A stretch of DNA of 64,000 bases from Sorangium cellulosum (lineage in GTDB: Bacteria; Myxococcota_A; Polyangia; Polyangiales; Polyangiaceae), in assembly GCA_020720045.1 (NCBI GenBank), contig DYPH01000006.1, positions 1-64,000 on the forward strand, read 5' to 3'. The position numbers were made by a program, and so were the translations under genes. Below, one piece after another: positions 1 to 64,000 of this stretch (the stretch's first letter is position 1; every line of letters begins with the position of its first letter). The notes under the pieces were generated by a model. The model was given only the letters and a program-made list of their open reading frames with translations, searched no databases and was not told where the DNA came from.

Positions 1-46
1 TCGCGAGGACGTGTCGCACTCCGAAAAGGAGATTCCGAGCAGCTAC

Positions 47-1243
47 CTAGGTCGCCTGCGTGAGCAAGAATGCCGCGTCGCGCGGATCGAGGGAGGGGAG
101 GACCTCGTCGAGGGTGCCGGTCGTCTGGCGATCGACGCCGAGGCGCCGCGCCACCACACGGGCGAGCGCCGCGAGGAGTGGGTTCGGCGCGGTTGCGAGG
201 GCGACGACGTCGCGGGCGAGCGGGCGAAGGTCGAGGAGACCTGCGAGCGCCACGGCGAGGGGCCTTCGGTCGAGGGCCTCCGCGCGGCGCGACGTGAGGA
301 CCGCGCGAAGGGCGCGGAAGGTCCCTTCGCTGACGCCAGGGAGCGCGCGGTCCCGGCGCCCCCGGTAGTCGAAGGGGCTCAAATCGAGCTCCGCGGAAGC
401 GTCTGCGGTATGCAGATATTCCGTCGCCTGCTCCACGAGCATTTCCGCGTGCGGCTCGGTCGGGTCGGCGGTCCCCCCTTCCGGATCGAGGCTGAGCGCC
501 ACGCCGCGGCCTTGCTCCTCGCGGTAAGCGGCCAGGTGGACGGCGAGCGCATCTACGGAGACACCACCGTGAGTTTTTCCGGCGTAAAGCTTTCGATTTG
601 CTTCGGAATGTCCATCCGCGACCTCCACGACGACCAGCGAATACAGGGTCGTCGCGACGCCGTTTTCGCTGCCGTGGACGCTGTGGGCGTGGATCCCATC
701 GACGGCGAGCCAACGAAGCGCGCGCGTCGACTCCGGGCCATCGATAAGCACGCCGTAGGGGAAGAGCGCCATCGCCACCGGTTCCGCCCGTTCGGGAATC
801 TCGCGAGGCCTCCGGAATAGTTGCATCATGCAAGTAGCGAGCGAGAGCCCGGCGACGCCGAGCAGCACCGCTCCCGGCAGGTGGCCGAAGTAGGGGACGC
901 TCGCGCCGGCCGCCACAAACCCCAGAGATCCTGCAACAAATCCGCCACGTGGTGGCTGGTAGGGGTCGAGTCCGATGTACCGAAAGTCGATGGGTGGCGC
1001 GAGCCTCGGGGCGTCCTCCACCACGGCAGCGCGTGCGGTACCGGGGCCCGTCCGTTCGCGACCGCCAGCAAATTCCCTGGCGGAGGCGTCGCGAGAGACG
1101 GCGGGCCCACTTTGACCGGGGCCCGTCCGTTCGCGACCGCCAGCAAATTCCCTGGCGGAGGCGTCGCGAGAGACGGCGGGCCCACTTTGACCGGGGCCCG
1201 CGAGAGCGCCGTCGGTCGCGGGTGCAGGGGGAGCGCTCGTCAC
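47..1243 (-). CDS. Membrane protein of unknown function with repeat-derived N-terminus
   Basis: I do not recognise a family. The protein has a Pro/Ala-rich start, then two identical 25-residue units (GPAVSRDASAREFAGGRERT within each) encoded by the tandem 75-bp repeat, then a hydrophobic hairpin of two segments ending near CMMQLF, and a soluble C-terminal half of about 250 residues rich in Leu/Ala/Arg. The start is uncertain. The frame stays open back to 1444, but that would overlap the divergent kinase gene, so the GTG at 1243 is chosen. A GTG near 1022, downstream of the repeats, is also possible and would leave the repeats untranslated. No convincing ribosome site precedes either. The function cannot be inferred from neighbours. 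Confidence 0.6.
   Translation of the reverse strand: MTSAPPAPATDGALAGPGQSGPAVSRDASAREFAGGRERTGPGQSGPAVSRDASAREFAGGRERTGPGTARAAVVEDAPRLAPPIDFRYIGLDPYQPPRGGFVAGSLGFVAAGASVPYFGHLPGAVLLGVAGLSLATCMMQLFRRPREIPERAEPVAMALFPYGVLIDGPESTRALRWLAVDGIHAHSVHGSENGVATTLYSLVVVEVADGHSEANRKLYAGKTHGGVSVDALAVHLAAYREEQGRGVALSLDPEGGTADPTEPHAEMLVEQATEYLHTADASAELDLSPFDYRGRRDRALPGVSEGTFRALRAVLTSRRAEALDRRPLAVALAGLLDLRPLARDVVALATAPNPLLAALARVVARRLGVDRQTTGTLDEVLPSLDPRDAAFLLTQAT
1040..1200. repeat. Tandem 75-bp palindromic repeat (two copies plus 11 bp)
   Basis: Copies at 1040-1114 and 1115-1189 are identical, followed by the first 11 bases of a third. Each unit is a nested inverted repeat: CCGTC/GACGG outside, CGCGAC/GTCGCG next, and CCGCCAG/CTGGCGG inside around an AT-rich loop. 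The period of 75 keeps a reading frame. A 25-bp part (1086-1110 and 1161-1185) recurs exactly at 43470-43494, so this is a dispersed element and not only a local duplication. Confidence 0.9.
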
Positions 1244-1295
1244 AGGGATGCATCGTAGCAGCGAGCGCCGACGATCGGAGGTAACGTGACCGAGA

Positions 1296-2564
1296 ATGTC
1301 ATCGGTGACCTGCTCGAGCTGCCGAGGGACGATCGACGCGAAAGCGCGAATCTGTCCCCATTGTCGTGTGCCGCGGAAGGTCGATTCCAAGGAGCCGATC
1401 GGTCCCGGAACGCGTATTGTTCGCGGATCAACGTGTACAGTCATCGACGGCGTGCTTGGGCGCGGCGGAATGGCGACCGTCTGGCGCGCTTGGTTGTATT
1501 ATGCACCAGAAGATGGCGACGTAGCTGCCGGAAAAGAGCGCCCAGCACCTGAGCTTTTCGCCCTCAAGGAGCTTCGGCTCGATGGGGCGGAGGCCGATTC
1601 GCTTCGTGATTTTTTCTTCGAAGAGGCGGCCGCACTCAAACGACTATCTCACCCAAATGTCGTCGCTTATCGAGACCTGTTTCGATTTCGAGATTCTCTC
1701 TTCCTCGCGATGGAATTCGTCCCCGGGGAGACCCTCGAACGGCTCCTCCTTCGTCGGCGCCAGCAGGCGGCCACAGGCATCGAGCCGGCGCGCGCGATCG
1801 CCTATGCGCTCCAGCTCTGCGGTGCCCTTGCCGCCTGCCATGCGCTTGGGGTCGTTCACCGCGACATCAAACCGTCGAACATCCTCTTGCGTCCAGATGG
1901 TGTTGTAAAAATTACCGATTTTGGCATCGCAAAGGTGCGCGTTCGGAAGACCGCCGAGCCGGGCGAGGTCGAACCGGAGGAGACGATCGTTGCCGGAACC
2001 GGCGCGTACATGGCGCCTGAGCAGGTTCAGGGCGTCGCCGTTGATGGGCGCGCCGACCTCTACGCCGCCGCCGTTGTGCTTTTTGCCTCGCTGACGGGGC
2101 GCCTCCCGTTCCCCATCGACGGGAAAAACGAATACCAGGTACGCTGGGATCAGGTGCATACTGCACCTATTCCCTTCTTGTCGCTCCTCGCCGATGCGCC
2201 GCCGGCCCTCGGCGCGTTCTTCGACCGCGCCCTCGCAAAGGACCGGGACGCTCGCTTTCCCGACGGAATTGCGATGGGGGATGCGCTCCTTGCCGCTTCC
2301 GGGATGCGCGCCGATGCGGGCTGGGCCGCCCAACGGGAAGGGGCGATCCGCGCTGCCGCTTCCCGGAAAGGGGGGACGACCGCGTTTTCCGCCCACGCCC
2401 CCAAGGCGACCGTCTTTGAGCTTCCGGTGCCCTCCGTCGGCCCTGTTTCGCGAAAAGGGGCGACGATGCCGATCACAATTCCGCCGGTCCCCGTGGCCAA
2501 GGCAGCACTTCGTACAGTGCCGGTTATGCCAACGGTTCCGCCGCGTGGTCGCGACGAGAAATAA
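1296..2564 (+). CDS. Serine/threonine protein kinase with N-terminal zinc ribbon
   Basis: Hanks-type kinase of 422 residues that would phosphorylate Ser/Thr on partner proteins. It starts with a zinc-ribbon-like module (CSSC at 6-9, CPHC at 20-23). The kinase core follows: glycine loop LGRGGMATVWRA near 54-65, ATP-binding Lys in ALKEL at about 91, catalytic loop HRDIKPSN at 188-195, DFG at 208-210 and a MAPE motif about 30 residues later. After the kinase comes a roughly 100-residue Pro/Lys/Ala-rich tail with no transmembrane segment, so the protein is probably cytosolic, unlike the many membrane-anchored Pkn kinases. The ATG at 1296 has a GGAGG 14 bases upstream. Its gene is divergent from the membrane protein to its left. 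Confidence 0.95.
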   Translation: MSSVTCSSCRGTIDAKARICPHCRVPRKVDSKEPIGPGTRIVRGSTCTVIDGVLGRGGMATVWRAWLYYAPEDGDVAAGKERPAPELFALKELRLDGAEADSLRDFFFEEAAALKRLSHPNVVAYRDLFRFRDSLFLAMEFVPGETLERLLLRRRQQAATGIEPARAIAYALQLCGALAACHALGVVHRDIKPSNILLRPDGVVKITDFGIAKVRVRKTAEPGEVEPEETIVAGTGAYMAPEQVQGVAVDGRADLYAAAVVLFASLTGRLPFPIDGKNEYQVRWDQVHTAPIPFLSLLADAPPALGAFFDRALAKDRDARFPDGIAMGDALLAASGMRADAGWAAQREGAIRAAASRKGGTTAFSAHAPKATVFELPVPSVGPVSRKGATMPITIPPVPVAKAALRTVPVMPTVPPRGRDEK

Positions 2565-2693
2565 ATATTTCCGAGTGCATCGGAGGGGCCACCGATCGGC
2601 CTTGCACCTTCGAGAAAATGCGGGCAGCTTCGAAGGCACTTGAGAAGAGGTTGCGCTCCTGGAGCAACAGGGGAGTCTCCATCGAAACGAGGA

Positions 2694-2745
2694 CGCGGGA
2701 CTTCCCGCGGAACGGACTCCGACCCTCTAGGGTACCCCGTCGGAG
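2694..2745 (+). promoter_or_regulatory. Two hairpins in the leader of the RRM gene
   Basis: Two perfect inverted repeats lie 64-115 bases before the RRM start codon. CGCGGGA (2694-2700) pairs with TCCCGCG (2703-2709), and CTCCGAC (2717-2723) pairs with GTCGGAG (2739-2745). They would fold in a long 5' leader. Autoregulation by the encoded RNA-binding protein is a guess; neither hairpin has a U-run, so they are not obvious terminators. Confidence 0.4.
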
Positions 2746-2808
2746 CACCGAAGGTCCGTCGACTACGTGAGATCCACGTACGGGGTGCCGGAAGAACGTG
2801 AGTGTGAG

Positions 2809-3303
2809 ATGAGCAAGCGACTCTACGTGGGCAACCTTCCCTTCCGCGCGACCTCCGAGGAGCTCCGCGAGTCGTTCTCGGCCTTCGGGACGGTGACCGA
2901 CGTCCACGTGATGACCGACCGGGAAACCGGCCGGAGCCGCGGATTCGGGTTCGTCACGATGTCGACGGACGAAGAGGCGATCAACGCCATGGGCGGCATG
3001 AACGGCGCACTCTTCGCCGGCCGTCCCCTTCGCGTCAACGAGGCTGAAGAGCGCGCCCCCCGCGCCGGCGGCTTCGGTGGCGGTGGTGGTGGTGGCGGAG
3101 CGCCCCGCGCCGGCGGCTTCGGCGGTGGTGGCGGCGGTGGCGGCGGCTACGGGGGTGGTGGCGGCGGCGGCTATGGGGGCGGCGGCGGTGGTCGCGGTCC
3201 GGGCGGCCCCGGTGGGGGTGGCGGCGGTGGTGGTCGCGGCGGCCGTGGCGGTCGTGGCGGTGGCGGTGGCGGAGATCGCGACCGCGGTGGCGATCGCTGG
3301 TGA
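2809..3303 (+). CDS. RRM-family RNA-binding protein with glycine-rich tail
   Basis: 164-residue protein. Residues 1-80 form one RRM fold, with RNP2 RLYVGNLPF near the start and RNP1 RGFGFVTM around residue 48; these bind single-stranded RNA through stacked aromatic residues. The rest is a low-complexity Gly/Arg/Tyr tail like those of cyanobacterial and myxobacterial Rbp proteins, which act in cold or stress adaptation. The ATG at 2809 is chosen because the RRM begins at once after MSK; the frame is open upstream to 2767, but those 14 residues are not part of the domain. The gene stands alone, between a long leader and a strong terminator. Confidence 0.93.
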   Translation: MSKRLYVGNLPFRATSEELRESFSAFGTVTDVHVMTDRETGRSRGFGFVTMSTDEEAINAMGGMNGALFAGRPLRVNEAEERAPRAGGFGGGGGGGGAPRAGGFGGGGGGGGGYGGGGGGGYGGGGGGRGPGGPGGGGGGGGRGGRGGRGGGGGGDRDRGGDRW

Positions 3304-3334
3304 GCTTCGGCCGCTAGAGAGCCCGAAGGGAAAG

Positions 3335-3363
3335 ACCCATCGCTTTCGAGCGGTGGGTTTTTT
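3335..3363 (+). terminator. Rho-independent terminator after the RRM gene
   Basis: A 10-bp stem (ACCCATCGCT pairing with AGCGGTGGGT, one G-T wobble) with a TTCG loop is followed by seven Ts. It lies 31 bases after the stop codon. Confidence 0.9.
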
Positions 3364-3441
3364 CGTGCGCGCGAGGCGCAAAGCACAGAAGGCACCCCCC
3401 TCGTGGGCGGTGCCTTCGTCTCGTTCGCGACCGTCTTCCCG

Positions 3442-4077
3442 TCAGCGCTTCGTTTTCGCTACGACTTTCGCGCCCTTGCGGATCACCGGCACGATCGGAT
3501 CGGGCGGCTCGTTGCGGCCTGCACCGGCGTCCGCCGTCTCTTCCGTCGGCTCCACCTCATCGGGCTCAGCGGCCGGTTCTTCGTACATACGGACCGGCGA
3601 CGGCGCGCGCGGGGCTGGGGCGGCATGAACGGCAGGCCGAGCGGCTGGCGTCGCGACCGGACGAGCCGGCTCGGGGCGCGTAGCCACACCCGGACGGGCC
3701 GCGACAGGCGCAGCGACCGGTTTGGCGGTTCCGGGCTTTGCGAGGTTTTGTCCGGGGCGCGGCGCAAGGCCGCCCGTCTGGACGAGGCCACGAACGAGGG
3801 CGCCCGCACCAATGGCGATTTTGGGTGCTTTCAGGTCGCCCACGACGCGCGCGCCGGCCTCAAGCACGATCGCTTCCGAGCCGTGCACATCCCCCTTCAC
3901 GGCGCCGCGGATCGTGATCCGGTGGCCGTTGAGGTTCGCGCCGACGAGGCCGCCCGCTTCGACGACGACATCGCCGGTAACGGAGACGTCCCCCTCGACA
4001 TGGCCGGCAATTTCGAGATCGCCGGCGCCGTGAACGCGCCCCCGCAGAAAGGTTTGTGCACCAATGACCGTGCTCAT
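3442..4077 (-). CDS. Bactofilin with long C-terminal tail
   Basis: 211 residues. The first about 110 form the bactofilin beta-helix repeat pattern (alternating short strands such as GDLEIAGHVEGDVSV and ITIRGAVKGDVHG). Bactofilins polymerise without nucleotide into cytoskeletal filaments that position wall or chromosome-segregation factors. The remaining 100 residues are Pro/Ala/Arg-rich and disordered, ending in a basic stretch KGAKVVAKTKR. The start MSTVIG at 4077 has AAAAGAGGG just upstream; a longer reading to 4128 adds an unlikely leader. It is the last of three bactofilin genes in one orientation. In Myxococcus xanthus a bacNOP set works with ParABC and PadC, but no par gene is visible here. 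Confidence 0.93.
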   Translation of the reverse strand: MSTVIGAQTFLRGRVHGAGDLEIAGHVEGDVSVTGDVVVEAGGLVGANLNGHRITIRGAVKGDVHGSEAIVLEAGARVVGDLKAPKIAIGAGALVRGLVQTGGLAPRPGQNLAKPGTAKPVAAPVAARPGVATRPEPARPVATPAARPAVHAAPAPRAPSPVRMYEEPAAEPDEVEPTEETADAGAGRNEPPDPIVPVIRKGAKVVAKTKR

Positions 4078-4090
4078 CGTCCCTCTTTTC

Positions 4091-4402
4091 TCAGACGTCC
4101 ATGTCGACGTTGCCCTTGAACTGGGCACCGTCGGCGATGGTGATTCGGGTCGCCTTCACGTTTCCGACGACGCGAGCCCCTTCACGGAGGTCGACTCGGT
4201 CGGTAGAACGCACATTTCCGGTAATGGATCCCGATACTTGTACCGGGCCGGCGTCTACGTCGGCTTCCACCGAGGCGCCGCTCTCGACGACGAGGCCGTC
4301 TTTGGCCGTGAGCTTGCCGCGCACCGCACCGGCGACGACGACGTCTTCGTCGCTCACGATTTCCCCTTCGATGGTGATGCCCGATCCGATGACGGTCGCC
4401 AT
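4091..4402 (-). CDS. Bactofilin (short, 103 residues)
   Basis: Almost entirely bactofilin core: repeats of the type IEGEIVSDEDVVVAGAVRG and VQVSGSITGNVRS, with no tail of note. It begins with MATVIGSG, parallel to the MSTVIGAQ start of the gene that follows. The ATG has AAGGAGATTACA directly upstream, a very good ribosome site. It lies 13 bases before the next bactofilin start, so the two are co-transcribed, and copolymers of the three products are plausible. Confidence 0.93.
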   Translation of the reverse strand: MATVIGSGITIEGEIVSDEDVVVAGAVRGKLTAKDGLVVESGASVEADVDAGPVQVSGSITGNVRSTDRVDLREGARVVGNVKATRITIADGAQFKGNVDMDV

Positions 4403-4473
4403 TGTAATCTCCTTGGATCCCTTGCGTTTTTTGCGAGCGATTTCGCGCTCTAAAGACGGAGTGCCGCCGCTCC

Positions 4474-4833
4474 TTAGCGCTTGGCCCCCTCGAGCTCCGC
4501 CGGGAGGTCGAAGGCGGCGTCGAGGCGACCGATGTATTCCGCGCCCTCTTCGAGGATCACTTCGCGCGCCTTGAGGTCGCCGCGGACCGCCGAGCCGGCA
4601 CGGAGCGCGATGGCGCCACGGGCAGCGACGTCGCCGTCGAGGATGCCATCAATCGTCACTTCGTCGGCGCTCACCTGGCCAGCAATCTTGCCGCCGACCG
4701 AAAGCTGAACGTCGCCGCGCACGGCGATGTCCCCTTCGAGGGTCCCCTCGACGACGAGCGACCCATCGCCGGTCACCCGGCCACGAATGCGGGTTCCGAC
4801 GCCAAGCACGGTTTCCGGGGTCTCTTGAGCCAT
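4474..4833 (-). CDS. Bactofilin (119 residues)
   Basis: Bactofilin core from about residue 10 to 105 with the repeated pattern GRVTGDGSLVVEGTLEGDIAV and DEVTIDGILDGDVAARG, and a short basic C-terminus. First gene of the bactofilin trio. Its start lies 42 bases after the stop of the upstream membrane glycosyltransferase-like gene, so the trio may be the distal part of one long transcript from about 10.9 kb. Confidence 0.92.
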   Translation of the reverse strand: MAQETPETVLGVGTRIRGRVTGDGSLVVEGTLEGDIAVRGDVQLSVGGKIAGQVSADEVTIDGILDGDVAARGAIALRAGSAVRGDLKAREVILEEGAEYIGRLDAAFDLPAELEGAKR

Positions 4834-4875
4834 GACGGCGGCGGTCCTACCAGAAGCGCCCCCGCTTTCGAAGAC

Positions 4876-6453
4876 TCATTCGCGTTTCTGCATGGCCGGA
4901 GTCGTCCGTTTCCAGACGGTCCACGCGCTGCCGACGAAGGCGCGTTCGTAGCGGGGACCGAGGGAAAACGGCGGCGCCGGCTCGGGGGCCCCCTTTGCAG
5001 GGGCGGGGGCTCCACGAACGAGCACATAGTCGTAGAAGTCGCCGCGCGCGATTTCCTCGATGTGGTCTTCCGGGAACCAGGGCCAGTTCAAATCCGATTC
5101 TTTGTAGTTCGGCGGTTCTTCTCCGGGGCGGTAGCCGAAGGGCCAATGCTCAAAGCCGGCGAAGGTGAACTGGTGGAGGCCCCCCTTCGCTTCGTGGACG
5201 AACGAGCCGTAGTGAAGGAACGGCGTCCAGTGTATCGTTCGAGAATACTTGTCGAAAATAAGCGTGGCGACCTTCGACTTCGGCGCAATTGCTGCGATCG
5301 CATCGTCGATAGGGCCGACGTCCTGCGCTTCGAACTGCCGGTAGGCGGTCGTTTGATTGAGGCTCGAGCCGATGGCGATGCTGAAGGCGGCGATCTGGAT
5401 CGCCATCCCGCGGAGACCTCGCGGGAAGCGAGCAAAGAGTGGCAGCGAAAATACGAAGAGAATCGGGAACCGCTGGGCGACGAGCCAGACTGGGCCTCGC
5501 CATTCGCCGGTGTTGAAGAATAAAAACGTGCAGAGTGCAGGTAGTACGACGAGGGGCCAGGCGCGGCGCCGGTCGTCGTCGCGATCGCCGGCGGCGAAAA
5601 TCCCAGCGAGACCGAGCACAAAGAGCCCCGCGAGCCAGAAGGCGGTGTCGCTCTCGTCGCGGAGGGTTTCGCCGGTCCAGTTCCAGAGGCTCCCAATCGA
5701 TGCGGAGAGCGTGAGCACCTTGTCACGCGGATCGTGGGAAAATAGCCCTTTTGCGTGGCTCCCCATGTTCGTGAAGAGGATCCAGTGGGCGAGGGCCGCG
5801 AGCGCCGGCAGGAACGGGGCGTAGCTGGCGACCAGCTTTTTCGGCGACGCGAGCGTCCGCGGCAGGTGGGTCACTGCGAGGGCGACGGCGCCCGCTCCGA
5901 AGAGCAGGAACGGAAAGACGTGGGCGTAGAAGAGGGCGATTCCGAGGGCGGCGAGGGGGAGGCCCCGCCGGAGCGAGGGGCGCTCGAAATGGGAAACCGT
6001 CGCCGCTAGGCCGAAGAAAAGAAGAGGAATCCCAAAGAGATAGGGGAGGAGTCCGAGCCCATAGAGCGCGTTGTAGACGAAGGGGATCGCGAAGATCGCC
6101 GGGCGTGGATCCCGCCCGAGCGCGCGAAACAGGCTCCGGATCGCGACGGGCGTACCTGTAAGGTACACAGAGATAAGCAGTTTGTTGGCGACGAAGGCAC
6201 CGAAGACCTTCGCGAGCACCGCCCCTGCCAAATAATAGAGCAGGTACTGGGTATGACTGAGCGTCGTCGCGTAGTGCTCGGAGAAGCCGTAGGCAGGATC
6301 CCCCCAGGAGGCGAGCACGCGAATGGTGCTCGTGTGGAAGGGAAAATCCTGAAGAGGTACGTGCCTCACCGCCCAGACGGGGAGACTGGCGGCGAACGCT
6401 GCGACGAAGAATAGGAGCCGATCTTGCGGCGACTCTCGGCGAAACTCAGTCAC
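4876..6453 (-). CDS. Multi-pass membrane protein, GT-C type glycosyltransferase-like
   Basis: 525 residues with about ten hydrophobic segments spread over the first 380 and a soluble C-terminal part. It is a clear paralogue of the gene immediately upstream: both have LQDxPFH in the first outer loop, a TQYLxYY segment, YxxGLLPFLFGIPL-like and ALFYAHxFPF-like segments, and similar ends. An acidic residue in the first loop (here LQDFPFH) is typical of GT-C transferases that use lipid-linked sugars, so a role in transferring sugars outside the inner membrane is inferred, not shown. The start is GTG and overlaps the upstream gene by 8 bases, indicating translational coupling. Confidence 0.8.
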   Translation of the reverse strand: MTEFRRESPQDRLLFFVAAFAASLPVWAVRHVPLQDFPFHTSTIRVLASWGDPAYGFSEHYATTLSHTQYLLYYLAGAVLAKVFGAFVANKLLISVYLTGTPVAIRSLFRALGRDPRPAIFAIPFVYNALYGLGLLPYLFGIPLLFFGLAATVSHFERPSLRRGLPLAALGIALFYAHVFPFLLFGAGAVALAVTHLPRTLASPKKLVASYAPFLPALAALAHWILFTNMGSHAKGLFSHDPRDKVLTLSASIGSLWNWTGETLRDESDTAFWLAGLFVLGLAGIFAAGDRDDDRRRAWPLVVLPALCTFLFFNTGEWRGPVWLVAQRFPILFVFSLPLFARFPRGLRGMAIQIAAFSIAIGSSLNQTTAYRQFEAQDVGPIDDAIAAIAPKSKVATLIFDKYSRTIHWTPFLHYGSFVHEAKGGLHQFTFAGFEHWPFGYRPGEEPPNYKESDLNWPWFPEDHIEEIARGDFYDYVLVRGAPAPAKGAPEPAPPFSLGPRYERAFVGSAWTVWKRTTPAMQKRE

Positions 6454-8032
6454 GTTTGTAGACCGACCAGTGATCGAAGTTCTTCACGAGCGAGATCGTG
6501 TGACATTCGCCATTGTTGTTGCAAATCGGGCCGGTGGGCGGCCGGAAGCCGGCGCCGCGCACGAGGATGTAGTCGTAGTAGGGGGCGAGCTCGTTGCGGA
6601 TGTCGCGTTGTTCCGGGGTCCACTCCCAGCGGAGCGGTGCGCGCTTTTCCGGCGGAGGATTCTTCCCCGGCAGGTACTCGAAAGGCCAGTGATCGTAGCC
6701 TACGTAGGAGAACTGAACGACGCCGCCTTTCTCCAATTGGTAATAGCTACCGAAGTGGAGGAAAGGTGCCCACTCAACGACATTTGAGAACTTGTCGAAG
6801 ATCAGCGCAGCGACCTTCTGGTTCTTCGGAATGGAGGCGATCGCTTCGTCGATCTCGCCGACTTCCTTCTTCTCAAACTCGATGTAATGCTTGCAGGTAT
6901 TCCCCGTGGAGAGCGTGGCCAGCAGCGCCGCCAGCGCAAAGACGACCTGCCCGCGGAGGCCCTGCGGAAACCGGAGCACCGGAATCAATACGAGGATCGC
7001 CAGGAAGGGGAAGCGTTGCGCATACAGCCAATAGATCGGCCCTCGCGACTGCGGGAGGACGAAATAGGCGCCAAAACAGAGGAGCGGCAGCACCACCAGG
7101 AGACGATTTTTCTTCGGCTCTTGTGTCCGGTCTCCGAGGGAGAGCCCGTGGGCAAGTAGGACGAGGGCACCGAGGAGGATCCAGAGGCGCTCGTCGCTGT
7201 TGTCGCGGAAGACGGCGCCGAGCCACGTCCACGCTTGGGAGAGGGACTCGTGGAGGGGGAGGACCGGATCTTTTGTGTCGGTCTGGGCGGCGCCGAGGGC
7301 GGTGCGGCCGGCGAGCGTGAAAAATGCCCAGTAAATCGCGCCGATAGCCGTCGGAATCATCGGGGCGAGGATCGCGAGCCACCGCTCCATTCGCCGGTAG
7401 GGGAAGAGTAGGGCGAAGGCGATCGCGAAGAGGCCGAAGGGGAAGATGTGCGCGTAGAAGAGGGCGAGCGCGCTGATCCCGAGGAAAATTCCCCGGCTCC
7501 GCGAGGGGGCGTCGAAGTGACGCACGGCCGCCGTCAGCGTGAGGAAGAAGAGCGGGATCCCAAAGAGGAAGGGGAGAAGCCCGAAATTCCACAAGATATT
7601 GATGAGCGTCGGGATGATCAGGAGGCCGGCGCGCCCATCCTTGCCGAGCGCCTTTAGCAGCGATCGCAGCGTAAGCGGCGTGCCGGCGAGGTAGGTCGAC
7701 AGCAGCAACACATTCGCGGTCTTGATCCCGAAGAGATAGGCGAGGCCGCTCGCGAGGAAATAGTAGACCAGGTACTGGGTGCGCCCCAGCGTCATGCGAA
7801 AGACCTGATCAAACCCAAAACCGGGCGTATGAAAGTCGTGAAGAACCCGGATTGTTGCCAGGTGAAATGGCAAGTCCTGAAGCGGCGGGTGCTTGACGAT
7901 CCACGCGGGGGCCGTCGCGAGCAACGACACAAGCACGTACACCGCCGTCTCCGGATCGAGGCGGAAAGCGGCGAAGCGCGCTGCGAGATTCGGTGTCGGG
8001 CTGGGTTCCGTCGCCATGGCGGCGCGGACCAT
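6446..8032 (-). CDS. Multi-pass membrane protein, paralogue of the next gene
   Basis: 528 residues, about ten membrane segments and the same motif set as its paralogue (PPLQDLPFH, TQYLVYYF, FGLLPFLFGIPL, ALFYAHIFPFG). The C-terminus after residue 390 is soluble, with a cysteine pair near the end (CNNNGEC). The start is either ATG 8032 or ATG 8017; the latter (MATEPSPT) starts closer to the first membrane segment. It lies 9 bases downstream of the YfhO-like gene. A tandem duplication followed by divergence explains the pair. Sugar or lipid substrate unknown. Confidence 0.8.
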   Translation of the reverse strand: MVRAAMATEPSPTPNLAARFAAFRLDPETAVYVLVSLLATAPAWIVKHPPLQDLPFHLATIRVLHDFHTPGFGFDQVFRMTLGRTQYLVYYFLASGLAYLFGIKTANVLLLSTYLAGTPLTLRSLLKALGKDGRAGLLIIPTLINILWNFGLLPFLFGIPLFFLTLTAAVRHFDAPSRSRGIFLGISALALFYAHIFPFGLFAIAFALLFPYRRMERWLAILAPMIPTAIGAIYWAFFTLAGRTALGAAQTDTKDPVLPLHESLSQAWTWLGAVFRDNSDERLWILLGALVLLAHGLSLGDRTQEPKKNRLLVVLPLLCFGAYFVLPQSRGPIYWLYAQRFPFLAILVLIPVLRFPQGLRGQVVFALAALLATLSTGNTCKHYIEFEKKEVGEIDEAIASIPKNQKVAALIFDKFSNVVEWAPFLHFGSYYQLEKGGVVQFSYVGYDHWPFEYLPGKNPPPEKRAPLRWEWTPEQRDIRNELAPYYDYILVRGAGFRPPTGPICNNNGECHTISLVKNFDHWSVYKRD

Positions 8033-8041
8033 ACCTCGCCT

Positions 8042-10447
8042 TTACGGATTCTGGGGTGAAACCCCGGGCACCCCGAAGGGGGGGATCGTGAACGTGCCGG
8101 CGATCACAGCGTCCCCATCGCGCTCGGCGGCCCCCGGCAGGCGGATCTTACGGCGCTCTCCGTCGCCGTAGGTGTTCCAGAAGCCGGCTTTTACGGCCCA
8201 CGTTCCGCTCGCCCCCGGTGGGAGCGCGACGCGGAAGCGATCCTTGTAGAGTGCACCGACCCCCATCTTTGCAAGATACACGGAACCGGAAACCTCCGCG
8301 TGATCGGCCTGGGCAGCCTGCCCGCGACCATTCCCCAAGTGAACGAAAAGACCGAGGTTTGCCGAGAGCTTCCCGGTGCGCCGAAGGTAAAGTTCGACGA
8401 TCGCCTCGTTGGGATGGGCAGCCGTTGGCCCCTCCATCCGGGCCCCTTCGAGGACGATCGGTGCATCAAAGGTCGTCCGCAGCGGAACAGCATCGGCCGG
8501 GACGGCGGCGACCAGAACCGGCTGCCGATCGAAGGTCTCCGGCGTCGGCCGCGTCCAGGCCGGCTCCCGCCAGACGACGAGAAGGATCGCGAGGAGCGCC
8601 GGCCCGGCAGCGAGGAGCGCGCCCTCTGAAAGGGGCGCAGGGAGCTTCGCGAGGCCAGGAATACCCGCCGAGCCGCGCAACCAGAGGAGCCCACAAATCA
8701 GGGAGATGAACGAAACAAACAGGCCGCCTAGGCCGGAGCGCGGGCGGAAGTTGACATGGACCGTCTGAGAACCTGCGGGAAGTTCAACGGCCAAGAGCCC
8801 TTCGGCGCTTACGACCTGGCCGACGTCACTCTTCCAACCGGGATGCCAATTCTGATTGATAAAGAGGCGCGTCGGCTTGTTTGTGTTCACCGTTAGCGTG
8901 AGATGGTTGGGGCTCCAACGATCGCGGGTGACGGTGCCAGCGCTTGCATCTTCCAGGTATTCTTCCTGAGGGAGATCGCCGCGGAGCCGGCGTGACATCG
9001 GGACCGGGTAGGCCTCGCCACAGGCGATCGATCCAAGCCCTTCGGCGGCGAAATGGCTCATCATCCAGCGGTTCCCCCGGGATTGACGGAAATCGGCCGC
9101 GCGCGCCTCGTCGACGACCGGCGTCGCCTCCTGGCGGACCGTCGTCACAAGCGCCTCTCCATTCGTGCGCTCGCGATCGACGCCCCAGCCGACGGCGCAC
9201 AAGGTGAGGACCGCCAGGACCGAAACGCCCCAACGCCCCGTAAAACGTCGCAAAATTGCTGTGAGCAGCGAGCCGCCACGCGCGGCAAGTACCGGAACGA
9301 GAAGGCCAAACAGGAGCAGGTAGCGCTCGGGATAACGGAGCGTCTCGTAGATCGGAAGTCGACGAAGGAGCGCGAAGGGGGCGTTTGGCGCGGTGTGCCC
9401 GAGGGCGAGGGCGAACGACACGATCGCCGCCAGCCAGAGGAACAGGACGCCACGCCCGAAGACCGGCTTTCCGCCACGCAGGCCCAGCGGCAACGCGAGG
9501 GCGCCGACGGCGACGACGGGGGCGAGGTAAAAATGCCCCACATCGATGTTTGAAGGGGTCGCAACCTCGTTGAGCGCTTGGAGGGAACTCGCGATCGAAA
9601 ATTTGGGTTCCCCGCCCATCACACGCAGCGTCGCACCGATGCTCTCGATCATCGGCCAGAGCCGATAGGCGCCGAGGCCGATCACGAGCGGCGCCGACCA
9701 GGCAAGCCCGCGAAGCGTGCTCGCTGCGCGTGCTGAAAACACCGATTTCACGTCGGAAAGTGGCTTCCCAATGACCGTCGAGAGCCGCGGCAGGAGAGCA
9801 TCCAAGAGTTCGCCGAGCACCGGGACGACCGCCATTGGAAGCGTGTAGGTTCCCGCGAAACCGACGGTCACCGCGACGGCGACCGCGCACAGTACGGCGC
9901 CCCGTTTGTCGCCGCGGAGCGCCCCTCTCAATCCGTAAAGTATCCACGGTAGAAGGCAGAAAGACTCAAAATGGACCCAGCCCCAATGCCAGGAATAGGC
10001 GAACCACCCGGAGAGCGGGAATAGTGGCGCCATCAAGAAGGCGAACGTCGGGAGGGCCCCCCAGCGGCGCGTCCAGCGGAACATCCCCTCCATGCCGATC
10101 GCCGGCAGGAGTACCGCGAGGAGCGAAGAGCCGCGGTCGACGCCGAAGAGGAGCGAAACGAGAAAAAATGGAGACGCGTAGCGGGTTTGCGGCGCGGCGA
10201 GGCCATACATCCCGCCACAGGAATAGGGGTCCCAGAGGGGGAGCTCCTTGAAGTGGAGCGTCGCCAGGCGCGCGTTCCGCTCGTAGGCCGAGAGGAACTG
10301 GGCGTCGTGGAACTCGTTCATTCCGCCCGCTTGCTGGAGCATTGCCCAACCGGCGAAGGTCGCGACGGCCAGGAAGAATGCGAGGCGGACCGGCGTCGTC
10401 GTCGCAGCGCGCGCCAAGAGGCGGGCGGGGAGTGAAGATGATTGCAT
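8042..10447 (-). CDS. YfhO-like polytopic membrane protein
   Basis: 801 residues. The N-terminal two thirds carry about a dozen membrane segments, with the pattern common to YfhO-type proteins: FHDAQFLSAYERN, LPLWDPYSCGGM, then PIYETLRYPERYLLLFG. The C-terminal part is periplasmic, with a beta domain (LFINQNWHPGWKS, GSQTVHVNFRPRS), further membrane segments and a last beta-rich region. YfhO proteins take part in glycosylation of wall or surface polymers in Firmicutes; here the role is inferred. The ATG at 10447 starts just before the first membrane segment. A TGCA-N3-TGCA site (10443-10453) covers the start codon and no strong ribosome site is seen. The upstream small gene ends 23 bases before. 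Confidence 0.85.
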   Translation of the reverse strand: MQSSSLPARLLARAATTTPVRLAFFLAVATFAGWAMLQQAGGMNEFHDAQFLSAYERNARLATLHFKELPLWDPYSCGGMYGLAAPQTRYASPFFLVSLLFGVDRGSSLLAVLLPAIGMEGMFRWTRRWGALPTFAFLMAPLFPLSGWFAYSWHWGWVHFESFCLLPWILYGLRGALRGDKRGAVLCAVAVAVTVGFAGTYTLPMAVVPVLGELLDALLPRLSTVIGKPLSDVKSVFSARAASTLRGLAWSAPLVIGLGAYRLWPMIESIGATLRVMGGEPKFSIASSLQALNEVATPSNIDVGHFYLAPVVAVGALALPLGLRGGKPVFGRGVLFLWLAAIVSFALALGHTAPNAPFALLRRLPIYETLRYPERYLLLFGLLVPVLAARGGSLLTAILRRFTGRWGVSVLAVLTLCAVGWGVDRERTNGEALVTTVRQEATPVVDEARAADFRQSRGNRWMMSHFAAEGLGSIACGEAYPVPMSRRLRGDLPQEEYLEDASAGTVTRDRWSPNHLTLTVNTNKPTRLFINQNWHPGWKSDVGQVVSAEGLLAVELPAGSQTVHVNFRPRSGLGGLFVSFISLICGLLWLRGSAGIPGLAKLPAPLSEGALLAAGPALLAILLVVWREPAWTRPTPETFDRQPVLVAAVPADAVPLRTTFDAPIVLEGARMEGPTAAHPNEAIVELYLRRTGKLSANLGLFVHLGNGRGQAAQADHAEVSGSVYLAKMGVGALYKDRFRVALPPGASGTWAVKAGFWNTYGDGERRKIRLPGAAERDGDAVIAGTFTIPPFGVPGVSPQNP

Positions 10448-10453
10448 GGTGCA
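10443..10453. other. TGCA-N3-TGCA site over a start codon
   Basis: Interrupted palindrome TGCATGGTGCA overlaps the ATG of the YfhO-like gene. One of 22 exact sites in the window; the position on a start codon could be chance. Confidence 0.4.
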
Positions 10454-10470
10454 GGAAATCCCGTTCCCGG

Positions 10471-10902
10471 TCAGTCGTAGAAGGGGCGCGGCATGCACGG
10501 CGGCGCCGTCCCGCGGGGGTTCTGGGCCTGCGCAGCGCCCGTTGCAGGAGTGGCTTCGTGGCGAAGATCTTCGGCGATTGCTCGGAGCACGGCGCCGGGG
10601 CGCGCATTCAACAAAACCGATTGATCGCGGACGAAGCTGCGTTCCTGATTTCCAAAGTGGTCCCCCTGAGACCAGTCGTCCCCAGGGAAACGTTCCACAG
10701 ATTCCCGATACATAGCTGGCTCGCGAGCACGAATTGCCTCGCCTACGTTTCCGGCCTGCACCGGCGTCAAATCGTGTTTTGGGACGATCAATGGCGCTTT
10801 TTGGACCTGTGCAATCGCAAGACCGAGCGGCGCCAGTGGGAGAATCCACAGAAAATAGGCCAGGTTTCGAGGCCGGGGGCGGGCAGGGGGAGGCGACGTC
10901 AC
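10471..10902 (-). CDS. Small single-span membrane protein
   Basis: 143 residues. A Pro/Arg-rich N-terminus (VTSPPPARPRPRN) is followed by one membrane helix (AYFLWILPLAPLGLAIAQV) and a soluble part with charged segments (AIRAREPAMYRESVERF, LRAIAEDLRHEAT). No family recognised. The start is GTG at 10902; the frame is open further upstream but would run into the divergent gene. First gene of the minus-strand membrane operon, 23 bases before the YfhO-like gene, so a helper role for it is a reasonable guess. Confidence 0.65.
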   Translation of the reverse strand: MTSPPPARPRPRNLAYFLWILPLAPLGLAIAQVQKAPLIVPKHDLTPVQAGNVGEAIRAREPAMYRESVERFPGDDWSQGDHFGNQERSFVRDQSVLLNARPGAVLRAIAEDLRHEATPATGAAQAQNPRGTAPPCMPRPFYD

Positions 10903-10996
10903 CGGACCGGGTTCGCACGCGCGTCTAGGGCTGTCAATGGCTCGGTCGGCGGCAGAGCCACCCCGAAGCGAGCGAAATCTGTGTAGGGTGCGCGCC

Positions 10997-12112
10997 GTGA
11001 GTGCGGACGAAGAAAAACCGGACGTGCCGGAAGGGGCGGACGAACGGGCCCCGGCCTCCGATCGCGTGCGCCGAAAGCCGAATTTCGAAGCGCTTGAAGC
11101 GGGCGAGCAGACGATGTCGACCTGGCCGGGCCTCAAGGTCCGTTCGGCGGCCAACATTCCTGCCCACCGGCGTTGGGCATTCGTCGTCGTCCCCGCAATT
11201 GCGCTCCTTGAGCTTGGGCTCCACTTCTCGCAAACGGGGCCGCTCGCCTCGGAAGCCGAGTGGAACACCATCGCCGCCGAGGCGAAGCGCGAACGGAAGG
11301 CGGATGATGTCGTCGTCTTTGCGCCTACTTGGTACGCGCCCGTCGGCCGCATGCACCTCCGCGATGCACTGACGATGGCCGATCAAGGGCACGCCGACGT
11401 GACGCGCTACGCGCGCGCCCTCGAGATCGCCGTCGGTAGCGAGAGCAATCCTGAGGTCGCCGCGTGGCCGATCGTCTCCGACAAGGTCTCCGGCAAGCTT
11501 CACGTGCGCGTCCGACAGAATCCGGCTCAAGAGCCTGTTATTGAAGATCTTTTGGCACTTACTGATGCCGGCCGCGTCGAAGTCTCGGTCGCACTTCCGC
11601 AGCCACATACGTGCAGTTTCCAGGCAACGGCGCGCGGGCGGATGCGCGATGGCCGCGACGGCTGGGGCACCTTCATCGCCGCCAAGCACTACCGCTGCCC
11701 ATCGTCGGACGTCCCGTCCCCGCTCGGCGTCGCGATGATGGCCGATCACAGCTACGCGCCCCGCCGCTGTTTCCTGGTTCCGACCGCGCTAGGCGGGAAG
11801 TCGATCGACCTTCGTTTTCAAGGGGTTCGGTTCGGGAAGTCGCTGGTCGTCCACCACGGGATCCACGCCCAGTCGGAGAACATCGATCGCCACGGCGCGT
11901 CCGTCGACCTCGCCTTCTCCATCGATGGCGAGAAGGCTGATGGCACCGTCGTCCGACGGGAGCTCGGTCGCGATACCCACGTCGATGGCCAGCGGTGGAA
12001 AGAATTTCGCGTAGATACAGGCCTTTTTGCCGGGCAGACCGGCGACCTTGTCGCGACCATCCAGAGCGCACAGGGGGACCGCCCCTACTGTTTCGAGGCG
12101 ACGACCCGATGA
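10997..12112 (+). CDS. Single-span membrane protein with exported beta-rich domain
   Basis: 371 residues. A charged cytosolic N-terminus is followed by one membrane helix at about residues 60-77 (WAFVVVPAIALLELGLHF) and a 290-residue extracytoplasmic region with no domain I can name. It contains several cysteines (CSFQATARG, YRCPSS, RRCFLV, PYCFEATTR) and a motif reminiscent of carbohydrate-binding beta-sandwiches. The GTG at 10997 is preceded by AGGG. It overlaps the GT39 gene by four bases (ATGA), so it is probably the partner of that glycosyltransferase. Divergent from the minus-strand membrane operon across 94 bases. Confidence 0.75.
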   Translation: MSADEEKPDVPEGADERAPASDRVRRKPNFEALEAGEQTMSTWPGLKVRSAANIPAHRRWAFVVVPAIALLELGLHFSQTGPLASEAEWNTIAAEAKRERKADDVVVFAPTWYAPVGRMHLRDALTMADQGHADVTRYARALEIAVGSESNPEVAAWPIVSDKVSGKLHVRVRQNPAQEPVIEDLLALTDAGRVEVSVALPQPHTCSFQATARGRMRDGRDGWGTFIAAKHYRCPSSDVPSPLGVAMMADHSYAPRRCFLVPTALGGKSIDLRFQGVRFGKSLVVHHGIHAQSENIDRHGASVDLAFSIDGEKADGTVVRRELGRDTHVDGQRWKEFRVDTGLFAGQTGDLVATIQSAQGDRPYCFEATTR

Positions 12113-13839
12113 GTTCCGACCCGCTCCACCGCTACCGCGATCCGTCGATCAAACCGAGCCTGGCCAAAATCGATCATCTCGTCGGCCTCGCACTCTGTGT
12201 GGGGTACATCCTTTGGCTCCTCCCGACGGCGCGGAGCCTGGGATTTTCCCGGGATGAGAGCTTCTACTTCCATGCGGCGCGCGACTACGCCCAGTGGTTT
12301 GACCTCCTCGTCGACGCCCCCCGCAAGGCGATCTCGCGCGCCGAAGTCGACCGCCTTTGGGGCTACAACCACGAGCACCCGAGCCTCATGAAGGGGCTCT
12401 TCGCCCTCTCTTGGAAGCTCCTCTACGTGAAGGCGAAGCTCTTCACCGACGAGAGCACCGCCTTCCGCTTCCCGGGAATGGTCTTTGGCGGCCTCGGCTT
12501 GTGGGTCACCTACCTCTTCGGAGCGCGCACCTTCAATCGCCGTACTGGCGTAATTGCTGCCCTCCTGCTCGCGTGTATTCCGCGCCCCTTCTACCACGCC
12601 CATCTCGCCTGCTTTGACGTGCCGGTCATGACGATGTGGATCGTCTCGATCTACGCCTACTGGCGCACACTTCAAAAGCCGAGCTTCGGGCGCATCATCG
12701 TCGCCGGCTTGATCTACGGGCTCTGCTTAGAGACCAAGCACAACGCGTGGATCCTGCCGGTCGTCTTTGTGACGCACGCGATCGCCTCCCAGGTTGCAAG
12801 CAAGCGCCGCCAAGGAATTTCCCCAGCGCCGCTCCCCTGGGCCCTGATTGCGATGGGGATCCTCGGGCCGCTCGTCTTCCTCGGGCTCTGGCCCTGGCAG
12901 TGGTACGACACCGCCAATCGCGTGCGGGAGTACATGCAGTTCCACCTGCATCACGACTATTACAACATCGAATATCTCCATAAGAACTACTACGCGCCGC
13001 CGGCCCCGATCTCCTACGCGCCGGTGATGATCTTTGCGACAGTTCCTGGCATCACGCTGTTTCTGTTCGTCGGTGGGTTCTTCGAGAGAATCCGTGGATT
13101 GATTCGTCGCGTTCTCGCCGATATTGCGCAATTGACGAAGCGCAACGCGCCGAAGGGCTTTCTCCCCCACGTCGATCGCGCCGAAACCGACCTCCTCTGG
13201 GCGCTCGCCTTCCTCGCCCCGCTCGCGCCGTTTTTCCTGCCCGCAACGCCCATCTTCGGCGGCACCAAGCACTGGTTTCCCGCCTACCCGTTCCTCTGCC
13301 TCTTCGCCGCGCGCGGGGCCGACCTCACGCTCGCCGCCTGCCGCCGTGCCTTCTACATGGTGCCGGCCAAGAAGATGCAGTTTGCAGAGATGGCCATCGC
13401 CGCGTTCTTGGTCCTCCCCGCAGCGATCGTCACCGCCCACTCGCACCCCTTCGGTCTCTCAAGCTACACGCCGTTCGTCGGGGGGACGCGAGGAGGCGCT
13501 TCTCTTGGACTTCATAGACAATTTTGGGGCTATACCACCCAAAGCGTCGATGGCTACCTGGAGCCACGAGCGCGCCCCGGCGACGGACTCTTCCTCCACG
13601 ACACCACCTGGTGGGCCTTCGAGCAGATGCAGAAAGAGCATCGCCTCCCGGCCGGCATCTTCGGCACGGCCAACCCGGACGAGGCGCGGTTCGCTGTGAT
13701 CCAGCACGAACTCCACATGAACGAGAACGAGTTCAACATGTGGAATGTGTATGATGCACCAAGTCCCGACTACGTGCTCACCCAGGACGACGTCCCCATC
13801 ATCAGCCTCTGGGACCGCCTCCACGGCGCCCGGAAGTAG
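12109..13839 (+). CDS. GT39-family membrane glycosyltransferase (ArnT/PMT-like)
   Basis: 576 residues with about eleven membrane segments. The first loop has the acidic signature FSRDESFYFHAARDYAQW, matching the catalytic Asp-Glu region of dolichyl- or undecaprenyl-phosphate-sugar dependent GT39 enzymes, which transfer a sugar in the periplasm. Further family features: YNHEHPSLMK, an RFPGMVFGGLG segment and a FDVPVMTMWI segment. The C-terminal 130 residues are soluble. The start ATG lies inside ATGA with the previous stop, so the two genes are coupled. The acceptor is unknown; lipid A or a surface polysaccharide is possible. Confidence 0.9.
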   Translation: MSSDPLHRYRDPSIKPSLAKIDHLVGLALCVGYILWLLPTARSLGFSRDESFYFHAARDYAQWFDLLVDAPRKAISRAEVDRLWGYNHEHPSLMKGLFALSWKLLYVKAKLFTDESTAFRFPGMVFGGLGLWVTYLFGARTFNRRTGVIAALLLACIPRPFYHAHLACFDVPVMTMWIVSIYAYWRTLQKPSFGRIIVAGLIYGLCLETKHNAWILPVVFVTHAIASQVASKRRQGISPAPLPWALIAMGILGPLVFLGLWPWQWYDTANRVREYMQFHLHHDYYNIEYLHKNYYAPPAPISYAPVMIFATVPGITLFLFVGGFFERIRGLIRRVLADIAQLTKRNAPKGFLPHVDRAETDLLWALAFLAPLAPFFLPATPIFGGTKHWFPAYPFLCLFAARGADLTLAACRRAFYMVPAKKMQFAEMAIAAFLVLPAAIVTAHSHPFGLSSYTPFVGGTRGGASLGLHRQFWGYTTQSVDGYLEPRARPGDGLFLHDTTWWAFEQMQKEHRLPAGIFGTANPDEARFAVIQHELHMNENEFNMWNVYDAPSPDYVLTQDDVPIISLWDRLHGARK

Positions 13840-13898
13840 CGCTCGATGTAAGGGGGTGGACAGTTCTCCCCGCGCCCCTTTCCGGTAGCCTGCACGCA

Positions 13899-14748
13899 AT
13901 GAACGCACGGCTTCGCGGGGAACGCTCGGCACTTTTCGCAATCTTTCTTGCCGGTTGTGCCGCAGAGGCCCGCATTGCAGACGGGTCCTCCGTCGACGGG
14001 GCGGTCACCGACGACGAGCTCATTGGCGGCGCGGCCGCGAAGAGCGCGAGCTACGACGCCGTCGGCGCCTTCGTCCACGGCGACACCCGGCCCCGCGTCG
14101 CGGCCGCGCCGAACCATCGCGGTCAAGAGCGCGAAAGTCGCACCGGTCGTCGACGGCGGCTATGCCAATTTGGGTGCCGACGTCCTCGTCTTCCTTAAGG
14201 AAAAAGTCACCGACATCGCGCCTTGGAAAGTCGATGGAAGCCTTCTTTCCGTGGCAAGAGAAGGGCAGAGGTATACGGCGATCGGCTACGGGATTCGCGA
14301 TATGGATGGCGCGGCCGGTCAGCGGAAGATCGGCCGATTGACGCTCCAAGCGGCGCAGGGCAAGCCGTTGCCGCGCCTCTTCAAGACCTTCGACGACTTC
14401 CAGAGCTACCTCCGCGCCCAAGAGGGGGAGGTGTGGGTGGCCGCCCAGGACGCTCGCATTCGAAAGTTCTACAATCTCCAGCTTTTGGCGCCGAAGGCCG
14501 GCGATGCAACGACCCTTCCGGCGGCCCCCGGCTACGAAGCCTACCTCGGCTACGGGCCGAAGGACGTCCAGCCTTGCAGCGGCGACTCCGGTGGACCACT
14601 CGTTACGAAGGTCGCCGGTTCAAACGTCGTCGTTGCGGTGGTTTCGGCGTCCTTCAAAGGGCCTTCCAAGCCGTGCAGCACCCTCGGCGAAGTCTACGCA
14701 ACCTTCGGACCGACGGTCGCCACCTTCCTCGCAGCATCCATCAAGTAG
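13899..14748 (+). pseudogene. Broken trypsin-like serine protease lipoprotein
   Basis: Reading from the ATG at 13899 gives a lipoprotein signal (FAIFLAGC) and a trypsin mature start (ELIGGAAAKSASYDAVGAF), but this frame stops at 14198 without the rest. The remainder of an S1 protease lies in another frame from about 14110 to 14748: an Asp segment (LGADVLVFLKEKV), QPCSGDSGGPLV with the catalytic Ser, and a final helix. The usual segment with disulphide Cys and catalytic His (GTLI...TAxHC) is missing between the two parts. So both a frameshift and a loss of 30 or more codons are inferred near 14080-14115. Convergent with the methyltransferase gene, overlapping it by 8 bases. Confidence 0.7.
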
Positions 14749-15475
14749 TCGGCATTCCGTCGACGGCCACGGGGCCGAAGGTCGCTTCGAGGATCTGCTC
14801 GGCGTTCGGAACGGAAAACCAAAGTCCGCGCGCGTACATGCGTCGCGTCTGTGCGGCACTCAGATCCCCTTTTCGTCCAGCGGTCGTCGCCGCAAGTAGA
14901 ATCGCCGCAGTCACGCTGACGTTGAGCGACTCCACGAACCCGCGCATCGGGACGCGCACGAAATGGGTGCAAGCGGCGGTGAGGTCGGGGCGGATTCCGT
15001 CGCGCTCGTTGCCGAGGACGAGGGCGACTTTCTCAAAGCGGGCGAGATCGTTCGGCAAGAGTTCCCCTTCCGGATGGGTGCCGACGACGGCAAAGCTCCC
15101 CGCCTGGAGTGTGGACACACAGGACTCGGCCCCTTTGTGGCGAGCGACGTCGATCCATTTTTCCGCGCCACGTGTCACGGAAGTGGCTGCAAGAAAAGGT
15201 TTTTCCCGTTCGACGATGTGCACGGTCTGGCAACCGAAGGCCTCGGCGGAGCGCATCACGGCGGCGCCGTTGTGGGGATCGTAGGGGTCGTCGAAGACGA
15301 CGGTGACGGCGTTCAATCGGTCGCCGAGCGTGCGAAAAATTTTGTCGCGTCGGCGCTCGAGGACGAAGGGTTCAAGGGTGGCGATGACCGCCTCCGGGTC
15401 CCGCGCCTCCGCAAGCCGCACGCGGAGCGGCAGCAGCGCGTCGGTGTCGAGGAGGCCCGGAGAATTTCGTCGCAT
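14741..15475 (-). CDS. trmH: SpoU/TrmH-family RNA 2'-O-methyltransferase
   Basis: 244 residues with the SPOUT trefoil-knot motifs in order: VVFDDPYDPHNGAAVMRSAE (Asn and Arg of motif 1), KVALVLGNERDGI (motif 2) and VPMRGFVESLNVSVTAAI (motif 3). It uses S-adenosylmethionine to methylate ribose 2'-OH; tRNA position 18 is the usual TrmH target, though rRNA cannot be ruled out. The N-terminal 70 residues resemble the TrmH start. The ATG at 15475 is chosen; a GTG about 54 bases further upstream is possible, and no clear ribosome site separates them. Divergent from tamB. Confidence 0.88.
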   Translation of the reverse strand: MRRNSPGLLDTDALLPLRVRLAEARDPEAVIATLEPFVLERRRDKIFRTLGDRLNAVTVVFDDPYDPHNGAAVMRSAEAFGCQTVHIVEREKPFLAATSVTRGAEKWIDVARHKGAESCVSTLQAGSFAVVGTHPEGELLPNDLARFEKVALVLGNERDGIRPDLTAACTHFVRVPMRGFVESLNVSVTAAILLAATTAGRKGDLSAAQTRRMYARGLWFSVPNAEQILEATFGPVAVDGMPTT

Positions 15476-15566
15476 GGCGCGGCGCAATAGCCGGTCGTCG
15501 GCCCCCGTGGGAAGCAGGGATTCCCCCACACGAAATAGGCACTTCCCGTAGTAACGTCCGCGCGCA

Positions 15567-18500
15567 ATGGCGACCGACCCGGAAGGCGCCTCCGGCAACG
15601 GAGGAGCGACGGCCTCGGGAAGCGGAACCGCTTCTGGGGGATCCGAGCGTGTTCGCGCGCGCCTTCGGGCTTCCCGGCGTCCACCGCCGCCGTCGCCACC
15701 CCGCCCCTCCAAGAAACGGCCGTTTGCGATTGGGCGCTTCGTCGCCCGCATCTTCTCGGTCTTTTTCGCGTTTGTCGGTCTGCTCCCGCTCGTACTTGGC
15801 GTCGCGATCCGGACGCCCTGGGTCAAGCGGACGATCGCCGCCAAGATCCTCGCGCTCGCCGCCGCGCAGGGCGTGGTCGCCGATTTCGGCGTGGAACCGG
15901 AATTGATTCCGCTTGGAGTGACGTTGACCGACGTCCGCGTCGCCTCCAACGACGGCGGCGCCGATGCGGTGCGCGCCGAGCGGATCCGTGTGCGACCAAG
16001 GTTCTTCGCACTCCTTGCGGGGAAGGTCGTCTTGGCCGACGTCGAACTCGTCGCGCCGCGCGTACGCGCCGTCATTTCCGGGAGGCGCATCGTCAATCTC
16101 GGGATCGAAATCCCTCCATCGAAGGAGTCGACCGACGACGGGCCGATTCACGTGCCCCTCGAGACCCTTTCCATCAGCGACGGGACCTTCGACGTTGCCG
16201 TTGACGATGGCGCGACGACGGGGGCGATCGGCCTCGATCTCGCTGGAAAGCTTTCCGAAGTCGACGCCGACGTTGTCATTACCGATGGGCGGGCTGGCGC
16301 GACCTTTGACATCGCCCTTCGCGTCGCCTCGGGGACGGTGACTCGGCGTCATGGCGCGCGGGAAGCCCCGATCGTCGACGACGACGCCCTCTGCACCTTG
16401 GACGCCCGGGTCCGGGTCGCCCCCGGCCTGCTCGCCGATGGGACGCCGACGTCGTTCCCACGCATCGACGTCCGACGCTTTCTCTTTGCCGGGGTTTTCG
16501 ACGACGAGCGCAAGGCCGGCAGCTTCCCGACGTGCACGGTCGCCGCCGACGACCCGCATACCGTTCGTGTCGAGCTTGGTCACGTCGCCATCGAGCCGCC
16601 CCCTCCCGGCGAGAAGATTCCGCGCGCGGAAGGGCATATTACCGCGAAAATTCCGCTCCTTCCCGTTCAGCGGATCCCCGGCGCCCCCGACATCGCTGGC
16701 GACATTTCCATCGATGCCGATGTCCGCGTCGGCGATCGGAGCGCCCCGGGGGCGCGGAAGAACCAACTCCCCGATGTCGACGGTCGCCTTACGGCGAAGA
16801 ACATTCGCGTCGACAAGTTCTCCTTTGCCCACGAGGTGGAGAGCCGCTTCACCGTCCGGGACGACGTGATCACGAGTCCGGAGACGACGGTCACCATCGC
16901 CGGCGGCGTCGCCACCCTCACCAACGTCCGCGTTGCACCGCTCGCCGAGGGAATTCCGCTGGAGACCGACCTCCACGCGACCGGCGTCCACTTCAATGAA
17001 TTAATGAAAGATTTGGGCGTTCATCCGAATGCCCACGTCGGCTGGGAACTTGACGACATCCGGGCGACCCACTTTGCGGGCACGATCACGCCGCTCAAGA
17101 TTGAAGGGAAGCTCGAAGCCTCAACGCGCAATTTCGGCGTCTACAATCTCCCTTTCAAGGACCCAAACAAAGAGAAATACGTCGGTTTTCAGCGGGCCGA
17201 GCTTTCAGGGAAAGTCGCCGTCGACGGCAAGGAAGACGCGCTCGTTTTTAAGGAGATGACCGCTATCGTCGGCCGAAGCCGCCTTGATCAGGGGCGCGTC
17301 GCGATCGGCTTCCACGGCGCCCTCGTCGTCGATGTCCCTCGGGGGGACGTTCAGATTGAAGACATCGCCCCCATCGCCGGGATCCCTGCAAAAGGGCTCG
17401 CGCATGTGAAGGTCCATGTCGGCGAGCGTCTCGACGACCCGTGGGTCCGCGGCGAGGCCCGCATCGACGGGCTCGACTTCGCCGACATCCCGTTCGGAGA
17501 CATCACGCAGGCGAAAGTTGCCTTCCACGAGACAACTGTCGATCTTGAGGGGGTCGAAGCGAAAAAGGGGAAGAGCCTCTATTCGATGCCCTCGGCGCGC
17601 CTCGAATTTGGGACGACTGCCAACTTCGCGATGGATGGGGAATACTCATCAAAGGCATTTGATCTCCGAGATCTTCTTGCACTGTTTCATATGGAGGACG
17701 ACCCGCGCTTCCTCGACGTCCAGGCGTCGGTAGAGGCGCGTGGCCGCATCCGTGTGGTGCTCGGAGGTCCTGAAGATCATTGTGGAAGTGGGATCGTTCG
17801 CGTCGCCGGCGATGCCGTCGCACGGAAGCTCGATCTCTTTGGTGAAACCTTCGCCGACGCCCACGCCGACTTTGACTACGACTGGCAGGACCGCGCCGCG
17901 AGTAGCGAGGGGGCGTCGCTGACGGTGCGATCGTTCGCGCTGCACAAGGTGCATGATGCAGGCAAATCGCCCCTCGGCGCGGTGGTCGGTGCTCTCACGA
18001 TGCGACCCGGCGGTGTCCTCGCCGGTACCGTCGCCGTCGACGGTTTCCCCCTCGCCCGACTCGACAAATTCCCCGAAGTCGCCGCCGCCATCGACGGCAC
18101 CGCTGGAGGCACACTCTCTCTCGACGGCACCCTCGACGCCTACCGGGTTCGCGGCGACCTAGAACTCAGCACCCTCTACGTAAAGGGCACTCCATTTCCG
18201 CCGAGTCGTCTCCATTTTCGAATGAATCAAACACCTTCGCCGAAGCCACCCCTCGGTCGAAGCCGCTGTGGAAATCCGATTCGTCCCCCCTTCGATCGGA
18301 ACGAATACCTGACCCACGACGTCCCCCAGGGGCTCTACGTCCTTGATGGCGAGCTCTTTGGCGGTAAGGTCCTCTTCGACAACCTCACGATGACGCGCCA
18401 GCAGAATGCGCACTTCGGAGGACGAGTGCATTTTGCATCGGTCGATGTCGCCCCGCTGCTCGCGCTCGGCAAACCGGTCGACGATCCGTCGCGGACTTCG

Positions 18501-20171
18501 CCGCCCCTTGAGGGGACCTTCTCCGGTGATCTTCTGATTGAGAGCGCCGAACAGAACGATTTCACGCGGGCAAAAGTCTCCTTTCAGCCGACCGATGTCG
18601 CTCTCCATACGCTCGGCGAGCGGATCGACGTATTCGCTCGGCAGGGGCCGATTCGCGTGGCGAACGGAGGACTTACGGTTCCCGAGCTTCGCGTCGTCCT
18701 CTCACCCGCTGCAAAGCCCGTTGCGCGGGCGGGCGACGTGACCCATGCGCCGGGAGCCGTTGTACTTTCCGGAAAGATTGACGACATTTTTGATGCGCCG
18801 AACCTCAATCTGAAGCTCGCCATTGAGCCGATCGATTTGAGTGGCCTCGTTGGGCTTTCCCCGCAGCTCAATCGGGCATCGGGCTCCCTTGAGGGGGCTT
18901 TCACGCTGAAAGGCGATCCCAAGGAACCGGACGTCGACGGCGCCCTCCACCTTCGCGGCGGTCAGTTTGCGGCCGCATCCTTGCCGAGCCCGGTGACCGA
19001 GCTCGAGATCGACGTCGCCGCAAACACGAGTGAAATTCGGATTGAACAGGGGAGCGCTCGCTTTGCCGGCGGCGACCTGTCGCTCTCCGGCGTCATCCCG
19101 CTTCGTGGCGCGACCTTCGGCCAGGCCGATCTTCACGTCGGCGCGAAGGCGTTGAAGTTTGCGCCGGTCGAGGGCCTGCGAACCGGCGTCGACGCCGACT
19201 TGCGCCTCAGCGCCGACCTCCTCGGCGACGACCGCACACGGCTCCCGCGCCTCACCGGAACAATCTCCCTTTCCGGGCTCGAGTATACGCGAGCGATTGC
19301 GATCGGTGAGAGCCTCACACAGATCGGTGCCGCGAAGCGTACTGTGGTGGAGACCTACGATCCGGCGCTCGACTCTCTCGCCCTCGACCTCACGGTCCTC
19401 TCGCGGACGCCGATGCGAATTCGTAACAATTTTGCGGAAATGCAGCTTGCGATCGCCGATGGAGGCCTCCAAGTCACCGGCACAAACCAGCGCCTCGGAA
19501 TGCGTGGCCGCGTCGACGCGATGAACGGTGGCAAGCTCCGCATTCTGCAGAATGAGTTTGAGATCCGGACCGCCCAAATCCGCTTTGAGGATCCGACAAA
19601 AATTGCGCCCTACATCGACGCGACGGCGGTCACCGAGTACCGGCGCTCGTCGCTCTCGTCGGCGGCGGTCGCCCCGGGCCGCCAAGGGGGCGAATGGCGG
19701 ATCGGCCTCCACGCCTACGGCCCCTCCGATGAACTCGCCATCGACATGACCTCGGAGCCGGCCCTCTCGAAGGAAGACATTACGCTCCTCCTCACTGTCG
19801 GCGTGACGCGCGCCGAGCTCGACGCAAACTCGGGGCTCGTCTTCGCCTACGAAGCGGCCGGTGAAGCAAGCGGAGCGACGCGTGCCGTCAAAAAAGTGAT
19901 TCCTATCGATGACTTCCGTTTCGGAAGTTGGTACTCGCCCCGCACCGGTCGCCCGGTTCCCAACGTCACCGTCGGCCAGCGACTTTCCGAGAACGTGACC
20001 CTTTCCGGCACGACCGGCCTCGCGGAAGACCGTCTCCTCCGCGCCGCCGTCGACGCACGCCTCGGCCCCCACACCTCCGTCCAGGCCTCCTGGGACAACC
20101 TCTCGACGATCGTCGCCTCCGGCATCGGCAATGTCGGTGGCGGCTTCCGTTGGCGGTTGGAGTTCGAATGA
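15567..20171 (+). CDS. tamB: TamB-like translocation and assembly module protein
   Basis: 1534 residues. A disordered Ser/Gly/Pro/Arg start is followed by one membrane anchor at about 60-81 (ARIFSVFFAFVGLLPLVLGVA), then a very long run of short beta strands, as in the AsmA-like/TamB beta-groove proteins that span the periplasm and carry lipid or outer-membrane protein substrates. The C-terminal about 350 residues are the conserved TamB domain (GTISLSGLEYTRA, MRIRNNFAEMQLA, IRFEDPTKIAPYIDATA, LSKEDITLLLTVGVTRAEL, VQASWDNLST). Ends ATGA-overlapped with tamA, so the two are coupled. It carries two exact TGCA-N3-TGCA sites (17950, 18427). Confidence 0.95.
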   Translation: MATDPEGASGNGGATASGSGTASGGSERVRARLRASRRPPPPSPPRPSKKRPFAIGRFVARIFSVFFAFVGLLPLVLGVAIRTPWVKRTIAAKILALAAAQGVVADFGVEPELIPLGVTLTDVRVASNDGGADAVRAERIRVRPRFFALLAGKVVLADVELVAPRVRAVISGRRIVNLGIEIPPSKESTDDGPIHVPLETLSISDGTFDVAVDDGATTGAIGLDLAGKLSEVDADVVITDGRAGATFDIALRVASGTVTRRHGAREAPIVDDDALCTLDARVRVAPGLLADGTPTSFPRIDVRRFLFAGVFDDERKAGSFPTCTVAADDPHTVRVELGHVAIEPPPPGEKIPRAEGHITAKIPLLPVQRIPGAPDIAGDISIDADVRVGDRSAPGARKNQLPDVDGRLTAKNIRVDKFSFAHEVESRFTVRDDVITSPETTVTIAGGVATLTNVRVAPLAEGIPLETDLHATGVHFNELMKDLGVHPNAHVGWELDDIRATHFAGTITPLKIEGKLEASTRNFGVYNLPFKDPNKEKYVGFQRAELSGKVAVDGKEDALVFKEMTAIVGRSRLDQGRVAIGFHGALVVDVPRGDVQIEDIAPIAGIPAKGLAHVKVHVGERLDDPWVRGEARIDGLDFADIPFGDITQAKVAFHETTVDLEGVEAKKGKSLYSMPSARLEFGTTANFAMDGEYSSKAFDLRDLLALFHMEDDPRFLDVQASVEARGRIRVVLGGPEDHCGSGIVRVAGDAVARKLDLFGETFADAHADFDYDWQDRAASSEGASLTVRSFALHKVHDAGKSPLGAVVGALTMRPGGVLAGTVAVDGFPLARLDKFPEVAAAIDGTAGGTLSLDGTLDAYRVRGDLELSTLYVKGTPFPPSRLHFRMNQTPSPKPPLGRSRCGNPIRPPFDRNEYLTHDVPQGLYVLDGELFGGKVLFDNLTMTRQQNAHFGGRVHFASVDVAPLLALGKPVDDPSRTSPPLEGTFSGDLLIESAEQNDFTRAKVSFQPTDVALHTLGERIDVFARQGPIRVANGGLTVPELRVVLSPAAKPVARAGDVTHAPGAVVLSGKIDDIFDAPNLNLKLAIEPIDLSGLVGLSPQLNRASGSLEGAFTLKGDPKEPDVDGALHLRGGQFAAASLPSPVTELEIDVAANTSEIRIEQGSARFAGGDLSLSGVIPLRGATFGQADLHVGAKALKFAPVEGLRTGVDADLRLSADLLGDDRTRLPRLTGTISLSGLEYTRAIAIGESLTQIGAAKRTVVETYDPALDSLALDLTVLSRTPMRIRNNFAEMQLAIADGGLQVTGTNQRLGMRGRVDAMNGGKLRILQNEFEIRTAQIRFEDPTKIAPYIDATAVTEYRRSSLSSAAVAPGRQGGEWRIGLHAYGPSDELAIDMTSEPALSKEDITLLLTVGVTRAELDANSGLVFAYEAAGEASGATRAVKKVIPIDDFRFGSWYSPRTGRPVPNVTVGQRLSENVTLSGTTGLAEDRLLRAAVDARLGPHTSVQASWDNLSTIVASGIGNVGGGFRWRLEFE

Positions 20172-23100
20172 TGGGCCGGCGGCGCACACGCGTGTTGTCG
20201 GCATGGATCGCAGGATTTGCCGTCCTCGTTCCCGCGGCGAGCGCCTCTGGCCAGACTGCGGCGGCCGGGCGCCCCCTCCCGACGACGACCCCGACGACGC
20301 CGAGCGTACCGGTGCAAGTTGCACCCGTTCCCGTGCAACCTGCATCGAATCCGGAGGCGCTCGTCGATCCGTCCGGGCTCCCCGTTGAGGTCCGTGGCGT
20401 CCTTGAAGGCGAATTTTCTCCAGATTTTCTGCCTCGGGATCCGGCGGTCGCTGCGCTCGCGCCCTACCTCCATCGGCGCGTCGCGAAGGTCGTCACCAAG
20501 CTCGCTCTCGATAGCTTTCAAGACGTTGCCGTACCAACGATCACCGTCCCCGCCGACACGCGCTTCACGACGGAGCTCGCCCGCGCTCTGTTGGCGCAGG
20601 CGCTTGCCGGCGCCGATTCGGGCGGCGGGCGTTTCGGCGACGGCAGCGTCGGCATCGTTCCGAGCGGCGACGACGCGGTTACCGTGGTCGTCACGCTCCG
20701 CGCCCAGAAGGTGCTTGGCGACGTCTCGGTAGATTTGCATGATGCACCCTTCAGCCGCGAGGAGCTCTTGCGTGTCCTCGAGGTCGGCCCCGGAACGGAG
20801 CTCTCCGCCGGCGATATTCCGCGCCTCGCCCTCGTCGCTGATGAGTTCTTTGTCAAACGCGGTTATCCGGGCGCACGAATCTTTTTTGACGTCCGAAGAG
20901 CACCACGTTCGACGGCAGATACGGGCCTCGGCGACGCCGTGCTCGTCATCGACGTTGCCCCCGGGACGCCACTTCGGCTGGCACGCCGCAGCTTCGTCGT
21001 CGCCGCTGGCGATTTCGGCGAGGTGGCGGGAGAACTTGAAAAGTATAAAGTAAAAGCCGGTGAGCGCGCCGATGAAGACACCATCGCCGCCGCCGACGCT
21101 GATCTCGAGCAGCGGCTCCGCGGGCGCGGCTTTTTTCAGGCGACCGTCCGGAGTCGCGTCCTCCCGGAGAACGGGACGACCCGATTGGCCGTCGAAGCGA
21201 CCCTTGGACCGCGCAGTGAAGTTCGGTTTGAAGGGGCCTCCCACTTCGACGGAGATACCCTTCGCGGCGCCCTCGATTTGGAGCACGAGACCGAGCGAAG
21301 CGCCGCCCACCTCGGGGACAAGCTACGTGTATTTTACAAAAATCGAGGTTTTCTCGATGTCGATCTCTCCGTCGAATACCGAGGGGGACCTCTCGATAAA
21401 CTTCATCTTTTGGTCTTCCATATCGTCGAGAACAACAAGGTCGTTGTTCGCAAGCGTGTCTACCCATGCCTGACCGCCGGCGCGCTTGCGCTTGTTGACA
21501 AGGCGCCCCGCGATGCCACGGCGCTCGGAAACGAAATCGACAGCTTCCTCGAGGAAGACCTCCCCGGCGGCGACCTGACCCGCGCAGCGGCCCCCGCGGT
21601 CGACGACGCCTTCACGCTTGGTGCGGGCCGCGGAGCTGGGCTTCCCGGCAGTTTCGTCCCGGGTGGGCGTCGGGCAGCGCCGCTCGATCTCGAACCAAAA
21701 CGAACCTTTGTCGCGGAAACCTACGTACGCGCTGCCGACCATCTCCAGAGCCTCTACCGGGCCGATGGCTACCTGGCCGCCGTCGTCGGGCCCGTACAAC
21801 CGCTCCGCCGCGCCTGCGCAAAAGGGACGCCCCCCGACCAGTGCCTCCCCATCGCCTCCAAGGTCGCCCCCGTGGACGTCTGTGCGGTCGACGCTCGGGG
21901 GCTCCCGACGACGCCGCCCGACCCCGATCCCCGTCTCGTCTGCGTGCCCGACGCCGCGACCGGCGCCACCTGCGAGAGCGAACTTGACCTCCGGATCCCG
22001 ATCAAGCTCGGCCCGCGGACGATCCTATGGGACGTGCAATTTCAGGGGGCACGCGCGATCGCGCCGAGCGATCTCCTCGCAGAAACAGGACTTTCCCTCG
22101 GGAGTGCCGCCTCGACGGTCGCCCTCGACGACGCCCGCCGCAAGCTCCTGACCTACTACCAGGCCCGCGGCTACGCCTTTGCGCAGGTCAAGTGGGTCCT
22201 CGACAAGTCCCCAGACAACACCCGCGGTCGTGCCCGCTTTGAGATCGCCGAGGGGGACCTCGTCGTCGTTGGGGCCATCGAAATTCACGGCAATCCGCGC
22301 ACGCGTGAGGCGATCCTTCGGAAGCGGATCGTCCTCGAAGTCGGGCAGCCATACACCACGGCCGGCGTCCGTCGCACCCAGGAATTGCTCGGCGCACTCG
22401 GCGTGTTTTCTGCGGTCGATATTCATTTGGAAGATCCTTATCTTCCACAAAAGAAGAAGACCGTTATCGTCACTGTAACGGAGCGCCCGCTCTATGTTCT
22501 TGAGGCCTCTGGCGGCTTCTACACGGCGGAAGGTTTCCGCGTCGGTGGCGAGTTTGGCGATCGCAACGTCCTCGGGCGAGCGATCTCCTTCGGCGTCGTT
22601 GGGAACGTCGCCTACCTGCCGACGCCGCTCGTGATCGATCCGGTAGCTCGTGCAAACTTTGGCGATCTGGACTTCGGCGCCCGCGTCGCCGGCCGCCTGA
22701 CGGCGAGCCTCCAGTTCCCAGAGACCGGGCTCGGTCCTCTCTTTCGAGGCTCCATCGACGCGCTAGCTGTTCACGATCTCCAGCGTGACTTCTACGTCCG
22801 GAAGTTCGCCGTCGCGCCGACACTTACGTTTTCACCAGCGCGGAATTTTCAAATACAGTTTTCGCCGAGCGTCGAAGCCAATGCAACGCGGATCTTTGGC
22901 GATCTCAATGTTACAGACCCGAGTGATCCGCGGGCGCGCGCCTTCCTGTACCCGCGCGGATCGACCTACGCGTTCGCCCAGAAGCTCTCCGTCTCCTGGG
23001 ACCGCCGCGACAACTCCCTCGACGCCACCCGCGGGACCTTCTTCTCCTTCGGCGCCGAGCACGTCGACGCGTTCCCCGTCGGTTCCACCGATCCGACCAA

Positions 23101-23692
23101 GCCAAAATGCTTGCAAGATGCAAGCGACCCGTCAGCGGCGAACTTCTGCGAGAGCCACTTCGTCAAGCTCCAGACGACGATCGCCGGCTACGTGCCGATC
23201 CGGGGCCGTTTGCGCTTCGCCGTCGAGCTCCGTGCCGGCATGAACGTGCCGCTCGTCGCCTCCTCCAAGACCTATCCGGACCGCCTCTTTTTCTTGGGCG
23301 GCGCCGAATCGATGCGCGCCTATTTGCCGAACACCTTCATTCCGCAAGATCAGGCCGATACGATTCAGAAGTCGTCCGACCCCGTCAAACAGGCGGCGGG
23401 GACGATCGTCCGCGGTGGCGATCTGCTGATCAATCCCCACGCGGAATTGCGAATCCCGCTCTCGGATTCGCTGGAGACGGTCGTCTTCGTCGACGCCGGA
23501 AACCTCTGGCGGGATCCGGCCTCCTACCCGTGGCGCGACGGCGGTCGCTTCGTACTTCACTACTCAGTAGGTACAGGAATTCGGCTACTTACGCCGGTGT
23601 TCCCCCTCGCTCTCGACATCGGTATCAACCCGAATCCGCGCCCCTGGGAGCTCGGCTACAACCTCTTCAACTTCCGCATCGGCCTCTTCTGA
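20168..23692 (+). CDS. tamA: TamA/BamA-type outer-membrane assembly protein (Omp85)
   Basis: 1174 residues. Signal peptide of about 28 residues (VLSAWIAGFAVLVPAASASG), a Pro/Val linker, several POTRA-like repeats (EGDLVVVGAIEIHGNPRTREAIL is typical) and a C-terminal Omp85 barrel (GGFYTAEGFRVGGEFGDRN, GTFFSFGAEHVDAF, RLFFLGGAESMRAY, HYSVGTGIRLLTPVFPLALD) ending in Phe as barrels do. It is much longer than E. coli TamA (about 577) because of extra POTRA-region sequence. The operon with tamB shows the TAM role: insertion of autotransporter-like or other outer-membrane proteins. Start at 20168 in ATGATG, overlapping the tamB stop. Confidence 0.92.
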   Translation: MMGRRRTRVLSAWIAGFAVLVPAASASGQTAAAGRPLPTTTPTTPSVPVQVAPVPVQPASNPEALVDPSGLPVEVRGVLEGEFSPDFLPRDPAVAALAPYLHRRVAKVVTKLALDSFQDVAVPTITVPADTRFTTELARALLAQALAGADSGGGRFGDGSVGIVPSGDDAVTVVVTLRAQKVLGDVSVDLHDAPFSREELLRVLEVGPGTELSAGDIPRLALVADEFFVKRGYPGARIFFDVRRAPRSTADTGLGDAVLVIDVAPGTPLRLARRSFVVAAGDFGEVAGELEKYKVKAGERADEDTIAAADADLEQRLRGRGFFQATVRSRVLPENGTTRLAVEATLGPRSEVRFEGASHFDGDTLRGALDLEHETERSAAHLGDKLRVFYKNRGFLDVDLSVEYRGGPLDKLHLLVFHIVENNKVVVRKRVYPCLTAGALALVDKAPRDATALGNEIDSFLEEDLPGGDLTRAAAPAVDDAFTLGAGRGAGLPGSFVPGGRRAAPLDLEPKRTFVAETYVRAADHLQSLYRADGYLAAVVGPVQPLRRACAKGTPPDQCLPIASKVAPVDVCAVDARGLPTTPPDPDPRLVCVPDAATGATCESELDLRIPIKLGPRTILWDVQFQGARAIAPSDLLAETGLSLGSAASTVALDDARRKLLTYYQARGYAFAQVKWVLDKSPDNTRGRARFEIAEGDLVVVGAIEIHGNPRTREAILRKRIVLEVGQPYTTAGVRRTQELLGALGVFSAVDIHLEDPYLPQKKKTVIVTVTERPLYVLEASGGFYTAEGFRVGGEFGDRNVLGRAISFGVVGNVAYLPTPLVIDPVARANFGDLDFGARVAGRLTASLQFPETGLGPLFRGSIDALAVHDLQRDFYVRKFAVAPTLTFSPARNFQIQFSPSVEANATRIFGDLNVTDPSDPRARAFLYPRGSTYAFAQKLSVSWDRRDNSLDATRGTFFSFGAEHVDAFPVGSTDPTKPKCLQDASDPSAANFCESHFVKLQTTIAGYVPIRGRLRFAVELRAGMNVPLVASSKTYPDRLFFLGGAESMRAYLPNTFIPQDQADTIQKSSDPVKQAAGTIVRGGDLLINPHAELRIPLSDSLETVVFVDAGNLWRDPASYPWRDGGRFVLHYSVGTGIRLLTPVFPLALDIGINPNPRPWELGYNLFNFRIGLF
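20313..20344. other. Two adjacent TGCA-N3-TGCA sites in tamA
   Basis: TGCAAGTTGCA (20313-20323) and TGCAACCTGCA (20334-20344) have starts 21 bases apart, two helical turns, within the segment coding for the linker after the signal peptide. Confidence 0.5.
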
Positions 23693-23756
23693 AGTTCGGA
23701 CGCGAAGCCGTCTCGGCGCTGTTGCGCCCCACCGCAACTGTCGTCAGTCTCTCGCG

Positions 23757-24716
23757 GTGCGCTGGATCCTACGTGCCGCATCGGTTGGGATGCTCGTCGC
23801 CGCACCGGCCTGTGCGGCCGAGTACACCGCCGCCGATCCTGAGAGCGACGACCCGGAGATCGCCGATGCCGCCAGCGACGGCGCGCCCAGCGATGCTGCC
23901 GTCCTCGGCGACGGCGGGGCCCTGGATGGGAGCGGCGACGCCGCCCGTGATGCCACCACCGGCGATGCCATGATCGGCGACGGCGGCATTTGCCCGACCG
24001 ACGTCAACGCGCGCCCCAACGAAGGTCTCGCGGAACAGGTGTACACTGCACGCTGCCCTGCCGGCATGATCGTAGCGGGTGCAGTATGCATCGATCGCTA
24101 CGAGGCCTATGTCGATCTGGTCGACGCCCAGCGGCGGACGATCACGAGCTGGTCCCCCTACTATCCGCCGCCAAAAAACCAGGCGATCGCCGCACGCAGC
24201 GCGCCGAACGCCGTCCCTCAGGGGTACATCTCCGGCGCCGACGCACTCCGCGCCTGCGAGGGGGCCGGTAAACGCCTCTGCGCCAGTGATGAGTGGCTCC
24301 GCGCCTGCCGCGGGAGTGCACAATACACCTATCCCTACGGGAACACGAAGCGGCCGGGGGTCTGTAACGACAGCTACCCGGGGCATCCGGCGGTCACCTG
24401 CCTCCAGTCTTCCGATCCGTCGGTCTTTTCGCGCCTCGATGAGCCTGGGATCAACCAGCAGGCGGGGACCGTCGACCGCGCCGGCACGAACCCGGGCTGC
24501 GTTACCGAGGAGGGCGCCTACGACATGATGGGGAACCTCCACGAGTGGATCCTCGACGGGTCGCCGCCCCCAGCGACCGCAGCTGTCGATTTTCGCGGCG
24601 GTTTTTACGCCGACACCACACGAAACGGGGAGGGGTGCCTCTACAAGACCTCGGCCCATAACTTCGCCCATTACGACTACTCCACCGGCTTCCGCTGCTG
24701 CGCCCCCCTCCGCTAA
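23757..24716 (+). CDS. Formylglycine-generating-enzyme-like (SUMF1) lipoprotein
   Basis: 319 residues. N-terminal signal with lipobox-like AAPAC at about residue 19, an Asp/Gly/Ala-rich linker to about residue 75, then an FGE/SUMF1-type C-type-lectin-like domain: [41 protein letters not shown] and the family ending GFRCCAPLR. Many such proteins in myxobacteria are surface lipoproteins with no proven enzyme activity, so a binding or structural role is as likely as sulfatase or thiol oxidation. The start is GTG at 23757, 64 bases after tamA. It contains an exact TGCA-N3-TGCA site at 24080 and variants at 24040 and 24317. Confidence 0.85.
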
Positions 24717-24811
24717 CGGGGCTCTCGCCTTCGCGGAGGGGCCGAGCGCCGCGAAAACGGTCTGAAATTCGGAATTGTGCACGTAACGGATCGCATTTGC
24801 TCCATCCTTGC

Positions 24812-24840
24812 TTGACAGCGCCGCATCGGGACCGTAAGTG
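24812..24840 (+). promoter_or_regulatory. Possible promoter of the rplM-rpsI operon
   Basis: A perfect -35 TTGACA at 24812-24817 is followed, 17 bases later, by a weak -10 (TAAGTG, 24835-24840). It sits 137 bases before the rplM start in a 260-base gene-free region, where a ribosomal-protein leader is expected. The -10 match is poor. Confidence 0.4.
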
Positions 24841-24976
24841 TGCGCGCCCCTGCCTACGGGTGAAAGTCTCCCCGTGCGAGACGTCCGCGAACTGCGACGT
24901 CCGTCCGGAACGAGCCCCGGAGTTAGGTTGGCCCGCCTCCGGGCCGATCACGATTGGAACAGCTGGAGCACGCATC

Positions 24977-25474
24977 ATGGCCACGTCGAAGACGACGGAT
25001 ACGAAGATCGAAAACCCGAAGCCGGCTCGCCGCCCCTTCGCGTCGTTCTCGGCGACGAAGGAATGGGCGGAGAAAGACCGGGGCTGGTGGGTCGTCGACG
25101 CGACGGACAAGCCCCTTGGCCGCCTCGCGAGCGAAGTGGCCCGCGTGCTCCGCGGCAAGCACAAGCCGACGTTCACCCCCCACGTTGACAATGGCGACTT
25201 CGTCATCGTCGTCAACGCCGACAAAATCCTCCTCACGGGGAACAAGGCGAATCAGAAGGCGTGGAACCGTCACTCGGGTATCCCGGGCGGTTTCAAGGCC
25301 ACCAACTACGCCGATCTCCTCGAAACCAAGCCGACGTTCCCGGTCGAAAAGGCCGTGAAGGGGATGCTCCCCAAGAACGTTCTCGGCCGCGATATTTTCA
25401 CGAAGCTCAAGGTCTACGCGACCGCGGATCATCCGCACGTCGCGCAGAAGCCGCAAGCGCTCGTCCTCAAGTGA
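24977..25474 (+). CDS. rplM: 50S ribosomal protein L13
   Basis: 165 residues, somewhat longer than the usual 140-150 because of an N-terminal extension of about 25 charged residues ([18 protein letters not shown]). The core is typical: [47 protein letters not shown] and [10 protein letters not shown]. It binds 23S rRNA early in 50S assembly. The ATG at 24977 follows a GGAG eight bases before. It stands with rpsI eleven bases downstream, the standard pair. Confidence 0.97.
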
Positions 25475-25485
25475 AGGGTTCGACC

Positions 25486-25881
25486 ATGGCAACCGACAAC
25501 CGCACCTACGCGACGGGCAAGCGCAAGACGGCAATCGCCCGTATTTGGCTCAAGGCTGGCTCTGGCCAGATCGTCGTCAACGGCGAAGCCGCAGACTCCT
25601 ACTTCGAGCGCCCCACGGCCCGCATGATCGCGCGCCAGTCGCTCGAGCTTCTCGAAGCCGTCGACCAGTTCGACGTCATCGCGACCGTCAAGGGTGGCGG
25701 CAAGAGCGCCCAGGCGGAAGCAATCCGCCACGGCATCTCCCGCGCGCTCATCATCTCGGATCCGGAGCGTCGTCCCGCCCTCAAGCGCGCCGGCTTCCTC
25801 ACCCGCGATGCCCGCAAGAAGGAACGCAAGAAGTACGGTCAGCCGGGCGCCCGCAAGCGCTTCCAGTACTCCAAGCGCTGA
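25486..25881 (+). CDS. rpsI: 30S ribosomal protein S9
   Basis: 131 residues with the family landmarks [16 protein letters not shown] near the start, [22 protein letters not shown] in the middle and the basic tail [15 protein letters not shown] whose last residues reach the P-site tRNA. Full length. The ATG at 25486 follows GAAGGG. Second gene of the rplM-rpsI operon, closed by the terminator at 25937. Confidence 0.98.
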
Positions 25882-25936
25882 TCTCCGTCGGAGAACCCTC
25901 GATTCATCGAGGTGCTTCTTCGCCAGGAATCGCAGA

Positions 25937-25964
25937 AGCTGCTCTCTTCGGAGGGCAGCTTTTT
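25937..25964 (+). terminator. Rho-independent terminator after rpsI
   Basis: A 10-bp stem AGCTGCTCTC/GAGGGCAGCT (one G-T pair) with a TTCG loop is followed by TTTTT, 55 bases after the rpsI stop. Confidence 0.9.
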
Positions 25965-26022
25965 CGCGTTTGTTTCGCGGGATCCTTCGCCCATTTGGAC
26001 CGATCCGCGCTAGATCGCCGCT

Positions 26023-26991
26023 ATGCGCCGCCTCTTTGCTGCCGCCGCCGCACTCGCCACCTTCGTAGCGCCGGTCGTTGCCCACGCGATCGTTGTGGAG
26101 CGCGTCGTGGCGGTGGTGGGGGAGCGTCCGATCCTCTTGTCGGATGTCCGCTATCGGTCGAAGCCGGTCCTGCTGCTGCGCATCGCCGCGCAGACGCCCA
26201 ACCCGGCCGAACTCGCGAGCCTTGAGCCCGAGGTCTACAAAGAGACGCTGAATCGCATGGTCGATGAGCGCCTCGTCGAGATGGCCGCCGAAAAGGCCAA
26301 AGTCTCGGTCTCCGCGAAGGACATCGACGACGCCATCGCCAAGATCGCCCAGCGCGCGCAGGTCTCCGTCGACCAGGTCGTCTCCGAGGCGCGTCGCACC
26401 GGCCTCAGCGAGCAGGAGTACCGCGAAGAGGTGCGTCGCCAGCTCCTCGAAGGGAACCTCGTCCAGCTCCGGCTCCGTGGGCGGGTGCGCGTGACCGAAG
26501 ACGATGCCCGTGCAACCTACACGCATCTTGTGGCGCAGATCAAGAAGGAGAATCCGATTGAAGCGCGCATTCTCGCGCTCCGCGTCATCCCGGATTCCAC
26601 GAAAGAGCAGGAAAAAGCTCGGGAAACGCTCGCCTTCGATCTCGCGAAGCGCGCCCGTGATGGCGAAGATTTCTGCAAGATCGTCACCGACTACACCGAT
26701 GATGTCGATACCCGCACCACCTGCGGGTCCCGAGGTGCGCAGCCGTTCGCCGCCTATCTCCCCGAGCTTCAGAAGGCGATCTCAAGTGTGAAGCCCGGCG
26801 AGACCGCCGAGCCGGTCCACGTCGGCGAAGCGTGGCTCGTCGTCCAGGTCGCCAAGGCGACGACTCTCCCCGCCTTCGAAGCGGTGAAGGACGCGATGCT
26901 GGAGCGCGCCCAGAACGAGGCGCTCGACAAGCAGCGGCGCACCTGGCTCGAAGAGATCAAAAAGCAGACCTACGTCGACATCCGCCTCTGA
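26023..26991 (+). CDS. SurA-like periplasmic peptidyl-prolyl isomerase/chaperone
   Basis: 322 residues. Signal peptide of about 22 (LFAAAAALATFVAPVVAHA), then a SurA N-terminal domain (VVERVVAVVGERPILLSDV, ETLNRMVDERLVEMAAEKA, followed by a long charged helix region). A single parvulin-like domain lies from about 180 to 285 (PELQKAISSVKPGETAEPVHVGEAW), and the protein ends in a C-terminal helix. It escorts unfolded outer-membrane proteins and fits functionally with tamA-tamB nearby. Compared with E. coli SurA it has one parvulin domain, not two. Confidence 0.88.
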   Translation: MRRLFAAAAALATFVAPVVAHAIVVERVVAVVGERPILLSDVRYRSKPVLLLRIAAQTPNPAELASLEPEVYKETLNRMVDERLVEMAAEKAKVSVSAKDIDDAIAKIAQRAQVSVDQVVSEARRTGLSEQEYREEVRRQLLEGNLVQLRLRGRVRVTEDDARATYTHLVAQIKKENPIEARILALRVIPDSTKEQEKARETLAFDLAKRARDGEDFCKIVTDYTDDVDTRTTCGSRGAQPFAAYLPELQKAISSVKPGETAEPVHVGEAWLVVQVAKATTLPAFEAVKDAMLERAQNEALDKQRRTWLEEIKKQTYVDIRL

Positions 26992-26997
26992 GATCTA

Positions 26998-27046
26998 TGC
27001 ATGATGCACATGGTGCATTCTGCAGACGCTTAGGCTGTACTCTACA
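26998..27046. promoter_or_regulatory. Three stacked TGYA-N3-TRCA palindromes before the oxygenase gene
   Basis: In the 81-base gap between the surA-like gene and the oxygenase lie TGCATGATGCA (26998-27008), TGCATTCTGCA (27014-27024) and TGTACTCTACA (27036-27046). The first two are also bridged by TGCA-N5-TGCA. This is the only intergenic cluster of the motif in the window and looks like an operator. The cognate protein is unknown. Confidence 0.55.
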
Positions 27047-27072
27047 GGTTCTGAATCTGGTAAGCGGCGCCC

Positions 27073-28008
27073 ATGAGCACGCGCACGATCCCCGTCGTAT
27101 CCCTCGCAGCACTCACCGCGGGGAGTCCCGCCGATCGTGCAGATTTCGTTCGTGTATTTGGAGGGGCGCTGCGCGAGTTCGGCTTCGTGTCGGTCATCGA
27201 TCATGGTGTCCCGCGCGAACAGATCCTGGACGTCTACACCGATATCGAGAGCTTCTTTGCGCGCCCCGAGGAGGAGAAGCTCGCGACGGTCGTCCCCGGC
27301 GCCGGCGGCAACCGCGGGTATGTCGCGTTCGGCAAAGAGCACGCGAAGAACAGCCCCATCGGTGACTTGAAGGAGTTCTTCCACGTCGGACGCGAAATCC
27401 CGTCGCTCGGCGCCCCCGCGAAGAACGCATGGCCCGTGCATCCTGCATCCTTCCGGGCACGGACGACGACCCTCTACGAAGCTCTTGAAGGGGTCGCCGG
27501 GAAGCTCCTCGAGGCGCTGGCCGAGCATTTTTCCCTGCCGGCCGACACGTTCTCGAAAATGATCGTCGGCGGGAACTCGATCCTTCGGCTCATCCACTAC
27601 CCGAAGCTCGCCGACCGCTTCGTGCCAGGCGCGGTGCGCGCCGCGGAGCATGAGGACATCAACCTCATCACGCTCCTTTGCGAAGCGACGACCTCCGGCC
27701 TGGAAATTCTCACGCGGGACGGAACCTGGCTCGCCGTTGAGGCACCGCCCGGTCACATCGTCGTCGATTCCGGCGACATGCTCGCCCGGATCACGGGCGG
27801 CGTCGTCCCATCGACGACCCATCGTGTCGTCAATCCGCCGAGCCCGGAAGCCGATACTGTCCGGTATTCACTGCCATTTTTCGTGCATCCGTTCCCGGAG
27901 TGCGTCCTCGAACCGCTCGACCTCCCCGGGGCCGGCCCCAAGGCGCCCACCGTCACCGCCCAGGGCTTCCTCGAAGAGCGCCTTCGCGCCATCGGGCTCC
28001 TCGGTTAG
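27073..28008 (+). CDS. 2-oxoglutarate/Fe(II) oxygenase, isopenicillin N synthase family
   Basis: 311 residues. N-terminal DIOX_N region (IPVVSLAAL, FGFVSVIDHGVPREQI) and C-terminal jelly roll with the iron triad His193-x-Asp195 (AEHEDIN) and His250 (STTHRVV), plus the co-substrate-binding pair Arg264-x-Ser266 (RYSLPFF). All key residues are present, so it should be active in oxidising a small molecule with O2; substrate unknown. No biosynthetic partner is adjacent. Upstream lies the triple palindrome, so it may be under dedicated control. Confidence 0.93.
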   Translation: MSTRTIPVVSLAALTAGSPADRADFVRVFGGALREFGFVSVIDHGVPREQILDVYTDIESFFARPEEEKLATVVPGAGGNRGYVAFGKEHAKNSPIGDLKEFFHVGREIPSLGAPAKNAWPVHPASFRARTTTLYEALEGVAGKLLEALAEHFSLPADTFSKMIVGGNSILRLIHYPKLADRFVPGAVRAAEHEDINLITLLCEATTSGLEILTRDGTWLAVEAPPGHIVVDSGDMLARITGGVVPSTTHRVVNPPSPEADTVRYSLPFFVHPFPECVLEPLDLPGAGPKAPTVTAQGFLEERLRAIGLLG

Positions 28009-29240
28009 CGCTTCGTCGCTTCGCCGCGCACGAGGTCTTTGACCGCTTCGCCGATGCCATCGAGGGTGAGGCGGTACATCGGGAAGATCCGACCGATCGC
28101 CTCGGCGGTCCCCCCTTTCCAATAGGGCTCCGGATCCGGGTTTAGCCAGGCGGAACGCTCGAAATGCTTGGAAATTTTCTCAAGCCACTCGACGCCACGG
28201 AGGCTTTCGTCCCGCTCGCGGGCGTCCGCGTAAAAGCCATAATCGCCGCGGCCGAGGAGCTCGGCGGGGTGCATCGCCGCATCGCCGACAAGGACGACCT
28301 TCCAACGCGGTGAGCAGGCATCCAGGACCTCCTGGACGCGAACCGGCTTCTGGAAGGGGTCGAGGATGGGCCCCTCTTTTGGCGGCTCGGCTTCGAAGAG
28401 ATGCCCATAAATACAGTTGTGGAAGTAGTAGGACTTCAAACTCCGAATATTGGACGCCTTCTTCGCTGCCGAGAAGAGCAGGGATACCGCGTGCGCGAAG
28501 GGATCCATGCTCCCGCCGACGTCCATCAATAAGAGTACACGTGTGTTGCTTTTTCGAGGCGCTCGAAGGGCAATCTCCAGCTCACCGCCGTTTTTCGCCG
28601 TCTTCGCGATCGTCTCTTCGATGTCGAGTTCATCGACGGCCCCCTCGCGGGCGATGCTCCGCAGACGGCGAAGCGCCGCCTCGACGGACCGGACGTCGAG
28701 GACGAGATCGGCCCGATAACCGGCGTATTTTCGAGGATCTACAACGCCCATCGCCGAACGATTGCCCCCATTCGGGCCGACGCGTAGCCCCGTGGGGTGC
28801 TCGCCGCCCGCGCCGAAGGGACTCGAACCGCCGGTACCGATCCAGCGATTTCCGCCGTCGTGGCGCTCCTTCTGTTCCGCCATCCGCTCTTCGAAGAGGC
28901 GCCGAAGCTCTTTTTCGTCAAGCGCCTGGAGCATTGCCCGCTCGTCGTCAGAGAGTTCCCGCTTCTTCTTGGTCTCATCGAGCCATTGAAGAAGTTCGGA
29001 AAGTGCTTTGGTCCCTTCCGTTTCTGCACCTTTGAAGCAGGCAAGAAAAGCCTGGTCGAAGGCGTACAGGTCGGCTTCCCGATGAATCAAGAGCGCGCGG
29101 GCGACGTGGTAGAAGCCGTCGAGGGAGTTCCGGTGAAGGCCCTTCTTCACGGCCGCCGCGAGGGTGACCGCCTCCGTGGTGCCGACCTTCACGCCCCGCT
29201 TCCGGAGCTCAAAGACGAAAGGGACGAAAAGTACGCTCAT
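28005..29240 (-). CDS. VWA-domain protein (CoxE-like)
   Basis: 411 residues. N-terminal helical region (FVFELRKRGVKVGTTEAVTLAAAV, DLYAFDQAFLACF), a charged middle (SDDERAMLQALDEKELRRLFEERMAEQKE), then a von Willebrand A fold with MDVGGSMDPFAHAV, a changed metal site: the usual DxSxS is DVGGS. Similar CoxE-type proteins act with MoxR ATPases in metal-centre insertion or protein assembly, but no MoxR gene lies here. It overlaps the upstream transglutaminase-like gene by four bases (ATGA). Convergent with the oxygenase, overlapping by 4 bases. Confidence 0.85.
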   Translation of the reverse strand: MSVLFVPFVFELRKRGVKVGTTEAVTLAAAVKKGLHRNSLDGFYHVARALLIHREADLYAFDQAFLACFKGAETEGTKALSELLQWLDETKKKRELSDDERAMLQALDEKELRRLFEERMAEQKERHDGGNRWIGTGGSSPFGAGGEHPTGLRVGPNGGNRSAMGVVDPRKYAGYRADLVLDVRSVEAALRRLRSIAREGAVDELDIEETIAKTAKNGGELEIALRAPRKSNTRVLLLMDVGGSMDPFAHAVSLLFSAAKKASNIRSLKSYYFHNCIYGHLFEAEPPKEGPILDPFQKPVRVQEVLDACSPRWKVVLVGDAAMHPAELLGRGDYGFYADARERDESLRGVEWLEKISKHFERSAWLNPDPEPYWKGGTAEAIGRIFPMYRLTLDGIGEAVKDLVRGEATKR

Positions 29241-30826
29241 TTTGAAGGTTTGTCGTCGCTGCTTCCGATGCCACATCGGGCATCGCCGACCGTCTCGGCG
29301 ATCAGGTCCCAGGTGCCGGTGGCGACGGAACTCGGCAGCACGGGGGCGCCGTGGAAGTCCCCGTGGTCGTCGGTGACGAGTTCGCCGAGGAGAACGCGCC
29401 GATTTTTTGCAGCACTTGTGCGGGCTTCGCCGTGTGTAAGGACGAGCCGAACGGAGAGGTGCGGGCAGGGGATGGTCGTCCCCGCCTCCGTGACGCGCCC
29501 GTCCACCGCGACGCCTTCGCCGCGCGTGGCGAGCGGTTCGGCGACTCTGAACGCGAACGCGCTTTGCGGCCGTCGGTCGTTTTCGCGGGGCGTCGGCACG
29601 GGAACGCCATCCCCTGCTTCCGTCGGGCCACCGCCGCCCCCGGAGCCGTGTAAATCGGCGCCGCGGGTCGCCCCCTCCGGCCACGCGAAGGGGTCGTCCG
29701 GCGGTGTGTGATCGGGGACGTTTTTGTCAGCATCTTTGCGGGACAGGGCGCGCCCGGCGCCGCCGAGATCGACCCGTCGAAAGCGTACGCCGTCGTGGAC
29801 CTCGACCCAGGCGTGGGCCTCGTTGAGCACAAGGCGCGTCGGAATTCCGAGGGCGCGCGCCGTCACAAAGAAGGCAAAGGCGCGGTGGCGACAGACCCCT
29901 TTTTTGCCGAGCGCGAGGTCTCGGTAGACGTCGCGGGTGGCGTGGAGCGGAACGTCGCTCTCTTCGAAGCTTCGAAAATAGGAAACAAGTGTCGATAGTT
30001 GCGTGCGGAACGATTGAGCACGGTCGACGCCGAGCGTCCGCAGGACTTCGTCGGCGGCGGAGGCAACATTCGGCGGTAGGCGAACTGCTTGCGCCGGCGA
30101 TCGCTGCTCGGGGAAGACGCCGCCTAGCGCGTCGCGATCGACGGCCGTCTGGTAGACGAGGCGGACGCGGCCCGAGACCGGACTGGTGACGTACCAGTTG
30201 TCAGCGCTGTCCTTTTGGACGGACACCGGGACCGCGCTGGCGCCGCTCGTCGCGCGGATCGCCAGGAGGCGCGCGCCAGCCCCCGGTGTCGGAATCCGGA
30301 CGGCGCGGACGCCGGCCAAATCAAGAACAAGATCGGCATAAAAGCTGTCTTCGTGGGGGCGCACAGTGCCGCCGTCGACGGCGACGAGCTCGGGGCGCTG
30401 CTCGTGGACGCGAAGCGTGTAGCTTGCATCGATGTCGTCGAAGGCCGAGAGCCGTTTGAACGGTTCGATGCGCGGCGTGAACGGATCGTCGTAGGGGAGG
30501 ACTTCCGGCCGGCGCGTGTCGCGATCTGGCTCGAACGTCGCGCTCGGGGCGGTGTCGACGCGAACAGACCCGCGGGCGTATGGGAGCTCGTTGGCGGCCG
30601 GTGGGCGCGTCGGATCGGCGGGCCGTGTCGGTCCGTCGGGGGTGTCGATGCGGGTCGGCAGAGCCCCCTCGGCGAGCCACGAGTCGAGGTCGTTCTCGTT
30701 TGCATCATCCGGAATTTGCTCATGAAGAAGGCTGTCTGCCCCCTGGGCACCCGCCTGCGGAGCAGCGAGCGCACTCGCGAGGAGGAGCGGCAAGAACCGA
30801 ACGAGCGACCGCGATCTCATCCCCAT
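29237..30826 (-). CDS. Exported transglutaminase-like protein
   Basis: 529 residues. Signal peptide (FLPLLLASALAAPQAGA), a long Pro/Arg/Asp-rich linker and a transglutaminase-like cysteine-protease fold with the triad visible: Cys in GKKGVCRHRAFAFF, His in NEAHAWVEV and Asp in RVDLGG. A Gly-rich stretch follows, then a C-terminal beta domain. The class includes amidases and peptide crosslinkers acting outside the cell; the substrate is unknown. The ATG at 30826 (MGMRSRS) has GAGG about 10 bases upstream. Coupled to the VWA gene. Confidence 0.85.
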   Translation of the reverse strand: MGMRSRSLVRFLPLLLASALAAPQAGAQGADSLLHEQIPDDANENDLDSWLAEGALPTRIDTPDGPTRPADPTRPPAANELPYARGSVRVDTAPSATFEPDRDTRRPEVLPYDDPFTPRIEPFKRLSAFDDIDASYTLRVHEQRPELVAVDGGTVRPHEDSFYADLVLDLAGVRAVRIPTPGAGARLLAIRATSGASAVPVSVQKDSADNWYVTSPVSGRVRLVYQTAVDRDALGGVFPEQRSPAQAVRLPPNVASAADEVLRTLGVDRAQSFRTQLSTLVSYFRSFEESDVPLHATRDVYRDLALGKKGVCRHRAFAFFVTARALGIPTRLVLNEAHAWVEVHDGVRFRRVDLGGAGRALSRKDADKNVPDHTPPDDPFAWPEGATRGADLHGSGGGGGPTEAGDGVPVPTPRENDRRPQSAFAFRVAEPLATRGEGVAVDGRVTEAGTTIPCPHLSVRLVLTHGEARTSAAKNRRVLLGELVTDDHGDFHGAPVLPSSVATGTWDLIAETVGDARCGIGSSDDKPSK

Positions 30827-30833
30827 GGCCGCC

Positions 30834-31019
30834 TCACGGTAGCACGTTGTACCGGTTCCCCTGCCAGCCGGCAGGGGGCGCCTTCGCGGCTCCGCTGGAC
30901 GCTCCCGCCGGGGCACTTGCGGTGGTGAGAGCACGCGCCTCTGTTCCGCCGCTCGGCGCGAGCACACAGCTCGTCGTCGACAACGTCGTGAGTGCAAGCA
31001 TCGCGAGGCGGCGGAGCAT
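30834..31019 (-). CDS. Small lipoprotein
   Basis: 61 residues: a signal (LRRLAMLALTTLSTTSC) with lipobox Ser-Thr-Thr-Ser-Cys, then a short Ala/Pro/Gly-rich mature part ending GWQGNRYNVLP. No family known. It lies 7 bases upstream of the transglutaminase-like gene in the same orientation, which supports it as a real gene. No clear ribosome site; the frame is open to 31085, giving a longer but unlikely leader. Confidence 0.5.
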   Translation of the reverse strand: MLRRLAMLALTTLSTTSCVLAPSGGTEARALTTASAPAGASSGAAKAPPAGWQGNRYNVLP

Positions 31020-31128
31020 GCGCGACCGGTTATCGAAAGGTCGGGAATTGTCGAGGGGAATGACGGGACGCTGTGCATGCGCCAAAAACAGAGTGACGCT
31101 CGCGGGAGGGGCGCGCGATGATGGCCCG

Positions 31129-32259
31129 ATGCCTTCGCTCGTCGATGCCCTCGCCGCCCTCCCCGCCGAAACCCGCGCACTCTTGGAGCGTTTTGCCTTC
31201 GATCAGGCGGCGGCGACTCGGTTCGCCGCCTCCCTCTCCGGCGACGATGGGCCTGCGCGGCGGCGTGCGCGCAACGAAGTTGGAGGTCCGGTCGTTGCTC
31301 CAAAACCGGAGGAAATTCCCGAAGCTCCGACGCTCGGTACCGCTGAGCATGATCGCCAACGGGCCCTCGGGGAGGCGGCGATCGCCCGCGGGGAGCTTGC
31401 ATTTTGCGTGATGGCGGGCGGGATGGCGACGCGCATGGGGGGCGTCGTAAAGGCGCTCGTTGATGCGCTCCCCGGCCACACGTTTCTCGACTTGCGCCTC
31501 GCCGAGACGGCTGCGCTTGGGGGGAACGTCCCCCTCTGGCTGATGACCTCGGAAGCGACCGATGCCCCGCTGCGGGCGGCAATCGCCGCTCACGCAGGCC
31601 GAAACGTCGCGACGTTCACCCAGTCGATCGGCGTGCGCTTCACGCAAGAAGGGGAGCTTTTTCGAGGAGATGACGGCGCCCCGAGCACCTATGGGACCGG
31701 CCACGGTGATCTTGTCGACGGGCTCATCCGTTCGGAACTGCTCCACCGTTTTGTCGCTGGCGGCGGCAAATACGTGTGGATTGCAAATATCGACAACCTC
31801 GGAGCGAGCGTCGATCCGGCGTTGTTTGGGGCCTTCGTCGAGAGCGAGGCGGCGGTTCAGGTTGAGGTCTGCCCGAAGGTCCCCGGCGACAAGGGGGGCA
31901 TCCCTGTGCACGCGGAGGGGAAGCTTCAAGTGCTTGAAGAGTTTCGACTTCCGAGCGGCTTTGACCCCACGACCGTCCAGGTGTTCAACACCAACACCTT
32001 CCTCGTCCGCGCCGACGCGCTGCTCGGCCTCGCCGGGCGCCCGTGGAGCTATTTCGAGGTCGAGAAGAAGGTCGACGGCCGCGTCGCCATTCAGTTCGAG
32101 CGCCTCCTCCAAGAGCTCACCGCCTGGCTACCGAGTCGCTACGTTCGGATTCCGCGGGAGGGGGCTGCGAGCCGCTTCGTGCCGGTGAAAGATCACGACG
32201 AACTCGCCCGTCGCGAAGCAGAAATTCGAGCAGTCCTCGGACGCCGCAGCCTCCCTTGA
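31129..32259 (+). CDS. UDP-sugar pyrophosphorylase (UDPGP family)
   Basis: 376 residues. Nucleotide-binding signature AGGMATRMGG at 96-105 followed by a Lys (VVKALV), as in eukaryote-type UTP:hexose-1-phosphate uridylyltransferases. Further family segments: PLWLMTSEAT, ANIDNLGASVDP (metal-binding Asp), QVFNTNTFLV and SYFEVEKKVDG. It would make a UDP-hexose or UDP-N-acetylhexosamine from UTP and a sugar-1-phosphate. The purine-rich stretch GGGAGGGG is about 20 bases before the ATG. Unrelated to the bacterial GalU fold subgroup. Confidence 0.88.
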   Translation: MPSLVDALAALPAETRALLERFAFDQAAATRFAASLSGDDGPARRRARNEVGGPVVAPKPEEIPEAPTLGTAEHDRQRALGEAAIARGELAFCVMAGGMATRMGGVVKALVDALPGHTFLDLRLAETAALGGNVPLWLMTSEATDAPLRAAIAAHAGRNVATFTQSIGVRFTQEGELFRGDDGAPSTYGTGHGDLVDGLIRSELLHRFVAGGGKYVWIANIDNLGASVDPALFGAFVESEAAVQVEVCPKVPGDKGGIPVHAEGKLQVLEEFRLPSGFDPTTVQVFNTNTFLVRADALLGLAGRPWSYFEVEKKVDGRVAIQFERLLQELTAWLPSRYVRIPREGAASRFVPVKDHDELARREAEIRAVLGRRSLP

Positions 32260-32432
32260 GCGACGATGCGCCACGAGCGCGTCGGTTGCCTTAAGACTTC
32301 GAAAGAATGTTCTGACATCCGAAGCCAAATGGAGGCGCGCCGCTGTACGGCATGGTAGGTGCGCCGGAGCAGTTCGACGATGGTCTCACCCCCTTCGGGA
32401 CCTTCGCTTGAACGGCAGGCAGTACCTTCCCG

Positions 32433-34256
32433 ATGGCCACAACGAATCCTCCACAGCGGGGCGAGCGCCCCCTTATCGTCCCGGATGACGTCTGCGTCCT
32501 CGCGCTCCCGGCGGGGCGCGCGCGCGTGGTGGGCCGCACGCCAAATGCGAACGTGCTCCTCCGCACGCAGGACCGGCATCTATTGGGGAGCGTCCTAGAC
32601 GATGCGCTTTCCCCCGAGCTTGCCCACGCGGTACGCGCGGCGCTTGCCGGCGAGTCGACGACGGCGGTTCTTGCCGATCGCGCAACATATTCGGTGAGTT
32701 CCATCGTTGCGGGGCCACTGCGGCTCCTGGCGTTTGAGGTCGACGATCGGAACGAGCGCCCATCACCAGCGGCGGTTCGCAGCTGCTCGGAACAGCTCGC
32801 GCGCTTGCGATCCCGGCCGACTCTCTTTGCGAGCGGTCTCGACCTTTTTCTCGACTTGTTCGGCTTCGAACAGGCGCTGTTGGTGCGGGAAGCGGCCGAG
32901 ACGGTACCTGCGGCCGCAAACGCGCACGACCTTCGCGCAGAGCCGGAAGACGAACTTCCGACGACGGTCGTCGCTGAGCAGGGGGCACCGTTGGTGCGGG
33001 CGGCCGATCTCCCGGCGGCGGGCGGTTACGCGCAACATGTGCTGGTTTCGGACCTCAGCCGCGGAGCATCCGCCCTGCATGTCGTCGACGCTCCCCACGC
33101 AACGAGTCCGGCGACGGGGCCATTTCTACCGTCCCTCGCCTTTGCCGAGCTGCTTGCTCGGCGCGGCGTAGCTGCCTACGCCCGCGTACCGCTCCTCGGC
33201 GGCGACCGCGACCGGGATGGTCGCGAATTGGTTCTGCATTTGCTTGCACGTACCCCCCGAAAAGTCGGCGTTGGGACGCGCCGCGCCTTTGAAGGGGTCG
33301 TCCAAAGCTTCGAGGCGGCCCTCGCCGACGCCACCCGCGCCTCCGCGCCGCCGGCCCGGGTCCGTCCGTCAACGCCGGCCAAGAGCGTTGGCCCGTCGGT
33401 GGCGCCGTTCGCTGGCGCCGGGCGCGACGCGCGCGTGGAGCCCTCGTACCCTCCCACTGCGCGTGCTGCCCAGGCCCCGCGCAACGTCATCCTCGAAGAG
33501 CCTCGGGTTGCTCGGTTCGATCCGCGCGCCGACGGCGACGACGAGACCTTCGATAGCGTTGCGCCCCCAGCGCCCCCTGCGAAGCCGGCGCCGCGAATTC
33601 CTACGCCCGCTCGGGCAACTATGGCATTTGTTTCGTCATTTCCTTCGCCGCCGCCCCCTCCGCCGCCCCCTCCGCCGCCACTTCCCCAGACCCATCCAAG
33701 CCCGCTCCCGCATGCGCGTGTCTCCCCGTCGCCGGTCCGTCGCGACACCGCCGTGCCCCCCTCGTTCCCGACCGCTCCCCCCGAGGGCATCGAAGCCTCG
33801 AAGCCTGAACGTGGAGTGCCGACAGCACCGGATCGTCGTCCGAGCGTTTCGATGGTTGTCGGCCCTGCAGAAGCCGTCCCAGAGCCGGGGACGGCGCTGA
33901 TCCTCGTCCGTGACGCGGCGCTGCGTGCCCACGCCGCCGACGTCGTCCGGAGCGCTCAATGGACGCCGATCGTCGCCGGCGATGCCGCACAAGCACTTGA
34001 TCTTGTAGAGTATCTTGCTGTCGATGTTTGGGTCGTCGATGGAACGATTGCCGACGGCGACCGTGACGCGGTGCTCGGGGCGCTCGCGTCGCGCGTGGGG
34101 CGCCTCGCGGTCCTTTGCCTAACCGAGGCGGACGACGAGCCGCACCCCTGGCCGACGGCCGTTCCCGTCGTCGCGTTGGCCGCCCCGTGGGAGCGCGCCG
34201 CGTTCGTTGCGGCGCTTCGTCGTGCCCGTGGGAGCGGCTGGTCGGCGACCGCGTAG
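32433..34256 (+). CDS. Sensor-like protein with polyproline linker and degenerate receiver domain
   Basis: 607 residues in three parts. The first 290 look like a GAF/FHA-like regulatory region (RARVVGRTPNANVLLRTQDRH is FHA-like). The middle 180 are disordered, with a run of eleven prolines. The C-terminal about 120 (GTALILVRDAALRAHAADVVRSA, LDLVEYLAVDVWVVDGTI, LCLTEADDE) follow the receiver-domain pattern, although the conserved Asp-Asp pair and the Lys are not all in place, so phosphotransfer is doubtful. No kinase is adjacent. Function unknown; signal-integration scaffold is a guess. Confidence 0.75.
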   Translation: MATTNPPQRGERPLIVPDDVCVLALPAGRARVVGRTPNANVLLRTQDRHLLGSVLDDALSPELAHAVRAALAGESTTAVLADRATYSVSSIVAGPLRLLAFEVDDRNERPSPAAVRSCSEQLARLRSRPTLFASGLDLFLDLFGFEQALLVREAAETVPAAANAHDLRAEPEDELPTTVVAEQGAPLVRAADLPAAGGYAQHVLVSDLSRGASALHVVDAPHATSPATGPFLPSLAFAELLARRGVAAYARVPLLGGDRDRDGRELVLHLLARTPRKVGVGTRRAFEGVVQSFEAALADATRASAPPARVRPSTPAKSVGPSVAPFAGAGRDARVEPSYPPTARAAQAPRNVILEEPRVARFDPRADGDDETFDSVAPPAPPAKPAPRIPTPARATMAFVSSFPSPPPPPPPPPPPLPQTHPSPLPHARVSPSPVRRDTAVPPSFPTAPPEGIEASKPERGVPTAPDRRPSVSMVVGPAEAVPEPGTALILVRDAALRAHAADVVRSAQWTPIVAGDAAQALDLVEYLAVDVWVVDGTIADGDRDAVLGALASRVGRLAVLCLTEADDEPHPWPTAVPVVALAAPWERAAFVAALRRARGSGWSATA

Positions 34257-34310
34257 CGACCGTTGCCCGCTGATTCGACCTTTCCCGTCAAAAAATGCTC
34301 TAGTTGCCGC

Positions 34311-36851
34311 GTGCGCCGCCTTCGACTTTTCCGTGGTCTTGTCGCTGCCTTCGGGCTCCTCTTCGCTTCCGGGGCGCTCGCGCCGAAGGTCGCCTCCGCC
34401 GACCCTCTGCCGTTCCCCTTCCGCGCCGACCGGTTAGAAGCTCCCGGATCCAATGGAGCTTCTGACGACGGCGCCCGCGGGCTCGTCCTCAATCCGGCCA
34501 CCCTCGCCTACCAGCCTGGCTGGGAGGTTCGCGCCCTCGTTCAGGCGGCGCGTGGCACCGACGGGCGCGCTTCGGGCGTAGCCCTCGACTACGCGGTTCC
34601 CGTTTTTGGCGCTTTCGGCCTCGGGCTCCGCCTTGAAAATAGCACCGCCCCGAGCGCTTTTGACAAAGACCCCTACTTTGCCAACTCTTTCTCCTGGGCG
34701 ACCCTCGGTGTCGGCTTTAAGAGTGGGCGAAACTTCGCCTTCGGTGCAAGCCTCGAAGGGGGGGGATCGGGTCGTGGCGCGCTCAACGGGCTCGGCCAAT
34801 TTACCGTCGGTGGCCTCTATCGGCCAAACCCCTATTTCTCGGCGGGTCTGAGTGCTCACCTGACCAACCAACGGTATTCAGACGTAATTTCACCGACAAG
34901 CGGCGTCTCCGTCCTCGAAGATCGGCTCCGCGGGTCGCTCGTTCTCCGGCCCGATGGTACCCGAGCCTTCGAAATCGGTCTCGACACCAAATACTACGCC
35001 ACGAGCAAAGATCTCGTTCCACGGGCGACGGTCGCGGCGACGATTCCCGGTGTCGGTCGTGCACGCGCCGACTTGGAAGCGCAAAAGTTGTTCGCCGACG
35101 GGCGCCGCTCTTTTGTTGGCTCTGTCGGTATTGAGTTCTCACTCTCGCATGCGAGCGCGGGCGGCGGACTCCTCGTTGGAAACGGCCTAGGCGGCGATGG
35201 GATCGCCCCCTACTTCACTGGATCCATACACGGCTACACGGAGCCGGGGATGCCGACCGGCCATCGTTTCGTCGCGATTCGTATCGAGAAAACGCCTGGC
35301 GTTCGTGGGCATGTCCGCCTCCTCCGCACCCTCTGGGCGCTCGCCGAAGACCCGACGATCGACGGCGTCGCCCTCCAGTTGAAGGCCTCGCCGGCGAGCA
35401 GCCTTGCCCACGCAGAGGAGGTCGCGGACGCGCTCCGTGTCCTCCACGCCCACGGCAAGAAGAGCTTCTGCGCGCTGGAAGATGGCACAGGAACTGCACT
35501 TTTCGCCTGCGCCAGCGCCGACCGCATCGTCATGAATCCGGCGGGCGGCCTCCGTTACGCGGGGCTCAAGTCCCAGCGGATGTACCTGAAGGGGCTCCTC
35601 GACAAGCTCGGCGTGAAGGCGGAATTCGTGCGGATCGGCGCCCACAAGAGCGCCCCCGAGCAATTCACCAACGAGCATGGGAGCGAAACCTCCCGCCGCG
35701 ACCAAGAGGATCTCCTCAAGCAAACGGAAGCGGTGTTTGTCGAAAATCTCGTGCGTTACCGGAAGCTTACGCCCGAATGGGTGCGTGCGGAGACCCTCAA
35801 AGGCCCCTTCATCGCGAGCGAAGCGCGGGCCGCGAAGTTCATCGATGGCTTCGCCTACGACGACGAACTTGAGAAGGTCGCCCGCGAGGTCGCCGGCCAC
35901 CCGGTGCGCTACGTCCCCTACGAAGCGCCCCAACGGATGCCTGAGACCTTCGGTCGCCGCGGTTCGGTCGCTGTACTCTACATCGATGGCGACATGGTCG
36001 ACGGCCGCTCGCAAAAGGTCCCGCTTCTTGGAGAAAAGATGGTCGGGAGCTACACGATCGTCGATGCCGTGAAGGCGCTGAAGGCCGACCCGGACGTGAA
36101 AGCGGTCGTCCTCCGCGTGGAAACGCCCGGCGGCTCGAGCCTCGCGGCCGACGTCATGTGGCGCGAACTGCGCCTCCTCGGCGAGCGGAAGCCGCTGATC
36201 ATTTCGATGGGGAGTATCGCCGCCTCCGGCGGGTATTACATCGCGAGCGCCGGAAGTCGCATCTACGCGAATCCGTTGACGATTACGGGGAGTATCGGCA
36301 TCTTCTATGGCAAGGCCGACACGAGCGGCCTCCTCGGCAAGATCGGCGTCAACATCGACACGATTCGCACCGCACCCCGCGCCGACGCCGAGTCGCTCTA
36401 CCGGGGCTTCAGTGACGACGAACGCGTCGAATTGTCTCGGAAAGTCGGCCAGTTCTACGACGTGTTCCTCGGTCGCGTCGCCGAGGGGCGAAAAATGACG
36501 AAAGACCAGGTCGACGCCGTCGGCCAGGGGCGTGTCTGGGCCGGTCAGCAGGCGAAAGAGCGGGGGCTCGTCGACGAGCTTGGCGGCCTTCGTCACGCGC
36601 TCGAAGCGGCGAGAATTGCTGCTCATTTGCCGCCAGATGCGCCGATCGTCGAAGGCCCCGAAGAGACGACCTCCCTCGCAGAAAAGGCGCTCGCCCTCGC
36701 CGGCGCCAAGGCTTCGTCGAGCGGCTTGCCGCCCATGATCGAGCCGGTGCTGCGCGCCGCAGCCCCCTTTGCCTATCACCCGGCCGACGTCCCGCTCGCC
36801 CGTACCGATTGGGTCGACCTCGAAAGCATGAACGGCAGCGACGACGACTGA
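34311..36851 (+). CDS. sppA: Signal peptide peptidase SppA with N-terminal barrel-like domain
   Basis: 846 residues. Signal peptide (LFRGLVAAFGLLFASG...), then about 300 residues of alternating beta strands with Gly/aromatic ends (GFKSGRNFAFGASLEGGG, GGLYRPNPYFSAGLSAHL) like an outer-membrane barrel. From about 330 there is a full 67K-type SppA: first half with the catalytic Lys in FVRIGAHKSAPEQF, second half with the Ser region VETPGGSSLAADVMWREL and SMGSIAASGGYYIAS. SppA cleaves remnant signal peptides or membrane peptides. The barrel-like front part is not in classical SppA. GTG 34311 is chosen as start because it places the signal peptide at the N-terminus; a TTG at 34263 adds 16 residues. 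Confidence 0.88.
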   Translation: MRRLRLFRGLVAAFGLLFASGALAPKVASADPLPFPFRADRLEAPGSNGASDDGARGLVLNPATLAYQPGWEVRALVQAARGTDGRASGVALDYAVPVFGAFGLGLRLENSTAPSAFDKDPYFANSFSWATLGVGFKSGRNFAFGASLEGGGSGRGALNGLGQFTVGGLYRPNPYFSAGLSAHLTNQRYSDVISPTSGVSVLEDRLRGSLVLRPDGTRAFEIGLDTKYYATSKDLVPRATVAATIPGVGRARADLEAQKLFADGRRSFVGSVGIEFSLSHASAGGGLLVGNGLGGDGIAPYFTGSIHGYTEPGMPTGHRFVAIRIEKTPGVRGHVRLLRTLWALAEDPTIDGVALQLKASPASSLAHAEEVADALRVLHAHGKKSFCALEDGTGTALFACASADRIVMNPAGGLRYAGLKSQRMYLKGLLDKLGVKAEFVRIGAHKSAPEQFTNEHGSETSRRDQEDLLKQTEAVFVENLVRYRKLTPEWVRAETLKGPFIASEARAAKFIDGFAYDDELEKVAREVAGHPVRYVPYEAPQRMPETFGRRGSVAVLYIDGDMVDGRSQKVPLLGEKMVGSYTIVDAVKALKADPDVKAVVLRVETPGGSSLAADVMWRELRLLGERKPLIISMGSIAASGGYYIASAGSRIYANPLTITGSIGIFYGKADTSGLLGKIGVNIDTIRTAPRADAESLYRGFSDDERVELSRKVGQFYDVFLGRVAEGRKMTKDQVDAVGQGRVWAGQQAKERGLVDELGGLRHALEAARIAAHLPPDAPIVEGPEETTSLAEKALALAGAKASSSGLPPMIEPVLRAAAPFAYHPADVPLARTDWVDLESMNGSDDD

Positions 36852-36993
36852 GGCGGAAAGACCCACAACCGCCCACATAATCCGCCGCACCGCCGTCCGA
36901 TACGCGTGTAAATTTCAACGTTTGTTCCCCGCTACTCGCCAGAAGGAACGCGATTGACCCAGCGCGTCGCCTCTGTCACCTTGGACCGCTATT

Positions 36994-38091
36994 ATGAAGC
37001 CCTTTCCGCCCGCCTTTGACGTCTCGCCCGGTCTGCGGACCGCGCTCGCTTCGGTCTTTGTGCTTCTCGCCGGCTGCACGACGACGAACGGCTCGTCGAG
37101 CGGCAACACGAGTTCGGGGACGACGAGCGGGAACACGAGCTCGGGGAACACGAGTTCGGGCAATACGAGCTCCGGCAATACGAGTTCCGGGAACACGAGT
37201 TCGGGCAATACAAGCTCCGGGAATACGAGTTCCGGGAACACGAGTTCCGGGAATACGAGTTCCGGTGGCACCGTCGATGCCGGCCCCGTCGACCCGCCGT
37301 GGGTTGCGCCCGTCCTCCCCGCCACGAGTGCTGGCTGTGGTGGAAACGCCACGGGGACGAGCCTTGCCGGGGCGATGAAGGCGACCCCCGCGGGACGCAG
37401 CTACCGCATCGTCGTTCCGACGAACTACAATGCCAACAAGGCCTACCCGGTCGTCTTCCTCTTTCACGGTTGGCAGACGAACGGCACCGACTTCAAATCC
37501 TGGTTTGAATTCGAGAAGTACGGCGCGCCGAACGGCCAGGCGATCATCGTGTACCCGGATGCCATCAATGGCCTTTGGGACCTCTCCGGAGCGAGCGATC
37601 TGACGTTCTTCGACGACATGAGCGCCCAGATTCAGGCGACCTACTGCACGAACCCCCAACGCACCTTCGCCCTCGGGTTCTCGTTTGGCGGCAAATTTAT
37701 CAATCATCTCGCATGCCACCGCGCCGGGTACGTGCGCGCCGCGAGCATCGGCGACGGGAGCGGCGGCGAACGGGGCCGGGACGGCTCCTGTGGTCGCCTC
37801 CCGATGCTGATTACCCACCGGCCGCCGGACCAGGACGAGCTTTACGCCTGGGGCGAGGAGAACGCCGAATATTGGGCCGGGAAGAACGGCTGCTCGTTGA
37901 ATCAGACCGACGTCCTCGACGCCCAGTACAAATGCAAGGAATTCCAAGGTTGTACCGACCCGGGGAAGGTCCTCTTCTGTACCGACGACGAAGACAAGTC
38001 GAAGATCCCCGGCTACGTGACCTACTGGGATCACACGGTTACTGAGCGTTTCCGCGCGTTGACGTGGACCTGGTTCGACACCTTCAAGTGA
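36994..38091 (+). CDS. PHB-depolymerase/feruloyl-esterase-like lipoprotein
   Basis: 365 residues. Lipoprotein signal (LRTALASVFVLLAGC), then about 55 residues of a pentapeptide repeat NTSSG, then an alpha/beta hydrolase of the LpqC/PhaZ type: VVFLFHGWQTNGTDFKSW (oxyanion region), nucleophile in GFSFGGKF and a late His in YWDHTV. It would hydrolyse esters on the cell surface. Several cysteines (CHRAG, CGRLP, YKCKEFQGCTD) suggest disulphides. Stands alone after sppA with a 142-base gap. Confidence 0.9.
   Translation: MKPFPPAFDVSPGLRTALASVFVLLAGCTTTNGSSSGNTSSGTTSGNTSSGNTSSGNTSSGNTSSGNTSSGNTSSGNTSSGNTSSGNTSSGGTVDAGPVDPPWVAPVLPATSAGCGGNATGTSLAGAMKATPAGRSYRIVVPTNYNANKAYPVVFLFHGWQTNGTDFKSWFEFEKYGAPNGQAIIVYPDAINGLWDLSGASDLTFFDDMSAQIQATYCTNPQRTFALGFSFGGKFINHLACHRAGYVRAASIGDGSGGERGRDGSCGRLPMLITHRPPDQDELYAWGEENAEYWAGKNGCSLNQTDVLDAQYKCKEFQGCTDPGKVLFCTDDEDKSKIPGYVTYWDHTVTERFRALTWTWFDTFK
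37099..37265. repeat. 15-bp repeat encoding NTSSG
   Basis: About eleven imperfect copies of a 15-base unit of the type AACACGAGTTCGGGG, varying mainly at third positions. The period keeps the frame, and the tract lengthens the linker between lipid anchor and esterase. A candidate for length variation by slippage. Confidence 0.9.
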
Positions 38092-38114
38092 ACGCAAGCG
38101 AGCTGTGACCTTGG

Positions 38115-38147
38115 AACGCCGCTGCGACTCTTCGTCGCGGCGGCGTT
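38115..38147 (+). terminator. Terminator-like hairpin after the esterase gene
   Basis: A 14-bp imperfect stem (AACGCCGC-T-GCGAC with GTCGC-G-GCGGCGTT) closes a TCTTC loop 23 bases after the stop. The following bases are only moderately T-rich, so efficiency is uncertain. Confidence 0.55.
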
Positions 38148-38201
38148 CGCGTCCTTGCTTCCGCGGCGCGCTTCTCTACAGTTACGCCGCCGCGGCCCAC
38201 T

Positions 38202-38681
38202 ATGCTCCCCCCTCCGCCCGCTCTTCTCGATTTCTACCGTGCCGAAGCTCCCGAATTTCAAGGGAAGCTGCTTCGCGCCGGCCTTGCGATCGCCGCCGGG
38301 GCGACGACGACCCTCGTCGGAAGCCTCTCCCTCTTTTACGGAGTTCCGTCCGGCTTCAAACCGGTTTTCGCCGTACTTGGGGCGGCCATTCTCCTCTACG
38401 GGCTCATCTGTGGCTTCGTTTCCTTGCCGCGACTTCTCGCCCACGACGCCTTCGTCGGCGTCCGCCGCGACGCACTGATGGTTTCGTCCGGCACCGGCCC
38501 CGCGCTGGTTTTCCCCTGGGACGACATCGCGCGCATCGCCCACGCTGAGGAGCGCCTCGTCGTCCACTTGCGAGACGGTGCGCCCCACGTCATCGACCAA
38601 AAATTCGGCCCGATCCCTGTTTCACACATCGCCCAAAAGCTCGAGTACCTGCGCCGAAAAGCGGCCATGAACCTGCTTTAA
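38202..38681 (+). CDS. Small membrane protein of unknown function
   Basis: 159 residues with two membrane helices (AGLAIAAGATTTLVGSLSLFYG and FAVLGAAILLYGLICGFVSL), then a cytosolic about 70-residue beta-rich part (GVRRDALMVSSG, FPWDDIARIAHAEERLVVHL) with the look of a bacterial PH-like domain. No catalytic motif. The ATG at 38202 is used. No functional link to neighbours is seen. Confidence 0.75.
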   Translation: MLPPPPALLDFYRAEAPEFQGKLLRAGLAIAAGATTTLVGSLSLFYGVPSGFKPVFAVLGAAILLYGLICGFVSLPRLLAHDAFVGVRRDALMVSSGTGPALVFPWDDIARIAHAEERLVVHLRDGAPHVIDQKFGPIPVSHIAQKLEYLRRKAAMNLL

Positions 38682-38765
38682 GAGCTCATTTGTGGCGTTT
38701 TGCCACATTGACGGAACGCTCGCGTGCGTGAGAGAGGCCCCTTCGAATTTCGAAAGGGAGTAGTC

Positions 38766-39193
38766 ATGCGAGCTTTTTTGTTGGTCGGCGTTGCGGCGTG
38801 TGTGGCGGCTACGTTCGCTACACGTGCGGCGCCGTAAAATGTGTTTTTGAAAATTTTAGGGTCTCTCGCGAACGGAGCGGCAGAATTGCCTTTGCCAAGG
38901 CGTACACCCATGAATTTGACGTGAGCGTCCATGGCGAGCCGACGAGTGTACGATTTTCCGCAGGTGGGAGAATTATCGTTAGTACAAGATCGGCAGAATT
39001 GACCATTGATGGTGCATCATCGATTTCGCGCATCGATCCGACGTACGGACGAATCATGTGCGTGGATGACGACAATACCATCTACACATTTTCGACCTAC
39101 CGCTTCGAAGTCTACAAGCACACTCCTGGTCCGATGCGGCAAGGCGTCGTCCCTGACAACGCCCCCGCCAAGGAATTTGCTGGCGTTCGACGG
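38766..39193 (+). pseudogene. Decayed secreted-protein gene
   Basis: A good ribosome site (AAAGGGAG) precedes an ATG at 38766 that encodes a perfect signal peptide (MRAFLLVGVAACVAATFATR), but the frame stops at TAA after 23 codons. Another frame from about 38830 to 39140 encodes a plausible protein with WD/PQQ-like beta features (THEFDVSVHGEPTSV, ELTIDGASSISRIDP, DDDNTIYTFSTYRFEV). A frameshift between signal and mature part is the simple explanation. Base use is less GC-rich than neighbours, and the downstream end runs into the palindromic element at 39151. Alternatively the 23-residue ORF is a leader peptide. Confidence 0.5.
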
Positions 39194-39199
39194 TCAGGG
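39151..39199. repeat. Palindromic element, copy at 39.2 kb
   Basis: Nested inverted repeat: CCCTGAC (39151-39157) pairs with GTCAGGG (39193-39199), and AACGCC (39159-39164) with GGCGTT (39182-39187). The core CCAAGGAATTTGCTGG matches the core of the 1.0-kb repeat read on the other strand. The stop codon of the lipoprotein gene on the minus strand lies in the right arm. Confidence 0.7.
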
Positions 39200-40135
39200 G
39201 GCGCAGGGGCCACCGGCGGCCGCATAGCGCGCGACGCTCTCGTGGCGGTTGGTTTCGACGACCGTGTCGCCGTCGAAGATCCAGTAGCGCCCGTAGGCGT
39301 CGATCGTCTCGTAGGTCTTCCCGTTGAACAGCGCGTCGAGTTTGTTCTCGAAGGCACAGTCGGCAGCGTGACCGGCGCAGGGGCCGGCCGCATAGCGGGC
39401 AACGTTTGAAAGCGGCTCGCTCGTAATTACTGTATTTCCTTGAAAAATCCAGTAGCGATTGCCGACGCTCATCGACTCGTAGGGGAGCCCTTGGAAGTCG
39501 ACGAAGACGCCGGTGTCAAAGCGGCACGCGCCTGCCGCTTGGCCGACGCAGGGGCCTGCTGCATAGCGCCCGACCGACTCCACCAACGCCCCGCCGACGG
39601 GAGCAATCGGAGTCTCTCCGTCGAATCGCCAGTATTTTCCGTAGGCTGTAATCGTTTCCACCAACGGAGAGCCCTGAAGCGGCGAGCTGAACGCAACATT
39701 ATCAAAGCGGCACGTGCCTGCGGCCTTCCCCGCGCACGGGCCCGTCGGCGCCGCGTAGCGCGCGACGGTGGTGAGATCCTTCGACTCGATCAGCGTATCC
39801 CCGTCGAAGATCCAATATTTGCCTTTGGCCGTAAGAGACTCGTAGTTCTTTCCATTGAAAGGGACGATGACACGCGTATCAAAGCTGCAGCCCGTCGGAA
39901 CGGTGCCCCCATCGCTGTTCGTCCCGCCGTCGGCGCCGCTGTCGCTCGGAGCCGCGTCGGCAGCCCCACCGGCATCACTCGGCGGGGGTGTTCCGCCGTC
40001 GACCGTCGAACTATCGCTCCCAGTTCCGGCATCTGTAGGGACTTCTGCGGGGCGATCGGCGCTGTACGAAGAACAGGCGACGACGCCCGCGAGAACCGTG
40101 ATCGGTGCGAGCCACGCGCGGAGCGAAACGTTCAT
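39194..40135 (-). CDS. Lipoprotein with four internal repeats
   Basis: 313 residues. Lipoprotein signal (WLAPITVLAGVVAC), a Ser/Asp/Gly-rich linker of about 60 residues, then four repeats of roughly 55 residues. Each holds a pattern like F-x-G-x-x-Y-E-S, G-(K/R)-Y-W-I-F-D-G-D-T, V-A-R-Y-A-A, G-P-C-x-G-x-A-A and C-x-F-(D/E). The paired cysteines may form disulphides and the aromatic/Asp motif resembles sugar-binding repeats, but no family is recognised. The ATG at 40135 directly precedes the signal. The last residues and stop lie within the palindromic element, so the C-terminus may have been altered by its insertion. Confidence 0.88.
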   Translation of the reverse strand: MNVSLRAWLAPITVLAGVVACSSYSADRPAEVPTDAGTGSDSSTVDGGTPPPSDAGGAADAAPSDSGADGGTNSDGGTVPTGCSFDTRVIVPFNGKNYESLTAKGKYWIFDGDTLIESKDLTTVARYAAPTGPCAGKAAGTCRFDNVAFSSPLQGSPLVETITAYGKYWRFDGETPIAPVGGALVESVGRYAAGPCVGQAAGACRFDTGVFVDFQGLPYESMSVGNRYWIFQGNTVITSEPLSNVARYAAGPCAGHAADCAFENKLDALFNGKTYETIDAYGRYWIFDGDTVVETNRHESVARYAAAGGPCAP

Positions 40136-40240
40136 GGCTCGCAAGGTACGGGGGGGGCGCCGGCGCTGTCGAGCATTGCTCGCCTCTACCGCGTCGACCG
40201 AGGGATTCGCGTGCAAAAAACAAATCCTATTGTTTGAGCT

Positions 40241-40846
40241 TCAATTGTAAAAGTGCACAATTGTTGGGCCGGGATCGACGACCCCCAATGCGACGAGAAG
40301 CCCCCAAATCCCGTTCACTACGATCAGCGGCGCGATGGAGCGCGCGACGTGGGGGAGGAGCACCTTCCACGACGACGACACCAATGGGGGCGCTGCACGG
40401 CGCGCGTCCCGGTAGGCGGCGAGGGCACCGAGGAAGGCTACGTAGGTAAATACGTGATTCCATGGACAGAACGGACAAAGCGCCGGGAGCTTCACGAGAA
40501 GCATCCAGAAGCGGACCGTGAGTACACTGGCGACCCCCAGCCAGACGGCGAGGGTACGTGCAAGATGCAGGCGATGTTCCGGGTAACGCCGGAGTCCAAC
40601 GAACCACCAGTGGGCGGCACCGAGGAAAAAACCGAGCCCAAGGGTGGCGTTCGGCACGAAGAAGGCCCGCGCCTCTGGCGTCACGAGCACCTGGTCGCAG
40701 TCGATGTGAGCCGTCCACGAGCAGAGGCCGGTGTGCGCGACGACCCACGGATCCGGCGCCCCGTGCAACGCCAGGTATCTCCATGCAAGATACACGCAAT
40801 CGGCGACGGCGACGAGCAGTGCAAGCTCCAGCGATCTCGGCCTCAT
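40241..40846 (-). CDS. VKOR-family membrane thiol oxidoreductase
   Basis: 201 residues with four or five membrane helices. It has the expected cysteines: Cys42 and Cys50 in the loop (GLCSWTAHIDC) and the active-site CPFC at 124-127. Bacterial VKOR homologues reoxidise DsbA-like proteins using quinone, giving disulphide bonds in exported proteins. No DsbA-like domain is fused or adjacent. The start ATG overlaps the HAD gene stop (ATGA), so it is the last gene of a three-gene operon. Confidence 0.88.
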   Translation of the reverse strand: MRPRSLELALLVAVADCVYLAWRYLALHGAPDPWVVAHTGLCSWTAHIDCDQVLVTPEARAFFVPNATLGLGFFLGAAHWWFVGLRRYPEHRLHLARTLAVWLGVASVLTVRFWMLLVKLPALCPFCPWNHVFTYVAFLGALAAYRDARRAAPPLVSSSWKVLLPHVARSIAPLIVVNGIWGLLVALGVVDPGPTIVHFYN

Positions 40847-41601
40847 CGCGCGGCCGCCGCGAGAAGAGCCTCAGCCACCGCCCGCGCGCTCGCCGCCCGG
40901 GGTACGTCTGTATATTGGCCTTCCCAGTGGCTGAAAGGGTCAATGAGCGCGACGCGAAACCCAGCCGCTTTCCCGCCTACAATATCGGTAGAGATCATGT
41001 CTCCCAGATGAAGCGATTCATCGGCGGCGACCCCGGCACGCGTGAGAGCACGTTCGAAAAATACCGGATCCGGCTTGGCGACCCCTTCGAGCCCCGAGTC
41101 GAGGACGAAGTCAAAACAGTCGGTATATCCGACGCGGTCTAGGAACAGCGCCAGCATTCCTTCCGAGTTCGAAGAGACACAGATCTTGATCGATGTATTT
41201 CGCCGAAGATCGCGTAGCGCCTCCGGCAAACCCTCCGGGACCGCGCACCAGAGGTTGTGGGCGACGTGTTCGTTCCAGAGGCGATCGAGGAGCCCGGAGA
41301 TCGCGTCGCGGGGGACGCCGCAACAGAGGAGCGTCGTGCCGACCATCGCCCCCCAGCCGTCGGCCCCCGGTTCGTTCTCCGCCACGAAGGGGAATCGATG
41401 AAGATCGCCGTTCGCCGCGAGCCGCTTCGCCTGCCCCTCCGTGCGCACCAACATCCGCGCCGGCGCCCGGTAGCCGGCCGCTTCGACGAGGGTCGACAGG
41501 CGCGCATGGTCCAGAAAAATAAGGACATTTCCCGCATCGAGCGAGAGGAGTCGCACCCCTTCGAGGAGGGCAGGGGCGAGGTTTAGTGTATTTTGCAACA
41601 T
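40843..41601 (-). CDS. HAD-superfamily hydrolase
   Basis: 252 residues. Motif I LSLDAGNVLIFLD (Asp22; the second usual Asp is Gly), motif II VSSNSEG, Lys in VAKPDPVFFERAL and motif IV LGDMISTDIVGG. Cap region from about 30 to 120. A subclass like YjjG/phosphoglycolate phosphatases is likely; loss of the second motif-I Asp is compatible with phosphonatase- or dehalogenase-type chemistry, so the reaction is open. It lies three bases after the RelA/SpoT gene. Confidence 0.85.
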   Translation of the reverse strand: MLQNTLNLAPALLEGVRLLSLDAGNVLIFLDHARLSTLVEAAGYRAPARMLVRTEGQAKRLAANGDLHRFPFVAENEPGADGWGAMVGTTLLCCGVPRDAISGLLDRLWNEHVAHNLWCAVPEGLPEALRDLRRNTSIKICVSSNSEGMLALFLDRVGYTDCFDFVLDSGLEGVAKPDPVFFERALTRAGVAADESLHLGDMISTDIVGGKAAGFRVALIDPFSHWEGQYTDVPRAASARAVAEALLAAAAR

Positions 41602-41604
41602 GAC

Positions 41605-42720
41605 CTAGAGGACCTCGCGAAACGCTTCGACGAGCTGGGAGGCGACCCGCTGCGCGGCCCGTTCGTCGTCGGGATAATCGAGCTCGCGATAGAGCCGCGC
41701 TAGCCGCTCCACCTTGTTGATGCCGAGGTTTTCTGCCTCCAACACCGCGACGTGGGCGAGGAAAAACAGCGAGTAGCCGGCCATCACCTTCGTCATGCGC
41801 TCTGGCGAGAGCGACCACTCGGCGGTCGCGAAGGTGAAGTAGGGCTCGACCATCGCGAGGATCTCCTTCCGGTAGCGCCGCAGGCCGAGGCGGGCATCGG
41901 CGACCGTGGAGATCCCCGACGCATGAAGCATTTTTAGCAAGTATTCCGGGAAGAAAGGCGTGTCGCCGCAGGGCTTTCCGAGGAGGTCGGCGAGGGCGCG
42001 ATCCAGGGCGCGTGCCTCCCCGCAGGCGAGGAGTGAGTCGAGGGTGAGCCGATCCAGCGGGAGCGCGTCGTCGCTCGCGAGGCGGGCCGGCAGCTGGGCG
42101 GCATAGCTCTCTAGCTCGCGACGAATCGCGACGAATTCCTGGTCGGCGAGCTCAAGCAGACCGGCGAGGCGCTGAAAGCGGCGGCGCACGATGGTCGGCA
42201 CCGCGGCGGCGGTCTTGTAGCCGAGGTCGTGCTCGATCTCCGCCCAGGCGTGCTCGAGCATCGTGCGCACCTGAATCTCGCAGCGAGATAGGTGTGGAGT
42301 GCATGCAAGCTCTGAAGCGCGGGCGGCGAGAGCGAGCCGGCAGACGTAGTGGAGTGAGCGGTAGCCGAAGCGATCGTCGGCCGATGCAGCTCGTTTGTCG
42401 ACCGAATTAACAAAGTCGACGGGGAGCCGCTCTTCAATCAGAGATCCTACGCGATCAATGCCATCTTCGAAGTAGGTGATGACCCGCAGGCCGACGAGGT
42501 CGGTGACGTCCCAAAGGGCACGATAGGTGCGGTCTGGGCGGGCAAGCTTCCGCGCTAGGCTCTCCCGGGACTTGACCCGAAAGGTGACCGAATGGACTTT
42601 GATCGGCGAATCTGACCCCTTTGGGAGCCAGCTCGAAAGGCGCTCACAAAGGGCCCGCGCCTGCTCATGAAGGGCAGGCACGACCCGGTCGTATTCGGCA
42701 AGGAGGGCGTCGTGGTCCAT
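41605..42720 (-). CDS. RelA/SpoT-domain nucleotide synthetase
   Basis: 371 residues, the synthetase domain alone, without HD hydrolase, TGS or ACT domains. Motifs: VTFRVKSRESLARKLARP, TDLVGLRVITYFEDGIDRV, RFGYRSLHYVCRL and EIQVRTMLEHAWAEIEHDLGYK. The last two are the pyrophosphate-transfer centre. A helical C-terminal part of about 170 residues follows. Could make (p)ppGpp or a related alarmone; some family members are toxins that pyrophosphorylate tRNA, but no antitoxin-like gene is adjacent. ATG at 42720 with AAGGGGGG upstream. It heads the operon with the HAD and VKOR genes. Confidence 0.9.
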   Translation of the reverse strand: MDHDALLAEYDRVVPALHEQARALCERLSSWLPKGSDSPIKVHSVTFRVKSRESLARKLARPDRTYRALWDVTDLVGLRVITYFEDGIDRVGSLIEERLPVDFVNSVDKRAASADDRFGYRSLHYVCRLALAARASELACTPHLSRCEIQVRTMLEHAWAEIEHDLGYKTAAAVPTIVRRRFQRLAGLLELADQEFVAIRRELESYAAQLPARLASDDALPLDRLTLDSLLACGEARALDRALADLLGKPCGDTPFFPEYLLKMLHASGISTVADARLGLRRYRKEILAMVEPYFTFATAEWSLSPERMTKVMAGYSLFFLAHVAVLEAENLGINKVERLARLYRELDYPDDERAAQRVASQLVEAFREVL

Positions 42721-42743
42721 CGCCCCCCTTCTCTAACTGGCTT

Positions 42744-43409
42744 CTAGCGGCGAAGCCCGAGCAACAACGAAAGAGCGCTCGCCACGAGGACGGCGGCGCC
42801 CACCAGCGGCAGCGCCAGACTCGGGGCGAGAAAGGCGCTGACGACTCCAAAAAGTCCCGTGAGTACGTAGAGATGCCCTGCACGCCTGTGGACGCGCGCC
42901 CAGAGTTCCGGGTCGGCGAGCGTCGCCGATGTGCGAATGCCGACGAAGCGATTCCGCGGGACCTTCGGGAGGAGGAGCCCGAGAGCGAACAGAAAAATCG
43001 CGAGGAGGAGGGCCAGCGGGGCGAGGCTCTTTCCGCCGCCCCCGAGGAGGCCGACGGCGCGCACAGCCAGGCCGCCGTAGATCGCAACGACGAAGAGGGC
43101 GCTGCCATGAAGCGCGGTGGCGACGGGTTTGCCCCCTTCACGTGCGCGCTCGTTCGCAACCGCCTGCGAATTCTCTGGCGATCGCGCGATTCCGAGGGCG
43201 GTGAGCACCGTTGTGAGCACAACGCCAGAGACGCAGAAGGCGGCCCGCGACATCGTGCCGTTGGGCGTTCCGTCGAGGGCGAAGTGGGTCTCCAGTTCGC
43301 CGGGCAAATAGCGGTAGAGTGCAACCATTGCTGCACCAAGCATCGCCGGGAGGAGGAGTGGTGCAAACCGGGCAGGGGATGGCGCCGGGGAGGACGGGAT
43401 CGTAAGCAT
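42744..43409 (-). CDS. sdpI: SdpI-family membrane protein
   Basis: 221 residues with about six membrane helices, a DUF1648-like start (LETHFALDGTPNGTMSR) and the SdpI signature RNRFVGIRTSATLADPELWARVHR. In Bacillus subtilis SdpI gives immunity to the SdpC killing peptide and signals to SdpR. Many bacteria hold only this pair, as here. Between 43142 and 43195 the sequence matches the palindromic element in an alternative frame (AIAREFAGGCERART), while the gene frame reads ARSPENSQAVANER, so the loop may derive from an insertion. AAAGGAATTTTCA precedes the ATG. Confidence 0.88.
   Translation of the reverse strand: MLTIPSSPAPSPARFAPLLLPAMLGAAMVALYRYLPGELETHFALDGTPNGTMSRAAFCVSGVVLTTVLTALGIARSPENSQAVANERAREGGKPVATALHGSALFVVAIYGGLAVRAVGLLGGGGKSLAPLALLLAIFLFALGLLLPKVPRNRFVGIRTSATLADPELWARVHRRAGHLYVLTGLFGVVSAFLAPSLALPLVGAAVLVASALSLLLGLRR
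43142..43195. repeat. Palindromic element remnant inside sdpI
   Basis: The minus strand around 43142-43195 matches the core of the 1.0-kb repeat (CGCCAG-GAATT-GC-GGCGGT-GCGAACG with a few changes). It is read in a different frame by sdpI. Confidence 0.6.
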
Positions 43410-43420
43410 TGAAAATTCCT

Positions 43421-43783
43421 TTACGTAGGACGCTTGGGGCGCCGGTCTGCGGACGGCAGTTCTCCGGCTGCGTCGCGAGAGACGGCGGGCCCACCAGGAC
43501 TGGGGCGCGTGCTCGCGAGGTCGAGAATCTCGGCGGCGAGTTCTTCGAGGAGGTTGGTTTGAAGGGTGTAGACGACACGCGTTCCGCGCCGCTCCGAGCG
43601 GACGAGACCCGCCTCTTCGAGGGTGCGGAAGTGGTGGGAGAGCGTCGCTTTGCTGATGGCGAAGTGCTCGGCGATCTCGCCAGCGCCGAGGGAGCCTTTG
43701 CGGAGCAGGCGTAGGATGCCGCGGCGGGTCGGGTCTCCGAGGGCGCGGAACAGATCGGACTGGGTTTCGTGGGGCGGCGTCAT
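43421..43783 (-). CDS. sdpR: SdpR-type ArsR-family repressor
   Basis: 120 residues. Winged helix over residues 1-90: LFRALGDPTRRGILRLLRKG, recognition helix ISKATLSHHFRTLEEAGLV and wing VRSERRGTRVVYTL. No metal-binding Cys, as in SdpR. Normal members end near residue 92; here the C-terminus is extended by about 28 residues, of which GGPAVSRDA comes from the palindromic element in the same frame used in the gene at 47-1243. It lies 11 bases before sdpI. It should bind the palindrome at 43792-43805 and repress its own operon. Confidence 0.92.
   Translation of the reverse strand: MTPPHETQSDLFRALGDPTRRGILRLLRKGSLGAGEIAEHFAISKATLSHHFRTLEEAGLVRSERRGTRVVYTLQTNLLEELAAEILDLASTRPSPGGPAVSRDAAGELPSADRRPKRPT
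43470..43494. repeat. 25-bp exact copy of the palindromic element in sdpR
   Basis: These 25 bases, from GCGTCGCGAGAG to GCGGGCCCAC, are identical to 1086-1110 and 1161-1185. Flanks out to about 43436-43513 are also similar (the unit's GGGGCGCG right edge). Confidence 0.88.
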
Positions 43784-43791
43784 TCGATAGG

Positions 43792-43805
43792 TGTCTAATT
43801 AGACA
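43792..43805. promoter_or_regulatory. Operator palindrome of the sdpR-sdpI operon
   Basis: A perfect 14-bp inverted repeat, TGTCTAATTAGACA, lies 8 bases upstream of the sdpR start codon. Its size, AT-rich centre and place fit an ArsR-type autoregulatory site that blocks transcription or initiation. Confidence 0.8.
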
Positions 43806-43997
43806 TTGATCGAAATGACGCAAGCCGGATTTTCGCCACGGCCGTCCCCCTCGCTGCGCGAGGACGGATCGTGGCCTCGAACGGGGCCCGCGAATGGCGC
43901 ACTTGCCCTTTGCAACAGAGGGCGCTGCACAGGTATGGATCGCAGCCTTTCGCGCGGCTCTTCCGCGCGCGCCCTCAGCCCTTTCCCCGGAGCTTCC

Positions 43998-45014
43998 GTG
44001 ACCGCCTCCCCCTTCTGGACCTACCGCCCGACCTTCGTCACCGGAGGGACCGGCCTCGTCGGAAGCTGGCTCGTCCGCCGCCTGGTCGACCTCGGCGCTG
44101 ACGTCGTCTGCCTCGTCCGCGACTGGGTCCCCGCCAGTGAATTGCTGGCCGGAACGACGACCGACGGAAGCGCCAAGCTCGCTGGCAAGGTGCGCATCGT
44201 CCGGGGCGACATCCGCGATCAGGCACTGATGGAGCGGGTCCTCGGCGAATACGAAATCGACACCGTCGTTCACCTCGCTGCGCAGACGATCGTCGGAATC
44301 GCGAACCGCAATCCGATTTCGACCTTCGAAACCAACATTCAGGGGACGTGGTCGGTCCTCGAAGCGTGCCGTCGTAGTCCGAAGGTCAAACAGATTGTTG
44401 TCGCCTCAAGCGACAAGGCATACGGCGATTGCGACACGCTCCCCTACGACGAATCGACCCCCCTCGATGGCATCAACCCCTACGATGTGTCGAAGAGCTG
44501 TTCAGACCTGCTCACGCGTAGCTACGCGAAAAGCTTTGGACTTCCCGTCGTGACGACCCGTTGCGGGAACTTCTATGGCGGCGGTGATTTGAACTGGAAC
44601 CGGATTGTCCCAGGGACGATCCGAAGCGTTCTCAACGGAGAGCGCCCGGTCATTCGCTCGGATGGCACGTTTATCCGCGACTATTTCTACGTGGAAGATG
44701 GCGCTTACGCATACACGCTGCTCGCGGAAGAACTGGCAAAGAACCCGGAACTTCGCGGTGAGGCCTATAACTTCTCCAACGAGATCCAGGTCGACGTCCT
44801 CAGCCTTGTGAAGAAGATCGGCCAGGCGCTCGGGCGCGACATCGACCCGGACGTCCGCAACGAAGCCTCCAACGAAATCCGCCACCAGTATCTTTCCGCG
44901 GAGAAAGCCCGGAAAGCCTTCAACTGGAAGCCGCTCTTCACCCTGGAAGAGGGGCTCGCCCGTACGGCGACTTGGTACAAACAGCATCTCGAATCCAGCA
45001 AGAGGTCCTCGTGA
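43998..45014 (+). CDS. rfbG: CDP-glucose 4,6-dehydratase-like SDR enzyme
   Basis: 338 residues. Rossmann start [18 protein letters not shown], catalytic Ser/Tyr/Lys ([11 protein letters not shown] then [13 protein letters not shown]: Tyr and Lys spaced YxxxK), and family segments [23 protein letters not shown] and [19 protein letters not shown] typical of RfbG. Converts CDP-glucose to CDP-4-keto-6-deoxyglucose with bound NAD. GTG 43998 is preceded by GGAG; the frame is open back to 43806 with an improbable leader. First gene of the sugar operon, overlapping the methyltransferase by GTGA. Confidence 0.9.
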
Positions 45015-46246
45015 GCGCTCCCGCCTTCCCCTGCCGCGCCTGTGGCAGCCTCCGTACCGAGGAAATTCTCTCGCTCGGCTCCACCCCCCTCGCCAATGCG
45101 CTCGTCGCTCAAGCGGACCTCGCCAAGCCGGAAGAGACCTTCCCCCTCGACCTCGTCCTCTGCCGGGACTGCTCACTCCTGCAAATCACGGAGACGGTCC
45201 CCCCGGAAAAGCTCTTTTCTCACTACCTGTACTTCTCCTCGTTCAGCGACACGATGGTCCGTCACGCCGATACGTTGGCGACGCGGCTCATCGCGGAAGA
45301 AAAGCTTGGCGCCGGGAGCCTCGCTGGCGAAATCGCCTCCAATGACGGTTATCTCCTCCAGCACTACAAGCGGCAGGGCGTGCCTGTGTTGGGCGTCGAA
45401 CCGGCCGAAAATGTTGCGAAAGTCGCCGTCGAAGAGCGTGGCGTAGACACACTCTGCGCCTTCTTTGGCAAAGAAGTCGGCGAGAAGCTGGCCGCCGAAG
45501 GGAAGCGGGCCGACGTCATCCACGGGAACAACGTCCTCGCCCATGTGGCCGATTTGAACGGCGTCGTCGCCGGGCTGTCTGCCTGGGTGAAGGACACCGG
45601 CATTGTCGTCATTGAAGCCCCCTACTTGAAGGACTTCCTCGACCACGTCGAGTTCGACACCGTCTACCACGAGCACCTCTGCTATTTTTCGTTCACCACG
45701 CTCGCTGCCCTCTTCGAGAAGCACGGGCTCTTCCTCCACGACGTCGAGCGCATCGCCATTCACGGCGGATCGATTCGCATTTTCGGCTCCCGCGTCGGCA
45801 CGCGCCCCCGCACCGAGCGCGCCGCAGCGCTGCTCGCCGAAGAGGCCGCCTGGGGCGTGAAGGACCGCCCCGCCTACGATCGCTTCGCCGAGAACGTGAT
45901 CACCCTCAAACGGGAATTGCGCGCGCTCATTGCCGATTTGCGGAGCCAGGGGAAGACGGTCGCCGCCTACGGCGCCTCGGCAAAAGGGGCGACGCTCCTC
46001 AACTACTGCGGCATCGACCACACCCAGCTCGATTTTGCCGCCGACCGCAGCACCTACAAGCAGGGGCGTCACATGCCCGGCGTGCATGTACCGATTGTTG
46101 CTCCGGAAATGCTGCTTGAGAAGCAGCCCGACTACACCCTGCTCCTCACCTGGAACTTCGCTGAAGAGATCCTCAAGCAGCAGCAGGACTACCGGGATCG
46201 CGGCGGGAAGTTCATCGTCCCCGTGCCGCTCCCGAAGATCGTTTGA
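45011..46246 (+). CDS. Sugar C-methyltransferase (TylC3/NovU type)
   Basis: 411 residues in the three-part layout of this family: a zinc-binding N-terminus (CRACGS and LCRDCSLLQ), a SAM-binding Rossmann domain ([15 protein letters not shown]) with the catalytic region [14 protein letters not shown], and a C-terminal domain [16 protein letters not shown]. These enzymes put a methyl carbon on C3 of a 4-keto-6-deoxy sugar nucleotide, giving branched sugars. Start GTG 45011 within GTGA. Its place after the dehydratase supports this order of steps. Confidence 0.92.
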
Positions 46247-46255
46247 GGGACCGCC

Positions 46256-46759
46256 ATGAGCCATTATCCGGAAATCAAAGTCGACGGCGTCTTCCTCGTA
46301 CGGGGAACAGTCCCGATTGAGGGCGTCCGCGTTCACCCGCTTCGCCGGATTGCCGATGAGCGCGGAACCGTGTTTCACATGCTCCGCAAGAGCGACCCCC
46401 ACTTTATGGAGTTTGGCGAGATCTACTTCTCTTCAGTCTACGCAGGGGTCGTGAAGGGGTGGCATAAACACGACGAAATGTCGTTGCACTATGCATGTGT
46501 GCACGGGCGCATCAAATGTGCTTTGTACGACGACCGCGAGGGCTCTCCGTCGAAGGGCTCTTTGATGGAAGTCTACCTCGGCCCCGACAGCTATTCCCTG
46601 CTTGTGGTTCCGCCGCTTGTCTGGAACGGCTTCAAGGGGATGGGGCCGGAGAACATCGTCGCGAACGCCTGCACGCACAGCCACGACCCGAAGCGGAGCT
46701 TCCGGTTGCCGCCCGACGACCCGTCGATCGGCTACGACTGGGCGACCAAGCACCACTGA
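46256..46759 (+). CDS. dTDP/CDP-4-keto-sugar 3,5-epimerase-like protein (RmlC family)
   Basis: 167 residues with the RmlC cupin fold: RIADERGTVFHMLRK, FGEIYFSSVYAGVVKGWHKHDEM (His-His region), YDDREGSPSKG and VVPPLVWNGFKG. It would epimerise the keto sugar after C-methylation. Nine bases after the methyltransferase gene. Confidence 0.9.
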   Translation: MSHYPEIKVDGVFLVRGTVPIEGVRVHPLRRIADERGTVFHMLRKSDPHFMEFGEIYFSSVYAGVVKGWHKHDEMSLHYACVHGRIKCALYDDREGSPSKGSLMEVYLGPDSYSLLVVPPLVWNGFKGMGPENIVANACTHSHDPKRSFRLPPDDPSIGYDWATKHH

Positions 46760-46760
46760 A

Positions 46761-47666
46761 ATGCGCGTCCTTGTCACCGGTGGCACCGGCTTTCTCGGGC
46801 GCGCGATCGTCGCGGAGCTTCAGGCGGCTGGCCACGCCGTGACCGCCGCCGGCCTGCGGGGATCCGAGGGGGGACTCCCCGAAGAGGTTGCCTTCGAACC
46901 GCTCGATTTTTTTGATGAATCGAACTGTTCTCTGCTCTTGGCTCGGCAAGTGCCGGACGTTGTCGTCCACCTCGCCTGGTGCGTCGATCCGGCCACCTAC
47001 CTGCATACTGCAGCCAATTCCCGTTGGCTCCAGGCGACGCTCCGCTTCTTCGAGCAGGCGGCCGCTGCGGGCGTGAAACGTTTCGTCGGCGCCGGGACCT
47101 GCTTCGAATACGACCTGTCGGCCGGGTACCTCCGCGAAGGCGGGCCGTGTGTGCCGCATACCTTGTATGGTGCATGCAAATCGGCCACCGCGATGGCGCT
47201 TGAAAAGCTCGCGCCGGCGCTCGGCGTCTCCTTCGCGTGGATGCGTTTCTTCTTCCTCCACGGCGCCGGTGAACCGACGACGCGGCTCGTCCCCTCCGTG
47301 ATCGGAGCGCTCCTCTGCGGCGAAGTCGCGCGGGTGAGTGAAGGTTCTCAAGTGCGCGATTTTCTTGCCTTGGAGGACGCAGCACTCGCCGTTCGCCACG
47401 TCGTGGAGAGCGACATCACCGGCCCGGTGAACCTCTGCTCCGGCGTCCCTGTGCGCGTCCGTGACGTCGTCGCCGCCCTTGTTTCGATCGCGGAAGAGCG
47501 TGGCCTCGCCCCGTGCGTCGACTACGGTGCGTTCCCCGTCCGCCCCGGTGATCCCCCGTTCCTCTGCGGCGACGCGACCCGCCTCCGCGGCCTCGGTTTC
47601 CGCCCCCGTTTTGACCTTCGCAGCGGCCTCGCCCGCACCTTCGCTTCGTTCGCCGAAAGCCCATGA
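46761..47666 (+). CDS. NAD-dependent epimerase/reductase (SDR) of the sugar operon
   Basis: 301 residues. Nucleotide-binding start VLVTGGTGFLGRAIV, YxxxK active site (HTLYGACKSATAM) and RFFFLHGAGEP. Likely reduces the 4-keto group to finish the activated deoxysugar; an epimerase role cannot be excluded. Starts one base after the epimerase stop and overlaps the glycosyltransferase by ATGA. Has an exact TGCA-N3-TGCA site at 47002 and a variant at 47164. Confidence 0.88.
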   Translation: MRVLVTGGTGFLGRAIVAELQAAGHAVTAAGLRGSEGGLPEEVAFEPLDFFDESNCSLLLARQVPDVVVHLAWCVDPATYLHTAANSRWLQATLRFFEQAAAAGVKRFVGAGTCFEYDLSAGYLREGGPCVPHTLYGACKSATAMALEKLAPALGVSFAWMRFFFLHGAGEPTTRLVPSVIGALLCGEVARVSEGSQVRDFLALEDAALAVRHVVESDITGPVNLCSGVPVRVRDVVAALVSIAEERGLAPCVDYGAFPVRPGDPPFLCGDATRLRGLGFRPRFDLRSGLARTFASFAESP

Positions 47667-48652
47667 CCGCTCCCCGCCCGCGCCTCACCGTCCTCGTGCC
47701 GACCATCGGTCGCATGGCCTTCCTGCCCGCCGCCGAGCAGGCGATCGCCGCGCAGACCTTCCGCGACTTCGAGGTGATCGTCCTCGACAACGAGAGCGCT
47801 CCGGAAGCGCAGGAATTCTTTGCCGGTTGGGCCGCTCGCGATGGGCGCGTCCGTGTATCGCGCACCGATCCGCGCGTGCCGATGTTCGACAATTTTGATC
47901 GTGGAATTCGCGAAGCTCAAACCGAGTATGTCGTCTTTTTTCACGACGACGACGTCTATTATCCCGAGCTTCTTGAGCGGGCCGTGCGTGCCCTCGATGC
48001 CCACCCAGGGGCCGGTTTTTGGGGGTCGAACTACGACTTCGTCGACGAAGACGGGCGGATGACCGAGAAGCGCCGCTGGGTCCTGCGGACCGGTGCTGTG
48101 CGCGGCGATCGGTACCTCGAGATGCTGCTGACTCGTGGCCGCAACCCGATTCCGATGCCGGGAATTGTCTATCGGCGCTCGATCTTCGGCGATCGCGGCT
48201 TCGACCGCGACGTGCCGATTCACTTTGGCGATTTCGTCATCCTGATGCGGATGGCCGAGCGGGCCGACGTCTGCCTTGACGCGCGATCCTGCATGGCAGT
48301 CCGCCGCCATGAGGGGCAGGCGAGCGTCGCGCTCCCTTGGTCGAAGGTCGCGCAGATTCGCAGTGATGTTCTGCATAAGTATCTCGACGAGCTTCTCGCG
48401 CGATCGCCGGAGAAAGGTCCGTTTGTTCGCGGAATGAGGGAGCGTGTCGAGACGACCCGCCGACTCGCGCTCCTCTGGGGGGCTGCGCAGACCCGCGATG
48501 GGAAGGAGGCGGCGCTCTGTGTCGATGGGCTCGCGGCGATGCCTCTTTGGCATGCCGTCGGCAAAGGGGTGCAGCATGCAGGCTTTCTTAGGGACGTCGT
48601 CCCAGTGATGACCAAGAGCGCAAAGCGTCTTGGGGAGCGCCTCGGCTTCTAA
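47663..48652 (+). CDS. Family 2 glycosyltransferase
   Basis: 329 residues. GT-A fold start TVLVPTIGRMAFLPAAEQAI, FRDFEVIVLDNES and the metal-binding DxD in VVFFHDDDVYYPELLERA. C-terminal part helical. Cytosolic or membrane-associated enzyme that would transfer a nucleotide sugar, perhaps the one made by this operon, onto a glycan intermediate. Coupled by ATGA to the preceding gene. Confidence 0.9.
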   Translation: MTAPRPRLTVLVPTIGRMAFLPAAEQAIAAQTFRDFEVIVLDNESAPEAQEFFAGWAARDGRVRVSRTDPRVPMFDNFDRGIREAQTEYVVFFHDDDVYYPELLERAVRALDAHPGAGFWGSNYDFVDEDGRMTEKRRWVLRTGAVRGDRYLEMLLTRGRNPIPMPGIVYRRSIFGDRGFDRDVPIHFGDFVILMRMAERADVCLDARSCMAVRRHEGQASVALPWSKVAQIRSDVLHKYLDELLARSPEKGPFVRGMRERVETTRRLALLWGAAQTRDGKEAALCVDGLAAMPLWHAVGKGVQHAGFLRDVVPVMTKSAKRLGERLGF

Positions 48653-48696
48653 ATGCTTTTGATTCTTAACGTTTTTACCTGGGAGAGGGAGCAACG

Positions 48697-49488
48697 ATGA
48701 AGACGGTAATCCTGGCCGGCGGTTTCGGGACGCGCCTCGGCGAAGAGACGGTGAGCAAGCCGAAGCCGATGGTGGAGATCGGCGGAAAGCCGATTCTTTG
48801 GCACGTGATGTCCGGCTATGCGGCGCACGGTCTCAAGGAATTTGTCGTCGCTCTTGGCTACAAGGGCGAGGTCATCAAACGCTGGTTCCTCGACTACCAT
48901 GCTCTCTCTTCGGATATTTCCGTCGACCTTCGCACGGGGAATATCGTCAAAGAGGGGCCGAAGAGTGAGGATTGGCACGTCCACCTCGTCGACACCGGTC
49001 AAGACGTCATGACCGGCGGGCGTTTGCTCCGGCTCAAGAGCCGCCTTGTGGATGGCCGGTTCTGCCTCACCTACGGCGACGGCGTCTCGGATGTTGATAT
49101 CACCAAGCTCCTCGCTTTCCACGAAGAGCACGGGAAAATTGCAACGATCACGGCGGTTCGCCCGCCGGCGCGCTTCGGTGGCCTCGTCTTCGACGGCGAC
49201 CGTATCGCTGAATTTACGGAGAAGCCCCAGGTCGGTGAAGGGTGGATCAACGGCGGCTTTATGGTGTTTGAGCCGAAGGTGTTCGACTACCTCCACGGCG
49301 ACCCGACGATCCTCGAAGCGGACGCCCTCGAAGCGCTCGCCCGCGACGGCGAGCTCATGGCCTACCGCCATGAGAGTTTCTGGCAATGCATGGACACGGT
49401 CCGCGATTTGAAGCTCCTTGAAGGGTTCTGGCAGAGCGGAAAGATCCCGTGGACGTTGCGGGCCAAAGGGGAGGGGAACGCCCAATGA
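48697..49488 (+). CDS. rfbF: Glucose-1-phosphate cytidylyltransferase
   Basis: 263 residues, full RfbF length. ILAGGFGTRLGEETVSKPKPMVEIGGKP is the nucleotidyltransferase signature region, with the RfbF-type ILWHVMSGYA, CLTYGDGVSDVDI and INGGFMVFEPKVFDYL. Makes CDP-glucose from CTP and glucose-1-phosphate, the entry step to the pathway encoded just upstream. GGGAGAGGGAG lies before the ATG. Overlaps the next methyltransferase by ATGA. Confidence 0.95.
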   Translation: MKTVILAGGFGTRLGEETVSKPKPMVEIGGKPILWHVMSGYAAHGLKEFVVALGYKGEVIKRWFLDYHALSSDISVDLRTGNIVKEGPKSEDWHVHLVDTGQDVMTGGRLLRLKSRLVDGRFCLTYGDGVSDVDITKLLAFHEEHGKIATITAVRPPARFGGLVFDGDRIAEFTEKPQVGEGWINGGFMVFEPKVFDYLHGDPTILEADALEALARDGELMAYRHESFWQCMDTVRDLKLLEGFWQSGKIPWTLRAKGEGNAQ

Positions 49489-50312
49489 AAAATGTCGACG
49501 AGAAGACCGTTGCCGGCTTTGGCGATGAGTGGTCCCGCTTCCAACAAGACGAGCTGACCGACGGGGAGCTCCTCACCCTTTTTGAGCAGTATTTCGGAGT
49601 CTTTCCCTTCCGGGACCTCCCTGAAGGGGCGAAAGGGGCCGACTTCGGCTGCGGCAGCGGTCGGTGGGCCAAGCTCGTGGCGCCGAAGGTCGGCTCGCTT
49701 GCTTGCCTTGACGCGAGCGCCGACGCTCTCGCGGTCGCGCGAACGAACCTCGCCGGGCTCGCCAACGTCACCTTTCACCACGCGAGCGTGAGCGACGCGC
49801 CGATCGAAGACGGCTCCCTCGACTTCGCCTACTCGCTCGGCGTCCTTCATCACGTCCCGGATACCGAGGGGGCGATCGCCGAAATCGCAAAGAAGATCAA
49901 GCCCGGCGGTCTCTTCCTCGTCTATCTGTACTATGCACTTGATGGGCGGCCGGCGTGGTACCAGGAGCTTTGGAAGGCGAGCGACGTCGCCCGGCGCCGC
50001 ATCGCGAAGCTCCCCCATGGCGCCCGCTACGCCTTGAGCCAAGCGCTCGCGGCCGGCGTCTACTGGCCGCTCGCACGCAGCGCCCGCGCCCTCGATCGCG
50101 TCGGTGTGCTACCCCCGTCGTGGCCCCTCGCCTATTACCGAGACCGCTCGTTCTATACGATGCGCACCGACGCGCTCGATCGCTTCGGGACGCGCCTCGA
50201 GAAGCGGTACACCAAGCAGCAAGTCTCTGAAATGCTTACCAAAGCTGGCTTTACCGACCTCCGGTTCTCCGAGGGGATGCCGCGTTGGGTCTGCGTCGCC
50301 CGGAAGCCCTGA
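49485..50312 (+). CDS. SAM-dependent methyltransferase of the sugar operon
   Basis: 275 residues. Class I methyltransferase: motif I GADFGCGSGRWAKLV, LACLDASADALAVA and DFAYSLGVLHHVPDTEGAI. The C-terminal 120 residues are helical with aromatic patches, as in glycan methyltransferases that act on lipid-linked or polymer substrates. Possibly O-methylates the sugar chain end. Start in ATGA with rfbF. Confidence 0.88.
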   Translation: MKNVDEKTVAGFGDEWSRFQQDELTDGELLTLFEQYFGVFPFRDLPEGAKGADFGCGSGRWAKLVAPKVGSLACLDASADALAVARTNLAGLANVTFHHASVSDAPIEDGSLDFAYSLGVLHHVPDTEGAIAEIAKKIKPGGLFLVYLYYALDGRPAWYQELWKASDVARRRIAKLPHGARYALSQALAAGVYWPLARSARALDRVGVLPPSWPLAYYRDRSFYTMRTDALDRFGTRLEKRYTKQQVSEMLTKAGFTDLRFSEGMPRWVCVARKP

Positions 50313-50324
50313 GCGGAGGTCGCG

Positions 50325-51029
50325 GTGAAGCTTGCACGTATCGTCCGTCTGCCGGTGAGCGCTGTTCGTGGGGCGAATGAACTCGTCCGATTGATGATGA
50401 ATCCGGCCGAGGTCGAGCGCGTGTTCGCCTTTGCCGACATCGTCGTCGGCGAGCGTGGCACCGAAGAGTTCGCCAAGGAAATCGGGAAGCTTGCGGATGG
50501 CCCCCGTTTTCTCGCCGCTCGTCGCCGGATGCCGAAGGCCTCGATCGAAGAGCTCGAATCGCTCCCGGCAGGCTCGCTAGGGTTTGAATTTGCGCGGTTT
50601 CTTCGGGAGAACAAGCTCGACCCGAAGACGTTGCCGGTCAAGAGCGCGGAGACCGACGGCCAGTACGTGCGTGCGCGCATTTACGAAACCCACGATATCC
50701 ACCACGTGGTGACCGGCTTCTCGACGCAGCCGATCGGCGAAGCCGGAGTCCTCGCCTTTTACCTGGCCCAGCTCCCCGCGCGCGTCGCTTCCATGATTGT
50801 CGGTGCCGCCTTCTTGCGCGTCGGATTTGCGTCGGATGCGGCCCGTGTACCGTTTGGCCGGAGCATTGAACTGGGCCTCCGCCTCGGCCGTACGATGAAA
50901 CCGATTGTGCTGTTCCCCTTTGAAGACCATTGGGAAACTCCGGTCGCAGACGTTCAGAAAATGCTCGGGATCGATCCTGCGATCTACGAAGAGATTCGGA
51001 CCCACGCGCGCGGCGACTTTACCGTTTGA
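50325..51029 (+). CDS. COQ4-like protein
   Basis: 234 residues. Carries the COQ4 zinc motif HDxxH-x11-E: His123, Asp124, His127 and Glu139 in THDIHHVVTGFSTQPIGE, within a mostly helical protein (PAGSLGFEFARFLRE, GIDPAIYEEIR). Eukaryotic COQ4 is a C1-decarboxylase/hydroxylase in ubiquinone synthesis; bacterial homologues are scattered and their jobs unclear. The start is GTG, 13 bases after the methyltransferase. Other quinone genes are not in the window. Confidence 0.85.
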   Translation: MKLARIVRLPVSAVRGANELVRLMMNPAEVERVFAFADIVVGERGTEEFAKEIGKLADGPRFLAARRRMPKASIEELESLPAGSLGFEFARFLRENKLDPKTLPVKSAETDGQYVRARIYETHDIHHVVTGFSTQPIGEAGVLAFYLAQLPARVASMIVGAAFLRVGFASDAARVPFGRSIELGLRLGRTMKPIVLFPFEDHWETPVADVQKMLGIDPAIYEEIRTHARGDFTV

Positions 51030-51246
51030 GCCGATCCCAGAGCGCGAAGGCAGCGATCGTCAACACCGCCCAGACAATCGTCGTCACGAGCTTCCGGGTG
51101 GGGGTCGCCTTCGCGAAGGGCCCTTGGTTGCCCGTCGCTGCAACAGCCTGAATTTCATCTCGTAAATCGGGGGCTCGCACGCAGAGTTCTTCGACGGGGT
51201 CGGCTTCCGAGGGGGCCTGCGGCGGTGCATACGGGTTGGTATTCAT
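51019..51246 (-). CDS. Small tail-anchored membrane protein
   Basis: 75 residues: a polar N-terminus (MNTNPYAPPQAPSEADPVEEL) and one C-terminal helix (LVTTIVWAVLTIAAFALW) with a short basic end. It overlaps the upstream membrane gene by ATGA and convergently overlaps the COQ4-like gene by 11 bases. Unknown function; probably works with the gene upstream. Confidence 0.65.
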   Translation of the reverse strand: MNTNPYAPPQAPSEADPVEELCVRAPDLRDEIQAVAATGNQGPFAKATPTRKLVTTIVWAVLTIAAFALWDRLKR

Positions 51247-52124
51247 CGAAGCGCCTCTTTCGCGTAAAGGGCGAGGCGTGCGAGGGCGCCCAAAGCGAAT
51301 AGCTGGGAGCGGAGGATGCCAAGGATCTTCTGCTTACGCGGGAGAATGTGGCTCCAACCAATCCGCGCGGAGAGCGCAAGGCCGACGGCGACACTGAGTA
51401 AAGCGACGGCGACCGATTCCGCGCGGTTGTCGACGAGCCAGGTGGCGAGGGAGAGGATCAATGTCGTGAGGGGAGTCATCGCCCAGAGCCAGTTGATCGC
51501 GTAGGAGCGGCGTTCGACGGGCCCCCACGCGAGGAGACGCTCGCGGAGCTCGGTCCAGTTTTCGAGGGCGTCGGTCAATACGGTTTGTTGGTCGTTGTGG
51601 ACCAAACTGACCTGGCGCCTCAAATCGAGAATGACCTGGACGTCTCGCCGAAGGAGAAAGTGGGGCGGCTGGTTCGGCTGGGTGATCTTGAGGAGGTTCT
51701 CGGAGACGACGACTTCAAGGCCGGCGCCCGCGGCAAGACCGCGGCGAACCCGTACGTAGCTGATGAGTCCGACCACGCCGACGACCGCCGCCATCATGAC
51801 GACCGCCGCGCCGCCGACGAGGATGGTGATTTCAGTCATGCCCTCGCGCCCGGCTTCCTGACTGGCGGACACAGCCGCAAGCGCCGCCGGAATGCCCACA
51901 AAGGCGAAGAAGGTCAAAAGGATGCGCCTTCGATGCGCGCGCAAGACGTGGGCGGCGAGCGGCCGGTGGACCCGGATGTCGAAGGGGGGCGCTTGAACTT
52001 CTTCCTCGACCCGCGGTAGCGGGCGAGGACGAACTTGTTCTCCGATCCGGCGCTTCGCCGGGCGGAGACCAACTTCTTGAGCAGCGCCTTCTGTGGCGCC
52101 TTCTTCTCCTGAGCGGGTTTGCAT
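51243..52124 (-). CDS. Membrane protein of unknown function
   Basis: 293 residues with four membrane helices in two pairs (ILLTFFAFVGIPAALAAVSA, AVVMMAAVVGVVGLISYV; SLATWLVDNRAESVAVALLSV and neighbours). A cytosolic about 60-residue region between the pairs (ENLLKITQPNQPPHFLLRRDVQVILDLR) resembles a bacterial PH-like fold. The N-terminal 60 residues are Arg/Glu-rich; the true start may be later. No family named. Confidence 0.7.
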   Translation of the reverse strand: MQTRSGEEGATEGAAQEVGLRPAKRRIGEQVRPRPLPRVEEEVQAPPFDIRVHRPLAAHVLRAHRRRILLTFFAFVGIPAALAAVSASQEAGREGMTEITILVGGAAVVMMAAVVGVVGLISYVRVRRGLAAGAGLEVVVSENLLKITQPNQPPHFLLRRDVQVILDLRRQVSLVHNDQQTVLTDALENWTELRERLLAWGPVERRSYAINWLWAMTPLTTLILSLATWLVDNRAESVAVALLSVAVGLALSARIGWSHILPRKQKILGILRSQLFALGALARLALYAKEALR

Positions 52125-52156
52125 ACGTGAACAGTCTCCACCGGCTCGGACAAGAA

Positions 52157-52186
52157 GAGCCCCGCGCGGGAAACCGTGCGGGGCTC
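52157..52186 (-). terminator. Rho-independent terminator after sdhB
   Basis: Stem GAGCCCCGC with GCGGGGCTC around a short loop (GCGGG-AAA-CCGTGC inside). On the minus strand it is followed by TTCTTG. It is 38 bases after the sdhB stop. Confidence 0.8.
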
Positions 52187-52224
52187 AAAAGCTTCCCAGG
52201 CGGGAAGAGTGCGTTAGATTCCGG

Positions 52225-52989
52225 TCACTTCAAGAGCCAGCCGAAAAGCATGTGCTTCGTGGCGGCGCGGGAGACCTGCGCGATCGAGTCGACGAGCGGG
52301 ATCTCCTTCGGGCAGACCTCGACGCAGTTCTGGGCCTTGCCGCAATCGGCAACGCCGCCTTCGCCCATGACCGCCTCCAGGCGCTCCGCCGCGTGCATTT
52401 TGCCCGACGGGTGGAGGTTGAACAGGCGGACCTGGCTGATCGCCGCGGGGCCGATGAAGTCCGAGCCCTCGTTGATCTGGGGGCAGGCTTCCATGCAGCA
52501 GCCGCAGGTCATGCAGCGGCTAAGTGGATAGGCTTCTTCCTGATTTTCCGGTGCCTGGCGCGGGGCCGGGCCGAGCTCGTGGGTGCCGTCGAGCTGAATC
52601 CAGGCCTTCACCGTCTTGAGGTTGTCGAACATTTGCTGGCGGTCGACGACGAGGTCGCGCACGAGCGGGAACTTCGTCATCGGCTCCAGGGTGACCTCCT
52701 CGCCGTTGGGCGAGATTTGGTCGATGAGCGCCGTGCACGACTGGCGAACGCGGCCGTTGACGATCATCGTGCACGCGCCGCAAACTTCTTCGAGGCAGAC
52801 GCTTTCCCAGACGACCGGCGTCGTCTTTTTGCCTTCGACGGTGACCGGGTTCTTACGCACCGCCATGAGCGCCGAGATGACGTTCATTTGCGGTTCCCAG
52901 GGGACATCGAACTCTTCCCAGCGCTTCGTTTCCGGCTTGCTGGGGTGATCCTGGCGGAGAACTTTCAGGCGAACGGTTTTGCTTCCCAT
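52225..52989 (-). CDS. sdhB: Succinate dehydrogenase/fumarate reductase iron-sulfur subunit
   Basis: 254 residues. 2Fe-2S ferredoxin-like domain with WESVCLEEVCGACTMIVNG and a later Cys in RQSCTAL. C-terminal domain with two cluster motifs, LSRCMTCGCCMEACPQ and CGKAQNCVEVCPKEIP, for 4Fe-4S and 3Fe-4S. Transfers electrons from SdhA flavin to the membrane quinone site. GGAGGAG precedes the ATG. It follows sdhA by 18 bases. The sequence is of the B-type shared with Bacteroidetes and Deltaproteobacteria. Confidence 0.97.
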   Translation of the reverse strand: MGSKTVRLKVLRQDHPSKPETKRWEEFDVPWEPQMNVISALMAVRKNPVTVEGKKTTPVVWESVCLEEVCGACTMIVNGRVRQSCTALIDQISPNGEEVTLEPMTKFPLVRDLVVDRQQMFDNLKTVKAWIQLDGTHELGPAPRQAPENQEEAYPLSRCMTCGCCMEACPQINEGSDFIGPAAISQVRLFNLHPSGKMHAAERLEAVMGEGGVADCGKAQNCVEVCPKEIPLVDSIAQVSRAATKHMLFGWLLK

Positions 52990-53007
52990 GATTGATTTCT
53001 CCTCCGA

Positions 53008-55044
53008 TCAGGCGTGAGCCTGCGCGTCCTTCTTCTTGTCTTCGAGGTTTCCGGTCGCGGCGGCCGAAGCGGCGCCGGCGGTCTCGTATTTGCGCGCGCG
53101 CGGCGCCACGAGGGAGATGTCGACCTTGTCGGTCGCGTGGAACGAGGTGGCTGCCACCGTGTAGTCGAACTCGCGAACGAACTTCACTTCGCTGCGACCG
53201 TTGCCCTGCTCGGCGTGGAACGCGAGCGTGGAGCGCTGCCAGTTTTCGTCGTCGCGGGTCTTGAAGGCCGGCTTGTAATGGGCGCCGCGAGACTCGTCGC
53301 GGTTGCGTGCGCCGGTCGCGATGACGCGGGCAATCGTCGTCATGTTCTTGAAATGACGGAGGAACTGGGCACCCTGATTCGCGCGAGCACCGGTATCGGT
53401 GACGCCGACGTTCTTGAAGCGGTCCTGGATCTCGTCGATCTTTTCAATGACCTTATCGAGCGTGTCGTTATGGCGCTCAATCGTGCAATCACGGAGCATC
53501 AAGAGCGCCATCTCGTCGTGGAGCTGGTAGGCATTTTCCTTGCCGTCCATCTTCAAGAGCGCGTTGTAGTTGCTCTTTTCGCGCTTCTCAGCCTTCTCAA
53601 AGAGGGACGACGAGAGGTCGTTGCTGCTCTTGTTGAGGGTCTGGATGTAGGTCGCCATCGCGGGGCCGGCTTCCATACCTGCGTAAATGCAGGACAGGAG
53701 GCTGTTGGCGCCGAGGCGGTTGGCGCCGTGGTACTGGTAGTCGACCTCGCCAGCCGCGTAGAGACCTTCGATGTTCGTCGCCTGGTTGCGTGCGGAGCCG
53801 CGAACGACGCCGCCATCGCTCTCGCGACGTTCGAAGTCGACCCAGAGGCCGCCCATCGAATAGTGGACGGCGGGGAAGACGCGCATCGGGTTGTGGTAGG
53901 GGTCCTCGCCGACGAACTTCTCGTAAATCTCAAGGATACCCGCGAGCTTACGGCGGAGCGTCTCTTCACCGATGTGGGTGAGATCGAGATAGACCTCGAG
54001 TTCGTTCTTGCCCGACTTCGCGTTGTAAACGCCCTTGCCGTCGTGGAAGCACTTGAGGAAGAGCTCGCGGGCGGCGATGTCGCGGGGGACGAGGTTGCCG
54101 TAGCCCGGGTATTTCGCTTCGAGGAAGTAGTCGCGGTCCTTCTCGGGGACGTCCTTGCCGCGGCGGCTCTCCTTGGGATCCTTCGGAACCCACACGCGGC
54201 CGCCTTCGCCGCGGGCGCTCTCGGAGATCAGGCGGAGCTTGTCAGCGCCGGGGATCGCCGTCGGGTGAATCTGAATGAATTCACCGTTCGCGTAGCAGGC
54301 ACCCTGCTGGTAGACGGCTGCTGCCGCCGTCCCCGTGTTGATGACCGAGTTCGTGCTCTTTCCGAATACGATGCCGGGGCCGCCGGTCGCAAGGCAGACC
54401 GCCTCACCGGGGAACGCCTCGATATCCATCGTCTTTAGGTCTTGAGCGACGATACCGACCGCGCGGCCGTTTTCGTCCTGGACGAGGGAGAGGAAGTCCC
54501 AAAATTCGAACTTCCGGACCATCTTCTCGCCTTTGATGACGATCCCCTTCTCGTCTTCGACGTTCTCCGTCTCGTAGCGACGGACCTGCTCGTCGAGGGC
54601 GTAAAGGAGCTGCTGGCCGGTCGTGGCGCCAGCGAAGGCGGTGCGGTGGAAGAGCGTCCCGCCGAAACGGCGGAAATCGAGGAGGCCTTCCGGCGTCCGG
54701 TTAAAGGGGACGCCCATGCGGTCGAGCATGTGGACGATCCCGGGGGCGGCGTCGGCCATGCCCTTGACGGGGGCCTGATTCGCAAGGAAGTCGCCACCAT
54801 AGACGGTCTCCTCCAAGTGGACGCGCGGGGAGTCCCCTTCGCCCTTGGTGTTGACGCTCGCGTTGATGCCGCCCTGCGCGCAGACCGAGTGGGAGCGCTT
54901 CACAGGGACCAGCGAGAACAGATCGACCGGGACGCCTGCTTCACAGAGCTTGATGACCGTCATCAGCCCCGCGAGGCCTCCGCCGACCACGATCACCCGG
55001 CGGACTTTGCCGTTTTCGCTACGTACCGTGCTTTTTTTCGCCAT
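53008..55044 (-). CDS. sdhA: Succinate dehydrogenase/fumarate reductase flavoprotein subunit
   Basis: 678 residues. FAD-binding start RRVIVVGGGLAGLMTVIKL; covalent-FAD region SHSVCAQGGINAS; substrate loop HPTAIPGADKLRLISESARGEGG with the catalytic Arg; and NRLGANSLLSCIYAG near the end of the FAD domain. The helical and C-terminal domains complete it. Oxidises succinate to fumarate in the TCA cycle. GAGGAGACGTC precedes the ATG. The cytochrome b subunit gene, normally just upstream in myxobacteria, is absent: the 383 bases upstream hold no gene. Confidence 0.97.
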   Translation of the reverse strand: MAKKSTVRSENGKVRRVIVVGGGLAGLMTVIKLCEAGVPVDLFSLVPVKRSHSVCAQGGINASVNTKGEGDSPRVHLEETVYGGDFLANQAPVKGMADAAPGIVHMLDRMGVPFNRTPEGLLDFRRFGGTLFHRTAFAGATTGQQLLYALDEQVRRYETENVEDEKGIVIKGEKMVRKFEFWDFLSLVQDENGRAVGIVAQDLKTMDIEAFPGEAVCLATGGPGIVFGKSTNSVINTGTAAAAVYQQGACYANGEFIQIHPTAIPGADKLRLISESARGEGGRVWVPKDPKESRRGKDVPEKDRDYFLEAKYPGYGNLVPRDIAARELFLKCFHDGKGVYNAKSGKNELEVYLDLTHIGEETLRRKLAGILEIYEKFVGEDPYHNPMRVFPAVHYSMGGLWVDFERRESDGGVVRGSARNQATNIEGLYAAGEVDYQYHGANRLGANSLLSCIYAGMEAGPAMATYIQTLNKSSNDLSSSLFEKAEKREKSNYNALLKMDGKENAYQLHDEMALLMLRDCTIERHNDTLDKVIEKIDEIQDRFKNVGVTDTGARANQGAQFLRHFKNMTTIARVIATGARNRDESRGAHYKPAFKTRDDENWQRSTLAFHAEQGNGRSEVKFVREFDYTVAATSFHATDKVDISLVAPRARKYETAGAASAAATGNLEDKKKDAQAHA

Positions 55045-55427
55045 GACGTCTCCTCGCGGTTCCGATGATTCGCGGCGCCGGAGGTTGCCGAACGCTCAAG
55101 TGCCCAGGCGCTTTGGCGCGGGTCGACTCACGAATCGGGCGGACCTTAGTGAAAGCCGCGAGAAAGAAAAAGAGGCCGCGCGACTCACTGCGTCGTTCCT
55201 TGGGACGGAGACCAAACCGCCGGCACGCGGTTGTTGAGAACTCCGCGCCGTCTCCCGCTTCGCCGACGGACGCGCAATAGGGCTCTAAATCTGTCGCATT
55301 TCGACCGCATCCTACATTTGGCGACCGATTGAGACGCGCTTGTGAGATTTCCTTGGCCCTTATCGTCTCATTCGAGCATCATCCGCCCGACGAAGAGGCA
55401 CGACGCGGCCTCTTAGAAGGAAAAGCC
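55045..55427. other. Gene-free divergent region between sdhA and the lysozyme gene
   Basis: 383 bases. No ORF with coding character was found on either strand. It must hold the divergent promoters of the sdhAB operon and the GH25 gene, but no convincing -35/-10 pair or operator was recognised. No sdhC remnant was seen. Confidence 0.6.
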
Positions 55428-56339
55428 ATGAAGGTTCAGCGCTTGGACGGAAAACTCGCAGCGGCATTGGCCCTCGTCACCGTCTCCCTTGCGGGGCTCG
55501 TTGGGTGTTCCCAGGAGACCGGGCCGACCTTCGTCACGAGCGATGTCGACGAACTGCGCGTCTGTGCGACGACGAGCACCCTGAAAGGTGTCGACGTCTC
55601 GAAGTGGCAGGGGAACGTCGACTTCGCCAAGGTCGCTGCCTCGGGGCGCGCCTTCGCCTTCACGCGCATCAGCGACGGAAACGCCTCCGTCGATGAGTAC
55701 TTCTCCAAGAACTACGCGGCGATCAAGAACGCCGGGCTCGTTCGCGGCAGCTACCAGTTTTTCCGGCCGAAGTCGGATCCGATCGCCCAGGCGCAGAAGG
55801 TCCTTAACGCTCTCGATGCCGCCGGCGGCCTCGAAGAGGGCGACCTCCCGCCCGTCCTCGACCTGGAAGTGACCGACGGCGTCTCGTCGAGCACGGTCGC
55901 CGCCCGTGCCAAGCAATGGCTCGACTACGTCACCGCCCAGACCGGCAAAAAGCCGATCCTCTACACGGCGGCCGGCATGTCGAACGTCATCGCCAAGGGC
56001 CTCTCCGGCTACGTGCTCTGGGTTGCGAATTACGGCGCCACCTGCCCGAGCATGCCCACGGGCTATAAGTCCTGGAATTTCTGGCAGTACACCGACAAGC
56101 AGAAGGTGAACGGCATCGCCACGAGGGTCGACGACAACTACTTCCAGGGCAACCTCGCCGCCCTCCAAGCGCTCACGATGGGCGGCACCGGCGTCGCCCC
56201 GCGCGCAGTCCACGCCAATCTGGAAGGGGTCGACCCGATCTCGACCGTCGACCTCCCCGCTGGCGAGGTCGAGCGGATGCCCGGCATGTTTGAGGTCCCC
56301 GAAGGCCAAGGCTTCATGGGCGCCTCCTCGGGCGAGTGA
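55428..56339 (+). CDS. GH25-family lysozyme lipoprotein
   Basis: 303 residues. Lipoprotein signal (LALVTVSLAGLVGC), then a GH25 muramidase domain: LKGVDVSKWQGNVDF with the first acid, SGRAFAFTRISDG, RGSYQFFRP, PPVLDLEVTDG with catalytic Asp/Glu, KPILYTAAG, NFWQYTD near the end. The last about 45 residues are Gly/Pro-rich. It cleaves MurNAc-GlcNAc bonds in peptidoglycan; a surface-anchored form could serve prey lysis or wall remodelling. AGAAGG before the ATG. Confidence 0.93.
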   Translation: MKVQRLDGKLAAALALVTVSLAGLVGCSQETGPTFVTSDVDELRVCATTSTLKGVDVSKWQGNVDFAKVAASGRAFAFTRISDGNASVDEYFSKNYAAIKNAGLVRGSYQFFRPKSDPIAQAQKVLNALDAAGGLEEGDLPPVLDLEVTDGVSSSTVAARAKQWLDYVTAQTGKKPILYTAAGMSNVIAKGLSGYVLWVANYGATCPSMPTGYKSWNFWQYTDKQKVNGIATRVDDNYFQGNLAALQALTMGGTGVAPRAVHANLEGVDPISTVDLPAGEVERMPGMFEVPEGQGFMGASSGE

Positions 56340-56357
56340 TTCGGCACCCCTCCTTCA

Positions 56358-56390
56358 GAAACCCCGGGTCGCAAGCCTCGGGGTTTCTTG
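56358..56390 (+). terminator. Rho-independent terminator after the lysozyme gene
   Basis: Stem GAAACCCCG/CGGGGTTTC with a 12-base loop and T-rich tail, 18 bases after the stop. Confidence 0.85.
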
Positions 56391-56539
56391 CTTCCGCCGT
56401 TCACGACAGCCTTGCGCGCCGCAGCAACCTCCGCTAAGCGCGCCAGTCCCTGGAGAGGGTTCCGATTTTTGGGACCTTTTCCCGGTATCCCCGCCGCTTC
56501 GGTCATCCGAAGCACCACCTCCTAAGTACGGAGTTTCTC

Positions 56540-56884
56540 ATGGCAAAGTCCCCGCTCGCGCTCGTGAAAGATAAGTTTGGCGATAAGGCAAAGCTCGTCG
56601 CCGCCGTCCAGGCGTTCGCCGACGACAACGCCCTCTGGCTCGGCCGCGCCCAGGAAGGCAAAGGCCTCGCCCACGTCTCCAACGCGAAGCTCCTCCGCCT
56701 CCACGGCGTCTTCACGGAAGTGAAGAAGGTCTTTGGTAGCCGCGAGAAGCTCATCGCCGCGATCCTCGAGACCGAGAAGCGCACGAAGGACGCCGGCTAC
56801 AAGGCCCGCCTCGAGGCGTTCCCGATCCCGCGTCTCTTCGACCAGTACACCTCGGCCAAGAAGCGCGTCGCCGCCAAGGCTTGA
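56540..56884 (+). CDS. Small conserved basic protein of unknown function
   Basis: 114 residues, soluble, helical, rich in Lys and Ala (LVKDKFGDKAKLVAAVQAFA, HVSNAKLLRLHGVFTEVKKVFG, EKLIAAILETEKRTKDAGYKA). No domain recognised; the length and charge suggest a nucleic-acid- or ribosome-associated protein, but this is a guess. CGGAG precedes the ATG and a strong terminator follows, so it is a single-gene unit. Confidence 0.8.
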   Translation: MAKSPLALVKDKFGDKAKLVAAVQAFADDNALWLGRAQEGKGLAHVSNAKLLRLHGVFTEVKKVFGSREKLIAAILETEKRTKDAGYKARLEAFPIPRLFDQYTSAKKRVAAKA

Positions 56885-56929
56885 GTCGCGTTTGTCTCCG
56901 CCCGGCGCGACGCCGGATCGGAGAACGCG

Positions 56930-56966
56930 AAACCCCGCCCTCGGTCGCCGAGGATGCGGGGTTTTT
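56930..56966 (+). terminator. Rho-independent terminator, double hairpin stem
   Basis: Outer stem AAACCCCGC/GCGGGGTTT with an inner stem CCTCGG/CCGAGG around TCG, then TTTTT. 46 bases after the stop of the small basic protein. Confidence 0.9.
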
Positions 56967-57127
56967 GCTGTTTTGTCTGCCTCAAGCGCGCCCGCTTCCG
57001 GTAGCTTGCGCCGCTCAACGTAACCCCTCAGCGGCACTCGCCGCTGTTACATCGGTGCGCGCCGTTTCCTCACCGCCTGCGGCGGTTCCGGGCGGACGCG
57101 CAGCTACCCAGAGGACGAGGAACGACC

Positions 57128-57634
57128 ATGGCGGAAGCGAATCTGCGCGGCGAAATTCACATGTCGGAAGAGGCCTATTGGGCCAACTGCTTTTTCGACA
57201 CCGAATACAATCGTCGACTCTTTTTCGATAAGCTCAAGTTCCCCGGCTACGAGAGCCTCTGGCAGAAGGACGAGGGGACGAAGCTTTCCCGCCGCGTTCG
57301 CATCTCGCCGCCCGTCGACGCTCTCCCCGGTCCAGTGAAGAAGATCGCCGGAAACTCCTTCAATTACGAAGAAGAAGGCACCTTCGACAAGGGCACGAAG
57401 CGCTACTCCTTCGTCGTTCATTCGAGCACCGCCGCCGACAAGTCGAACGTGCGTGGCGAGATGTGGGTCGAGAGCGTGGGCGGCAAGCTGTACCGCTGTG
57501 CGAAGCTCCAGGTCGACGTGAAAATCTTCATGGTCGGCGGAATGATCGAGAGCAAGATCATCGAAGATTTCACGAAGTCTTTCGAAGCGGCGACGATCTT
57601 GGCCAACGAATTTGCCAAAGAAAAAGGCCTTTGA
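57128..57634 (+). CDS. DUF2505-family (START-like) protein
   Basis: 168 residues. Pattern of the DUF2505 SRPBCC fold: FDTEYNRRLFFDKLKFPGYES, TKLSRRVRISPP, SFNYEEEGTFDKGTKRYSF and a C-terminal amphipathic helix IIEDFTKSFEAATILANEFA. Such proteins hold a hydrophobic ligand, often a lipid. Overlaps the ccmB start (TTGA), which suggests co-expression. The start ATG follows a run AGGACGAGGAACGACC. Confidence 0.85.
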   Translation: MAEANLRGEIHMSEEAYWANCFFDTEYNRRLFFDKLKFPGYESLWQKDEGTKLSRRVRISPPVDALPGPVKKIAGNSFNYEEEGTFDKGTKRYSFVVHSSTAADKSNVRGEMWVESVGGKLYRCAKLQVDVKIFMVGGMIESKIIEDFTKSFEAATILANEFAKEKGL

Positions 57635-58335
57635 CCGCAGCGGTCGTTCGTCCTGCTCCGCCTCGGCCGCCCTCGTTCTTCGGGGCGGCCGCGGCCGTTT
57701 TCGCGAAGGACCTCCGCATCGAGTGGCGCACGAAGGAAATCCTCACAACGGCAGGCTTTTTCGCGCTGCTTGTGACGGTCATGGCGTCGGTCGCATTTCT
57801 GGATGGCGAGCACACCGCCCCTGGCGCGATCTGGATTCCGATCGCCTTTTCGGGCGTTCTCGCCCTCGGCCGCACCTGGCAGCGGGAGCGCGAGGAGAAC
57901 GCGCTCGTCGGGCTTCTTGTGGCGCCGATTCCGCGGGCCGCGCTCTTTCTCGGCAAAGGTGCCGGAGTTCTTCTCTTTTTGCTCGCTGTGGAAGCGGTGA
58001 TCGTGCCGACGGTGGCGCTCCTGTTCCACCTCGATCTCCTCGCGATCGCGCCGCGGCTCCTCCCGCTCCTGCTCGCCGGATCGATCGGCATCGCCGGTCT
58101 CGGGACGCTCTTCGGAGCCATGACCGTACGCACCCGTGCCCGCGACCTTGTGTTGGCGACGGTGCTGTTTCCGCTCCTGTCGCCGGTCCTCCTGTCGGGG
58201 GTCGCCGGAACCAAAGAACTCTTCGACGGCGCGACGCTCCGCGAACTCTCTGATTATTTTCTGTTACTTGGTGTGTTTGATGTGCTCGCCGTCGCCGGGG
58301 GAATTTTTCTCTTTGGCCCCCTCGTCGACGACTGA
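57631..58335 (+). CDS. ccmB: Heme exporter protein B
   Basis: 234 residues with six membrane helices and the CcmB pattern: FAKDLRIEWRTKEILTTAGFFALL at the start, PRAALFLGKGAGVL, GLGTLFGAMTVRTRARDLVL, FPLLSPVLLSGV and the end YFLLLGVFDVLAVAGGIFLF. CcmB is the membrane part of the ABC exporter for cytochrome c maturation. Start is TTG at 57631 overlapping the previous TGA. No ccmA, ccmC or other ccm gene is near. Its last 72 bases overlap the convergent oxidoreductase gene. Confidence 0.88.
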   Translation: MTAAVVRPAPPRPPSFFGAAAAVFAKDLRIEWRTKEILTTAGFFALLVTVMASVAFLDGEHTAPGAIWIPIAFSGVLALGRTWQREREENALVGLLVAPIPRAALFLGKGAGVLLFLLAVEAVIVPTVALLFHLDLLAIAPRLLPLLLAGSIGIAGLGTLFGAMTVRTRARDLVLATVLFPLLSPVLLSGVAGTKELFDGATLRELSDYFLLLGVFDVLAVAGGIFLFGPLVDD

Positions 58336-59571
58336 CGGCTCCGAAAAGACCCCACGAAGAGCCGTTTCCGTCGGGGCGACGTCTGCGAGTGAGCGGCCGT
58401 TGGCTCCGCCGATCGCGAGGAAGCAAGTCCTTCGACTTACGAGGGAATTGCCGGCGGGCACGAATCCGGCTTCGCCAAGGACGACGGGGAAGCCAGCCTC
58501 CGCGAGGAGCTCGTGGGCGGGTGCGGCTGGGACGTCCACAATCACCGTTCTTGCCGAAAGCGTCGTTCCATCTTCGAAGGATACTCCGCGCACCTCGGAG
58601 AGGCCGAGGATGGTTGAAACCCCCTTTTCAATCGCCGTGATGCCGAGCCTCTCGGCGACCGAGCGCCCAAGTTCGCTCGCGCCGCGTGGCGCCACAAGCA
58701 CCGGCTCTTGGAGGACGACACCGGCCTCCACGAGGATTCCCGCGGCGCGCGCCGAGAAGACGCCGGGGCGGTCTTCATCGCCGCAGGGGATCGTAGCGTC
58801 GTGGTTGCCCGTCGCAAACACGAACCATTTTGGATAGATAAGCGAGGCTCCACGGTCGCGTGCGAGCAGGAGCGCCCGTGGATTTCCGTCGGGATCGTAG
58901 ATGCCGACGACGGTCGCCCCGAGGCGCAGGTCTTTCGGTGCAGAATGCAAGTACGCCGCCCGTGGATCACTCGCCGTGAACGCCCGCAGGACGCCGCCGG
59001 GGGCGACGGCGTCGTCGACCACGATGCTCGACAAACCGGCGCTCGTCGCCGCCCGCGCTGCCGCGAGGCCAAACGGGCCGCTGCCGACGATGAGCACATC
59101 GGTCGTCTCGACGGTCGCTTCGCGGACAGCGCCGGCTTCCGTGGGGAGGTGACCGAGACCGGCGACCTTCTGGGCAAAGGCGGCGAGCAGGTCTTCCGCG
59201 ATAGGAATTCCTGCAAGAAAATCATGGTGATTGAAGCCGTTCGGGAAGGCGAAGTCGGCGCCGCGCAACGGGTCAAACCGGCGGGTGAGCGCACTGTTTT
59301 GCGACTCGACGCGAGCCCCGTCACAGACCGGCTCCAAGCACGAGAGGACGTTTGGGACGCCGTCGACACGGAGCACGCAGCCGTCGCAGCCGCCGCGAAG
59401 GCAGGAGGGGCCCCGCGGCCGGTGAAACTTCGGGCTCCGTGCGAGGGTTATGTATCCTGCACGTACAAGCGCCACCGCGAGCGGCTCACCGGGGCGCCCG
59501 TTTACAATCGCCCCATCGAAGGTGAACGCCACCGTTTTTTCGGCCCCTGCGCGCCCGGTCTGTTCGGCCAT
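58264..59571 (-). CDS. FAD-dependent oxidoreductase with N-terminal 2Fe-2S domain
   Basis: 435 residues. First about 95: a Fer2_4-type 2Fe-2S domain as in sarcosine oxidase alpha/hydrogen cyanide synthase HcnA (GEPLAVALVRAGY, CLRGGCDGCVLRVDG, NVLSCLEPV). Then an FAD/NAD(P) Rossmann pair (DVLIVGSGPFGLAAARAATSAG, IVVDDAVAPGG, FVFATGNHDATIP). Oxidises an amine or amino-acid-like substrate with electron transfer to a partner; no sarcosine oxidase beta subunit lies near. Its C-terminal tail (AKEKNSPGDGEHIKHTK) lies within the overlap with ccmB. Confidence 0.85.
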   Translation of the reverse strand: MAEQTGRAGAEKTVAFTFDGAIVNGRPGEPLAVALVRAGYITLARSPKFHRPRGPSCLRGGCDGCVLRVDGVPNVLSCLEPVCDGARVESQNSALTRRFDPLRGADFAFPNGFNHHDFLAGIPIAEDLLAAFAQKVAGLGHLPTEAGAVREATVETTDVLIVGSGPFGLAAARAATSAGLSSIVVDDAVAPGGVLRAFTASDPRAAYLHSAPKDLRLGATVVGIYDPDGNPRALLLARDRGASLIYPKWFVFATGNHDATIPCGDEDRPGVFSARAAGILVEAGVVLQEPVLVAPRGASELGRSVAERLGITAIEKGVSTILGLSEVRGVSFEDGTTLSARTVIVDVPAAPAHELLAEAGFPVVLGEAGFVPAGNSLVSRRTCFLAIGGANGRSLADVAPTETALRGVFSEPSVVDEGAKEKNSPGDGEHIKHTK

Positions 59572-59588
59572 GGCCGCCTTCTACCGCA

Positions 59589-60554
59589 TCAATCGCGCCC
59601 GAGGGTCCCCCGACGGTAGTCGTAGATCGCGCGATCGATCTCTTCCGCGGTCGTCATCACAAAGGGGCCGTGCTGGACGATCGGCTCGCCGAAGGGTTTC
59701 GCGGCGGCGAGGAGGAGCTGGGCCCCTTGGTCCCCTGCTTCGAGGACGATGCGCTCGCCGGCTTCGAGGAGCGCGATCTCCGCGCGCTTGATGAGTTTTT
59801 CGCCGATCTTCACTGAGCCTTCGTTGACGAAAAAGAAGGCGGTATGGCCGATCGGCGTCGGGACGTCGATCTTGTGGCCAGCCTGAAGGACGACGTGGGC
59901 GAGAAGCGGCTCGGCGGCGCGGTTCCGGACGGGGCCGTGAACGCCGAACAGGTCGCCGGAGACGACCCGCGCAGCGCCCTTGCCGTCGAGGTCGGTCGTC
60001 TTGATGGGGGCGGCGCCCGGTGCTGCGAGCGCTTCCGGCTGCAGATCCTGGTAGAAGGGATCACACATCTTCTCCTCTTTCGGGAGATTGATCCAGAGCT
60101 GGAAGCCGCTCATCAGACCGCGATCCTGCTCAGGCATCTCCGAATGAAGAATTCCCCGTCCGGCCGTCATCCACTGGACTCCGCCCCCTTGAATAAGTCC
60201 TTTGTTGCCGCGGCTGTCTTCGTGGCGCATTCGCCCGTTTAGCATCACCGTAACCGTCTCGAAACCGCGGTGGGGATGCGTCGGGAACCCGGCGATGTAA
60301 GCGTTTGGATCGTCCGAGTGGAAGCGATCGAGCATCAGAAATGGATCAAGATTCCGGAGCCGTGGCTGACCAATCACACGTGTTAATTTTACACCAGCGC
60401 CATCGCTAGTGGGCATTCCTGCGAGAACTTCTTTTACGGCACGCGCCTGGGACATCACCGGATTACCTCGTTGAGCGGGGGTCGTTGTACAGCCGGCAAC
60501 CGCGGCCACGGAAGCCTGCGCAAGGAACGTGCGACGCGTAAACTGGGCGGACAT
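59589..60554 (-). CDS. Exported pirin-family protein with Tat signal and lipobox
   Basis: 321 residues. N-terminus FTRRTFLAQASVAAVAGC is a twin-arginine signal ending in a lipoprotein cysteine. The rest is a full pirin double cupin: metal ligands in FPTHPHRGFETVTVML and in GRGILHSEMPE, the GGVQWMTAG loop and a C-terminal pirin_C domain. Known pirins are cytosolic or nuclear quercetinases or regulators, so export is unusual. The ATG at 60554 is chosen; an ATG at 60620 would add 22 residues before the Tat signal and is less likely. Confidence 0.85.
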   Translation of the reverse strand: MSAQFTRRTFLAQASVAAVAGCTTTPAQRGNPVMSQARAVKEVLAGMPTSDGAGVKLTRVIGQPRLRNLDPFLMLDRFHSDDPNAYIAGFPTHPHRGFETVTVMLNGRMRHEDSRGNKGLIQGGGVQWMTAGRGILHSEMPEQDRGLMSGFQLWINLPKEEKMCDPFYQDLQPEALAAPGAAPIKTTDLDGKGAARVVSGDLFGVHGPVRNRAAEPLLAHVVLQAGHKIDVPTPIGHTAFFFVNEGSVKIGEKLIKRAEIALLEAGERIVLEAGDQGAQLLLAAAKPFGEPIVQHGPFVMTTAEEIDRAIYDYRRGTLGRD

Positions 60555-60712
60555 CGTGGCAACGGTAATCGACGTCGCGTCGGCGCGCGCCGCCTCTGCA
60601 CGCAACTCGGGGTTCCTCATGGCGGAGCCGCCCCCACAAAATCGCATCGTCGAACTTCGGAAATGCGTCGTTCCAAAAGCGCGGGGTTTCGACGAAGATA
60701 CCCAAGCGCGTC

Positions 60713-61315
60713 ATGAAACTCGGCATCCTCGGCCCGTCCTCCGGCGACGTGAACCAACTGGGTCGCGCGGCTGAGTTCTTGTTGCGTCAAGCAAAAGCGT
60801 GGAAAGTCGTGTACTTGGACGGCGACGGTACCCTTGACAAAGCGGTCGCTGCCTGGGCGCGAAAGATCGTTGGCGACGACGCAAGCGACGACGGAAGCTG
60901 GGAACGGGCCGCCGCCCTCGCCGCCGGAGGGACCGCCGCCGCCGTCGACGCGTACGTGCACGGTGAGCGGGCCCGCCTTCGTCTCCGTGCGCTCGAGAGC
61001 TTGCCCGACGATACGCTCCGCGCGGTCGAGCAGGTTGGTGAGCGCGTGGTGCTGTTGACCAACGATCGCCGCCAACTCGAAGACGACACCGCGCGCGCGG
61101 CGAATATTTTGATCTACGGCGACGGGAGTTCACCGACCGTCCGAAAGATCGGGGCTCGTTGGTTTCTTTCCCCCGGCCCCCTCGGCTGCCCGGGCGGCGG
61201 GATCGCCGTGCTCGATGACGACGGCCCCGACCTCACCGTCAGCTTCTACGACGCGAGCTTCAACCTTTCGCTCCGCGAAGAGCTCCTGCCGCTCCGCGTC
61301 CGTGAACCGGGCTGA
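60713..61315 (+). CDS. Protein of unknown function, phosphodiesterase-fold-like
   Basis: 200 residues, soluble. The start LGILGPSSGDVNQLGRAAEF, the middle VYLDGDGTLDKAV, VVLLTNDRRQLEDDT and the end LSPGPLGCPGGGIAVLDDD follow the order of segments in YfcE-type metallophosphatases (DxH, GDxxD, GHTH, NPGS), but the metal-binding His and Asp residues are largely replaced. So it may be an inactive relative; the match is loose. ATG at 60713. Upstream of nadD by 19 bases, likely co-transcribed. Confidence 0.65.
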   Translation: MKLGILGPSSGDVNQLGRAAEFLLRQAKAWKVVYLDGDGTLDKAVAAWARKIVGDDASDDGSWERAAALAAGGTAAAVDAYVHGERARLRLRALESLPDDTLRAVEQVGERVVLLTNDRRQLEDDTARAANILIYGDGSSPTVRKIGARWFLSPGPLGCPGGGIAVLDDDGPDLTVSFYDASFNLSLREELLPLRVREPG

Positions 61316-61334
61316 CAACCGCCGAGGAAGATCG

Positions 61335-61925
61335 GTGCCGGCAACGATCGTCTTTGGCGGAAGCTTCAACCCGCCCCATCTCGCGCATTTGCTCGCGGTC
61401 GTCGTCGCTCAAGCAACGATTGAAACAGCCCGGATTCTGGTCGTTCCGACCTTTCGTCACCCTTTCGGAAAAGCACTTGCCCCTTTTGAGGAGCGTCTCG
61501 CCTTGTGCGATTTGGCCTTTGAAGGCGTCGCAAACGTCGAGATTTCCCGGGCGGAAGAAGAGATCGTCACGCAGCGTCTTTCGGAGGGCAGGGGGCCAGG
61601 TGAGGGGCGTACGGTAGATTTACTCGAGTTTCTTCAAACGAAGTATCCCAACGATTCTTTGCGTCTCCTCGTTGGCGCCGACATCCTCGTCGAAGCGCCC
61701 AAATGGCACCGTTGGGGCGCGGTCTGTGCGCTCGCGCCTCCCATTGTGCTTGGGCGGGCCGGCGTCGATCACGCAGAGGCGCCGCCCCCGGTGCTCCCGG
61801 AGGTCTCGAGCACGCTGGTCCGCGCGCTCCTCGCCGCCGCCCCCGACGATCCGCGCCTCACCGCCTGGGTGCCGCGGAAGGTGCTTGCTCGGATCGCCGA
61901 TCGCGCGCTCTACCAGGTGCCGTGA
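61335..61925 (+). CDS. nadD: Nicotinate-nucleotide adenylyltransferase
   Basis: 196 residues. HIGH-type signature VFGGSFNPPHLAHLLAV and the family ISSTxxR motif as EVSSTLVRALL near the end; also LLVGADILVEAPKWHRW. Joins ATP and nicotinate mononucleotide to deamido-NAD in NAD synthesis. GTG 61335 has GAGGAAG 5-11 bases upstream; a GTG at 61302 inside the previous gene is the alternative. Overlaps the next gene by GTGA. Confidence 0.93.
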   Translation: MPATIVFGGSFNPPHLAHLLAVVVAQATIETARILVVPTFRHPFGKALAPFEERLALCDLAFEGVANVEISRAEEEIVTQRLSEGRGPGEGRTVDLLEFLQTKYPNDSLRLLVGADILVEAPKWHRWGAVCALAPPIVLGRAGVDHAEAPPPVLPEVSSTLVRALLAAAPDDPRLTAWVPRKVLARIADRALYQVP

Positions 61926-62746
61926 AGGTCTTCATTCTTGGGCGTGGGAAAGTCGGCGCGGCACTGGCGGCGGCGGCAAAAAGCGCAGGGCATCGCGTAC
62001 GTGTGCAGAGTGCACGTTCCTCGTCCCTTGGAAATGGGACGAGGAAAATCGACTGCGATCTCGCGATTTTGGCTGTCCGAGATGCGGTGATGCCGGCGAC
62101 GATCTCGGCGCTCATCGCCGCCCAGGCGCTCCCCGCGACGGCGGCGGTTGTTCATGCGGCTGGTGCGCGTGGCGCCGAGTTCCTCGAAGCGCTCCGGCCC
62201 CACGTCGCTGGCGTCGCCCAGATGCACCCGATGATTTCCTTCGCCGACCCGACGGCGCCACCGACCCTTTCACGTGGAAATATGAGGGTTTCGGGGGATC
62301 CGACCGCGGTGAAAGTGGCGCGTGCCTTCGCGCGCTCCCTCGGAATGACGCCGCGTGAACTCGTCGGTGCCGACCCGGTCGGCTACCACGCAGCAGCAGC
62401 GCTCGTCGCGAATGGGGCCGCAGCGCTGGCGGCGGTCGGCGTCGCGCTCTTGGAGGTCGCCGGGGTTTCTGTGCAAGATGCACCGAAGATGCTTGGGCCT
62501 CTTCTCCGGTCGGTCGCCGAAAACGTGGAAAATCTTGGGCTTCCTGGCGCGCTCACCGGCCCAGTCCGTCGCGGCGATGCGGCCGGCGTCGCCAAGCACG
62601 AGGCGCTCGTCGCCGATCGCCTCCCGGAAGCTCGGCCCCTCTATCGCGCCCTGGTTGCGGCTCAGCTCCCCCTCGCGCGTGCCCTTCCGGACGCCACCCC
62701 CGAGCAGCTCGCCGCCCTCGATGCGCTCGTCGCTTCCTGGAAATAA
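61922..62746 (+). CDS. Rossmann/DUF2520-family protein
   Basis: 274 residues. N-terminal NAD(P)-binding part FILGRGKVGAALAAAAKSAGH, DLAILAVRD, and a C-terminal helical DUF2520 domain (MHPMISFADP, GADPVGYHAAAALVANGAAAL, LPGALTGPVRRGDAAGV). The fold is like 6-phosphogluconate and ketopantoate reductases; substrate unknown. Coupled with nadD, which supplies its likely cofactor. Two exact TGCA-N3-TGCA sites (62004, 62472) lie in it. Confidence 0.88.
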   Translation: MKVFILGRGKVGAALAAAAKSAGHRVRVQSARSSSLGNGTRKIDCDLAILAVRDAVMPATISALIAAQALPATAAVVHAAGARGAEFLEALRPHVAGVAQMHPMISFADPTAPPTLSRGNMRVSGDPTAVKVARAFARSLGMTPRELVGADPVGYHAAAALVANGAAALAAVGVALLEVAGVSVQDAPKMLGPLLRSVAENVENLGLPGALTGPVRRGDAAGVAKHEALVADRLPEARPLYRALVAAQLPLARALPDATPEQLAALDALVASWK

Positions 62747-62799
62747 TCGAGACGGGACGCGGGACCGCGCCAAGATTCCGAGCTAGCGTCCCCCCCACC

Positions 62800-64000
62800 G
62801 TGGCGCTCTCGATCGTACCGTTTTCCGAAGGCCGCACCCCTGCATCGCCGTTTGCACGCCTCGATGCGCGCATCATTGGCGGGGAACCGGGGCTGATTTA
62901 CGTCGGAATCGTGCGCCGCCACGAGTCGGCGTTGATGGCCCACATGGCGCGTCGGGCCCGCCAATGCGGCCGGATGGCGATCGTCGCGCGCTCGCGGGCC
63001 GGCGCGTCGCTCGTGCAGGATATCGCCCTTCGTCTTGGCGTTTCCGAACTGCCGTTTGACGTCCGCAGTGCCGCCGACGTCCTCGCCGAGGCGGCTCGCA
63101 AGCGCGGCTGCCAAATCTTCGCGCCGGTCGCACCACCAGGGACCTGGGAAGAGGCGGTCGCCCGTGAACTCGCCGGGCGCGGTGTCACTACGGTCGTCTT
63201 GGTCGGAGAGACGTCCTTGGAATTGCAGGGGGAATCCTTCCTCGTCGACGACGAACTCTCTGCTGCCGACAAGGTCTTGTGGCTCGGTGCCGTCGCACTC
63301 GACGCCGAGGCGATCACCCGCTCGCCGGATTTGGCGACCCTCGAAGGCTGGTGGCGCCAGGCCCGCCATGCACCCCCACCGCCGCCGCGCGCCGCCCTTT
63401 CGGAGACCGCGCGCGCGGCGCTCACGGCCCTCGCGGTTGTTGCCCGTCCATGGCGCTGCGATGAATTGACGAATCTTGGCATTGATGGCGCAGCTTTTTC
63501 CGAATTGAAGCGCTTCGGCGCTGTGGCCGACTACGACGGCTTCGCGACGATCACCGCAACCTGGCTCGACGAAGCCCGTCGCGCCGAACAGATTGCAACA
63601 ACAGAGGTTTTGGCGCGCGGTGCCGATGCCCTCTCTCAGGTCGTCGACCCGTTTGCGCGCCTCCGCGAGGCTCAGCTCCTCCTTCGCCAGCGCCAGTTCG
63701 AGCAGGCCGATCGCACCTTTGCGCGCGCCGTTTCGCGCGTCGACGATGCCGCCGCACGGCGCTCGTTTGTCGCGGCGTGGGCGCAAACGCTCGCTCCATT
63801 TTGTGCGGAAAATCTGGAGCTTCCGCCGGAGAGTCTGGAGGCCGATCGCACGGCGATCACCGAGCTGCGTCTCCGCGCCGCCGAGCGCGCCCTCGCCGCA
63901 GTAGAGGCCGAAGAGGCGCTCTTTTGGGCACGAGGGACCGGCGTCCTCGCCGAGGCGACGCCGCGCGCTCTCCTCGTCGTCGGGCGTGCCCACATCGGTC
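62800..64000 (+). CDS. Large protein of unknown function, cut by the window edge
   Basis: The frame from GTG 62800 is open to the end of the window, 400 codons, with no stop. The protein begins VALSIVPFSEGRTPASPFAR and contains LIYVGIVRRHESALMAHMAR, MAIVARSRAGASLVQDIALRLG, a stretch of five prolines near residue 190 and a helical Ala/Arg/Glu-rich C-terminal part (FARLREAQLLLRQRQFEQAD, TPRALLVVGRAHIG). The N-terminal about 170 residues look like an alpha/beta regulatory NTPase-like region without a Walker A motif. Coding character (strong third-position GC) supports it. Family not recognised; the start is uncertain as no ribosome site is seen. Confidence 0.65.
   Translation, partial: MALSIVPFSEGRTPASPFARLDARIIGGEPGLIYVGIVRRHESALMAHMARRARQCGRMAIVARSRAGASLVQDIALRLGVSELPFDVRSAADVLAEAARKRGCQIFAPVAPPGTWEEAVARELAGRGVTTVVLVGETSLELQGESFLVDDELSAADKVLWLGAVALDAEAITRSPDLATLEGWWRQARHAPPPPPRAALSETARAALTALAVVARPWRCDELTNLGIDGAAFSELKRFGAVADYDGFATITATWLDEARRAEQIATTEVLARGADALSQVVDPFARLREAQLLLRQRQFEQADRTFARAVSRVDDAAARRSFVAAWAQTLAPFCAENLELPPESLEADRTAITELRLRAAERALAAVEAEEALFWARGTGVLAEATPRALLVVGRAHIG

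Follow-up and report, generated by a model that had tools for sequence, protein, structure and literature searches.

A palindrome of 75 bp, present as two identical copies in tandem, lies at what appears to be the start of a coding region near one end of a 64,000-nt stretch of Sorangium cellulosum DNA (hereafter the window, meaning the whole of this stretch). How does such a structure come to sit within a gene, and does it belong to a wider family? In a preliminary description it was taken for a dispersed element tolerated within genes and comparable in concept to the Rickettsia palindromic elements (RPEs), which are short palindromic repeats found in frame in unrelated genes (PMC10969869, PMC2229807).

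The two units occupy 1040-1114 and 1115-1189 and are followed by 11 nt of a third. A single unit is a nested imperfect palindrome of three stacked helices, with a predicted RNA folding energy of -44 kcal/mol and a z score of -4.1; shuffled sequences were as stable in 0/200 cases on the plus strand and 1/200 on the minus strand. The tandem pair can also fold as one hairpin (DNA fold, z -5.5). Translated from the minus strand, each unit gives 25 in-frame residues, GPGQSGPAVSRDASAREFAGGRERT. The fold scores and this translation confirm what had first been described, namely two identical 75-bp units, a large hairpin and 25 in-frame residues per unit. An Rfam search of window positions 900-1400 returned no match to a known structured RNA family up to E=1. 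In the register in which the element inserts, the array reads as follows.

1044..1118, plus strand: first copy of the element in its insertion register, GGGCCCGTCC...GGGCCCACTTTGACCG, 75 nt (from 45 junctions and clean empty sites)
1119..1193, plus strand: second copy, in tandem and identical to the first (a single copy is present here in the congener, G001)
1194..1198, plus strand: GGGCC target-like pentanucleotide on the host side of the array (from the junction alignment)

Further copies within the window were located with a covariance model.

43437..43496, plus strand: partial copy with its right arm intact (25 bp exact at 43470-43494)
43142..43212, plus strand: degenerate copy in the gene beside sdpR (23.4 bits)
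39141..39196, minus strand: degenerate copy (21.2 bits)
25019..25114, minus strand: diverged copy with a 31-nt loop, possibly a relic (27.5 bits, E 2e-4)

The exact recurrence of the 25-bp right half in sdpR, noticed at the outset, holds at 43470-43494. That partial copy lies within the C-terminal part of an SdpR/ArsR-type gene (43421-43783, minus strand) whose product scores 98.4 bits against the SdpR model, just under the cut-off of 100. The core sequences seen near 39.2 and 43.2 kb are both parts of degenerate copies, those at 39141-39196 and 43142-43212.

The window genome (G000; 6.34 Mb in 357 contigs) and the sole congener compared (G001; MAG JAAFHJ01, Myxococcales bacterium isolate bin76) are both draft assemblies. 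G000 holds 204 right arms (23-nt arm, up to three mismatches) and 185 left arms, with 0 matches to the reversed-pattern control in either case, so chance does not account for them; G001 holds 120 right arms (up to two mismatches) and 114 left arms. Each of 316 further genomes of the class gave at most two arm matches, which is the control level. Across 108 genomes of the family, the covariance model found at least 47 and at least 48 matches in the two congeners and one weak match in the other 106 genomes together. An exact search for the 25-mer core in 84,980 species genomes matched no records except those of G001, and plasmids, phages and viral contigs yielded no match to the element. The search of the genome and its relatives suggested in the preliminary description thus returns many copies in one genus and control level elsewhere; with about 200 copies in G000, the element is dispersed well beyond the few places where it was first seen. 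This count is probably an underestimate because several draft contigs start or end within arrays. With left and right arms almost equally frequent across the genome (185 vs 204 in G000), the copies show no 5'-truncation bias of the kind that target-primed insertion would leave. Two further genera of the family, represented by G008 and G232, gave isolated weak matches covering part of the element (L034:1494-1528 and L238), which are either chance or remote relatives; being single and weak, they were set aside as evidence of a distant relative. Two contigs, at L040 (C302:84300-94400) and L041 (C274:1-7700), have an element site in common, along with identical flanking sequence and neighbouring genes, from either a real duplication or redundancy of the draft assembly.

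Have these copies moved recently? G000 and G001 are about 95% identical over the aligned pieces of the window, and orthologous sites were compared both directly and by searching each genome with the joined flanks of the other's sites. The empty-site orthologues that had been proposed as a check exist: in about a dozen clean site pairs one allele is empty and the other is longer by exactly 75 nt, or by 150 nt for two tandem copies (the pairs include L058/L150, L069/L151, L067/L152, L051/L153, L059/L162 and L134/L181). One further empty/filled pair differs by 72 nt, and a two-copy case was also found. Gains occur on both sides; that is, G000 and G001 each carry copies absent from the other. The tandem number differs as well, being two in G000 and one in G001 at the window site, and one and three, respectively, at the L044 site. 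Within an array, units hardly ever differ, even in the variable loop and the linker, and units of different arrays do differ, so arrays grow locally after insertion. They expand or contract head to tail, 75 nt at a time. The copy number, the empty and filled sites, the insertion length, the in-frame state, the changes in tandem number and the conserved hairpin are all read from the genome sequences themselves. In the RecD-like gene discussed below, one copy holds a nested second palindrome (L064:1529-1636), and G001 has kept a 9-nt in-frame remnant at that site.

The junctions indicate how the element may enter. At 45 aligned sites, the element runs GGGCCCGTCC...GGGCCCACTTCNACAG and is followed by a GGGCC-like host pentamer. 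Its termini form inverted repeats, GGGCCCG/CGGGCCC (helix 1). These repeats, together with the GGGCC that flanks the insertions on both sides at many sites, might suggest a classic MITE that depends on a DDE transposase and duplicates GGGCC as its 5-bp target site. A duplication would make both sides agree; however, the GGGCC is invariant on the element side (44/45) and often degenerate on the host side, where it is exact at 22/45 sites and otherwise often close (GGGCG, GGGCA, GCGCG). Hence the left-end GGGCC is the element's own and the host supplies one GGGCC-like target; across the 45 junctions there is no target-site duplication. Moreover, the loci read revealed no autonomous partner that shares these ends, and we regard the MITE explanation as improbable. 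The element would instead insert beside a GGGCC-like sequence without duplicating it.

The shared GGGCC also invites an explanation in which no dedicated enzyme is needed and the unit spreads through recombination or replication template switching at this microhomology, which is common to the element ends and the target. Replication slippage would give within-array copies that are identical, linker included, and the 9-nt in-frame remnant indicates a deletion between GGGCCC motifs. On the other hand, repeated single 75-nt insertions at unrelated loci are hard to obtain in this way, and the element is limited to one genus. Slippage probably accounts for the tandem changes but not for the dispersal, for which template switching seems decidedly improbable.

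The hairpin itself is conserved. A structure alignment contains 20 double-changed cells, compared with 2.8 in shuffles; they come largely from one compensated subtype, in which the stem TCGCGA becomes CGGCGT/ACGCCG. In this subtype (L065:1240-1383, L073:6975-7043, L043:5388-5456 and L113:3250-3318) the middle stem is swapped for a fully complementary alternative (TCGGCG...CGCCGG), which suggests more than one active lineage of the element. A strand bias with GC skew was also considered and dropped, as no orientation bias of this kind was seen.

How does the element fare within genes? Predicted ORFs contain 42/67 assessable sites (about 63%), with clean 75-nt in-frame insertions in conserved genes, which bears out the claim that it is tolerated there; it is by no means always outside translated regions. 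This share is below the 0.866 (86.6%) expected from the positions of GGGCC (p=8e-7), and insertion into genes is thus avoided or selected against. With ORFs called on the empty allele, the net length difference between alleles was divisible by three in 19/22 cases within ORFs and in 3/8 outside (p=0.016); two of the three exceptions within ORFs are alignments in which another indel close by brings back the frame. This calling replaced an earlier in-frame test (18/18 vs 7/14) that depended on ORFs called across the insert; the retest is weaker and still significant. Insertion frames, which the preliminary description had proposed to list, turn out to be several. Substitutions between the species in the flanks of the inserts fall mainly at third codon positions ([5,2,27] by codon position for L067, [1,0,19] for L134 and [2,3,23] for L057), so the insert-bearing host genes are under selection in that reading frame.

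The hosts include Mfd (mfd; equivalog model, 965 bits), a MATE protein, a P-type ATPase, a prolyl oligopeptidase, an MbnB/TglH-like enzyme, a glyoxalase-II-like protein and a RecD-like (recD-like) helicase with three sites. In a FadJ-like host (fadJ-like), the insertion lies exactly between the NAD-binding and C-terminal domains. The predicted insert-encoded peptides include SGPAVSRDASAR and PFATASEFAGSGVAR (Mfd, FadJ and RecD-like hosts), and, judging from frame and substitution pattern, we infer that the inserts are translated within the host proteins. If so, they are natural experiments in how proteins such as Mfd, FadJ and membrane transporters cope with an additional 25 or 50 residues. 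At L224:2761-6412, three consecutive genes are aminotransferase-like, LuxE-like and acyl-CoA-reductase-like, and the last two each hold an in-frame copy. An autonomous element between inverted copies (C7/C13) was ruled out, the genes there being an aminotransferase and LuxE/LuxC-like genes.

The length of the unit matters here. As 75 nt correspond to 25 codons and all six frames of the consensus are free of stops, an insertion would add 25 residues instead of killing the gene, and inserts would persist in real proteins unless selection removes them. A stop in at least one frame occurs in 15/68 distinct units. Six open frames are not strong evidence of adaptation: at matched GC content they are also seen in 39% of shuffles and in 23% of 75-mers drawn from the window. 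The two Arg-rich frames are used in 2/34 cases, and this preference for the other four of the six frames was set aside because the codon phase of GGGCC in genes mostly explains it (p=0.06).

Rather than a selfish insertion, could the unit be a protein module or an RNA regulatory element maintained by selection? The strong hairpin with its covariation would fit such a role, as would an excess of the sense orientation in ORFs (distribution vs target availability, p=0.007). The host genes, however, are unrelated, and the inserts are read in several frames and encode peptides with no relation to one another; empty orthologues are common; and the depletion in ORFs relative to GGGCC availability is as for mildly harmful insertions (42/67 vs 0.866, p=8e-7). 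We give this alternative a very small chance. Best read as a selfish element tolerated within genes, the unit would require no cellular benefit, and that it is a non-autonomous mobile palindrome tolerated in frame we consider almost certain.

The window array has a host gene of its own.

47..1243, minus strand: membrane-protein-like ORF hosting the array (start most plausibly GTG 1243; the array covers about codons 17-67)

This ORF matched nothing in Pfam or NCBIfam. Compared with G001, its mismatches over 47-916 are distributed [3,5,45] by codon position. At this one site the array might instead be an untranslated 5' region between divergent genes: a codon-based caller places the start of the minus-strand gene at 916, and the third-position bias across 917-1039 is weak ([3,3,5]). 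Yet the frame from GTG 1243 is maintained across the insertion in both species, the only indel at this locus apart from the array falls at 1247, immediately upstream of this start codon, and MTSAPPAPATDGALAG, the N-terminal sequence of the ORF from GTG 1243, is nearly conserved between them. Copies elsewhere in the genome are unambiguously intragenic. An untranslated array is therefore unlikely, though not negligible as an alternative; most plausibly, to judge from the reading frame, the frame from GTG 1243 continues through the array into the host gene near its N-terminus. Close by, a Ser/Thr protein kinase gene (1296-2564) encodes an N-terminal cysteine-rich stretch and adjoins a gene (2767-3303, plus strand) for an RRM RNA-binding protein whose tail is long and Gly-rich.

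Palindromes that sit in frame in proteins have been described mainly in Rickettsia and in a few MITE families. Like RPEs, the 75-mer is a palindromic unit with a long hairpin that is inserted in frame in genes for conserved proteins and also lies between genes. It differs in being exactly 75 nt at clean empty sites, whereas RPEs measure 105-146 bp (PMC2229807), and in its GC-rich sequence, GGGCC-adjacent target and head-to-tail variation in copy number. Its core is furthermore found in one myxobacterial genus only (exact 25-mer scan of 84,980 species genomes). The comparison with RPEs is thus apt as an analogy (in-frame copies in unrelated genes), and the 75-mer is no member of that family, being, on the evidence of the core scan, unrelated to it in sequence. 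How RPEs move is, to our knowledge, not settled. The MITEs ERIC, Correia/NEMIS and YPAL contain open frames and can form in-frame gene fusions in some cases (PMC2229807). They share with the 75-mer a non-autonomous nature, terminal inverted repeats and some in-frame fusions, but the 75-mer makes no target duplication, is much shorter and has no recognised parent IS. Mycobacterial interspersed repetitive units are dispersed units of 50-100 bp that form tandem arrays of variable copy number; they are not strong palindromes, and their organism is unrelated to the host of the 75-mer. In line with the initial statement that no such family is described for this group, we found none described for myxobacteria in the open-access literature. 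Measured against the literature searched, the combination of an exact 25-codon unit, a high intragenic share, a one-sided GGGCC and in-frame tandem growth appears to be new. The arrays are also ready-made variable-number markers for this uncultured genus.

Which enzyme might move the element? A Y1 (HUH) transposase family characterised by an NHIHE motif is matched 12 times in G000 and 14 times in G001; most of these matches are 64-100% identical, and some are partial, at contig ends. Relatives have only homologues at no more than 37% identity. The family matches the NCBIfam model REP_Tyr_transpos (REP-associated tyrosine transposase) at E 2e-10, below the NCBI cut-off. It belongs to an insertion sequence with a conserved left end, CCCCCCTGGCCCGGGCCAGGCAAATT, and a right end near CTCTAAATCnAGCTgTCAG.

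L216:3015-3989, L217, L218, L220-L223 and L077, and L227-L235 in the congener: genus-specific, multi-copy RAYT-like insertion sequence

Substrates of RAYTs are defined by a GTAG/GTGG tag (PMC6006769, PMC3733652). Hairpins proximal to the transposase carry GTGG in 15/17 cases. A hairpin with a GTGG foot is likewise formed by the bottom strand of the 75-mer, in 56/67 distinct units (GT directly before GGGCCC), the GG of the tag doubling as the first bases of the stem. The one-sided target without duplication would also be of the IS200/IS605 type, unlike that of a DDE transposase. In view of the GTGG-tagged bottom strand, the one-sided target and the expansion of RAYT-like genes in this genus alone, we infer that the element may move as a single-stranded hairpin, recognised in trans by a RAYT-type Y1 (HUH) transposase. 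At 21 loci the 75-mer was not found flanking the Y1 genes (nearest copies at 140 bp, 0.7 kb and at least 1.8 kb), its similarity to the ends of the RAYT-like insertion sequence is not significant (shuffle fraction at least 0.07), and no autonomous partner sharing its ends was recognised in the loci read. The co-occurrence of element and Y1 family is that of one genus, and so counts as one evolutionary event. The RAYT-type Y1 family is the leading, as yet unproven, candidate mobiliser, and its action in trans has, in our judgement, a little under an even chance of being correct.

REPs, with their defining hairpin (PMC6006769), have precedent within genes (PMC3733652). The 75-mer resembles RAYT-associated REPs in its imperfect hairpin, GTGG foot, species-specific high copy number and the presence of RAYT-like Y1 genes in the same genomes. 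It is, however, longer (a 65-nt hairpin in a 75-nt unit) and mostly intragenic (42/67), whereas REPs are mostly extragenic; it does not flank RAYT-like genes, and two bases of its tag lie within the stem. Taken as a whole, the reading of a non-autonomous, recently mobile, genus-specific 75-nt palindrome with a RAYT-type mobiliser is reasonably probable. Its most specific form, a RAYT-mobilised, GTGG-tagged hairpin of 25 codons with six open frames that invades proteins at GGGCC in a frame-neutral manner and grows in tandem, in frame, within core genes, is put forward tentatively, as less likely than not. If true, the RAYT route links Rickettsia-style coding palindromes to the single-strand transposition machinery of REPs and RAYTs. 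The two sister genomes provide filled alleles paired with empty ones, fix the unit length exactly, and yield both a rule for the target and a candidate family of transposases, so that the entry and survival of such elements in genes become directly testable.

A second dispersed palindrome, TCTCCGATCCGGCGTCTCGCCGGGCGGAGA, is present in the window at 52037-52073 (plus strand) and 56890-56926 (minus strand). It has 132 copies in G000, 68 in the congener and 0 in 37 relatives. It often lies just 3' of RAYT-like genes and can nest in the 75-mer (L064:1561-1596).
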